Positions 1 to 39,224 of a stretch of DNA of 39,224 nucleotides are shown piece after piece. Each line of letters starts with the position of its first letter. Position 1 is the first letter of the stretch. Source of the stretch: Smithella sp. SCADC. GTDB lineage: Bacteria; Desulfobacterota; Syntrophia; Syntrophales; Smithellaceae. The stretch is from assembly GCA_000747625.2 (NCBI GenBank), contig JQDQ01000172.1, positions 1 through 39,224 of the forward strand. The letters run 5' to 3'. The position numbers were made by a program, and so were the translations under genes. A model generated the notes under the pieces. The model searched no databases, was not told the DNA's origin, and worked only from the letters and a program-made list of their open reading frames with translations.

Positions 1-70
1 TGGCTGTGCACCGCGTCGTGTAATCTTTTTGCAAGACATCAAACGATTGTGAAAAAATCAGATCAGATTA

Positions 71-730
71 TTGTGCAAGGTGACACTTGGCAAAGTCTGG
101 CCCCGTCCCGACGGAAGCGAAAAATCCGTCTTTGGCGGCATCACCGGTGTTATTCGGCGTCAGGAAAAGATCGCCGTGGTCGGTGTCAACGGCGCCGGCA
201 AATCCACATTCTTGAAAGTGCTGGCGGGGCAGGCCGAACCGTCAACCGGGAGCATGAATCTGGGCGCCAACGTTTATCCCGGCTATTTCAGCCAGCATGC
301 CATGGATATTCTTGATCCGCGAAAGACCGTGCTGGAGACCCTACAGGATTCCATGCCCACGGCGCATCTCGGCACATTGCGCAATCTCTGCGCCGCCTTT
401 TTGTTTCAGGGGGATGATATTTACAAACGGATTGACAAATTATCCGGCGGTGAAAAAAGCAGAGTGGTTCTGGCGACGATGCTGGTCCAGCCGATCAACT
501 TGCTGATTCTCGATGAACCGACCAATCATCTCGATATCCAGTCACGCGAAACACTGCTGGCCGCGCTGCAAAATTTTACCGGCACGGTTGTGCTCGTCAG
601 CCATGACCGCCACTTCCTGCGCTGTCTCATCAACCGCGTCTTCGAAATTGATCATGGCGAGATGCGTATTTACAATGGTAATTACGAATACTATCTGGAG
701 AAGTCCGGTCGGGAACATCGCGCGGCCTGA
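71..730 (+). pseudogene. C-terminal ATPase half of an ABC-F protein (N-terminal half missing)
   Basis: This is one complete ABC ATPase domain of the ABC-F (ribosome-associated) type. Walker A reads GVNGAGKST (about residues 42-50), the signature LSGGEKSR, Walker B LLILDEPTNHLD, and the H-loop SHDRHFLR. ABC-F proteins normally carry two ATPase domains in about 520-650 residues; only the second is present here in 219 residues. The 70 bases upstream do not continue the family in any frame: the frame is closed by a TGA at about 50-52, and the only start is a TTG at 71. A break in the gene just before the window, or a rearrangement at its left edge, is the likely reason. A single-domain product might still be made, but normal ABC-F function is doubtful. 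There is no membrane segment, as expected for this soluble family. Confidence 0.7.
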
Positions 731-769
731 TGGAGCAATGGTATAAATTGTTTCCGGATTATCGCGAAG

Positions 770-1048
770 TTAAGCAACAAATTTATTGCGCAGTTCTTCT
801 TCGATTTTTTCTACCAGAAATACTTTAAGCAGTGACTGATAAGGAACGTCACGTTTATTGGCGAGCATTTTCAATTCTTCCAGAACAATTTCCGGCAGTC
901 GAATGGAGATGGTTTTCGATGAGGGCTTGAGATTGGAAAGCGTAACTTTTTTGGCCTTTTTCCAATCAACATAATCCGTGGAATCATGCTTGCCCCAGAA
1001 TTCTCTTTCCTGCGCTTCGTTCTCAAATTTTAATTTATTGGATTTCAT
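770..1048 (-). CDS. Ribbon-helix-helix (CopG/BrnA-like) antitoxin-type protein, orphan
   Basis: This 92-residue protein has a C-terminal half that fits the CopG-type antitoxin family: a beta strand KTISIRLPE (about residues 45-53) followed by two helices with the conserved PYQSLLK. Such proteins bind DNA as dimers and usually repress their own toxin-antitoxin operon. Its C-terminal part resembles the BrnA-like protein at 10996-11277 (SIRLP and MPYQ/VPYQ in the same places). No BrnT-like or other toxin gene lies next to it. Instead it begins 6 bases after the restriction endonuclease gene and probably shares its transcript. It could be an antitoxin left over from a lost pair, or a regulator of the restriction-modification genes; the sequence does not decide. 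Confidence 0.72.
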   Translation of the reverse strand: MKSNKLKFENEAQEREFWGKHDSTDYVDWKKAKKVTLSNLKPSSKTISIRLPEIVLEELKMLANKRDVPYQSLLKVFLVEKIEEELRNKFVA

Positions 1049-1054
1049 GTTGAG

Positions 1055-1645
1055 TTACATGTTTTTTAAATACGAGGTTAGTTCACCTATAATCTGTTTT
1101 TCTGTTTCTATCCGGTTTTGGCATTTGCTTGACCATGCACGACCGGGATGCAGCGTATCCCAACGTGAACGTAACTGCATATAGCGGCCTTTACCCGGAT
1201 CATGATTTCCAAAACCATCAATAATTTTATTCCAAATAGGTGAAAATTTTGCAATTAAAAGAGATTCCCCTAACGGTATCCATATATCATCTACAACAAG
1301 ATAGCGGCATTGAAAATCAACAATATTAATATTTGATACCTGTTTTATGCTCTCTGCATGTTCGTTGAGTCTCTTGTACAAGGCTTGTCCCGGATCAGTT
1401 TCTAATCCAAAGTTGCCTTTTCTTGCTCCAGCAGGAACTGCCTTGCCAACATAAATCGGAATATCATTTGCAACTATTTGACTATAAGGCACGAAATTAC
1501 CTGAATAATAAATAACGTATATGCCAGCACCAATAAATTGCTCAATATTGTCGAGTTGTATTTTAGCGCGTTCTAATAATGCATCTGCGACACTAGCGCC
1601 TAAATTATTTTTTTCCAAAGGATTATAAGGCATTTCTTTTTTCAT
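1055..1645 (-). CDS. Eco29kI-family type II restriction endonuclease (GIY-YIG)
   Basis: This 196-residue protein matches the Eco29kI family of GIY-YIG restriction enzymes. The nuclease core is visible as GIYVIYYSG (about residues 41-49), IPIYVGKAVP (about 63-72), a conserved Arg/His region LYKRLNEHAE, and a distal catalytic Glu in IPLGESLLIAKF, followed by PIWNKIIDGFGNHDPG, typical of this family. Family members cut CCGCGG; that specificity is inferred from the family, not read from the sequence. The start overlaps the end of the methyltransferase gene by four bases (ATGA), so the two are translationally coupled, with methylase first. Length agrees with the roughly 200-residue family norm, and the gene looks intact. 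Confidence 0.88.
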   Translation of the reverse strand: MKKEMPYNPLEKNNLGASVADALLERAKIQLDNIEQFIGAGIYVIYYSGNFVPYSQIVANDIPIYVGKAVPAGARKGNFGLETDPGQALYKRLNEHAESIKQVSNINIVDFQCRYLVVDDIWIPLGESLLIAKFSPIWNKIIDGFGNHDPGKGRYMQLRSRWDTLHPGRAWSSKCQNRIETEKQIIGELTSYLKNM

Positions 1646-2859
1646 GAAGAGAATCCTGACATTTTCTTTTTTATTTCCATCTCTTTAGTCCTTACTAGCT
1701 GCATCGCAACGCTTGCTCCAACAATGCGCGCCATCATAACGGGTACTGCATTTCCTAATTGGCGCATTGTCTCGGTCCAAGAACCATGAAATTTATATCC
1801 ATCTGGAAATGTCTGTAATCGCGCCGCTTCGCGGATAGTAAAATACCGCACCGCTCCATCCACATCCACCAACATGTTTTCCCCTCCTGGCACCCCATGA
1901 TCTCCAGCTTTTAATGTCTTGGCTGGAAGGTCAAGAGGGCTGCCTGTATGGCCAGGATAAACTTTCGCGCCTGATTGAAACTTATGATTATGGTAAAGAA
2001 GGTTCTCTGTCGTGTTAACCCGAGGACTTGGCAAATCATAAAGGGCGTCGCGTACTGTGCGCCATGGTTTAAATGCGTTTGTAAGACAACCTTTCTTCTG
2101 TAAATTCTTTATTATCGTGTAATAGCGGGAGGGCATGTTAGGTCGTTTTGAAACCGGAAAACCATGCCGCTTCCAATAACTTTCTGTAATCCATTGATCA
2201 TTCAATAATGCTTCCATAGAGTGAGTTTCCATTGGGAAGGACCATTCTTGATTTTGGTCACTTCTGAAGCCAACAATAAATACACGTTCTCGATGTTGAG
2301 GCACTCCGAAATTAGCGGCATTTAATACACGAGCCACGACGTTATATTGCAATCCATTCTTTTTGCCACTTGTTTTTTGGCGTTCAAGTCTCGCTAAATG
2401 ATTTAGCCAATCTTCATTTTGTTTTTTTGTGATTTCCGGATAAGACAATTGCAGAATAATGTATTGAAAATAGTTGGCAAAAGATGTTCTGGTAATACCT
2501 TTAACATTTTCAAAAAGGAAAGCATGCGGGGTCAATTTGCGCACTGCTTCAATAGCAACAGGAAACATATCTCGTGCATCTTTGTGTGCCTTATGTTTAC
2601 CGCCCAAGGAGAATGGTTGGCACGGAGGTCCACCGGAAACTAAATCAATTTCACCAGAAATTGATGAATAGTCGAAGAGCCTTGCATCGCCCTCAAATAA
2701 ATTCCAATTCTTCACCAATGGGTATCCACTGGATTTGTTCTCTCTGAGAGTATCGCATGCCCACTTATCCCATTCGATCACAGCTTCATGTTTAAATCCT
2801 GCAAGTTCTAACCCTATGCCAAGACCACCTGCGCCAGCGAAGAGTTCTAATGATTTCAA
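1642..2859 (-). CDS. DNA (cytosine-5) methyltransferase of the restriction-modification system
   Basis: A complete 405-residue C5-cytosine methyltransferase. Motif I is ELFAGAGGLGIGLELAGF (residues 5-22, S-adenosylmethionine binding), motif IV GGPPCQPFSLGG holds the catalytic cysteine, motif VI is FENVKG, motif VIII QHRERVFIVGFR, and motif X GNAVPVMMAR near the C terminus. The target-recognition region lies between motifs VIII and IX. It sits between vsr and the endonuclease with four-base ATGA overlaps on both sides, so one mRNA probably carries all three genes. It should protect the host from the adjacent Eco29kI-type nuclease, making CCGCGG the expected target (inference). CCGCGG occurs several times in this window, for example near 17634, 21469 and 34447, so the site is not avoided. 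Confidence 0.93.
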   Translation of the reverse strand: MKSLELFAGAGGLGIGLELAGFKHEAVIEWDKWACDTLRENKSSGYPLVKNWNLFEGDARLFDYSSISGEIDLVSGGPPCQPFSLGGKHKAHKDARDMFPVAIEAVRKLTPHAFLFENVKGITRTSFANYFQYIILQLSYPEITKKQNEDWLNHLARLERQKTSGKKNGLQYNVVARVLNAANFGVPQHRERVFIVGFRSDQNQEWSFPMETHSMEALLNDQWITESYWKRHGFPVSKRPNMPSRYYTIIKNLQKKGCLTNAFKPWRTVRDALYDLPSPRVNTTENLLYHNHKFQSGAKVYPGHTGSPLDLPAKTLKAGDHGVPGGENMLVDVDGAVRYFTIREAARLQTFPDGYKFHGSWTETMRQLGNAVPVMMARIVGASVAMQLVRTKEMEIKKKMSGFSS

Positions 2860-3275
2860 TTTTTCCCCTCGTCAAGAAATTTAATTATTTTGGTTCTCAA
2901 CGTCGTCAATTTGTTAAGTTGACATTCCCATATTACAAGATATGACCAACCCATGGCATTAAGTTTTTTTTGGTTTTTTTTATCCCTTGCTTTATTTCCT
3001 TCTAGTTTTGGTTTCCAGAAAAACAATCTTGATTTCGGCATCCTTGCCAGTGTACAATTTTTATGTCTATGCCAGAAACATCCATGTATAAAAATAACTT
3101 TCCTCCGCGACCTTAACACAATATCCGGCTTCCCTGGCAAATCCTTTACATGAAGTCGATATCTATAACCAAGAGAATATATTAATCGCCTAACTTGAAG
3201 TTCTAGTTTTGTGTCCTTAGCGCGCACCAAGGACATTTGTTCGCTTCTTTCTTTTCGTGTTAGTGTGTCAACCAT
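2856..3275 (-). CDS. vsr: Very short patch repair endonuclease
   Basis: A 139-residue Vsr endonuclease, which nicks at T:G mismatches formed when 5-methylcytosine deaminates and so limits the mutagenic cost of the adjacent C5 methylase. The family hallmarks are present: the N-terminal RSEQMSLVRAKDTKLEL, the catalytic region LPGKPDIVLRSRRKVIF with the metal-binding Asp, FIHGCFWHRHKNC with His and zinc-binding Cys residues, and the C-terminal Trp-rich VIWECQL. Length is normal. It is the first gene of the minus-strand operon, and its stop overlaps the methyltransferase start by four bases. The 179 bases between it and the next gene (3276-3454) are AT-rich and must hold the operon promoter, but I could not fix -35 and -10 boxes there. 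Confidence 0.92.
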   Translation of the reverse strand: MVDTLTRKERSEQMSLVRAKDTKLELQVRRLIYSLGYRYRLHVKDLPGKPDIVLRSRRKVIFIHGCFWHRHKNCTLARMPKSRLFFWKPKLEGNKARDKKNQKKLNAMGWSYLVIWECQLNKLTTLRTKIIKFLDEGKN

Positions 3276-3454
3276 TTAAGAAAAATCTTATGTTTGTAAT
3301 AATATCCCAATATAAACTTACTATCAATAAAAAAGTGGGCGCGAATCAAATCTTTGCCTTTGATATTTAACTCAGTTTTTCGATATTAGACGTTACTCTA
3401 TAACAACAATACAGTTAAGTACAGCCCACGCATCGAAACTATTCAGGTGTTTAA

Positions 3455-4789
3455 CTAAGACAAATTTATAGCTGTCTGGATGCTTTTATTGGACGAATTA
3501 ATGTATTCGGTAATTTTTTCGGCGATGGTTTTGACGACATATTCGAATTCCGCTTCGTCCTTGTCCAGCAGCGTCATGCGGAAGCCGAGCAATGATGTGA
3601 AGAAAGATGTCAGCGGAACCACGCAGATGCCTGTTGCCGCCAGAAGATAATAAACAAATCTCTTGTCGTGTTCGATCGGGCCTTTGACCAGGTTCTCCAC
3701 GAATTCCCTTATTCCCTTGTTTTTAATATGCAGCGTTTGGTTGCTGTTGAGGCCGGATTCATTGAAAATGATTGTCATATAAAACGCGCCGTCGGTTTTG
3801 TTAACCATCAGGCAGGGAACGTCCTTTAGAATATTGTAAGCGATATTTGAAAGTTTTTCGTAATGCTTTTTGCGCGTATCAAGATAATTCTGATATTCGG
3901 GATGCGTCATTATTCTGGGAATCGCCAGTTGCGGAAGGGTAGTTGAACAAACCTCCGACATTTTCTGATGCAGTATGGTGTTAATGAAGCGGTCAAAGAT
4001 AGGATCCTTACCGGCATTGTATATTTCCATCCAGCCGCAACGGGACCCGGGCCAGGGCAGTTCCTTGGAAATTCCTTTCATGCTGATGGCCGGGACATCG
4101 CCCACAATATCAGAAAGCGGGACGGTTTTTTTACCGTTGAAAACAATATTAATGTAGGTTTCGTCAAAGACAAGGAAAAGATCGTTCTCTTTTGCAATGC
4201 GTACGATTTGCTTCAGCGTTTCTTCCGGATAAACAAATCCTGTGGGATTGTCGGGATTAATAACCAGAATTCCGACAATAGCCCTGTGGCTTCTTACTTT
4301 CTGTTCCAGCTCCCGCATATCCGGAGACCAGCCGTTATAGGGATTTAAACGGTAGGTATTGGGCGGGAAAGAAGCATGCAAAACCTCCGCCATGAAATGC
4401 GTGGAATAGGTCGGTTCCGGCATAATCATTCGGGCATCAACCTGAATGGAACTGTAAGCGCGTGCAATGGCATCTCCCAGACCGTTGAAGAAGATTATGT
4501 CTTCGGGAGTGATTTGTATCTTTCCGCGATCGTTGAGACGATCAGCGAGAAATTGTCTTGTTGTGTCCATACCCTTAGTCGGTGAATAAGCAAAGGATGC
4601 ATCGTCTTTGATTATTTCGGTAAGAACTTCCTTCATCCAGTCGGGAATTTTTTCTCCCTTTTGCACAGGATCGCCGATATTCTCCCAGATTACATTAACG
4701 CCCAATTCCTTGAGCTTATTGGCAATAAGAACAATATTACGGATTTCATAAGTCAGCCCGCTACCGCCGCGGGAAATTTCAAAACGCAT
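3455..4789 (-). CDS. PLP-dependent class I/II aminotransferase
   Basis: A 444-residue fold-type I aminotransferase. Visible landmarks are the GDP substrate-side motif (residues 39-41), the cofactor-contacting INPDNPTG (177-184), FDETY with the pyridine-binding Asp209 and Tyr212, the Schiff-base lysine in ISKELPWPGSRCGW (Lys242), and a C-terminal arginine region. It should move an amino group between an amino acid and a 2-oxoacid; the donor cannot be read from sequence, though the overall pattern is nearer AlaA/AspC-type enzymes than histidinol-phosphate enzymes. It is transcribed divergently from the S1-domain gene across about 180 bases. No partner gene is linked, so it looks monocistronic. 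The cytoplasmic location follows from the absence of a signal peptide. Confidence 0.85.
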   Translation of the reverse strand: MRFEISRGGSGLTYEIRNIVLIANKLKELGVNVIWENIGDPVQKGEKIPDWMKEVLTEIIKDDASFAYSPTKGMDTTRQFLADRLNDRGKIQITPEDIIFFNGLGDAIARAYSSIQVDARMIMPEPTYSTHFMAEVLHASFPPNTYRLNPYNGWSPDMRELEQKVRSHRAIVGILVINPDNPTGFVYPEETLKQIVRIAKENDLFLVFDETYINIVFNGKKTVPLSDIVGDVPAISMKGISKELPWPGSRCGWMEIYNAGKDPIFDRFINTILHQKMSEVCSTTLPQLAIPRIMTHPEYQNYLDTRKKHYEKLSNIAYNILKDVPCLMVNKTDGAFYMTIIFNESGLNSNQTLHIKNKGIREFVENLVKGPIEHDKRFVYYLLAATGICVVPLTSFFTSLLGFRMTLLDKDEAEFEYVVKTIAEKITEYINSSNKSIQTAINLS

Positions 4790-4971
4790 AAGTATTTTAA
4801 CCCCTTAGATGTTAAGTTTTATTTCATAGTACATATTTGTTTAAATTTCCAGATTTTTTTAATTATTTAGAAAATTTTCCGAAGACAAATTATATTTTTT
4901 GTGTTATCGGAGTGCCGCGTTATGCAACGTTGCGCTTTCACGCTTAATCATAAACAGACAAGAGGAATAAA

Positions 4972-6141
4972 ATGGAAGAAACAAAAAGCTTTTCGGAATT
5001 ACTTAATGAAACAAATCTTATGCCCCAGCGTTTTTCAGTGGGGGAAAAGATCAATACCACCATCGTAAAAATTACAGTCGAATGGATTTTTCTTGATTTG
5101 GGAGCGAAAAGCGAAGGTTACCTTGATAAAAAAGAGCTTATGGATGAAGAGGGCAACCTCATTATCAAAGAAGGCGATTCCATTACGGCTTATTTTGTTT
5201 CTTCGCGTCATGGAGAAAAGCTTTTTACGACCAAATTGTTGACCAGCAAGAGCGTTGATGATTTCCTATTTAAAGCCTACGAAACTCAAATTCCTCTGGA
5301 AGCAACGGTTGAGAGGGAAATTAAAGGCGGCTTCTCTGTTAAAATAAACGCGAATGTCAGCGGTTTTTGTCCCTACTCGCAGATGGATACGAAAAAAATC
5401 GACGATGTTGCCGCTTATATCGGCAAGAAATTTGAATTTATTGTTGCCGAATATTCGGAAAACGGACGCAATATAATCCTGTCGCGCCGTCCTCTTCTCG
5501 AAAAAATAGAACAAGAGAAAAAAATTGCGCTCAAGGAGTCTCTGAAAAAAGGAATGATTGTAAGCGGCGTGGTCGCCAGTGTGCAGAAATTCGGCGCGTT
5601 TATTGATCTTGGCGGGATTCAGGCTCTGCTGCCTGTTTCGGAAATGGGTTGGAGCAGAGTTGAAGATCCCAAAGTACTTTATTCTCCCGGCGACAAGGTT
5701 GAGGCTGTTATAATTAATCTTGACTGGGAAAGTAATCGCATAACCTTGTCCGCCAAAGCGACCTTGCCAAATCCGTGGGATGAGGTTGTTAGAAAGTACG
5801 CCGAAGGAAGCGTGCTGAAAGGTAAGATTTCTCATCTAACCAATTTCGGAGCTTTTATTACGATAGAAGCCGGAGTGGAAGGGCTTCTGCATATTTCCAA
5901 GCTGGCGCGCGGTAAAAAGATTAAACATGCCGGTGATGTTCTTAAAGCCGGTGAAGAAATAGAAGTTAAGATTGAAAAGATCGACCGGGAAAATAAAAAA
6001 ATTTCATTGGATCTGGCCGGAAGCGATAAGGATACTTCTGCTACGGGCGATGAAGATGACTTCCGTAATTATATCGCCAAATCGCCGAAAGCCATGGGCA
6101 CTCTGGGCGATATGTTCAAAAAATCAGGGAAGAAACATTGA
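4972..6141 (+). CDS. S1 RNA-binding domain protein (ribosomal protein S1-like)
   Basis: This 389-residue protein is built of four consecutive S1 OB-fold domains at roughly residues 20-92, 105-176, 190-262 and 275-347. The last two are the clearest: each has the KFGAFIDL or NFGAFITI strand and the HISKL or LPVSEM turn. It ends in an acidic low-complexity tail (DKDTSATGDEDDF). Four domains and this length match the short bacterial S1/RpsA-like proteins common outside Enterobacteria, where S1 has six. It should bind mRNA and help ribosome recruitment. An AGAGGAA ribosome site lies 4 bases before the ATG. The leader contains a short stretch (about 4920-4940) resembling the dispersed repeat described at 21726-21874. 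Confidence 0.87.
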   Translation: MEETKSFSELLNETNLMPQRFSVGEKINTTIVKITVEWIFLDLGAKSEGYLDKKELMDEEGNLIIKEGDSITAYFVSSRHGEKLFTTKLLTSKSVDDFLFKAYETQIPLEATVEREIKGGFSVKINANVSGFCPYSQMDTKKIDDVAAYIGKKFEFIVAEYSENGRNIILSRRPLLEKIEQEKKIALKESLKKGMIVSGVVASVQKFGAFIDLGGIQALLPVSEMGWSRVEDPKVLYSPGDKVEAVIINLDWESNRITLSAKATLPNPWDEVVRKYAEGSVLKGKISHLTNFGAFITIEAGVEGLLHISKLARGKKIKHAGDVLKAGEEIEVKIEKIDRENKKISLDLAGSDKDTSATGDEDDFRNYIAKSPKAMGTLGDMFKKSGKKH

Positions 6142-6209
6142 CCTGCGTCAGCAGAATTTCACGCGATAGAAAATATCAAAGCCGGTTCTTTATCGCTGAT
6201 AAAAACCTG

Positions 6210-6821
6210 TTAAATTTCTATACTCTGCCCGGGATCCAGAACATGTATCTGTGATGTCTTAATCGAAAGCAGTTCTTCCGCATCCTTTTTAGTACCGGCA
6301 ACCGCGCCATAATGTATTGGAATCACGTGCCCCGGTTTTATGTCATTAACAGCTTGTATTGCAGAGGCTGCGTCCATTGTAAATGTGCCGCCTACAGGCA
6401 GACAAGCGACATCAACCTTCAGATCTTTCATCTCGGGTATTCTGTCTGTGTCACCTGCGTGATAGATACGCTTGCCTCCTATTGTCAAAATATAACCAAC
6501 CCAGTTGTTTTCTTTGGGATGAAACTGTTTATCAACATTATAGGCAGGAACAGCCTCTATCACCATATCTTTTACTGTAACTGATTTTCCGGGACCAATC
6601 TTATTTTTTGCCAGAGGTACATCCTCCGGACCAACAATAATTGTATCGGCAGAAGAAAGATTCTTGATTTCATCATCCGAATAATGATCAAAATGACTGT
6701 GGGTTATCAGAATAATATCAGCCTTTGGACCCTGAACATTCCAAGGATCGATGTATATTATTTTTGGTCCGTGTTCTACCTTTACGCTCGCATGTCCAAG
6801 CCATGTAATTTTTATGATCAT
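6210..6821 (-). CDS. MBL-fold metal-dependent hydrolase (UPF0173/UlaG-like)
   Basis: A 203-residue metallo-beta-lactamase-fold protein. The metal ligands are THSHFDHYSDDE (HxHxDH), HAGDTD with the bridging Asp, and a final HYGA His. The WLGHASVKVE beginning is characteristic of the UPF0173/UlaG-like branch, whose members act on phosphoester or lactone-like substrates; the substrate here is unknown. I chose the ATG at 6821 because an AAGGAGA ribosome site sits 8 bases upstream of it; the longer reading starting at 6842 would place that site inside the gene. It is convergent with the S1-domain gene (68-base gap), and its promoter lies in the 66 bases after the end of the acyl-CoA synthetase gene or within that gene. 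Confidence 0.85.
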   Translation of the reverse strand: MIIKITWLGHASVKVEHGPKIIYIDPWNVQGPKADIILITHSHFDHYSDDEIKNLSSADTIIVGPEDVPLAKNKIGPGKSVTVKDMVIEAVPAYNVDKQFHPKENNWVGYILTIGGKRIYHAGDTDRIPEMKDLKVDVACLPVGGTFTMDAASAIQAVNDIKPGHVIPIHYGAVAGTKKDAEELLSIKTSQIHVLDPGQSIEI

Positions 6822-6887
6822 AGCAGTATTCTCCTTTTGCATTAATTTTATAAATTATTACGTGTTTCAATCGAGGAGCGTCAAGAA

Positions 6888-9038
6888 TTATTCTTCTCCC
6901 AGCACAATCAAAGCGTCGGCGATAACCGGATCGGCTCCGCTCACGATAATCGGGTTGAGATCAATCTCCGCAATTTCGGGATGCAGCAGGGCAACATTTC
7001 CCACCGCTTGAATTATTTGAGAGAGCTTGTCTAATCTGACTTTCGGCATACCTCTAAACTCACCAAGCAGTTTATTCGCTCGGATATCGGAAAACATCTC
7101 CTGAACGTCTGCATCGCCAAGCGGAGCCAGACGTAAAGTTGTATCATTGTAAACCTCAGTAAAAATTCCACCGAGACCGAAAATAACGCAGGGACCGAAT
7201 CCGGCAAAACGCGTCATACCGGCCATAAATTCCCTGTTCCCTTTCAGCATTTCCTGAATCAGCACCGGCTCCTTTCTGCCCGCATTCTTTTGAATATTCT
7301 GAAATTCCCTTTTCAGTCCGGCTTCGTTTTCCACATTCAACGCGATAAGACCTTTACCGCTTTTGTGCATGATTTCCCAACTACAGGCTTTCATTGCTAC
7401 CGGATAACCGATTTTAGCGGCAGCAGCAAGAGCTTCTTCCATTGTCGTTGCCAATTCTTCCTTTGTTACCATCACACCATACGAGGCAAGTAATTTTTTC
7501 GCCGCATATTCATCCAGAGCTTTTTGACCATTTGCTTTCGCCTTTTTAATGAGACTGGAAGCAAGTCCGTTTGCGGTCGGAAGATTGATTTTGGAAAAAG
7601 GCTGGCGTTCTTTTATTTTTGTGTACCGATAAAGAGAACCCAATGCCCGTGCTGTATCCTCCGGAGAATAAAAAATCGGTGTGTTTGTATCCCTGTAGCC
7701 TGTTGTATAATTATCTTCCCAATCAAAGAAAGTAGATATGAGCATCGGCATTTGATACTTATGAGGCAGTTCAAATGCTCCGGGTACAATGGGTTGACCA
7801 AATTTAAAAAATTCTTCCAGTGAAATGTTTCCGGCCATTTCCTTAAAGTGAGGATAAACTTCGCGCATGTAACCGGTCATCATTACACCATGAAGGACAA
7901 TGGCATCCACCTCACCACTTTTCATCATAAGCTCAGGAAGGGTAACAGTAAGATTTTCCAGCTTCAAATCGAAAGTCAAATCGATGGGGTTGGCTGCAGA
8001 AGCGTATGGTTCAATATGTTTTCTAATTTCCTTTTGCAAACCATCGGAAAAACGGGGAACTTCCAAACCGACCGAATCACAGGTATAAGAAATGGCTGTT
8101 GAAGGGCCACCGGAGTTGGTCATTACTCCGATGCGGTTGCCGCGCATTTGCGGCTGTGTTGCCAGTGTCCAGCCATGCGAATAAAGATCTTCAACAGAAT
8201 ATACACGAATTATGCCGGCTTGTTTAAAAAGTCCATCATATAGAAAATCAGGGCCGGTCATTGCTCCTGTATGACTTAGACTCGCGCGCGCACCGGAAGA
8301 AGAGCCACCTACATATTGGGCTAATACAGGTTTGTGAGGTGTAATCCTGCGGGCAACCTCCAAAAATCTTTCTCCTTCGCGGATTCCTTCTATATAAAGG
8401 ATGATGGCTTTAGTTTGCTCATCTTCTCCCAAATATTCCAGAGCATCAATGATATTAATACTGGCTTCATTACCCAGACTGATTGCTTTGCTAAACCGAA
8501 TTCCTCTTTTTTTCAGGTATGGCAGTACCTGACTCACGTAAGTACCGCTTTGGGAAGCAAAGCCCAGCGGACCAGGCTCCTTGATCATAGGCAAGACAGT
8601 TGTATTTAACGCAATTTGAGAGTTGATTATTCCCATACAGTTAGGACCGACAAAACGCATCCCGTAGCGCTCGGCCGTTTCACCTATTTGCTTTTCCATG
8701 TCCCTGCCTTTCTTTCCTGTTTCTTTAAAACCGGCAGTTATAATTATTGCACTCTTAGTGCCGATTTTGCCGAAACTCTCTAAAACAGGAATGATGGATT
8801 TTGCTGGAACTATCAGCATTGCCAAGTCAGGAATTTCTGGCAAATCCTGGACAGAGGTGTAAGCTTTAAGCCCTAAAACCGTTTCTTCTTTGGGATGAAT
8901 CGGAAAAAACTTGCCCTTATAGCCTTGTTTCAAAATATTAAGCGCCATTACGGTGCCCATTTTTACAATACTATTGTTTGCCCCTACAACTGCGATGGAT
9001 TGCGGATTCATAAGTAAATGAAGTGGATTTTCAGACAT
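6888..9038 (-). CDS. Fused ADP-forming acetate/acyl-CoA ligase (alpha-beta fusion)
   Basis: This 716-residue protein carries both halves of the NDP-forming acyl-CoA synthetase family in one chain. The CoA-binding Rossmann domain is at about residues 8-130 (AVVGANNS), the succinyl-CoA-ligase-like flavodoxin domains at about 145-470 with the phospho-histidine loop ASLSHTGAMTGPD, and a C-terminal ATP-grasp domain at about 490-716. It interconverts acyl-CoA + ADP + Pi with acid + CoA + ATP. In fermenting or syntrophic anaerobes it usually runs in the ATP-making direction (established for the family); the acyl group is not determined by sequence. An AAGGAGATT ribosome site precedes the ATG. No partner genes are linked, and the gene is intact. 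Confidence 0.9.
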   Translation of the reverse strand: MSENPLHLLMNPQSIAVVGANNSIVKMGTVMALNILKQGYKGKFFPIHPKEETVLGLKAYTSVQDLPEIPDLAMLIVPAKSIIPVLESFGKIGTKSAIIITAGFKETGKKGRDMEKQIGETAERYGMRFVGPNCMGIINSQIALNTTVLPMIKEPGPLGFASQSGTYVSQVLPYLKKRGIRFSKAISLGNEASINIIDALEYLGEDEQTKAIILYIEGIREGERFLEVARRITPHKPVLAQYVGGSSSGARASLSHTGAMTGPDFLYDGLFKQAGIIRVYSVEDLYSHGWTLATQPQMRGNRIGVMTNSGGPSTAISYTCDSVGLEVPRFSDGLQKEIRKHIEPYASAANPIDLTFDLKLENLTVTLPELMMKSGEVDAIVLHGVMMTGYMREVYPHFKEMAGNISLEEFFKFGQPIVPGAFELPHKYQMPMLISTFFDWEDNYTTGYRDTNTPIFYSPEDTARALGSLYRYTKIKERQPFSKINLPTANGLASSLIKKAKANGQKALDEYAAKKLLASYGVMVTKEELATTMEEALAAAAKIGYPVAMKACSWEIMHKSGKGLIALNVENEAGLKREFQNIQKNAGRKEPVLIQEMLKGNREFMAGMTRFAGFGPCVIFGLGGIFTEVYNDTTLRLAPLGDADVQEMFSDIRANKLLGEFRGMPKVRLDKLSQIIQAVGNVALLHPEIAEIDLNPIIVSGADPVIADALIVLGEE

Positions 9039-9079
9039 TACAATCTCCTTTATAGTTTAAAGACCATCGCATCCCGGAT

Positions 9080-9697
9080 GGCCACTTGAAAATTCCCCAC
9101 CTGTGGCCGGGTCAAAATCCCCCACCCCGGTGGTCGGCAGAACGGGTGTAATTTAGTTTTTTTTCTTTTCTAATGCAAGTCTTTTAGAAGCCTCCTTGAG
9201 CCGGTAGCTTTTGCCTTCAAATTTCAGGAGATGCCCACGGTGCAACAATCGGTCAAGAATGGCCGAAGCCGCCGCATTGTCGCCAAGCAGTTTCCCCCAA
9301 TCCTCAATCGGCCTGTTGGAGGTGATCAGTGAGCTTTTCCTTTGGCGATAGCGCTCCAGAATCACATCGAGCAGATCATCGGCAGCGGTTTGCGGCAGAC
9401 GTTTTTTCAGGAACAGATCATCGATAACCAGTAGATCGGAACCACAGAACAGCTTGAACAGCTTTTTGCGTCTTCCGGTTTGTGTGGCTTCAAAGATGTC
9501 TTCAAAGAAACACTGTGCTTCCCGGTAGGCAACTTGATAACCGGACTGGATCGCAGCATGAGAAACGGCCTTGGCAATGTGGCTTTTACCGGTGCCGGGG
9601 TGGCCGATTAAGAGAGCATCGCCGGCATCCTGTACAAACTTTCCGCTGATCAACTCAAAATCTGGGGACACTTTACTAGTTTTTTGAGCGAAAAAAA
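9080..9697 (-). mobile_element. Remnant of an IS21-family insertion sequence (terminal repeats and truncated istB only)
   Basis: The left end carries two imperfect 15-base direct repeats, TGAAAATTCCCCACC at 9087-9101 and TCAAAATCCCCCACC at 9112-9126 (13 of 15 identical, 25 bases apart). Repeated motifs of this type are usual at IS21-family ends. A short inverted repeat GGCCAC/GTGGCC brackets the first copy. Inside lies a truncated istB. The transposase gene istA and the other end of the element are absent: beyond the istB truncation near 9671-9700 the sequence runs straight into a glycosyltransferase frame. The element is therefore immobile on its own. The right boundary given is the point where similarity runs out, not a mapped end. 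Confidence 0.75.
9153..9671 (-). pseudogene. istB: IstB-like transposition ATPase, N-terminally truncated
   Basis: The frame encodes the AAA+ core of IstB, the helper ATPase of IS21-type transposition: Walker A LLIGHPGTGKSHIAKA (about residues 20-35), Walker B LLVIDDLFLKK, the sensor region SLITSNRPIEDWGK, and the C-terminal RLLHRGHLLKFEGKSYR. IstB proteins are about 240-265 residues long; here only 172 remain, and the N-terminal helical region of about 80 residues that contacts IstA is gone. The GTG used as the start (9671) is simply the first available codon after the break and has no ribosome site. With no istA nearby the fragment should be inactive. Confidence 0.82.
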
Positions 9698-9721
9698 TAA
9701 CAAATTCGAATTACTCATACT

Positions 9722-10480
9722 TGTATAATCAGTATTATCATTCCTACATTCAATCGCGGATACACCCTTTCTCAGGTACTTGATTCGTATTACGGGCAAA
9801 AATTTGTTCAGGAATTAATCATTGTTGATGACGGAAGTTCTGATAAAACAGCAACTGTTGTTGATGAATTCAGCCGCAAGTATCCTCTGATAAAGACGCT
9901 TTATTTGAAAAACGAAAAAAGAATGGGCGCTCCTTATTCACGCAGGCGAGGGCTTCTATCGGCCAAGGCCGAATTTGTTCTTTTCGGCGATGATGATGAT
10001 TTTCTGGAAGAAAATTATACAGAAGTTTGCCTGGAAAAATTAAAAAGTTTAAAGGCGGACATTGTTTCGGGGCGGCATTTTTTTCGTAAGCCGGGAGAAA
10101 GTGTGGCTTCGGCGATTGCCCGATTTCAAACGGGAGAAAATGATGGACCGGTTTTTGATTTCCGGTTTTTCCATATTAATATAGATGCGAGATTTCAGGG
10201 AGATGTCGAACTTCCTTTTACGCATGCCATTTTTCTGGCAAGAAAAGATCTTCTTCTGTCCAATGATATCGATACTTTTTACAATAGAGGAAACGGGTAT
10301 CGCGAGGAAAGCGATGTGCAGGCAAAAATATACTCCCGCGGGGGGAAAATTATCATGACTAATGACACTCACAGTACTATTATAGCGCAGTATCCTTTTT
10401 TAGTCGGGCCATGGCTAATTTTGAAAGAAAAGATTTTTCGGGCAAATTTAAAAGTGGATAAATCAGAAGTAAAGATTTAA
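9722..10480 (+). pseudogene. Family 2 glycosyltransferase whose start codon appears to be lost
   Basis: From 9722 the frame reads a typical GT-A fold: CIISIIIPTFNRGYTLSQVL, then LIIVDDGSSDKT (nucleotide-sugar binding) and the metal-binding FGDDDDFL. It continues about 250 residues to a stop at 10480. Family members usually start with M just before ISIIIPT. Here a TAA at 9698-9700 closes the frame upstream, and no ATG, GTG or TTG occurs before the TTG at 9905, which lies after the DDGSSD motif. The break coincides with the edge of the IS21 remnant, so the first codons were probably removed with the transposon's right end. An ATT start at 9704 or 9710 is the only way a near-full protein could be made. 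Acceptor and sugar are unknown. Confidence 0.72.
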
Positions 10481-10490
10481 TATAAAAAAC

Positions 10491-10685
10491 ATGAAAATTT
10501 ATAGTGCGGAATTTATAAAAAGCGCGGTCTGGCCGCCTCAATACCCACCGGCGATACTGCCGGAGATTGCTTTTGTCGGGCGCAAAAAATTAGCCAAGAC
10601 GAGCAAAACTCCGGGGCGGACGCAGTTGATCAATTTTTTTACGATTAATTAGAAGGTTTTTTTCGTTGATCTTCCCGGCTATGGT
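10491..10685 (+). pseudogene. Broken duplicate of the engB 5' end, with P-loop deletion and stop
   Basis: This stretch is nearly identical to bases 11544-11785 of the intact engB, beginning at the same ATG. It lacks exactly 45 bases (15 codons, SNVGKSSLINTLVGH) that contain the GTPase P-loop. In the intact gene the lost piece is bounded by two direct repeats (GTCGGGCGC and GTCGGGCAC), which suggests a slip or recombination between them. Further on, an in-frame TAG replaces the GAG codon (about 10651). Similarity ends at 10685 in the Walker-like DLPGYG region, where the promoter and brnT gene begin. It cannot encode a working GTPase. Confidence 0.85.
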
Positions 10686-10696
10686 AAATGTATTGC

Positions 10697-10725
10697 TTGA
10701 CACTACCAAATATTGTGCCTATACT
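10697..10725 (+). promoter_or_regulatory. Sigma-70-type promoter for brnT-brnA, giving a near-leaderless mRNA
   Basis: TTGACA at 10697-10702 and TATACT at 10720-10725 are separated by exactly 17 bases, a near-perfect sigma-70 promoter. The brnT ATG follows 8 bases after the -10 box, so transcription should start within a base or two of the start codon. No Shine-Dalgarno sequence fits in that gap. The transcript is therefore predicted to be leaderless or nearly so. Confidence 0.75.
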
Positions 10726-10733
10726 GAATACAC

Positions 10734-11018
10734 ATGGAAGAAATAAAATTCGATTGGGATCAATGGAATATTCAAAAAAATGAAGAAAAGCACGGTATAT
10801 CCGTGCTGGAGGCGCAATCGGCATTTTACGACAGAAAAATATTAATATTTGATGATATAGAGCACTCGTCGCGGGAAGCAAGGTATATTTGTTACGCGAG
10901 AAGCGCTTACAATAATACTTTAATGATTGCCTTCACAATACGAAATAAAAAAATAAGAATTATCTCAGCGCGCAAAATATCCAAGAAGGAGCGTAATGTA
11001 TATGAAAGCCGGAAATAA
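10734..11018 (+). CDS. brnT: BrnT-family ribonuclease toxin
   Basis: A 94-residue BrnT toxin, a RelE-fold ribonuclease that blocks translation when its antitoxin is lost. Family landmarks are the N-terminal IKFDWDQWNIQKNEEKHGIS, the EAQSAFYD segment, the Asp-rich FDDIEHSSREARY, and the C-terminal RIISARKISKKERNVYE carrying the conserved Arg-rich active region. Length matches the family (about 90-95). It has its own strong promoter (10697-10725) and overlaps brnA by 23 bases, the usual toxin-first order for this family. The pair is wedged between two broken engB 5' copies, suggesting that it arrived as a unit. Confidence 0.9.
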   Translation: MEEIKFDWDQWNIQKNEEKHGISVLEAQSAFYDRKILIFDDIEHSSREARYICYARSAYNNTLMIAFTIRNKKIRIISARKISKKERNVYESRK

Positions 11019-11277
11019 AGAAATTAAATTGTACGATGAAAATGACACTACTTATTTTATTAATAAAACAAAACCAAAATCGTTAAAAGATTTGGGATTC
11101 AAGCTGCCGGCGGAACCTCCGACAAAAGTAGTAAGCATCCGCTTGCCGGTAAATTTATTTAATAAAATTAAAGCTTATGCAACAAATATTGATATGCCTT
11201 ATCAGGCATTCATTAAATATGTGCTGAATAAAGAACTGGAAAAAGAAAACAAGAAACATAAGCGCCATGCGGCTTAA
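10996..11277 (+). CDS. brnA: BrnA-like ribbon-helix-helix antitoxin
   Basis: A 93-residue partner of BrnT. The C-terminal half has the ribbon-helix-helix core KVVSIRLPVNLFNKIKAYA followed by the MPYQAFIKYVL helix; the lysine-rich N terminus would wrap the toxin. BrnA-type proteins neutralise BrnT and repress the operon. Two in-frame ATGs are possible: 10996, 4 bases after an AAGGAG site, and 11002, 10 bases after it. The second gives more normal spacing, so the true product may be two residues shorter. It is similar to the orphan protein at 770-1048. Confidence 0.83.
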   Translation: MYMKAGNKEIKLYDENDTTYFINKTKPKSLKDLGFKLPAEPPTKVVSIRLPVNLFNKIKAYATNIDMPYQAFIKYVLNKELEKENKKHKRHAA

Positions 11278-11370
11278 GAAGGTAAAGTAAAGGGGGCGGC
11301 CAAAAAAAAATCGGGCGATAAACAAAAATAAATAGAACCATCCCCAATATTTCGATAAGGGACTAAACTG

Positions 11371-11450
11371 TTACAGTGCGGAATTTATAAAGCGTGTGGT
11401 CTGGCCGCCTCAATATCCGCCGGCAATACTGCCGGAGATTGCTTCCAACG
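11371..11450 (+). pseudogene. Second broken duplicate of the engB 5' end
   Basis: About 80 bases match codons 4-32 of the intact engB ([20 protein letters not shown] region) with scattered substitutions. The copy begins after the start codon position, without a usable ATG, and loses the bases between GATTGCTT and CCAACG that encode the start of the P-loop. Similarity fades within a few bases after 11450. Its shared GTGCGGAATTTATAA reading links it more closely to the copy at 10491 than to the intact gene. It flanks brnTA on the right, as the first copy flanks it on the left. Confidence 0.75.
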
Positions 11451-11543
11451 CTTGCTTAGGGGTTCATGCCCGTGATTTTCCGGAGTAATAATTTTGCCAG
11501 ATATGTCTAGTAAAAATACTAGGTATGACGATTGTACTAAATT

Positions 11544-12140
11544 ATGAAAATTATCAGTGCTCAATTTATTAAAAGCGCGGTCTGGCCGCCTCAATATCCA
11601 CCGGCAATACTGCCGGAGATTGCTTTTGTCGGGCGCTCCAACGTCGGCAAGTCATCTTTGATCAACACGCTTGTCGGGCACAAAAAATTAGCCAAGACGA
11701 GCAATACTCCGGGGCGGACGCAGTTGATCAATTTTTTTACGATTAACGAGAAGGTTTCTTTCGTTGATCTTCCCGGCTACGGTTTTGCCAAGGTTTCTCA
11801 GTCGGTGAAAAAAGACTGGGGGGATATGATTGAATCTTATCTGCGGGAGAGACAGTGTCTTGCCCTGGTAATTTTGATTCTGGATATCCGGCGCGATCCC
11901 AGCGAAGATGATTTGTCTTTGCGTGACTGGCTGGAGCATTACCGCATACCTTATTTATATGTTTTGACCAAGACCGATAAATTATCCAACAACCAGACGA
12001 TTGCCCGTCAGCGCGCAATAGAGCGAACTCTTCGCGTATCGGCTGGCAAAAAGCCCATCCTTTTTTCGGCAATAACGCAAAAGGGCAAGAGCGATATCTG
12101 GCAGTTTCTGGAAAATCATTTAAGTTCATTGCCCGCCTGA
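11544..12140 (+). CDS. engB: Ribosome-biogenesis GTPase EngB (YsxC/YihA)
   Basis: A complete 198-residue EngB GTPase, which assists late assembly of the large ribosomal subunit. All G motifs are present: G1 FVGRSNVGKSSL (residues 28-39), a G2 threonine in NTPGRTQ, G3 DLPGYGFAKV, G4 TKTDKL, and G5 FSAITQKG. Length is standard for the family. The gene survived the duplications just upstream, as expected for a usually essential gene. A 16-base palindrome-like sequence (CTAGTA AAAA TACTAG, 11507-11522) lies 22 bases before the ATG and could be an operator or simply part of the promoter region. A strong terminator follows at 12220. Confidence 0.93.
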   Translation: MKIISAQFIKSAVWPPQYPPAILPEIAFVGRSNVGKSSLINTLVGHKKLAKTSNTPGRTQLINFFTINEKVSFVDLPGYGFAKVSQSVKKDWGDMIESYLRERQCLALVILILDIRRDPSEDDLSLRDWLEHYRIPYLYVLTKTDKLSNNQTIARQRAIERTLRVSAGKKPILFSAITQKGKSDIWQFLENHLSSLPA

Positions 12141-12219
12141 ATGATTCAAATCTTTAAAATCAAATATGGTTTTTAGGAAAAGATTAAGATGACTAAAAAT
12201 GGGCTTTATTGAGCTGTCC

Positions 12220-12254
12220 ATGACTGCCGGTCAGTGAACGGCAGTCATTTTTTT
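12220..12254 (+). terminator. Rho-independent terminator after engB
   Basis: ATGACTGCCG (12220-12229) and CGGCAGTCAT (12239-12248) form a perfect 10-base-pair stem with a 9-base loop, followed directly by a run of seven Ts. It ends engB transcription about 80 bases after the stop codon and separates it from the Hdr block, whose promoter must lie in 12255-12390. That interval is AT-rich and also holds an inverted repeat GGCTAA/TTAGCC (12300-12305 and 12333-12338). Confidence 0.88.
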
Positions 12255-12402
12255 AATTTTATTATATCAATAAGTTAGCGACAAAAAACAAATAAATAAG
12301 GCTAATGCTCTTGACAGGACAAGCAAATTATGTTAGCCGACCAATGTTTGTTAATATCAATTTTTTGAGGTTCTTTCATATAGAATAAAGAGGTGTAATC
12401 AG

Positions 12403-15400
12403 GTGCTAAAAGATAACGAAAAAGTTGGTGCGGTAATGGTAGTTGGTTCGGGAATCGCCGGTATTCAGGCCTCTCTCGATTTAGCCAATTCCGGAATGAA
12501 AGTTTATCTGGTCGAAAACGGGATCAGCATCGGCGGCGTCATGGCGCAACTGGACAAGACTTTTCCCACAAATGACTGTTCCGCCTGTATATTGTCGCCA
12601 AAACTGGTTGAAGTCGGACGCCATCCCAACGTAGAAATTAAAACACGACGCACTGTCGAATCGGTAGAAGGCGAGCCGGGGAAATTTAAAGTTAAATTAA
12701 CCAGCGCCCCGCGTTTTGTTGATCTGAATAAATGTACAGGATGCGGTGATTGTGCCAATGTTTGTCCGGTTTCCGTAAAAGCCGGATTCAACGGCAATTT
12801 AAGTGAAAGAAAAGCGATCTACCGGCATTTCCCTCAGGCCATTCCCAGCGGTTTTGCCATCGACAAGCTGGGGACATCTCCCTGTAAATCCAATTGTCCG
12901 ACCCATATCAGCGTTCAGGGTTATGTGGCTCTGATCGGCGAAGGCAAATTTAAAGAAGCTCTCAAACTTATCAAACAGGATAATCCTTTCCCCGTCGTCT
13001 GCGGCCGCGTTTGCAACCATCCCTGTGAGACGGCCTGTATGCGGGGCAAAGTGGATGATCCCATCGATATTATGCACCTCAAGCAGTTCGTTGCGGATCT
13101 CGACATGAACAGCGATACCCGTTATCTGCCCGAAAAGAAGGAAAGCAAAGGCAAAAAGGTCGCCGTTATCGGCGCCGGTCCCTCAGGATTGACCTGTGCT
13201 TATTATCTGGCCATTGAAGGCTATGATGTGGAAGTTTTCGAAGCACTACCCGTAGCGGGCGGTTGGATGGCGGTTGGTATTCCCGAATACCGCCTTCCCA
13301 AAAAAGTCCTCAATGCGGAAATCAAGGTCATGGAAGACCTGGGCGTTAAGATTCACCTCAATACAAAAATCGGCAAAGATATTTCTTTTGACAAACTGAA
13401 GTCCGATTATAGCGCGATTTTCATTGGTTGCGGCACCATGAAAAGCAGCAAACTCAATATTCCCGGCGAGGATATGCAGGGCGTGATTCATGGCGTCAAT
13501 TATCTGATGCAGATCAATCTGGGCAAGAAAGTTTCCCTGGGCAACAAGGTCGCCGTCGTCGGCGGTGGTAACGTAGCCATGGATGCTGTGCGGACAGCCG
13601 TCAGAACCGGTTCGAAAGAAGTTTTCATTCTCTATCGCCGGACCCGTGCGGAAATGCCCGCAGCACCCGAAGAAATCGAAGAGGCTATTGAAGAAGGCGT
13701 CGAAATGAAATTCCTCGTTGCTCCCAAGCGCGTTGTAGGCAAGGACGGAAAAGTTACCGGTGTTGAATGTACCCGAATGGAATTAGGCGAACCTGATAAG
13801 AGCGGTCGCCGCCGTCCTGTTGAAATAAAAGGTTCTGAATTTATAGTTGAATGCGATTCTATCGTTCCCGCCATTGGTCAGGAAGCGGATTTATCTTTCA
13901 TTACCAAAGAAAGCGGCGTTTCCATTAATAAGTGGAATAACCTCGATTATGATGAAGTCACTTATGCAACCAATGTTGCCGGAGTTTTCACCGGTGGTGA
14001 CGTGGCTACCGGTCCGCAGACAGTTGTTAAAGCCGTGTTTGCCGGTAAGGAGGCGGCCAAATCCATCAATCGTTATTTGATGGGCGAAGATGTAAAAGCC
14101 GGCCGCGCAAAAGACTGGACCAAAGACCTCGCTGATAAAGCAGATGTTTCCAACGTGGCCAAAGTTCCCCGTGAAAAATATCCTCTCATGAAGCCGGAAG
14201 AACGCAGAACCAATTTCGAGGAAGTCGGTATCGGTTTTGACGAAGCGCAGGCCAAAGCGGAAGCGCTGCGCTGTTTGAATTGCGGTATTTGTTCGGAATG
14301 TTATCAGTGCGTGGATGCCTGTATCGCCAAGGCCATTGACCATGACATGACGATTGAAGAAGAAACCATTGAAGTCGGCGCGGTCATCGCTTCGCCCGGT
14401 TTTGAAATATTCGACGCGCGTCTGCGGGGCGAATTCGGTTACGGCATTTATAAAAATGTTGTTTCGGCGCTTCAGTTTGAAAGAATCCTGTCCGCGTCCG
14501 GTCCTTTCTTCGGTCACGTACAGAGAATCTCCGACGGCAAGGAACCCAAAAAGATCGCCTTTATTCAGTGCGTCGGTTCGCGCGATGTTTCCTGCGACAA
14601 CAGCTGGTGTTCATCTGTTTGCTGTATGTACGCGACCAAGGAAGCGATTATCGCTAAAGAACATGCCAAGGGATTGGAACCGACAATTTTTTACATGGAC
14701 ATTCGCGCTCATGGCAAGGATTTCGACCGTTTTGTCAATCGCGCCAAAGATGAATACGGGATTCGCTATATCCGTTCGATGCCGTCAGTCATTAAAGAAA
14801 TGCAGCAGACGAACAATCTGGTGATGAAATATGTCAATCAGGATGGAACCTTAAACGAAGAAGAATTTGATATGGTCGTTCTGTCCGTCGGTCTCACGCC
14901 GCCCAAGGAAGCCAAAAAGCTGGCTGCCAGCATGGGCATTGATCTGGAAGAGCATGGTTTCTGTAAAACGCAGTTGGAAAATCCTGTTCAGACATCACGC
15001 CCCGGCGTTTTCGTCTGCGGCGCGTTCGGCGGACCTAAAGATATTCCCGAAACGGTTATGGAAGCCTCGGCTGCGGCTGCCTGCGCTGAAGGATTACTGG
15101 CCGCAAGGCGCGGAACGATGATTACTCCGGTAGAAAATCCGGAAGAAAAAGATATGCGCGGAACGGGAGTGCGCACCGGTGTGTTTGTCTGCCATTGCGG
15201 TATCAATATCGGCGGTGTTGTTGATGTTCCCGCTGTTCGTGATTATGCCGCGACACTACCGACGGTTGTATATTCTGCTGATAATTTATTTACCTGTTCG
15301 CAGGATACAGCGGTGAAGATGGCCGAAGTCATCAAGGAAAAAGATCTCACCCGGGTTGTTGTGGCGTCCTGTTCACCCCGCACGCACGAAGGACTTTTCC

Positions 15401-16830
15401 AGGAAAACTGCGAAAAGGCCGGTTTGAACAGATATCTATTTGAGATGGCCAATATCCGCGACCAGGATTCCTGGGTGCATATGCACGAGCCGGAAGCGGC
15501 CACCGAAAAAGCAAAAGATCTGCTGCGCATGGCTGTAGCCAAGGCTCAATACCTGAAACCTTTGAAACCGGGTCAGCTTTCCGTCAATCATCAGGCTTTG
15601 ATTATCGGCGGTGGTTTGGCCGGTATAACGGCGGCTCTGTCACTGGCCGATCAGGGATTTGCTTCTTGCATCGTGGAGAAAGAGGATCGTCTGGGCGGCA
15701 ATTACAATCACCTTTATAAAACCCTGGAAGGCCTTGATGCCAAGGCTCACCTGAAAGGGCTTCTGGAAAAAATTTATAAGAATCCCTTAATTACGGTTGC
15801 CACCGGCGCCAAGATCGATAAGATTGAAGGTTTCATCGGAAATTATAAGACCACAGTCAAGGTCAAGGAAGGCGAAAAAGTATTTGAACACGGCATAGTG
15901 ATTGTGGCCGCCGGTGCTTATGAAAATAAAGTCAAAGAGTATCTCTACGGTGAAAACGCCAAAGTGAAGACGCAAAGAGAGTTGGAAGTTATGATTTACG
16001 AAAAGGACTCCAAGCTTGCCGTTGCGAAAAATATTGTAATGATTCAGTGTGTCGGTTCTCGCGATAAAGAACGACCATGGTGCAGCCGTTACTGCTGTTC
16101 CGAAGCGGTTAAGAACGCGCTCGAACTCAAAGCTGCCGATCCTTCGCGCGACATCACTATCATTTATCGCGATATCCGTACCTTCGCTTTCAAGGAAGAT
16201 TATTACAAGAAAGCACGTGAACTCAATATCAAGTTTATCTCTTATGAAGAAGATCGTAAACCGGAAGTTGTGGCATCAGGAGATAAAGTGGAAGTCAAAG
16301 TATTTGACCCGATTCTTAACGAACAGGTCAATCTGCCTGCTGATATAGTGGCTCTGAGCATCGGTGTTGTGCCGAATCCTGAAAACGCGGCCATCGGCCA
16401 GATGCTGAAAGTGCCCACCAATCAGGACGGTTTCTTCCTGGAAGCGCACGTAAAACTTCGTCCCGTTGATTTCGCGACCGACGGCGTGTTCATGTGCGGC
16501 ATGTCGCATTCGCCCAAGTTCAGTGATGAGACCATTACGCAGGCCAACGCCGCCGTTTCACGCGCCGTCATGGTGCTGTGTCTTGATTTCATCGAGGCGG
16601 AAGGCAAGACAGCTTATGTGAACAAAGAAAGATGTTCTGCCTGCGGTCTCTGCGAAATAAATTGTCCTTATAGTGCAATTCAGGTCAATGTTGCGGAAGG
16701 CTGCGCCGAGGTCAATACCGTTCTTTGCAAGGGTTGCGGTGTTTGCACGGCATCCTGCCGTATGAACGCGGTCGACCTGAACGGTTTCAACAACGAAGAA
16801 GTGCTGGCACAGATATATAATTTAAACTAA
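12403..16830 (+). CDS. HdrA-GltD-HdrA fusion, multi-flavin iron-sulfur hub of Hdr-Flx module 1
   Basis: This 1475-residue protein stacks three flavin units. Residues 1-150: the start of HdrA with an FAD motif VVGSGIAGIQASL, the HdrA-specific CSACILSPKL, and a CTGCGDCANVCP cluster (111-122). Residues about 155-560: a GltD/NfnB-like module with its own Cys-rich N-terminal domain (CKSNCPTH, CGRVCNHPCETACMRG), FAD motif VAVIGAGPSGL (253-263) and NADPH motif VAVVGGGNVAMD. Residues 565-915: the C-terminal half of the first HdrA with CGICSECYQCVDAC. Residues 925-1475: a second HdrA beginning FVCHCGINIGG, with FAD motif ALIIGGGLAGI (about 1064) and paired clusters CSACGLCEINCP and CKGCGVCTASC at the C terminus. 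HdrA is the bifurcating flavin site of Hdr complexes; the GltD insert could give direct NAD(P)H access. The GTG start has an AAAGAGGTG site 7 bases upstream. Bases 12403-21727 run without a large gap and probably form one operon. Confidence 0.88.
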   Translation: MLKDNEKVGAVMVVGSGIAGIQASLDLANSGMKVYLVENGISIGGVMAQLDKTFPTNDCSACILSPKLVEVGRHPNVEIKTRRTVESVEGEPGKFKVKLTSAPRFVDLNKCTGCGDCANVCPVSVKAGFNGNLSERKAIYRHFPQAIPSGFAIDKLGTSPCKSNCPTHISVQGYVALIGEGKFKEALKLIKQDNPFPVVCGRVCNHPCETACMRGKVDDPIDIMHLKQFVADLDMNSDTRYLPEKKESKGKKVAVIGAGPSGLTCAYYLAIEGYDVEVFEALPVAGGWMAVGIPEYRLPKKVLNAEIKVMEDLGVKIHLNTKIGKDISFDKLKSDYSAIFIGCGTMKSSKLNIPGEDMQGVIHGVNYLMQINLGKKVSLGNKVAVVGGGNVAMDAVRTAVRTGSKEVFILYRRTRAEMPAAPEEIEEAIEEGVEMKFLVAPKRVVGKDGKVTGVECTRMELGEPDKSGRRRPVEIKGSEFIVECDSIVPAIGQEADLSFITKESGVSINKWNNLDYDEVTYATNVAGVFTGGDVATGPQTVVKAVFAGKEAAKSINRYLMGEDVKAGRAKDWTKDLADKADVSNVAKVPREKYPLMKPEERRTNFEEVGIGFDEAQAKAEALRCLNCGICSECYQCVDACIAKAIDHDMTIEEETIEVGAVIASPGFEIFDARLRGEFGYGIYKNVVSALQFERILSASGPFFGHVQRISDGKEPKKIAFIQCVGSRDVSCDNSWCSSVCCMYATKEAIIAKEHAKGLEPTIFYMDIRAHGKDFDRFVNRAKDEYGIRYIRSMPSVIKEMQQTNNLVMKYVNQDGTLNEEEFDMVVLSVGLTPPKEAKKLAASMGIDLEEHGFCKTQLENPVQTSRPGVFVCGAFGGPKDIPETVMEASAAAACAEGLLAARRGTMITPVENPEEKDMRGTGVRTGVFVCHCGINIGGVVDVPAVRDYAATLPTVVYSADNLFTCSQDTAVKMAEVIKEKDLTRVVVASCSPRTHEGLFQENCEKAGLNRYLFEMANIRDQDSWVHMHEPEAATEKAKDLLRMAVAKAQYLKPLKPGQLSVNHQALIIGGGLAGITAALSLADQGFASCIVEKEDRLGGNYNHLYKTLEGLDAKAHLKGLLEKIYKNPLITVATGAKIDKIEGFIGNYKTTVKVKEGEKVFEHGIVIVAAGAYENKVKEYLYGENAKVKTQRELEVMIYEKDSKLAVAKNIVMIQCVGSRDKERPWCSRYCCSEAVKNALELKAADPSRDITIIYRDIRTFAFKEDYYKKARELNIKFISYEEDRKPEVVASGDKVEVKVFDPILNEQVNLPADIVALSIGVVPNPENAAIGQMLKVPTNQDGFFLEAHVKLRPVDFATDGVFMCGMSHSPKFSDETITQANAAVSRAVMVLCLDFIEAEGKTAYVNKERCSACGLCEINCPYSAIQVNVAEGCAEVNTVLCKGCGVCTASCRMNAVDLNGFNNEEVLAQIYNLN

Positions 16831-16874
16831 GGTAAACGGCTGATAAAGCCGCATTGCAGCTGGAAGGAGAATAT

Positions 16875-17315
16875 ATGGCTGAAAATTTAGCAAACAAAGA
16901 ATGGGTACCGAAAATCGTTGCCGTCGTCTGCAACTGGTGCACATACGCGGGAGCCGATCTGGCTGGTATCAGCAGAATTCAGTATCCGCCGAATGTGCGC
17001 ATTATTCGCGTTCCCTGCACGGGCAGAATCAATCCTTTCTATATAGTGAAAGCCCTGCAGACGGGAGCAGATGGCGTTCTGGTTTCGGGTTGACACCCGG
17101 GTGAATGCCACTATATATCGGGAAATCTGGTGGCGCGCCGCAAGTTTGCGACGTTAAAAAGTTTCCTGAACTACATCGGTGTGGAAGGCGACAGAACCAT
17201 ATTTACCTGGGTTTCCGCCTCCGAAGGTGACAGATGGGCACAGGTCATCAAGGGTGTTACGGAGAAAGTAAAGGCCATGGGACCGGTCGGTAAATTAGTA
17301 AAGAAAATGGGTTAA
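16875..17315 (+). CDS. MvhD/FlxD-like electron-transfer subunit, selenoprotein with in-frame UGA (Sec73)
   Basis: The frame runs from an ATG at 16875 (GGAAGGAGA 4 bases upstream) to 17315, interrupted once by TGA at 17091-17093. Reading the TGA as selenocysteine gives a 146-residue MvhD protein: [29 protein letters not shown], then [19 protein letters not shown] and a normal C-terminal helix region. The paralogue at 25598-26014 has Cys at exactly this position (GGCHPGDCHY), and so does the family in general; it is a [2Fe-2S] ligand site in MvhD. Sequence quality before and after the TGA is equally conserved, arguing against a pseudogene. A hairpin suited to SECIS function starts 13 bases later. 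MvhD passes electrons between the donor enzyme and HdrA. Sec forms are established in methanogens (VhuD). Confidence 0.9.
17107..17134 (+). promoter_or_regulatory. Candidate bacterial SECIS hairpin for the UGA at 17091
   Basis: GCCACTA (17107-17113) pairs with TGGTGGC (17128-17134) through seven pairs, one of them G-U. After a mismatch two further pairs (AT with AT) close a loop of about eight bases, ATCGGGAA, containing three Gs about 27-29 bases after the UGA. Bacterial SECIS elements lie inside the coding region right after the UGA and need a small apical loop with an early G; both fit. The typical bulged U is not obvious, so the fold is a proposal. Confidence 0.55.
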
Positions 17316-17356
17316 GATTATTTAAAGATAATAAAAATAAACGGGGAATCATCACT

Positions 17357-18367
17357 GTGGAAAACATTGAAACAAAATTACGGGAAGAAGCAAAAAGGCT
17401 GCTTTTGGAAAAGAAGGCCGATGTGATCATCGGTTATGAAATGGGCACGCTTCCATTAACAGCAACGCCCTGCTTTATCACTCAGCCTGCGGAAGCCGAC
17501 AAACTTGTCTGGAATAATCTCTGCACGCAGAATCTGGCCAAGTATGTTCATGACCTGATCAGCGCGCACAAAAATTCACAAAAGCGGGTCAAGCCGGAAG
17601 ACCGGAAGAAAAAAGTCATAGGTGTTGTCGCCCGCGGCTGCACAACCAGATCGCTGATCATTCACCTGCAGGAAAGACAATACGGCCGCGATGAAGTTTA
17701 CATTATCGGCGTTCCCTGCGATGGTTACGTGGACGGCAAAGGTCTGAAAGTGGTCATCGGCGGCGCGGACATCGTGGACGGATCGCTTGACGGCGGCCAG
17801 ATCAAGATGAAAACATCCGACGGCGATAAGACAGTCGTTCTTAAAGATGTGCTGGCGGATTGCTGCAAAACCTGCCGGTTCAACAATCCCATAATTTCCG
17901 ATGTCATGGTAGGGCAGAACGCTCCGGCGATGAATCCCGACGCCGAATACAATGAAGTAAAAGAATTTGAAGCCAAATCAATAGAAGAGCGCTGGGCGTA
18001 TTTCATCAAGGAAATGGAAAAGTGCATGCGCTGCAACGCCTGCCGTCAGGCCTGTCCTTCCTGCTATTGCCCGACCTGTTTTGTGGAACAGAGCCAGCCG
18101 CAGTGGGTGGGCATCGGCGAAGACAAGAGCGACACTCAGGTATTTCAATTGATGCGTCTGTATCATATGGTCGGACGCTGTGTTGATTGCGGCTCCTGCG
18201 TTTCCGTCTGCCCGATGGGCGTTGACCTGCGCAAGTTCCTCAAGAAGATTGACAAGGACGGCTGGGAAATGTTCGGAAGCCGCGCCGGTTCTTCGATGGA
18301 AGATATGCCGCCGCTCGGTAAGTACGATGAACATCATGATAAGGGAGACTTTGTCTACAACCCGTAA
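17357..18367 (+). CDS. Flx-type iron-sulfur protein with two ferredoxin clusters (module 1)
   Basis: This 336-residue soluble protein has an N-terminal domain of about 200 residues without recognised motifs beyond CTTRS and GVPCDGYVD, then a C-terminal bacterial-ferredoxin-like part. That part holds CMRCNACRQACPSCYC with PTCF just after (about residues 223-242) and CVDCGSCVSVCP (about 274-285). It is a clear paralogue of the protein at 26029-26895, sharing the CYCxPCF- and HHLAGRC-type segments and the SMEDMPPL/SMEDKPVL end. In the HdrABC-FlxABCD system two Fe-S subunits link the NAD(H)-binding FlxA to FlxD/MvhD; this protein is best read as one of them, though which Flx letter applies is uncertain. 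It lacks the F420/flavin-binding features of FrhB that I would expect to recognise. The start is GTG after a weak GGGGA site. Confidence 0.78.
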   Translation: MENIETKLREEAKRLLLEKKADVIIGYEMGTLPLTATPCFITQPAEADKLVWNNLCTQNLAKYVHDLISAHKNSQKRVKPEDRKKKVIGVVARGCTTRSLIIHLQERQYGRDEVYIIGVPCDGYVDGKGLKVVIGGADIVDGSLDGGQIKMKTSDGDKTVVLKDVLADCCKTCRFNNPIISDVMVGQNAPAMNPDAEYNEVKEFEAKSIEERWAYFIKEMEKCMRCNACRQACPSCYCPTCFVEQSQPQWVGIGEDKSDTQVFQLMRLYHMVGRCVDCGSCVSVCPMGVDLRKFLKKIDKDGWEMFGSRAGSSMEDMPPLGKYDEHHDKGDFVYNP

Positions 18368-18391
18368 TTAGTTCGAGATAATGGAGTTTAC

Positions 18392-18919
18392 ATGGAAACT
18401 TTTCTGGAAGAAGTAAACAAAAAAATACACGGTGTGCCGTTACAGGCCTGTTATCACTGCCGTAAATGCACGGCCGGTTGTCCGATGACCAAGCACATGG
18501 AGTATAACCCCAACAAGGTTATCAAAATGATTCAAAACGGTCAGCGCGACAAGGTGCTCAACAGTTCGACCATCTGGATCTGTCTGTCCTGTGAAACCTG
18601 CATTACGCGCTGTCCCAATAAGGTCGATATTGCCCGGATGATGGATGTGCTGCGGCAGATGGCTATCGAAACCGGTGTCGGAGCCTATGAGAAGAATGTG
18701 TTGAAGTTCCATGAAGCGTTCATCGCCGGCATGAAGAGAGGCGGCCGGATCAACGAACCTATGATGATGGTGGAGTACAAACTCAAGTCCGGAGATCTTT
18801 TCTCTGACGCGATGCTGGGCCTGGATATGTTCATGAAAGGCAAGCTGTCGCTGCTTTCTCCGCGGACAAAAGACATGAAATCGGTTAGAAATATTTTTGA
18901 GAAAACAAAGCACTCGTAA
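18392..18919 (+). CDS. hdrC: Heterodisulfide reductase subunit C-like protein (module 1)
   Basis: This 175-residue HdrC carries two [4Fe-4S] cluster motifs, CYHCRKCTAGCP (about residues 20-31) and CLSCETCITRCP (about 65-76), each followed by a Pro as usual. It ends in a helical C-terminal tail. HdrC wires HdrA to the catalytic HdrB. It lies 24 bases after the preceding gene and 21 bases before hdrB, in the normal hdrC-hdrB order. Length is close to archaeal and bacterial HdrC (about 180). In module 2 the equivalent function is fused to HdrB. Confidence 0.88.
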   Translation: METFLEEVNKKIHGVPLQACYHCRKCTAGCPMTKHMEYNPNKVIKMIQNGQRDKVLNSSTIWICLSCETCITRCPNKVDIARMMDVLRQMAIETGVGAYEKNVLKFHEAFIAGMKRGGRINEPMMMVEYKLKSGDLFSDAMLGLDMFMKGKLSLLSPRTKDMKSVRNIFEKTKHS

Positions 18920-18940
18920 AGAAAGTTAAGGAGGCTAGAG

Positions 18941-19789
18941 TTGAAAGTTTCATACTATCCGGGCTGCTCGCTGCACGCGACGGGAAAAGAATATGATCAG
19001 TCCATGAAGGCTGTCAGTCGTGCCCTCAACATTGAATTGAAAGAAGTTGATGATTGGTCCTGCTGCGGAGCATCGTCCGCGCACAGCACTAATTTCGATC
19101 TGTCCATTGCTCTTTCGGCGCGCAATCTTATCGCCGCGGAAAAAGACGCGATGGATGTCATGGTTCCCTGTGCCGCCTGTTACAATCGTTTTAAAACAGC
19201 GGAACATCATTTAAAAGCCGACAAAGAGCTCAAAGCAAAGATTGAAGGCGTGGTCGGAGCAAAGTATCAGGGCGGCATTAAGATTCGCAATCCCATTGAC
19301 ATTATCTACAATGATATCGGCATTGATGCGCTGATTGCGAAAGTGGTCAAACCGCTGGCCGGACTCAAGCCTGTTTCTTATTACGGTTGTCTTCTGCTTC
19401 GTCCGCCGGAGATTTGCGAATTTGAGAATTATGAAAATCCTTATATGCTGGACAAGATTATGGGTTCAATCGGCGCCGATGTGAAGAACTGGTCTTACAA
19501 GACGGATTGCTGCGGGGGATCGCTCGCGATCAGCAAAACAGCTATTGTTGTTGATATGTGCGACAACCTGATGAGTGCGGCCATAGAGGCTGGAGCAAAC
19601 TGTGTAATAACTGCCTGTCCTCTTTGCATGGCCAACCTGGATATGCGTCCCAGCGAAGGTAAGAAACTGCCGGTGTTCTATTTTACAGAATTGATTTCAT
19701 TGGCCATGGGGCTTTCCGGATCGGCCGATACATTCAAATCTCATATTTTTGATCCGCAACCGCTTTTGAAACAATTGGGGCTGATTTAA
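18941..19789 (+). CDS. hdrB: Heterodisulfide reductase subunit B-like protein (module 1)
   Basis: A 282-residue HdrB. Both cysteine-rich CCG domains are visible: DWSCCGASSAHSTN with the later CAACYNR in the first half, and YYGCLLLRP, TDCCGGSLAIS and CPLCMANL in the second. These bind the unusual non-cubane iron-sulfur clusters that cleave a disulfide in methanogen Hdr. In bacteria the physiological acceptor differs and is not revealed by this sequence; DsrC has been proposed for sulfate reducers. The TTG start is preceded by an AAGGAGG site 8 bases upstream, which fixes it. All CCG cysteines appear intact, so the subunit should be catalytic. Confidence 0.9.
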   Translation: MKVSYYPGCSLHATGKEYDQSMKAVSRALNIELKEVDDWSCCGASSAHSTNFDLSIALSARNLIAAEKDAMDVMVPCAACYNRFKTAEHHLKADKELKAKIEGVVGAKYQGGIKIRNPIDIIYNDIGIDALIAKVVKPLAGLKPVSYYGCLLLRPPEICEFENYENPYMLDKIMGSIGADVKNWSYKTDCCGGSLAISKTAIVVDMCDNLMSAAIEAGANCVITACPLCMANLDMRPSEGKKLPVFYFTELISLAMGLSGSADTFKSHIFDPQPLLKQLGLI

Positions 19790-19850
19790 TAAATTATACG
19801 CGAAATTAGCGCATGCTTTGTAAACAAACAGTTGGAGAAAATTCTTAATT

Positions 19851-20873
19851 ATGGAAAAACGTTTGATAAAAAAAGATGCTTTAGCGGGCATTGCCAAAAA
19901 AATGGCTGAAAAACTCCTTGTCTGGGCGCCGGTGAAAAAAGAAGATAATATTCTTTTTGAACCACTGCAGAAAAACGCAGAACCAAACTTTGCTTATTTG
20001 AATTCTAAAAACGCTCCGAAAAATGTTTTCTTCCCGCACACGGAAACCATGATGAAATATACCCGTACTCCGAAGGGAATGGTCTTTTCAGCCGAAGAAA
20101 ATAAAGCGAATGAATCGGTGTTGTTTGGTGTACGTCCCTGTGACGCTCATAGTTTTGCCCTGCTCGACAAGCTTTTTGATCAGGAGAAATATAAAGATAC
20201 TTATTACATCACGAAAAGGCAGAGCACAACAGTCATTTCTTTGGCCTGTGTCAAGCCTCCTTACGCGAGTTGCTTCTGCACATCGGTTGATGGCGAACCT
20301 GTTTCTTCGGAAGGCGCAGATATTCTTTTGACAGACATCGGATCCGATTATCTGGCTGAATTCATCACTCCCAAGGGAGAAAAACTGGCCTCTTATTTCG
20401 GTGATGCGAAAGCCGATGCCGCAGCCGATGCGAAGAAAAATGACATTGCGGCCAAGGCCAAGGAAGCGATTACATCCAGGATTCCCGCTCATGAAATCAA
20501 GCCGATTCTGGATAAGAATTTCGACAATCCCTTCTGGAACACGATTCACGGCAAATGTCTGGCCTGCGGCACGTGTACTTATTTATGCCCCACCTGCCAC
20601 TGCTTCGATATCAGCGACGAGGTGAAAGGCAGCGACGGTATCCGCATCCGGTCGTGGGATTCCTGTATGTTCCCTATGTTTACCAGGGAAACATCCGGTC
20701 ATAATCCACGGTCTTCGCAGAAGGAAAGATGGCGTCAGCGTACGATGCATAAGTTCAAATATTACGTGGACATGTTCAATGCCATTGCTTGCGTCGGTTG
20801 CGGCCGTTGCGTTATGTCTTGTCCCGTGAATATTGATATTCGAAAAATTGTTGAAGATATTTCAAAATTATAA
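19851..20873 (+). CDS. Sulfhydrogenase beta/AsrA-like 4Fe-4S dicluster subunit (module 1)
   Basis: A 340-residue iron-sulfur protein of the HydB/AsrA type (sulfhydrogenase beta subunit, anaerobic sulfite reductase A). Landmarks are FFPHTETMMKY (about residues 63-73), VLFGVRPCDAHSF, and two cluster regions, CLACGTCTYLCPTCHCFD (about 236-253) and CVGCGRCVMSCPVNIDI (about 314-330), with SGHNPR between them. In Flx and sulfhydrogenase complexes this subunit relays electrons from the NAD(P)H-binding flavoprotein encoded next door. It is paralogous to 26906-27943. An alanine/lysine/aspartate-rich insertion (about 185-205, AKADAAADAKK) is longer than in the paralogue and probably forms a surface helix. 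Confidence 0.85.
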   Translation: MEKRLIKKDALAGIAKKMAEKLLVWAPVKKEDNILFEPLQKNAEPNFAYLNSKNAPKNVFFPHTETMMKYTRTPKGMVFSAEENKANESVLFGVRPCDAHSFALLDKLFDQEKYKDTYYITKRQSTTVISLACVKPPYASCFCTSVDGEPVSSEGADILLTDIGSDYLAEFITPKGEKLASYFGDAKADAAADAKKNDIAAKAKEAITSRIPAHEIKPILDKNFDNPFWNTIHGKCLACGTCTYLCPTCHCFDISDEVKGSDGIRIRSWDSCMFPMFTRETSGHNPRSSQKERWRQRTMHKFKYYVDMFNAIACVGCGRCVMSCPVNIDIRKIVEDISKL

Positions 20874-20887
20874 TTAGGGAGTTAGTA

Positions 20888-21727
20888 ATGCAAAACCCGT
20901 ATATACCTTATCCTGTAGTGGTGGATAAAATCATTACCGAGGTCGATACCAAAGACATCAAGACCTTTCGTTTCAAATTCGTGAATCCGGAAGATGAACA
21001 GAAATATGCCTACATACCGGGCCAGTTCGGCGAACTTTCCATTTACGGCAAAGGCGAATCGCCCATCGGTATTGCTTCCTCTCCGACGCAAAAAGGCTAC
21101 GTGGAATTCACCGTCCAGAAGGCCGGCGTGGTCACCTCAGCGCTTCATGAAATGGAAGAAGGCACCATGATGGGTCTGCGCGGACCTCTAGGTAATTCCT
21201 GGCCGCTGGAATTTCTGGAAGGAAAAAATATAGTCATCGTCGGCGGCGGATTCGCGTTCACCACATTGCGCTCCCTGATAAATTACATGATTTTCGGCGA
21301 CAACCGTAAACGCTTCGGAAATATCACTGTTATTTACGGTGCAAGAAATCCCGGTTTGCTGCTTTACAAAGATGAATTGATTGAATGGCAAAAAAGAAGT
21401 GATTTGAATATCAATGTTACCGTAGACAAGGGTGACGCAACCTGGAAGGGCAAGGAAGGTTTTGTGCCCGCGGTATGTAAGGAAGTTGCTCCCAGCAAGG
21501 AAAACGCTGTGGCTGTGATCTGCGGTCCTCCCGTGATGATCCGCTTTACATTGCCAGTATTTTTTGATCTGGGTTTCTCCAAGGAAAACATTATTACTTC
21601 TCTGGAAATGAGAATGAAGTGCGGAATCGGCAAGTGCGGCCGCTGCAACGTGGGCGGCAAATATGTCTGCAAAGACGGCCCGGTATTTTCGCTGGCGGAA
21701 TTGGATAAACTGACACCGGAATACTGA
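20888..21727 (+). CDS. FlxA/HydG-like FAD- and NAD(P)-binding reductase subunit (module 1)
   Basis: This 279-residue ferredoxin-reductase-type flavoprotein resembles the sulfhydrogenase gamma subunit, AsrB and FlxA. The FAD-binding beta barrel contains ELSIYGKGESPIGIASSP (about residues 51-68), the nucleotide domain IVIVGGGFAFTTLRSL and VICGPPVMIRF, and the C terminus holds a [2Fe-2S] site CGIGKCGRCNVG with a later Cys (KYVCKDGP). It should exchange electrons with NAD(P)H and pass them to the Fe-S subunits. It starts 14 bases after the preceding gene and closes module 1; its stop codon lies inside the repeat at 21726-21874. It is highly similar to 27982-28842. Confidence 0.9.
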   Translation: MQNPYIPYPVVVDKIITEVDTKDIKTFRFKFVNPEDEQKYAYIPGQFGELSIYGKGESPIGIASSPTQKGYVEFTVQKAGVVTSALHEMEEGTMMGLRGPLGNSWPLEFLEGKNIVIVGGGFAFTTLRSLINYMIFGDNRKRFGNITVIYGARNPGLLLYKDELIEWQKRSDLNINVTVDKGDATWKGKEGFVPAVCKEVAPSKENAVAVICGPPVMIRFTLPVFFDLGFSKENIITSLEMRMKCGIGKCGRCNVGGKYVCKDGPVFSLAELDKLTPEY

Positions 21728-21874
21728 CAGCCTCGTAAAAAAGTCCATATGCAGCGTTGCGCTGTACCTTCCCCGTATCAAGTACGGGGCAAGCTTGCTG
21801 CGGCGTACGCAAAAAGTACGCGTAACTCGCTAGGCTTTGCGCGCCTTGCCTCTGGTACTTTTTAAGAGGCTGTC
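21726..21874. repeat. MITE-like intergenic repeat with 18-base terminal inverted repeats
   Basis: GACAGCCTCGTAAAAAAGT at 21726-21744 is matched in inverse orientation by ACTTTTTAAGAGGCTGTC at 21857-21874. Inside are two further hairpins, CCCCGTA/TACGGGG (about 21771-21789) and GCGTAC/GTACGC (about 21804-21822). The left end overlaps the stop codon of the flxA-like gene. Related pieces occur at 25359, 32391 and 32494. It has no coding capacity and may end module 1 transcription. The rest of this gap, to 22036, is AT-rich and holds only the leader of the next gene. Confidence 0.75.
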
Positions 21875-22036
21875 TTCTTGGTTACGCGAAAGATTAGCAG
21901 ATAACCGGCGTTTTACATTTTTAAAATTATTCGATGTTTTATCGATGACATGGTTGAAGTTGAGTTTCAATTTGCGCTTTCTTTTTTTGTGTGTTAGCAA
22001 AAAATAAATTGATTTATGAATGACGGGGGAAGTTGA

Positions 22037-23233
22037 ATGTCGCAAACAGTTACACCATATCTGGAAATGTCTCAGGCGATTGTGGATGCAGGTGGTGAGG
22101 CGCTGAAGAAATGTTACCAGTGCGGTACCTGCACGGGAACATGTCCCTGGACGCCGATAACCCATTTTAATATTCGCAAGCTTGTACGATTTGGCCAACT
22201 GGGTATAGATGGAATCGAAGAATATATGTGGGGATGTTCGACCTGCAAATTCTGCGTGGATCGCTGTCCACGGGGCGTAGAAATCATTGACGTGGTTACG
22301 GCGATAAGAAATGTTTACAGCGGCGGCGGAATGCTTCCGCAGAGTCTGCGGGCTTTCGTTGGTTCCATGTCGGCGCGCGGCAATCCCTGGTCCGGCGATC
22401 AGGCAAAAAGAAACGACTGGGCCAAAGAAAAATATCCTATTTATTCCAATGACGCTGAATATCTTTTCTGGACATGCTGCACTGTCTGTTACGATCCCCG
22501 CAATATCAAATTGGCCAAAGCGACCGCTGAAGTATTGAATTTGTCCGGTTTGAAATGGGGAATGCCTTCAGTGGATGTCAACTGCTGTGGTGAGAGTTTG
22601 AGAAAAGTTGGCGATCTGGAGTTGTTTGAAAGACTGAAAAACAACAATCTTCAATATTTCAATAAAAAAGGTGTCAAAAAAATAATTACCGTTTCTCCTC
22701 ACTGCAGGGTTTCTTTTAAAAAGGATTACGGCAATGATTATGAAGTTGCGCACTTTAGCGAGTTAATGGCCAGTCTCATAAAAGAAGGAAAACTTACCCC
22801 CAAGAAAGATTTTGGTGGTCTCAAGGTTACGTATCATGATCCCTGTTATCTGGGCAGGCACAGCGGTGTATACGACGCACCCCGCGATATTCTCAAATCG
22901 ATCCCCGGTATTGATTTTGTGGAGATGGAAAGAAATCGCGAGCAGAGCATGTGCTGCGGCGGCGGCGGCGGCGGACTCTGGATGGAAAAACTCAAAGGCG
23001 AACGTTTAAGCGATCTGAGGATTGAAGAAGCAATGGCGACCGGCGCTACAGTCTTGGCAACGTCTTGTCCGTATTGTATTACCATGTTTGAAGACAGCAG
23101 CCGGACACTCAATGTAGATGAACAAATTAAAATAAAAGATGTGACAGAATTATTTCTGGAGAGCCTGGGCGTCAATATGGAAGAGTTAATGGCAGGTGCT
23201 TCCGGCCTTAACTTTACATGCAAAGCTGATTGA
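22037..23233 (+). CDS. hdrD: HdrC-HdrB fusion (HdrD-like) of module 2
   Basis: A 398-residue fusion with HdrC features at the N terminus and HdrB features after them. The clusters CYQCGTCTGTCP (about residues 26-37) and CSTCKFCVDRCP (about 68-79) are followed by two CCG domains: CCTVCYDPRN with VNCCGESLRKVG, and YHDPCYLGRHSGVYD with MCCGGGGGGLW and CPYCITMF. This is the arrangement of HdrD-type proteins. It would be the disulfide- or acceptor-reducing subunit of module 2. No cytochrome partner (HdrE) is present, so it is probably soluble. An ATG follows a GGGGGAAG site. The gap after it (23234-23400) contains a hairpin repeat. Confidence 0.87.
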   Translation: MSQTVTPYLEMSQAIVDAGGEALKKCYQCGTCTGTCPWTPITHFNIRKLVRFGQLGIDGIEEYMWGCSTCKFCVDRCPRGVEIIDVVTAIRNVYSGGGMLPQSLRAFVGSMSARGNPWSGDQAKRNDWAKEKYPIYSNDAEYLFWTCCTVCYDPRNIKLAKATAEVLNLSGLKWGMPSVDVNCCGESLRKVGDLELFERLKNNNLQYFNKKGVKKIITVSPHCRVSFKKDYGNDYEVAHFSELMASLIKEGKLTPKKDFGGLKVTYHDPCYLGRHSGVYDAPRDILKSIPGIDFVEMERNREQSMCCGGGGGGLWMEKLKGERLSDLRIEEAMATGATVLATSCPYCITMFEDSSRTLNVDEQIKIKDVTELFLESLGVNMEELMAGASGLNFTCKAD

Positions 23234-23270
23234 GAATATTTTATGACGCTTTTGAAAAAAATCTGTATAT

Positions 23271-23361
23271 GTCATTTCGAGGAGGACGATTTATCGGACG
23301 GCGAGAAATCTTTCTTTTACATTGTTATTTTATAAGATTTCTCGCTGCGCTTCGAAATGAC
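23271..23361. repeat. Hairpin repeat with GTCATTTCGA ends
   Basis: GTCATTTCGA (23271-23280) and TCGAAATGAC (23352-23361) are perfect inverted ends, and an inner pair GCGAGAAATCTT (23301-23312)/AAGATTTCTCGC (23334-23345) extends the hairpin. The same design recurs at 32597-32685 and, with a GTCATTGCGAG end, at 37639-37712. It is non-coding and lies between two genes of the same operon direction. Confidence 0.8.
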
Positions 23362-23400
23362 AGGCTGATGTTTATTATAATATATAAGTAGGGAGACTCT

Positions 23401-25350
23401 ATGAGCAGAATTGGTGTTTTTGTTTGCCACTGCGGTTTAAATATAGCCAAAACAATTCGGGTGAGCGAACTGGCGCAGTTCGCGGCCACACTGCCGGATG
23501 TTGTTGTTGCCAGGGACTATAAGTTTATGTGTTCAACTCCCGGGCAGGAAATGATCGCCAATGACATTAAAGAACACAAACTGGATCGCGTGATCGTGGC
23601 GGCCTGTTCTCCGCTGATGCATGAGCAGACTTTCCGCAAAGTCATCGAAAACGCCGGCCTGAATAAATACCTTGTAACTATTGTTAATATACGCGAGCAG
23701 GTTTCCTGGGTTACTCACGATATTGAAGAGGGAACGTCCAAAGCCAAAGCTGTACTCAACGGTGCAGTGTACCGGGCAAGGCTTCTTGCTCCGCTTACTT
23801 CCCGCGTTATCGATGTAAATCCCGATGTCATGGTGATCGGTGGCGGTATCGCCGGAATTCAGGCTGCGCTGGAGCTGGCCAATACCGGGAAGAAAGTCTA
23901 TCTCGTTGAGAAAAATTCTACCATTGGCGGGCACATGGCTCAGTTTGACAAAACATTTCCCACGCTGGATTGTTCCGCCTGCATTCTGACTCCCAAGATG
24001 GATGCTGTCCTGCAGCACAAGAATATCACCATGATGACCTATTGCGAAGTGACTGAGGTCAAGGGTTATGTCGGTAATTTCGATATTACCATTAAACAGA
24101 AAGCGCGTTATGTCGATCACAGCAAATGCAACGCCTGTCTGGCCTGCACGGAAAAATGCCCCGGCAAAGGCGTTTCCGAATGGGATGAAGGCCTGGTGAA
24201 AAGGAAGGCTATTTACATTCCTTTCCCGCAGGCTGTACCGCAAAAACCGGTTATTGACAGAGAATCCTGTACTTATTTCATCAAAGGCAAATGTAAGCTC
24301 TGTCAAAAGGTCTGTGAACAAAAAGCGATTGATTACGAACAGCAGGACACCTTTACAACAGTGAAAGCCGGAGCGGTTATCGTGTCCACCGGCTACGATC
24401 TGATGAATACAAAACCGCTTGTTCAATACGGATACGGCAAATATCCGGGCGTATACAGTGCGCTGGAAGTAGAAAGACTCTTTAACTCAGCCGGACCCAC
24501 CGGAGGCAAGGTGACACTACGCGACGGAAAAGAACCGCAGGCCATTGCCATAATGCACTGCATAGGAAGCCGCGATAAAAACAATTATGAACATTGCAGC
24601 CGGGTGTGCTGTATGTATTCGCTCAAATTCTCCCATCTATTCAAAGAAAAAACATCAGCCGATGTTTATCAGTTTTATATTGATATGCGTGCGGCCGGCA
24701 AAGGTTATGAAGAATTTTACAACCGCATCATCGAAGAGGATGTGAAATTCATTCGCGGCAAGGGCGCGCGCGTGGCAGAAAGCGCCGATGAACCCGGACG
24801 TTTGATTGTGGAAGCGGAAGACACGATTACGGGTAAATTTATTAAATTGCCGGTGGATATGGTTGTGCTTTCTCCGGCAATGATTCCACGGGCGGATTCC
24901 AAAGATGTTGCCAGGCTTTTTAATTTGAGCACGGACAAATATGGCTTTTTTATGGAGCGGCATCCTAAACTTGCGCCTCTGTCCACCATGACGGAAGGGA
25001 TTTTTATCGCCGGAGTCTGTCAGAGTCCGAAGGATATTCCCGATACCGTGGCACAGGCCAACGGCGCGGCGGCGGAAGCTTTGACCATTGTTGTGAAAGA
25101 TAAAATGGAGCTGGAAGCGACCACGGCAATGGTCAATCCGGCATCGTGTTGTGCCTGTCAGAATTGTGTGCGGGTCTGTCCCTATGGCGCGCCGTTCTTT
25201 AATGAGCAGAAGGGTGTTTCTGAAATCAATGAGGCGCTGTGCAAAGGTTGCGGTCTTTGCGCCTCGGTCTGCCCCGCTTCGGCGATTATTGCCCGTCATT
25301 TCACCAATGATCAGGTACTTGCCGAAATTGAAGGATTAATGGAGTTTTAG
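23401..25350 (+). CDS. hdrA: HdrA flavoprotein of module 2
   Basis: A 649-residue HdrA of conventional bacterial/archaeal size. Order of elements: an N-terminal domain with FVCHCGLNIAKTI (residues 6-18), FAD motif VMVIGGGIAGIQAAL (about 142), HdrA signature CSACILTPKMD, first cluster CNACLACTEKCP (about 243-254), KCKLCQKVCEQKA, then GSRDKNNYEHCSRVCCMY, and two C-terminal clusters CCACQNCVRVCP and CKGCGLCASVCP. The FAD is the proposed bifurcation site, sending electrons to ferredoxin and to the HdrB part. Unlike its module 1 counterpart there is no GltD insertion and no second HdrA copy. All motif cysteines are cysteine codons, so it is not a selenoprotein. Confidence 0.92.
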   Translation: MSRIGVFVCHCGLNIAKTIRVSELAQFAATLPDVVVARDYKFMCSTPGQEMIANDIKEHKLDRVIVAACSPLMHEQTFRKVIENAGLNKYLVTIVNIREQVSWVTHDIEEGTSKAKAVLNGAVYRARLLAPLTSRVIDVNPDVMVIGGGIAGIQAALELANTGKKVYLVEKNSTIGGHMAQFDKTFPTLDCSACILTPKMDAVLQHKNITMMTYCEVTEVKGYVGNFDITIKQKARYVDHSKCNACLACTEKCPGKGVSEWDEGLVKRKAIYIPFPQAVPQKPVIDRESCTYFIKGKCKLCQKVCEQKAIDYEQQDTFTTVKAGAVIVSTGYDLMNTKPLVQYGYGKYPGVYSALEVERLFNSAGPTGGKVTLRDGKEPQAIAIMHCIGSRDKNNYEHCSRVCCMYSLKFSHLFKEKTSADVYQFYIDMRAAGKGYEEFYNRIIEEDVKFIRGKGARVAESADEPGRLIVEAEDTITGKFIKLPVDMVVLSPAMIPRADSKDVARLFNLSTDKYGFFMERHPKLAPLSTMTEGIFIAGVCQSPKDIPDTVAQANGAAAEALTIVVKDKMELEATTAMVNPASCCACQNCVRVCPYGAPFFNEQKGVSEINEALCKGCGLCASVCPASAIIARHFTNDQVLAEIEGLMEF

Positions 25351-25358
25351 TATGGCGC

Positions 25359-25470
25359 TTGAAAAAGTTCATATGCATCGTTGCGCTTTATCATTCGTCA
25401 CTGCGGCCTACGAAAAAGCAGGTCTCACTCCACGATACTTGCGCGTCGCGCATCTGAACACTTTTGAACG
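25359..25470. repeat. Degenerate copy of the MITE-like repeat, plus GC-rich palindrome downstream
   Basis: The left part (AAAAAGTTCATATGCATCG from 25362) matches the left end of the repeat at 21726 with few changes; the right end is poorly kept. The remaining gap before the next gene (25471-25597) has a purine-rich GGAGGGGGATTAAGGGGGAGG stretch and a perfect 16-base palindrome CCTCCGCCGGCGGAGG at 25557-25572. The palindrome lies 25 bases before the mvhD start and could fold over its ribosome-site region. Confidence 0.5.
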
Positions 25471-25597
25471 GCATATATTGATTTTTTTGTCCCCGCTGGA
25501 GGGGGATTAAGGGGGAGGATGTTTCAGAAAGTCCACCTCCGTCCGCCATGCGGCCACCTCCGCCGGCGGAGGATAATAGGGATAGAAAGGAAAGTTT

Positions 25598-26014
25598 ATG
25601 GATTTTGAACCGAAAATATTAGGCATAGCCTGCAACTGGTGCACCTATACCGGAGCGGATCTGGCCGGAACAACCAGGTTGCACTATCCGCAGAATCTTC
25701 GTGTCGTGCGCGTGATGTGTTCCAGTCGCATCAATCCTTCATTTATATTCCGAGCTTTTCAACTGGGTGCGGACGGTGTCCTGGTCGGCGGCTGTCATCC
25801 GGGCGATTGCCATTACAATACAGGTAATCTCTACGCGCGCAGAAGGCTGGCTGTGACCAAAAAAATACTGGAGTTTGCGGGTATCGAGCCGGGAAGATTC
25901 CGCGTGGAGTGGATTTCCGCCTCCGAGGGCAACAAATTCGCCGAGGTTGTTACCGAGTTTACCGAGCAGGTGAAAAACCTGGGTCCCCAGACCAAGTTTA
26001 AGATTTCACAATAG
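25598..26014 (+). CDS. MvhD/FlxD-like electron-transfer subunit, cysteine form (module 2)
   Basis: A 138-residue MvhD protein. Conserved parts are ACNWCTYTGADLAG (residues 11-24), VMCSSRINPSFI, and VLVGGCHPGDCHYNTGNL, whose first Cys (Cys66) aligns with Sec73 of the module 1 copy. The C-terminal half EWISASEGNKFAEVV is also shared. It should ferry electrons between the Flx subunits and HdrA. The ATG has a GAAAGGAAAG site just upstream. Fifteen bases separate its stop codon from the start of the next gene, indicating co-transcription. Confidence 0.92.
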   Translation: MDFEPKILGIACNWCTYTGADLAGTTRLHYPQNLRVVRVMCSSRINPSFIFRAFQLGADGVLVGGCHPGDCHYNTGNLYARRRLAVTKKILEFAGIEPGRFRVEWISASEGNKFAEVVTEFTEQVKNLGPQTKFKISQ

Positions 26015-26028
26015 TGTTGGGAGAAAAT

Positions 26029-26895
26029 ATGGTTATCAGCTTTAAGAGCATCGAAGAAAATCTGAAAACGGAAGCCAAAAAACTTCTGGAGTCCGGCCGG
26101 GTAAGTATTGTGCTGGCCTATGGGAAGGGTTATGATGATCAGCATCCCCTGCCTTATGTCGCCAGAAAAACTTCCGACATAGAAAATATCATATTTAATG
26201 AATACTGCACAGCCAATATGGCGCGTTATCTTGTTCGTTATCCGCGCGGCACCAAAATCGCCATTGCAGTCAGGGCGGCGGATAGCCGTGCTGTTATTCA
26301 GCTTATTCAGGAAGATAAGGTCAAACGCGATGATCTGGTAGTTATGGGCATTCCGGTATACGGAATGAAGAATTTTAAAACCGGCGAAATTATCGACAGT
26401 AAAACCACCTGCGGGATTTATAATCCGGCGCTTTACGATATCCTGCTGGGCGAGGAAGTACACGGTCAACCCGTGGTTTCTCCCTACGATGTTCTTGCCG
26501 AAAATGAAAACATGGATAAGGAAGCGCGCTGGGCTTTCTGGAAGAAGGAACTGGATCGTTGCATACGGTGTTATGCCTGCCGCAAAGCCTGTCCGATGTG
26601 CTACTGCGACCCCTGCTTTATCGATCAGAACAAACCCAAGTGGGGCGAAAAATCTCCGGAATCGCACGGCAACCTCATGTATCATCTGACCAGGTTTCAT
26701 CATCTGGCCGGCCGCTGTATCGATTGCGGTGAATGTTCACGCGCCTGCCCCGTAGACATTCCGCTTTATCTGTTCCACAAAAAAGTGGCGAAGGAATGCG
26801 AGGAGATGTTCGGTCAGGCGGCGGGCATGAGCATGGAAGACAAGCCCGTACTGGTGAATTTCCGAGTGGATGATTCCGATAAAATTCTGGAATAA
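26029..26895 (+). CDS. Flx-type iron-sulfur protein with two ferredoxin clusters (module 2)
   Basis: A 288-residue paralogue of 17357-18367. The N-terminal domain lacks known motifs; the C-terminal part carries CIRCYACRKACPMCYC with DPCF after it (about residues 180-199) and CIDCGECSRACPVDI (about 234-248), then SMEDKPVLVNF. I chose the ATG at 26029 because a GGGAGA site lies 5 bases upstream; a reading from 26014 would overlap the stop of mvhD. It is shorter than the module 1 copy, mainly within the N-terminal domain. The position between mvhD and the sulfhydrogenase-beta-like gene is the same as in module 1 apart from the absent separate hdrC and hdrB. Confidence 0.8.
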   Translation: MVISFKSIEENLKTEAKKLLESGRVSIVLAYGKGYDDQHPLPYVARKTSDIENIIFNEYCTANMARYLVRYPRGTKIAIAVRAADSRAVIQLIQEDKVKRDDLVVMGIPVYGMKNFKTGEIIDSKTTCGIYNPALYDILLGEEVHGQPVVSPYDVLAENENMDKEARWAFWKKELDRCIRCYACRKACPMCYCDPCFIDQNKPKWGEKSPESHGNLMYHLTRFHHLAGRCIDCGECSRACPVDIPLYLFHKKVAKECEEMFGQAAGMSMEDKPVLVNFRVDDSDKILE

Positions 26896-26905
26896 GGAGC
26901 TCTTT

Positions 26906-27943
26906 GTGTTAAAGAAAACAGCAATTCAAAAAATATCCGATCTGACTGCACAACTGATGGCGAAGGGAACGCTGATTGCTCCTGTTAAGGAAGAAGCGGG
27001 CTTCAATTTCCGCCAGATTTCCGATGCCAGGCAGGTGGATCTGAATTTCTACAATACGCTGATGAGTCCCAAATCGGCTTTCTTTCCGCAGACGGAGGAT
27101 TTTGTTCGTTATGATAAAAACAAATCCGTTCTGGATGCGCAGTGTGTGGATTTGAAACCGGGACCGGTTTTTCTCTTTGGCGTACGCCCCTGTGATGTGA
27201 AAAGCTTTGAAATCATGGATATTCATTTTTCCGGTACGGGTGCAGTTGATCCGTACTGGAAGAAAAGAAGAGAAACCGCGACCATCTTCGGTTACGCCTT
27301 TGATTTAAATTCTCCTGCCGGCCCGGCGGATTTCTATCAGACGCTGGGAATAGGCGCGGCGGATCCCGAAGGCAGCGACATCTTCATGATTAAAAAAGGC
27401 GATGAACTGCTTTTAAAAGCTATCACGCCCAAAGGAGAAAAGCTGCTGGCCGGATTAAGTTCGCTAGCGGACGCTGCAGCGGATGAACAGAAGTATTTTG
27501 ATGATACAATTGCCGCGGGACGTTCGTTCAAAACACGTTCTACCTGTGTGGACGCGAAAGTTATTGCCAAAAAGCTGGAAGATATTTTCCATAAGACGGA
27601 GTTTTGGGAAAAGGTTTCCGATGCCTGCTTAAGCTGTGGTGTCTGTACTTTTGTCTGTCCCACCTGTTACTGCTTTGATATTTGCGATGAGACGCTCTTC
27701 AGTCATGGTGTCCGCCGCCGGGTTTGGGACGCTTGCACGTTTACTGATTTCACGCTGGAGGCGAGCGGCCACAATCCCCGGACAAAGGTTTATCAGCGCC
27801 TGCGTCAGAAAATATGTCATAAATATTCATTCCACATCAGAAAATACGGTGTTATTTCTTGTGTCGGTTGCGGTCGTTGCACGCGTAACTGTCCGGTGAA
27901 TATTGATATTTTCTCGATCGTGGATCAGGCTTTGAAGGAATAA
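26906..27943 (+). CDS. Sulfhydrogenase beta/AsrA-like 4Fe-4S dicluster subunit (module 2)
   Basis: A 345-residue paralogue of 19851-20873 with the same landmarks: FFPQTEDFVRY, FLFGVRPCDVKSFE, clusters CLSCGVCTFVCPTCYCFD (about residues 241-258) and CVGCGRCTRNCPVNIDI (about 318-334), and SGHNPR. The GTG start at 26906 is supported by an AAGGAG site 6 bases upstream; an upstream in-frame ATG at 26870 lies inside the preceding gene and is unlikely. A shorter acidic/alanine linker replaces the KAD-rich insertion of the module 1 protein. Its role should be electron relay between the FAD subunit and MvhD/HdrA. Confidence 0.86.
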   Translation: MLKKTAIQKISDLTAQLMAKGTLIAPVKEEAGFNFRQISDARQVDLNFYNTLMSPKSAFFPQTEDFVRYDKNKSVLDAQCVDLKPGPVFLFGVRPCDVKSFEIMDIHFSGTGAVDPYWKKRRETATIFGYAFDLNSPAGPADFYQTLGIGAADPEGSDIFMIKKGDELLLKAITPKGEKLLAGLSSLADAAADEQKYFDDTIAAGRSFKTRSTCVDAKVIAKKLEDIFHKTEFWEKVSDACLSCGVCTFVCPTCYCFDICDETLFSHGVRRRVWDACTFTDFTLEASGHNPRTKVYQRLRQKICHKYSFHIRKYGVISCVGCGRCTRNCPVNIDIFSIVDQALKE

Positions 27944-27981
27944 CGCGAGAAAGAGTACGAAATAAAAATTTGAGGATAAAT

Positions 27982-28842
27982 ATGTGTTCAAATAATCCAT
28001 ACATTCCCATGCCGGTGGAGATAATCAAAATCATCGACGAAGTGGAAACCCATGACATCAAGTCGTTTCGTCTGAAATTTTTGAATAAAGAGGATGAAGC
28101 CAAATTCAATTATCTGCCCGGTCAGTTTTCCGAACTATCCATTTACGGTAAGGGCGAGTCCCCCATCGGGATTGCCTCGTCGCCGACCGACGCAGGTTAT
28201 GTGGAATTCACTGTTCAGCGGGCGGGCGCCATACAACCGGGTTTAGTGACGGCGGCTCTGCACGATATGGATGAAGGCGCCAAAATAGGCCTGCGCGGAC
28301 CGCTGGGCAATTCCTGGCCGATTGAATTTTTAGAGAAGAAGAACATTGTGGTCGTGGGCGGCGGATTTGCTTTCACGACTTTGCGTTCTCTAATCAACTA
28401 TATGCTGCATAAAGATAATCGCTCACGCTTTGGCGAAATCACGGTAATTTACGGCGCTAGAACTCCCGGTTTGCTTTTGTATAAAGATGAACTTGCGGCC
28501 TGGGAAAAAAGAGATGATATCAAAACCATCATTACCGTGGATAAGGGTGATGAAACCTGGAAGGGCAGGGAAGGCTTCGTTCCCGCCGTATGTAAGGATG
28601 TCGCGCCGTCACCGAAAAATGCGGTAGCCGTTATTTGCGGTCCTCCGGTTATGATAAAATTCACTCTGCCGGTATTTTTTGAATTGGGTTTTTCCAAGGG
28701 AAATATCCTGACGTCACTGGAAATGCGGATGAAATGCGGTATCGGCAAATGCGGCCGCTGCAACGTTGGTTCTAAGTATGTCTGTTCCGATGGTCCGGTA
28801 TTTTCTCTGGCCGAACTCGACGAACTGCCCAGAGATTTTTAG
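27982..28842 (+). CDS. FlxA/HydG-like FAD- and NAD(P)-binding reductase subunit (module 2)
   Basis: A 286-residue paralogue of 20888-21727, sharing most residues. It has the FAD motif ELSIYGKGESPIGIASSP, nucleotide-binding VVVGGGFAFTTLRSL and VICGPPVMIKF, and the [2Fe-2S] site CGIGKCGRCNVG with a later Cys. A small insertion (GAIQPGLV, about residues 75-85) distinguishes it. The ATG at 27982 follows TTGAGGAT; an upstream in-frame TTG at 27970 lacks a ribosome site. It closes module 2, so the two modules end with nearly the same gene. Confidence 0.9.
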   Translation: MCSNNPYIPMPVEIIKIIDEVETHDIKSFRLKFLNKEDEAKFNYLPGQFSELSIYGKGESPIGIASSPTDAGYVEFTVQRAGAIQPGLVTAALHDMDEGAKIGLRGPLGNSWPIEFLEKKNIVVVGGGFAFTTLRSLINYMLHKDNRSRFGEITVIYGARTPGLLLYKDELAAWEKRDDIKTIITVDKGDETWKGREGFVPAVCKDVAPSPKNAVAVICGPPVMIKFTLPVFFELGFSKGNILTSLEMRMKCGIGKCGRCNVGSKYVCSDGPVFSLAELDELPRDF

Positions 28843-28967
28843 CCGACTCCAAAAAAATACTGTGCTCATAAAAATAAATCCTGTAAGGCATTCTCTACAT
28901 CCAAATCTTTTCTGTCTTCCTGCAATTCTTTTTAGAAGTAATATCTTGTCAAGCTCAAAATATTTTC

Positions 28968-28996
28968 TTGACATACAAGATTTAAATAATTATAAA
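28968..28996 (+). promoter_or_regulatory. Sigma-70-type promoter upstream of the decayed ketoacyl-synthase cluster
   Basis: TTGACA (28968-28973) and TATAAA (28991-28996) are separated by 17 bases. The surrounding gap 28843-29173 is AT-rich and otherwise holds only a small hairpin CCTCTC/GAGAGG (29091-29096 and 29105-29110). The promoter looks intact even though the first gene behind it has lost its 5' end. Confidence 0.6.
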
Positions 28997-29173
28997 AATT
29001 AGATAATCAATCTCTTATCAAAAACGATTGTTTTGGCATTGCCGTTTTTAAAAATGTTTGAATTCGGTAAGGAGTTTGTTTTTTAAATTCCCTCTCAACG
29101 AATAGAGAGGAAATTTATTCTAATCTCCGGAAAGGTATTAAAATATTTTTTCATTTTTTGATCTTCTGAGTCT

Positions 29174-30136
29174 GTGACGTCGAAATTGCTCTCAGGAATC
29201 TATCTGGGAATTACCGAACACGGCAATGTGGAAACGGAAAACGAAATATATGAACTTCATGAAAACAAACTTGATGCCGGTTTGTGGTCTCATCATCATA
29301 ATCCCAGAACTGTAGCCAATGCACCCGCCGGTGAAGTAAGTTTAAATATGGGTATCACAGGACCTGCCTACACTATCGGTGCAGCCTGCGCCGCGGGAAA
29401 TATTGGAATTATTCATGGCATGCAAATGCTGCAACTTAACGAAGTTGATCTGGCTTTGGCTGGAGGGGTTTCTGAAAGTACTGGTACTTTCGGGATATTT
29501 GCCGGATTTAAGAGTCAGGGAGCCCTGGGATCCCATGATGATCCCGCTAAAGCAAGCCGGCCATTGGATGTAAACCGCAATGGTATTGTTGTTTCGGAGG
29601 GAGGAGCCATTTTCGTCCTGGAAAGATTGGAAGACGCCTTAAAAAGAGGAGCAACTATTTATGGAGAAATAGCCGGTTATCATGTCAATTCCGATGCCGT
29701 TGATTTTGTCCTTCCTGATACACAAAGGCAGATTCAGTGCATAAATGCGGCATTGGCCAAGGCAAAAATTACTGCCAATGATGTCGATATAGTCAATCTT
29801 CATGCCACCGGAACAATTTCCGGGGATGATAATGAATGTGAAGCGGTTAAGTTAATCTTTGGACAGGTTGAAAATACTTATATTAATTGCACTAAAGGAT
29901 TTATTGGCCATGCGATGGGCGCCGCCGGAGCATTGGAACTTGCCGGGAATTTACCCAGCTTTACTGATAATAGAATTCATTCGTGTAAATATATTGAAAA
30001 TGTTGATCCTAAATGCAGTCTGAAAAATTTAGTGAATGGTGATCCCGTGGAAAAGAAAGTTAATTTCATTTTGAGCAACTCCTTCGGTATGTTGGGAATT
30101 AATTCCGTTTTAATAGTAAAAAAATATAGAGAATAA
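29174..30136 (+). pseudogene. Beta-ketoacyl-ACP synthase (FabF-like), N-terminally truncated
   Basis: 320 residues of a KAS I/II-type condensing enzyme. The catalytic triad is present: Cys in IGAACAAGNIGI (about residues 70-81), His in NLHATGT, and His in GFIGHAMGAAGALEL; the GMLGINSV end is complete. FabF-like proteins are about 400-420 residues; the first 80-100 are missing here, including part of the dimer interface and the usual VVITGxG start. A TGA at 29159 closes the frame 15 bases before the first possible start, GTG 29174, which has no ribosome site. The YLGITEHGNVETENEIYEL region is unlike housekeeping FabF and suggests a specialised polyene or long-chain pathway. Probably non-functional. 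Confidence 0.75.
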
Positions 30137-30159
30137 ACTTTTTGCGAGGAGGCGGCAAA

Positions 30160-30225
30160 TTGGACGTTAAGGCCATAAGACAAAAAATCATTGATATCAT
30201 TGCTGATATCGCTGGCGATGTTTGA
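30160..30225 (+). pseudogene. 5' stub of an acyl carrier protein gene
   Basis: A TTG at 30160, preceded 8 bases upstream by a GAGGAGG ribosome site, opens a frame reading LDVKAIRQKIIDIIADIAGD before a TGA at 30223. This is a typical first helix of an acyl carrier protein. The DSL phosphopantetheine site and everything after are absent: the frame runs into the oxidoreductase sequence of the next entry, so a deletion removed most of the ACP gene and the start of its neighbour. Confidence 0.6.
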
Positions 30226-31534
30226 TCAAAAGGTCTGCATTCTGGAAAGACATAAAGTTCCCGGAGGTCTTAACTCCTATTATGAACGCCTGGACAGAAA
30301 GCTGGATGTTGGATTGCATGCCATGACCAATTTTGCCCGCCGGGGCGAAAGAGGGCGGCCTTTGACAAAATTGCTCAAACAATTAAGAATTCCTTATGAA
30401 AAACTGGAATTGTCACAGCAGCATTTCTCGCGAATCGTCTTTCCCGAAAATCAACTTTCTTTCTCTAATGATCCTCAATGGCTCGTGGTAGAAATCGGGA
30501 AAATTTTTCCTCACCAGAAGGATAATTTTGCCAGGCTTCTCGATATTGTAATAAACTTTGATGATGTTAATTTAAATAACCGATATCAAAGCGCGAAAGG
30601 AAAAGTCAGGGAGATTATTTCCGACGAGAATTTACTCGAGATGATTTTCTGTCCCTTGCTGATTTACGGAAGCGCGTGGGAAAACGACATGGATTTTTCT
30701 CAATTCGTCATCATGTTCAAAAGCATTTATCTGGAAGGTTTCGGCAGGCCTAAAAATGGAGTTCGCGCCATCATCAATCTACTTATCGAGAAGTACTTAC
30801 AACTCGGCGGAGAGCTGAGGCTGGGAGCGGGCATTAAAAAGATCGATATTGAAAATGGCGCCGTTAGAGGCGTAATTCTGGATAATGGAGAAATAATCCA
30901 ATCAAACAAAGTCATGTCTTCCATTGGCTTGCCGGAAACAATGAACATTGTTTCTGAAAAGCAGGAATGTCCCGCGGTTGGCGCGATGAGTTTCACGGAA
31001 ACAATATTGTTTTTTGATAAGAAGCCTTGTGATGCGGGTATTCAAGAGACAATTGTATTTTACAATGATGATGAGAAATATAACTACAAACGGTCGCCAA
31101 CGCTCTGTGATTTCCGCAGCGCCGTTATTTGTTTTCCTAACAATTTTAATTATGACGACCAGAACGAAGGAGTGATTCGGGTCACTTATATTGCCAATTT
31201 TGAGAAATGGAATGAATTAGATAGGGAAAAGTATCTTTTAAGTAAAAAAGAAGTACGCAAAGAATCTCTGGCCTTAATTACAAAATTATTTCCTGAATTT
31301 AAGGCTAAATTGCTTTATTATGATGTTTTCACTCCGCGGACAATCATGCGTTACACGGGCCATATTAAAGGTGCTGTTTACGGAAGCACTCAAAAAGTCA
31401 GAGACGGCAGAACCGCTATTAAAAACCTTTTCATCTGCGGCACAGATCAGGGCTTTTTAGGAATAGTTGGCGCCATGCTCAGCGGCATTTCTATGGCCAA
31501 TCTTCATTGCCTGATGAATGGAGACAAGGCATGA
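30191..31534 (+). pseudogene. FAD-dependent oxidoreductase (phytoene-desaturase-like), N-terminus lost
   Basis: 447 residues resembling CrtI-like/amine-oxidase-type flavoproteins: KVCILERHKVPGGLNSYY (about residues 14-31), a dinucleotide-associated Glu and GG, a substrate domain in the middle, and the C-terminal FAD motif NLFICGTDQGFLGIVGAMLSG. The essential N-terminal GxGxxG should stand about 20 residues before ILERH, but those bases belong to the ACP stub. The TTG at 30191 is only the first codon available and lies within the ACP frame. Its stop overlaps the start of the OleA-like gene by four bases (ATGA), so the original operon coupling is preserved at this end. Likely inactive without the FAD-binding start. 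Confidence 0.7.
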
Positions 31535-32169
31535 AGTTTAAGAATGTCGTTATTTCTTCTTTTGCCTATCATCTTCCTGACCAGATAATGACCTCTGAAG
31601 AGATTGAAGATAGACTCGCTCCTTTGTATCAACGCCTCAAACTTCCCTGCGGCCGGATAGAGTTGATGACCGGAATCAAAGAAAGACGTTTTTGGCCTCC
31701 GGGAACAAGGCCCAGCGATTTATCTACTCAGGCGACCGGAAATTTGTTTGAAAAAAAAATAGTTAAACCGGAGAACATCGATCTTTTAATTCATGCCTCT
31801 GTCTGCCGTGATTTTCTTGAACCTCCGACGTCCTCGATTGTTCATCATAACTTGGGGCTGCGGCCGGAAACAATTATTTTTGATCTGTCCAACGCGTGTC
31901 TGGGGGTAATGAGTTCAATTGTGGTTGCGGCCAACATGATCGAAAACAATGTAATTAAACATGCTCTTATCGTATCCGGTGAAAATGGCAGCCCTTTACT
32001 GTTACAAACGATCGAACAATTATTAAAAGATGATAATCTTACAAGAAAAAGTATAAAAAAATATATTGCGAATTTAACCATTGGTTCTGCCGCTGTCGCT
32101 TACACGGTTTCTCACAAAGATTATGTAAATGGCGGCCATTTGCTTATGGTGAGAATCTGTCCGTCATGA
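31531..32169 (+). pseudogene. OleA/FabH-like thiolase-fold synthase, C-terminally truncated
   Basis: 212 residues of a FabH/OleA-type condensing enzyme. The start is clear (ATG with GGAGACAAGG before it), as are LAPLYQRLKLP, MTGIKERRFWPPGTRPSD, LIHASVCRDFLEPPTSSIVH and the catalytic cysteine in FDLSNACLGVMSS. OleA, which joins two fatty acyl chains head-to-head, is about 340-350 residues; the second half with the catalytic His and Asn is missing after VNGGHLL. The stop overlaps the next start by four bases, showing that an internal deletion, not an insertion, shortened the gene. The pattern is closer to OleA than to housekeeping FabH because of the CRDFLEP and RRFWPPGT segments. Confidence 0.7.
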
Positions 32170-32438
32170 ATATCGCTGATCGCTTTACACAGATAGCCGG
32201 GATAAATCAGCAAAAAGTTGCGGTAAAATATCCCCATCGCGCGGGCAATAAGTATAATTATGATACCATCACTTTTGGAGAATTAGAATCTCTGTCCAAT
32301 AAGTACGCAAACGGCCTTTCTAAAATCGGATTTAACCGTGGAAGTAAAACTCTTCTTTTTGTAAGACCATCATTAAAATTCCCCGCTCTGGCCTCTGGCG
32401 CATTTTACGAGGTCTCTGAAGGAAGAATTTATTGCTAA
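32166..32438 (+). pseudogene. OleC-like AMP-binding ligase, N-terminal stub
   Basis: The first 75 or so residues (NIADRFTQIAG, TFGELESLSNKYANGLSKIG, TLLFVRPSLKFPAL) match the start of OleC/fatty-acyl-CoA-ligase-type AMP-binding enzymes of about 550 residues. From 32391 the frame reads ASGAFYEVSEG, which is not ligase sequence but the translated end of the dispersed repeat, and a stop follows at 32436. The ligase was therefore broken exactly at a repeat copy; a second copy of the same repeat end lies 100 bases on at 32520. Confidence 0.7.
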
Positions 32439-32493
32439 GCTTTTTTTCTGCCGCGGCGTTCTACTTTGGATATCAAAGTTGAATTTAGAAAAT

Positions 32494-32550
32494 GTTGCGC
32501 TGCAATCTTCGCGCGCCTTGCCTCTGGAGCTTTTTACGAAGCCACTGAAA
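32494..32550. repeat. Partial copy of the MITE-like repeat (right end)
   Basis: CGCGCCTTGCCTCTGG (from 32511) is identical to the right end of the repeat at 21726-21874 (CGCGCCTTGCCTCTGG from 21839). It continues as GAGCTTTTTACGAAGCC in place of TACTTTTTAAGAGGC. A further copy of its last 30 bases lies in the same orientation at 32391-32420 with 25 of 30 identical. No left end is present, so this is a fragment. Confidence 0.65.
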
Positions 32551-32596
32551 TAATAATTTTTGCTTTAATATCTAAAAACGGGGTCTGATTGTTTTT

Positions 32597-32685
32597 GTCA
32601 TTTCGACCGAAGGGAGAAATCTTTTGTAAATGAAAAAGATAAAGATTTCTCGTCGTCCCGATACATCGGGACTCCCCGAAATGAC
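32597..32685. repeat. Hairpin repeat with GTCATTTCGA end (second copy)
   Basis: GTCATTTCGA (32597-32606) faces CCGAAATGAC (32676-32685). Inside are GAGAAATCTTT and AAAGATTTCTC as an inverted pair and a short GTCCCGAT/ATCGGGAC hairpin (32655-32672). It is the same family as 23271-23361 and lies just past the stop codon of the minus-strand isopropylmalate-dehydrogenase-like gene, where it could end transcription. Confidence 0.78.
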
Positions 32686-32723
32686 AGTTTTGATTTTCTT
32701 AAACGTCTGTAGCGTAACTGGGC

Positions 32724-33791
32724 TTAAATATTTTTTGCCAGCCAGTCTCCTATTTCACTGGTGGACATCCCCATTTTACCGGCATCAAGGCTTTTTAGTT
32801 TTCCGCTTTCCAGAAGTTTAATAACAGCGGCCTCTATGCGTTTGCCGGCTTTATCTTCTCCCAGAGTTTCCAGCATCATTCCTCCGGCGCAAATAGCCGC
32901 CAGCGGATTAATAACATTCTTCCCCGTGTATTTCGGGGCGGAACCGCCGATAGGTTCAAACATGGAAACTCCCTTGGGATTAATATTTCCTCCTGCGGCT
33001 ATTCCCATTCCGCCCTGAATCATGGCGCCCAGATCGGTTAAGATGTCACCGAACATATTATCCGTTACGATAACATCAAACCACTCGGGATTTTTCACCA
33101 TCCACATGCAGGTCGCATCTACATTGACATAATCGGTCTTTATTTTCGGGAATTCTTTGGCCAGTTCCTTAAATGTTCTTTCCCATAGATCGAAGGCGTA
33201 AGTTAGAACATTCGTCTTGCCGCAGAGAGTCAGTTTACTGTCTTTCTTTCTTTTTGCCGTGTATTCATAAGCGTAACGCAGGCAGCGTTCGACGCCTTTT
33301 CTGGTATTAATGGATTCCTGAATGGCAACTTCATCGGGAGTGCCTTTTTTCAAAAATCCTCCGCCTCCCGTATACAGTCCTTCTGTGTTTTCCCTGACGA
33401 CAACAAAATCAATTTCCTTTGGTCCTTTGTCTTTAAGAGGGCAGGGGACATTAGGATAGAGTTTTACCGGCCGCAGATTAATGTATTGGTCAAGTTCAAA
33501 ACGCATTCGCAGGAGGATTCCTTTTTCCAGAATTCCGGGTTTCACATCCGGATGGCCGATAGCTCCCAGATAAATGGCATCGAATTTTTTAAATTCTTCC
33601 AGAACGGAATCGGGAAAGATTTCTCCCGTTTTTTTATAGCGCTCCCCTCCCAGATCATAATGGACAAGCTCATACTTGATTGATTGAGAAGCAGCTACGG
33701 CTTTGAGCACTTTGAGACCTTCGGCAATAACTTCCGGACCTGTCCCATCACCTGGGACCACGGCAATTTTATAAGATTTTTTCGAACCCAT
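32724..33791 (-). CDS. leuB: 3-isopropylmalate dehydrogenase-like beta-decarboxylating dehydrogenase
   Basis: A 355-residue NAD-dependent beta-decarboxylating dehydrogenase. Motifs: [12 protein letters not shown] (start), [22 protein letters not shown] with the substrate arginines (LeuB pattern LLxLRxxL), [41 protein letters not shown] (metal-binding Asp residues), and [14 protein letters not shown]. This family oxidises and decarboxylates 3-isopropylmalate or relatives such as isocitrate, homoisocitrate or tartrate. LeuB is the first guess; no leuC/leuD is linked, and in LeuB the active-site loop usually differs a little, so another malate-type substrate is possible. The ATG at 33791 has an AGGAGG site 4 bases upstream; a longer reading from 33821 would swallow it. 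Confidence 0.82.
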
Positions 33792-33942
33792 ACGACCTCC
33801 TGTATCGCTGGTAAATTCCAAACGAGATTATAAAAGCAAAAGAGTGGATTTTATTAGCGCAATGGACTTCCGAAGTCAATGCCAAAAGAAAGTTTTTGCA
33901 TGATGTTTTAATCATCATGACTTTAAATAAACGGCAATTGAA

Positions 33943-34095
33943 TTATACGGTTTGTATAAATCGGAAATGAAAAAATATAAATTAAGGTTTAAAATCTTGA
34001 TTTCATTTGATAATGATTGTAATATTAAGACTAAGAAAAATCGATTTATACAGAAAGCAACAGTCTGTGTTTACGGCTTTATACAGACTGTATAA
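33943..34095. promoter_or_regulatory. Paired palindromic operators TTATAC-N5-GTATAA upstream of the leuB-like gene
   Basis: Two 17-base sites share the same ends: TTATACGGTTTGTATAA at 33943-33959 and TTATACAGACTGTATAA at 34079-34095, the second a perfect palindrome. A half-site TTATACAG occurs at 34047. An extra inverted pair ACAGTCTGT/ACAGACTGT (34060-34068 and 34083-34091) overlaps the second site. They lie 150-300 bases upstream of the minus-strand leuB-like start, within the 389-base gap 33792-34180, which contains no gene. Spacing and symmetry fit a dimeric repressor that could loop DNA; which regulator is unknown. Confidence 0.55.
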
Positions 34096-34180
34096 ACAAT
34101 GTTCTAGAAAAGTGGTTAAGTCTTTGTAGGACTCACGTGATGGTATCCTGAATGTACTGGTCTCTATGACCGATCTTCCA

Positions 34181-35752
34181 TTACTTCGGATAACCGGTAA
34201 TATCTTTGATTTCCTTGAACAGCGGTTTTAGTTGCCCGTATATTTTAAGATAAACTCTTTTATAAAGACCATCGTAGAGTTGATGATTTTTTAAAGATGG
34301 TTCAAATACTTTTCCTGTTCTGGTCATGCTTCTGACCGCTGATGGAAAGTCGGAATAAAGTTTGAGTCCGACAGCAGCATCAATAGCCGCGCCCAGAGCG
34401 GATGTCTCAAAAGTGTGCGGCCGCTCCGCAGCCATGCCGAATATATCCGCGGTTATTTGCATTGCCGCGTCGCTCTGCGATCCTCCTCCGGAAACTCTGA
34501 GCTTGGTTACCGGCACTTTTGTTTTTCGTTGCGTCAACTCTCCTCCTTCTCTCAAACCATAGACGAGCCCTTCAAGTATAGCGCGATACATGTAGGCTCG
34601 ATTGTGGACATCGCCAAAACCAATTATCGACCCTTTTGCAAAAGAATCAGCTCCTATTCCCGGAGTCCAATAAGGCTGAAGCATCAATCCCATTGACCCG
34701 GCGGGCACATTCTTAATTAATGAATCGAAGAATTTTTCAGGAGGCTCATTATTTTTTTCGGCGAGCATGCATTCTTGAAGCCCAAATTCTTCTTTAAACC
34801 AGCTGACCATCCAGAAACCGCGAAATATGGAAACTTCAGTATAATAGGCGTCCGGCACCGAAGCCGGGTAGGGTGGTATCATTGGACGCAGCTCGAAATA
34901 CTTGGGAGTGGCCACATCGAAAGTTGCTATTGTTCCAAAGCTCAGACATCCGGTTTCCGGTGTTAAACATCCGGAGCCTAATATTTCACAGCCCTTATCC
35001 GATCCCGCCGCGAAGACCGGCAGCCCTGCCGGTATGCCGGTTTCCATGGATGCCTTTTTTGTAATCTGTCCCAGAATTTCTGAGGGCTTAATCATTTCAG
35101 GAAGTTTTTCCTGTTCAATTTTAAATAGCCACCATTTGAAATCGTATTTACCAGCCCACTGATATGTCTTGTTGTTAAACGGCAAATAGCCGATGTTGTT
35201 GCCCACGGAATCAATGAACTCACCGGTGAGCCGGTGAGTGAAGAATCCGGACAGGTGAAGAAACTTATGTGTTTTTTCCCATATCTCCGGCTGGTTCTGA
35301 CCAATCCAGTTGGCCTCGCAATCCTGTATTGCTCCCTCCAGTGTATCCAGCAGTTTTACCGTCTTAAGCACGGGACGAAGAGCACCATGCAGTATCTTAC
35401 GTGAATCAGCCTTCCTCTGGTCAAGCCAGATAATTGCCGGGCGAAGAGCTTTTCCGTCTTTGTCCACATTAATCATTGTGGCACGTTGTGTGGTAAGCGT
35501 AACGCCTGCTATATTTCCCTTCAGGTGTTCCTGCTTTTGCAGGAGCTGTCCTGTTGTCTTGCAGAGCATCTCCCAGACGTAATCAGGTTGTTGTTCCGCC
35601 CATCCGGGATGTTCCGAATAATAAGGCTGGATCGGCGTTTTAACGATATGCAGTATGTTTCCGTCCGTATCTATAAGGGCGGCTCTTATAGACTGCGTGC
35701 CTGCGTCTATCGACAGGATTATTTCTTTTGATTTAATATTTTCTTGTGGCAT
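34181..35752 (-). CDS. FGGY-family carbohydrate/glycerol kinase
   Basis: A 523-residue FGGY kinase with both actin-like lobes. The N-terminal phosphate-1 loop is LSIDAGTQSIRAALID (residues 13-28), the substrate region has VTLTTQRATMINVD, and the C-terminal ATP lobe shows VTKLRVSGGGSQSDAAMQI. Family members phosphorylate xylulose, gluconate, glycerol and related sugars; motifs alone do not settle the substrate. The next genes in the same direction upstream are an alkyl-DHAP-synthase-like FAD enzyme and glycerol-3-phosphate dehydrogenase, which favours glycerol, dihydroxyacetone or a related polyol. A 147-base gap with a degenerate hairpin repeat separates it from the FAD gene. Confidence 0.85.
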   Translation of the reverse strand: MPQENIKSKEIILSIDAGTQSIRAALIDTDGNILHIVKTPIQPYYSEHPGWAEQQPDYVWEMLCKTTGQLLQKQEHLKGNIAGVTLTTQRATMINVDKDGKALRPAIIWLDQRKADSRKILHGALRPVLKTVKLLDTLEGAIQDCEANWIGQNQPEIWEKTHKFLHLSGFFTHRLTGEFIDSVGNNIGYLPFNNKTYQWAGKYDFKWWLFKIEQEKLPEMIKPSEILGQITKKASMETGIPAGLPVFAAGSDKGCEILGSGCLTPETGCLSFGTIATFDVATPKYFELRPMIPPYPASVPDAYYTEVSIFRGFWMVSWFKEEFGLQECMLAEKNNEPPEKFFDSLIKNVPAGSMGLMLQPYWTPGIGADSFAKGSIIGFGDVHNRAYMYRAILEGLVYGLREGGELTQRKTKVPVTKLRVSGGGSQSDAAMQITADIFGMAAERPHTFETSALGAAIDAAVGLKLYSDFPSAVRSMTRTGKVFEPSLKNHQLYDGLYKRVYLKIYGQLKPLFKEIKDITGYPK

Positions 35753-35804
35753 ATCTTTACCTCACTTGTTTTCTTGAACTAAATTTTTACTTTAAGATTC
35801 CTCA

Positions 35805-35850
35805 TCCCGACTCGTCGGGATTTACCCTGAAGGGCACTTCGCGGAATGAC
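35805..35850. repeat. Degenerate hairpin repeat
   Basis: TCCCGACTCGTCGGGA (35805-35820) is a short hairpin, and GCGGAATGAC follows at 35841-35850. The combination resembles the inner hairpin and right end of the repeat at 32597-32685, but the left end is not kept. It lies between the FGGY kinase and the FAD enzyme gene. Confidence 0.4.
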
Positions 35851-35899
35851 AAAACAGGTAGTTATGCAAAGTTCTCACCTTATCTCCGGTTAACTGTTA

Positions 35900-37585
35900 T
35901 TAATCCAATCCCAGTTGGCCTCCGGGGTTCATTATATTGTGCGGATCGAAGTGCCGTTTCAACACGCGCAGAACATCCATTTGTTCTTTCCCCAGATGTG
36001 TTTCCATCCAGGGGCCGATCATGCGTCCCACTCCATGATGGTGACTCAATGATCCGCCGTGTTTTTGAATGCTGTCGATGATGCCGTGCTGGAATTTTCG
36101 GTATTCCTCAGGATCGTTCATGTGAGCAATGAAAATGAAATAAAGATTTGTGCCCTGCGGATAGAAGTGCGAGGCATGCGTCATACACATCGTGTCCGGC
36201 CGGCTTTTGACATAAGCACGAACGCCTTCATGCAGATGGTGCAGATTATCCCAGGTGACAGCGGCTTCCAGCGTATCAATCAAAATTCCGTAATCGCCCA
36301 AATCCTCGCGCATATATGGTTCAGTGTAGCGGGTCTTTTCCCATTTGCGTGCGGCATAACTGCCCAGAGACATGGCGCCGTGGCGGCGGGCAATAGCCTT
36401 TATTTTGCGCGCTACCAATTGTGTGTAATCTCTGTCGCCTTCCACATTGCCCAGACTCAAACAACGTTGCATCGGTTTAAATCCTCGCAGCACCAAAAAT
36501 TTATCAACAATGTCCGGCATGCCATAGAGCTTTAACCCCCTGTCTGTTTCTTCAGGATCGGAAATACGATAAATGGCAGGTTTTCCGAATTCGGACTGCA
36601 TAATTTCGCGGCTGGCGTTTACAGCGGCGTCCCAGGTTGGGTACATAAAGCTGAAACGCGCGCGATTTTCGGGCATGTAGCGGAATATCTTCATGGTAAC
36701 TTCAACCAGAATGCCGAACGCACCCTCGGAACCTTTCATAATATCGTTTACCTTGGGGCCGGTGGCGGTAGCCGGATAATCCAGAGTTTTAAAGGTCCCT
36801 GCCGGAGTCACGTATTCCTGACTGAACACAATATCGTAAGCGTCGCCGTAGTAAGTCGACGCCTGTCCGGAACCCAATGTGACAATCCATCCGCCCACTG
36901 TTGAATATTCGAAAGACTGCGGGAAATGGCCGCAGGTATAACGCAGTTTAGAGCCAAAAAGTTCGGGTGCTTTATTCAAGGCTTCCTCGTAAGCCGGCCC
37001 GAAAATACCGGGCTGCACCAGCGCGGTCTGGTTTAATTCGTTGACTTCCAGAACCTTGTTCATATGAGTGCTGATTACCAGAGAAATACCGCCTCTGGCC
37101 GGACGGCAACCGAAATTCACGGAAGAACCGGCGCTGAATACCGTAACGGGGATTACCTCTTTATCACAGTAAGCAACGATTTTCTGCACATCATGCTTGC
37201 CTCGCGGATGCACCACGACATCGGCCACTTCGTGAATAATGCCCTGGCGAAGCTCCAGCATTTCCTCTGTGGTTTTTCCCGAGGCGTATTTGACACGGCT
37301 GTAATCATCCAGTGAAACATTTTCTTTCCCTACTATGGCTTGTATGGCTTCAATCTGCTGTTGCTTGATACCTACAGGACGGTTAAGGGTAACTTGTTCA
37401 AGTCCTTCTTTATCTTTACTGCTAAAATCATCGTCACTTAGGTGAAAATCCTGTTTGATCATCCTGTACCAGGCATCACTGGGATGTTTGAAATGTTGCG
37501 GATCACCATATTTAAAAATGGATCTGTATGTACCGGGCGCAGGCGATTTTTCCGTCCAATCAGGCCGGAATATTTTTGATTTCAT
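35900..37585 (-). CDS. Alkyldihydroxyacetonephosphate synthase-like FAD-binding oxidase
   Basis: This 561-residue flavoprotein of the VAO/FAD_binding_4 family is close to alkyl-DHAP synthase. The FAD-binding domain at about residues 115-290 contains VTVFSAGSSVNFGCRPARGG and VGGWIVTLGSGQASTYYGD. The C-terminal substrate domain ends with GGSLSHHHGVGRMIGPWM, the HHH-GxGR signature of AGPS, and HFDPHNIMNPGGQLGLD. AGPS swaps the acyl chain of acyl-DHAP for a fatty alcohol, making the ether bond of ether lipids; related enzymes oxidise hydroxy acids, so the reaction is likely but not certain. The ATG at 37585 lies 8 bases after an AGGAGG site; the ATG at 37591 is only 2 bases from it. Confidence 0.8.
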   Translation of the reverse strand: MKSKIFRPDWTEKSPAPGTYRSIFKYGDPQHFKHPSDAWYRMIKQDFHLSDDDFSSKDKEGLEQVTLNRPVGIKQQQIEAIQAIVGKENVSLDDYSRVKYASGKTTEEMLELRQGIIHEVADVVVHPRGKHDVQKIVAYCDKEVIPVTVFSAGSSVNFGCRPARGGISLVISTHMNKVLEVNELNQTALVQPGIFGPAYEEALNKAPELFGSKLRYTCGHFPQSFEYSTVGGWIVTLGSGQASTYYGDAYDIVFSQEYVTPAGTFKTLDYPATATGPKVNDIMKGSEGAFGILVEVTMKIFRYMPENRARFSFMYPTWDAAVNASREIMQSEFGKPAIYRISDPEETDRGLKLYGMPDIVDKFLVLRGFKPMQRCLSLGNVEGDRDYTQLVARKIKAIARRHGAMSLGSYAARKWEKTRYTEPYMREDLGDYGILIDTLEAAVTWDNLHHLHEGVRAYVKSRPDTMCMTHASHFYPQGTNLYFIFIAHMNDPEEYRKFQHGIIDSIQKHGGSLSHHHGVGRMIGPWMETHLGKEQMDVLRVLKRHFDPHNIMNPGGQLGLD

Positions 37586-37638
37586 CAGCATGTCCTCCTT
37601 TTAGATTGTCACCTTTCTGCAGATGTGTGCACTTCTCT

Positions 37639-37712
37639 GTCATTGCGAGCCGAAGTCAAGGCAATCTCATTACTTTAGATTGCCACGTTCACTGTCGTGA
37701 ACTCGCAATGAC
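37639..37712. repeat. Hairpin repeat with GTCATTGCGAG ends
   Basis: GTCATTGCGAG (37639-37649) and CTCGCAATGAC (37702-37712) form perfect inverted ends. An inner pair CAATCT/AGATTG (37662-37667 and 37677-37682) adds to the hairpin. It is related to the GTCATTTCGA repeats at 23271 and 32597 and sits between the glycerol-3-phosphate dehydrogenase and the FAD enzyme genes. Confidence 0.75.
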
Positions 37713-37745
37713 AAATTATAATCACGACACGATCTCAATTTTTCT

Positions 37746-39224
37746 CTATACCGGCAGCGTAAGCAATTTAACAGTGTTTGAAATTTCCTGTTCAACTCTA
37801 TTCGCATCCCAATGCAATTCCCTGGCGGTAACATTGGCAACTTTGCGCAATATGCTCTCACCGGGATTGCCCAGAGTGCCGATTCCGGTACGGCGCATTA
37901 TTATATCGGGTAAGGTACGTGCCATTTCTGCACGCACGGCATAAACTACCTGTGCCAGAATTTCGCCGTCTTCGTTTAATGTCTCAGATAAAGTCTTGTC
38001 CGCTCGCGCCAACTTGATGATTTCAGCATATTCGGTGCCGTAGTTACGTCCTAGATAGTCCATGGTAGATTTGCTGAAATCGCTATTTTCTTTTTGAATA
38101 TCGGATAAGAAGGCATCTAGATTTTTTATTTCACATCCGGTCAGAAACTGTTTGTCGGTAACGCTTTGGCCCAGAGATTGTTCCATCTTGGATGCTACAA
38201 TATTGAGGCAGTTTTCCGCCAGTTTCCGGCTCGTCGTATATTTGCCGCCTTCAACGGTGATCAAACCGTTTAATCCATCTTTCTTGTTGTCGTATATTTC
38301 GTACTTACGGGAAGATGAATAAGTTTCCGACGTATCATCTTCCACCAAAGGACGCAGGCCTCCGTAGGTGTGCTTTACATCTGCGTAGCTTAGTTTGCCG
38401 TCACTAAAAGAAGAGTTGATATCGTCTATCAGTTCCATGATGCTTTCCCTGGTCACATGATAATCATCAGGATTTCCGGTAAAAGGTTTGTCTGTGGTGC
38501 CTATGAGAGTGTGATTGCGCCATGGGATGAGGAAGAAGTGACGGCCGGACGGAGTCATGGATGCGACAGTAAATTTACCGGAAAGCAGATGCTTCGAAGT
38601 GATAATGTGAATACCTTCGGACCTGCGCAGAGTTGAGCTGCCGTCACCTTTCGATTTAGCCAGACCCAAAACAATATCCGCCCATGGTCCGCCGCAGTTG
38701 ACGGTGATCGTGCCGGATACTTCGCATGTTTTGTTATTTAAAAGATCCCTTACTTTTACGCCGGTTACATTATTTTCGGGACCCATCATGAATCCTTCAA
38801 CCCGTGTATAGTTGGATACTTTAGCGCCATACGCTACGGCGGATTTGATGAAAGCCAGCGTTAACCTTTCAGGAAAGATGCTGATACAGTCACAGAAAAT
38901 TGACGCTCCGGTGAGCCCTTCAGAACGAACATGCGGCTCGTTTTGCATAACTTCCTTTTTGGAGATGGTTCTATGTGAAGGAATTTTCTTGCAGGCATCC
39001 CAGGTAAAATTCTTGTCGTAAGAGAGTGCATCATATACCAGCATGCCTATTTTGACGATCCATTTATTATTTTTAAGCGGTGTTTTGTAGTGAGTCATCA
39101 TCATCGGCCAGGGATAAACAAAGTTGGGAGCGATGTTTTCCAGCACCCGTCGCTCACGCAACGACTCGCGTACCAGGAGGATTTCACCATTGACCAGGTA
39201 CCGCAAGCCTCCATGAATCATCTT
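37746..39224 (-). CDS. Glycerol-3-phosphate dehydrogenase (GlpA/GlpD type), N-terminus beyond window edge
   Basis: This is the C-terminal 490 or so residues of an FAD-dependent glycerol-3-phosphate dehydrogenase. The start of the gene, with the FAD GxGxxG motif, lies past base 39224; the first visible segment is KMIHGGLRYL, which in this family follows that motif by about 60 residues. Other landmarks are VNCGGPWADIV, FFLIPWRNHTLIGTTDKPF, GGLRPLV and GGKYTTSRKLAE, then the C-terminal DAO_C domain. It oxidises glycerol-3-phosphate to DHAP and passes electrons to quinone or another carrier. Together with the FGGY kinase and the AGPS-like enzyme it would supply DHAP, the precursor that AGPS uses. 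Confidence 0.88.
   Translation of the reverse strand, partial: KMIHGGLRYLVNGEILLVRESLRERRVLENIAPNFVYPWPMMMTHYKTPLKNNKWIVKIGMLVYDALSYDKNFTWDACKKIPSHRTISKKEVMQNEPHVRSEGLTGASIFCDCISIFPERLTLAFIKSAVAYGAKVSNYTRVEGFMMGPENNVTGVKVRDLLNNKTCEVSGTITVNCGGPWADIVLGLAKSKGDGSSTLRRSEGIHIITSKHLLSGKFTVASMTPSGRHFFLIPWRNHTLIGTTDKPFTGNPDDYHVTRESIMELIDDINSSFSDGKLSYADVKHTYGGLRPLVEDDTSETYSSSRKYEIYDNKKDGLNGLITVEGGKYTTSRKLAENCLNIVASKMEQSLGQSVTDKQFLTGCEIKNLDAFLSDIQKENSDFSKSTMDYLGRNYGTEYAEIIKLARADKTLSETLNEDGEILAQVVYAVRAEMARTLPDIIMRRTGIGTLGNPGESILRKVANVTARELHWDANRVEQEISNTVKLLTLPV

Follow-up and report, generated by a model that had tools for sequence, protein, structure and literature searches.

Selenocysteine (Sec) in MvhD subunits has previously been described in Desulfobacterium autotrophicum HRM2, in which mvhD1, 2, 3 and 5 occur with HdrL and with cysteine (Cys) paralogues and for which replacement by Cys forms under selenium limitation was already suggested (2009; PMC2702500). 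The selenoproteins of a marine deltaproteobacterium also include a methyl-viologen-reducing hydrogenase (PMC8318568), and structures from methanogens show that the [2Fe-2S] cluster of MvhD, like that of its homologue ElpC, lies close to the bifurcating FAD in HdrA (PMC12350162). The locus described here resembles those of HRM2 MvhD and Methanococcus VhuD in that Sec occurs in the MvhD subunit, next to genes encoding HdrA or HdrL fusions and in a genome with Cys paralogues, but differs from the CxxU motif given for the MvhD family in a 2026 review (PMC13188914): Sec is found here at residue 73 (G-U-HPGEC), whereas CxxU fits residue 22. Sec MvhD is thus already known in such bacteria and the present data extend the family.

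Two other systems are relevant to this locus. In M. maripaludis, the LysR-type regulator HrsM represses Cys isogenes at adequate selenium and the yedE transcript increases upon selenium depletion (PMC11097638); HrsM is an orthologue of LysR_Se which, together with YedE, YedF and DUF3343, belongs to the known selenium genes (PMC5322559). The situation found here is similar to this HrsM switch of Methanococcus (frc/vhc operons) in having a LysR_Se-family regulator, a Cys isoform of an Hdr-linked electron-transfer protein and yedE, and differs from it in being bacterial, in involving a single orphan subunit instead of a whole hydrogenase operon and in placing an opal tRNA-Cys behind the same box. 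Binding by the regulator and the direction of control are predicted here by analogy. The second system is the selC* tRNA-Cys of anaerobic bacteria, which has an 8/4-like fold, a U73 and a UCA or GCA anticodon, is similar to tRNA-Sec and, in Syntrophobacterales, is followed downstream by a selB* gene (PMC7609411); PMC8762117 and PMC5424206 gave nothing on selC* for the terms used.

The mvhD1 locus and its in-frame TGA

The window, i.e. the whole stretch of DNA that was analysed (39,224 nt), corresponds to an entire contig (C169) of a Smithella-like bin of 3.19 Mb (designated G000) with 94.7% completeness and 8.2% contamination. Two adjacent modules were delineated in it, with the following features:

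12403..16830, + strand: HdrL-type fusion of a GltD-like NAD(P)/FAD domain and HdrA, 1475 aa, module 1 (adjoins MvhD1 in relatives)
16875..17315, + strand: mvhD1, MvhD/FlpD subunit, predicted selenoprotein with Sec73 (frame, Pfam match, TGA kept in relatives)
17091..17093, + strand: UGA codon, best read as selenocysteine (same codon in 23 of 60 genomes)
17107..17134, + strand: predicted bSECIS hairpin, GCCACUA..UCUGGUGGC (consensus fold; 8-nt loop ca. 23-24 nt after the UGA)
17357..18367, + strand: 4Fe-4S protein, module 1 (domain match; gene order conserved)
18392..18919, + strand: HdrC-like protein, module 1 (sequence similarity)
18941..19789, + strand: HdrB-like protein with two CCG domains, module 1 (domain match and similarity)
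19851..20873, + strand: AsrA/ShyB-like Fe-S subunit, module 1 (similarity)
20888..21727, + strand: AsrB/HydG-like FAD/NAD(P)-binding subunit, module 1 (similarity)
22037..23233, + strand: HdrCB-like fusion, start of module 2 (domain match and similarity)
23401..25350, + strand: HdrA, module 2 (similarity)
25598..26014, + strand: mvhD2, Cys paralogue (Cys66) 53% identical to MvhD1, module 2 (alignment)
26014..26895, + strand: 4Fe-4S protein, module 2 (domain match)
26870..27943, + strand: AsrA/ShyB-like Fe-S subunit, module 2 (similarity)
27970..28842, + strand: AsrB/HydG-like FAD/NAD(P)-binding subunit, module 2 (similarity)

The full gene order of both modules is also found in G003 and G008. 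With an MvhD/FlxD-like subunit and AsrA/AsrB-like NAD(P) subunits next to Hdr genes, this gene set is comparable to the NADH-linked Flx-Hdr complexes (FlxABCD-HdrABC); module 1 differs from these by its HdrL fusion and its Sec MvhD.

The mvhD1 frame extends from an ATG at 16875 to a TAA at 17313-17315 and encodes 146 residues including Sec73. An earlier note on this DNA had pointed to an in-frame TGA (17091-17093) with MvhD-like sequence on both sides, and coordinates and codon are as claimed: when read through the TGA, the product covers 123 of the 123 positions of Pfam FlpD (PF02662) with 173.6 bits (cut-off 22.3; E 2e-51). Its Cys/Sec positions 19, 22, 48, 73 and 78 align with Cys residues of solved MvhD chains (5odc_D, 7bkb_F); four of the five would bind the [2Fe-2S] cluster, and residue 73, taken for a cluster ligand in the earlier note, is a candidate for this role. 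MvhD1 is a predicted subunit of the MvhD family, encoded next to HdrL, for which [2Fe-2S] binding and contact with HdrA are expected by homology.

Searching 60 genomes, including G000, with PF02662 returned 29 TGA-containing FlpD matches, 24 of which have the TGA at residue 73. These occur in 23 genomes that all belong to the same family as G000 (four of the genes, in G019, G029 and twice in G027, run off contig ends), meaning that the UGA of mvhD1 is kept across a family of syntrophs. The other five, found in four order-level genomes (G045 twice, G046, G048 and G053; loci L139, L208, L209, L210 and L212), have the TGA in a different MvhD, at its residue 22, where it corresponds to the second Cys of a CNWC motif (CxxU), so that two different Cys positions of the family take TGA.

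Two unusual frames were detected besides. In G007 (L136), the mvhD frame continues after TGA73 without a stop into the expected next gene, giving 483 codons and a possible fusion, and in another proteobacterial bin a longer MvhD-type frame (L091 11023) likewise has a TGA at the G-U-HxGEC position.

Selenocysteine machinery and the region downstream of the UGA

The Sec machinery that a selenoprotein reading implies was recovered from G000 for the most part: selB (376.8 bits versus a cut-off of 242, with a single SelB above cut-off), a selD that is itself in the Sec form with its own TGA within SAGUACKIG, and a tRNA-Sec with a UCA anticodon. The missing part is selA, which was not found in this 94.7% complete bin though it is present in 57 of the 60 genomes (absent from G000, G006 and G013). 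tRNA-Sec scoring above 70 bits occurs in all 23 genomes with TGA73 and in 50 of the 60 overall. One strong selB-family match (L002) was rejected, its sequence and ribosomal neighbours identifying it as EF-Tu.

A consensus fold downstream of the UGA has an energy of -10.4 kcal/mol for 15 Sec-type sequences versus -0.3 and -2.0 for two Cys groups of 22 sequences each. This comparison across sequences was used because single-sequence folding is too weak, three such folds of the hairpin having no excess over shuffles (z -1.74, -0.04 and -0.08), while the stem varies too little for covariation to be seen; scanning the window with Rfam at gathering thresholds gave no match. Synonymous diversity of the Sec group (21 distinct sequences) is 0.114 in the 24 codons following the UGA versus 0.299 elsewhere, the corresponding values being 0.589 and 0.507 in one Cys group (22 sequences) and 0.509 and 0.456 in the other (23 sequences). 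Moreover, 15 of these 24 codons are invariant in the Sec group versus 12 of 92 elsewhere. The hairpin and the synonymous constraint are particular to the TGA group and the former is a predicted bSECIS. Together with the Sec machinery and the conservation of the TGA among relatives, they strongly support the proposal of the earlier note that 16875-17315 encodes a selenocysteine MvhD, and UGA 17091 most likely specifies selenocysteine.

The orphan Cys twin and a shared upstream box

Another mvhD gene of G000, located on contig C165 (5692-6144), has TGT at codon 73 and a product 89% identical to MvhD1. To judge from these identities, it is this gene, and not the neighbouring mvhD2, that is the closer Cys counterpart of MvhD1. 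It is referred to as an orphan, defined by the lack of HdrL within 3-6 kb or within the contig fetched around the gene. Orphan Cys twins occur in seven genomes (G000, G001, G002, G011, G016, G024 and G033), all of which also have a Sec MvhD1. For every orphan, the best match is another orphan and not the Sec gene of its own genome; recent derivation from the latter was therefore rejected and the Sec/Cys pair seems older than these species. The MvhD protein tree itself has little resolution, with 28 of its 39 inner branches left open. The orphan was found in 7 of the 23 Sec genomes versus none of 10 with a Cys-type MvhD1 (Fisher p 0.07; HdrL context covered three of these ten; the partial matches of G014 and G025 were left out), a distribution that is no more than suggestive of a link with Sec MvhD1. 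Given the 8.2% contamination of the bin, a foreign origin of contigs C165 and C241 is conceivable.

On C165, the orphan lies beside a Cys-form HesB-like gene (L020 904-1221) and a Cys-form formate dehydrogenase gene (L026 313-4202), two families with known selenoprotein members. A "selenium-free island" was considered and set aside, as C165 has only one match to the box described below, which is located in the HesB-orphan interval and oriented towards the orphan.

A search for a sigma-70-like promoter upstream of the orphan gave no match. All seven orphan upstream regions share an element resembling GAATAAT-N13-ATTCCTTTTAGTTATTTGAC, located 84-86 bases before the start, the left half of which is weak in G011, G016 and G033. 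These seven regions yielded a matrix with which 1.57 Mb of fetched sequence was scanned (threshold 9). The best non-orphan match falls in G000, in the promoter separating a LysR gene from a second-class tRNA, and the following ones are mostly further islands of this type, with unrelated loci appearing below a score of ca. 16; yedE sites in L189, L191 and L195 scored below the threshold. The G000 LysR, the one LysR scanned, matches NF040786 (LysR_Sec_metab) with 274.6 bits versus a cut-off of 250.

The pattern ATTMCTTTTAKKDATTTG was further searched in 18 plus 24 genomes (42). Allowing up to one mismatch gave 57 matches versus 18 for a reversed-pattern control. The perfect matches amount to 23, of which 22 precede yedE (12, with a box-to-start spacing of +71-76), a selC* divergent from LysR_Se (5) or an orphan (5, with a spacing of +85-86), the last one being located in G012 without such a gene. 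The 34 one-mismatch matches are mostly background: one has no locus, and 13 of the 33 others lie near selenium-locus genes or MvhD1. Since the pattern was built in part from loci that it later found, the independent support consists of the lack of perfect matches elsewhere (apart from that in G012) and of seven yedE sites unseen when the pattern was built (G000 C243, G005, G017, G018, G022, G029 and G032). In G000, the box has four matches, namely before the orphan, before yedE, between LysR_Se and selC* and, with one mismatch, at a double-cubane/yedF island that holds the second selC*-type tRNA copy. As in an HrsM-type regulon, a DNA element is thus common, at the sequence level, to a Cys isogene and to selenium genes, and it links the Cys twin, a predicted selenium transporter (the yedE product) and an opal tRNA-Cys to one selenium-linked regulator gene. 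No report of this box and of its link to an orphan Cys MvhD and an opal tRNA-Cys was found in the open-access papers searched; Mukai et al. 2017 may contain part of it.

In G001, boxes with one mismatch flank a 5'-truncated MvhD1 fragment on contig C75 (L252/L256), which is followed by a HesB-like gene and looks like a decayed second orphan.

In the reading that best accounts for these data, to which a probability of about two in three is given, SelB would deliver Sec-tRNA-Sec to UGA 17091, directed by the bSECIS hairpin just downstream, and MvhD1 would pass electrons between the NAD(P)-linked module and the HdrL/HdrA-type flavoprotein, a function assigned by homology. LysR_Se would bind the box common to the orphan, yedE and the divergent LysR_Se/selC* promoter and, upon selenium shortage, would turn these targets on, so that Cys-MvhD made from the orphan would replace Sec-MvhD in the same complex. 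The adjacent Cys MvhD belongs to a second module, the close selenium-independent counterpart being the orphan on C165. We infer here Sec insertion as the normal reading of the UGA, LysR_Se as the binder, induction upon selenium shortage and exchange of the subunit, the direction of the regulon being taken from the repression of Cys isogenes by HrsM at adequate selenium and from the rise of yedE upon depletion in M. maripaludis. The selenium-dependent expression raised by the earlier note for the two modules is plausible for the C165 orphan and finds no such backing in the modules themselves, neither the matrix nor the pattern having any match in the 39,224-nt window.

The selC*-type tRNAs and the adjacent Cys paralogue

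Two second-class tRNAs with a UCA anticodon, an 8-bp acceptor, a 4-bp T stem and U73 but no encoded CCA occur in G000. Among the 60 genomes, 26 such selC*-type genes were found in 25 (scores above 63 bits), six further matches to the selC* model near 49 bits being canonical tRNA-Sec. Those matches to RF01852 that proved to be tRNA-Ser, other tRNAs or canonical tRNA-Sec cut by a contig end (L204 and L206) had been excluded before the selC* model was built. All 26 genes have U73 and 24 have UCA, with the cysteine anticodon GCA in G046 and neither of the two in G019; anticodons of copies that had no ARAGORN call were read by eye, and the 8/4 fold was inspected in the two G000 copies. These tRNAs fit selC* tRNA-Cys in fold, U73 and anticodon, and charging with Cys would be expected from their identity elements. 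They differ from those described by the single selB above cut-off in G000 and by their neighbours, which include LysR_Se, YedE-like and DUF3343-like genes (YedE and DUF3343 being named by resemblance), together in some islands with YedF, a cysteine desulfurase and a double-cubane reductase. In the G000 tRNA island, a radical SAM gene, probably ArsS (L022 5794-6935), is truncated next to a rhodanese-like gene, its copy in G002 (L220) being longer.

Such a tRNA could itself decode UGA 17091, which would then be read as Cys either always or in selenium shortage. Two opal copies with the selC* features in G000, the breadth of the family, its frequent location in selenium-metabolism islands and a perfect box before the gene in five genomes all speak for this possibility. 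However, ten of the 23 TGA73 genomes show no selC*, seven of these ten being at least 95% complete, whereas tRNA-Sec occurs in every one of the 23; these absences were scored with stricter filters and some bins are incomplete. Conversely, 12 genomes with selC* show no TGA73. A selC*-type tRNA does not seem to be needed for mvhD1 and is unlikely to be the normal reader of its UGA. The lack of UCA in the G019 copy, the replacement of U33 by C in three copies (G009, G011 and G014; loci L284, L286 and L203) and the single SelB of G000 point in the same direction, and reading as Cys is overall considered unlikely. The C33 copies and L288, which lacks UCA, may reflect decay or a role outside translation.

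With Sec retained as the normal reading, selC* may still have a place in the regulon. A selC*-type tRNA was detected in five of the seven orphan genomes, within ca. 4 kb of the orphan in G011, G016 and G033, and was not seen in G001 and G024. It is tentatively conceivable that LysR_Se governs a starvation programme that would combine more YedE, the substitution of Cys-MvhD for Sec-MvhD and an opal tRNA-Cys allowing UGA to be read as Cys. The shared box thereby offers a concrete and testable role for selC* tRNA-Cys: if true, selenium supply would decide whether the bacterium reads UGA as Sec or as Cys, and its selenoprotein genes would stay usable without selenium.

The earlier note had rightly placed Cys66 of the paralogue at 25598-26014 in the Sec73 column, as borne out by alignment, and had further regarded the two adjacent modules as a Sec/Cys pair, whose complexes may differ in redox potential or oxygen sensitivity. 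That mvhD2 acts as the selenium-status substitute of Sec MvhD agrees with its belonging to the same family and contig and with the distance of ca. 8.2-8.7 kb between the two genes in 12 of the 60 genomes searched, including G000. Yet it is only 53% identical to MvhD1, its module comes with a separate HdrA and separate NAD-type subunits, and no MvhD2-type gene is among the 29 TGA matches. In addition, MvhD1 beside HdrL is in the Cys form in G021, G022 and G026, and MvhD2 is present together with it in G021 and G022; this, with the lack of TGA in its type, makes MvhD2 unlike a spare for MvhD1. As the box is also absent from the window, a pairing of the two modules is not well supported and a substitute role for mvhD2 is highly improbable.

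Finally, the TGA might be an assembly error or a stop that has arisen early in the frame of a decaying gene, for which the missing selA of G000 might speak. This can be dismissed, as the 29 TGA-containing matches exclude chance or sequencing error and the same error would have to have recurred in 23 genomes, whose 24 genes have the TGA at the same codon, a frame that continues beyond it and synonymous constraint after it.
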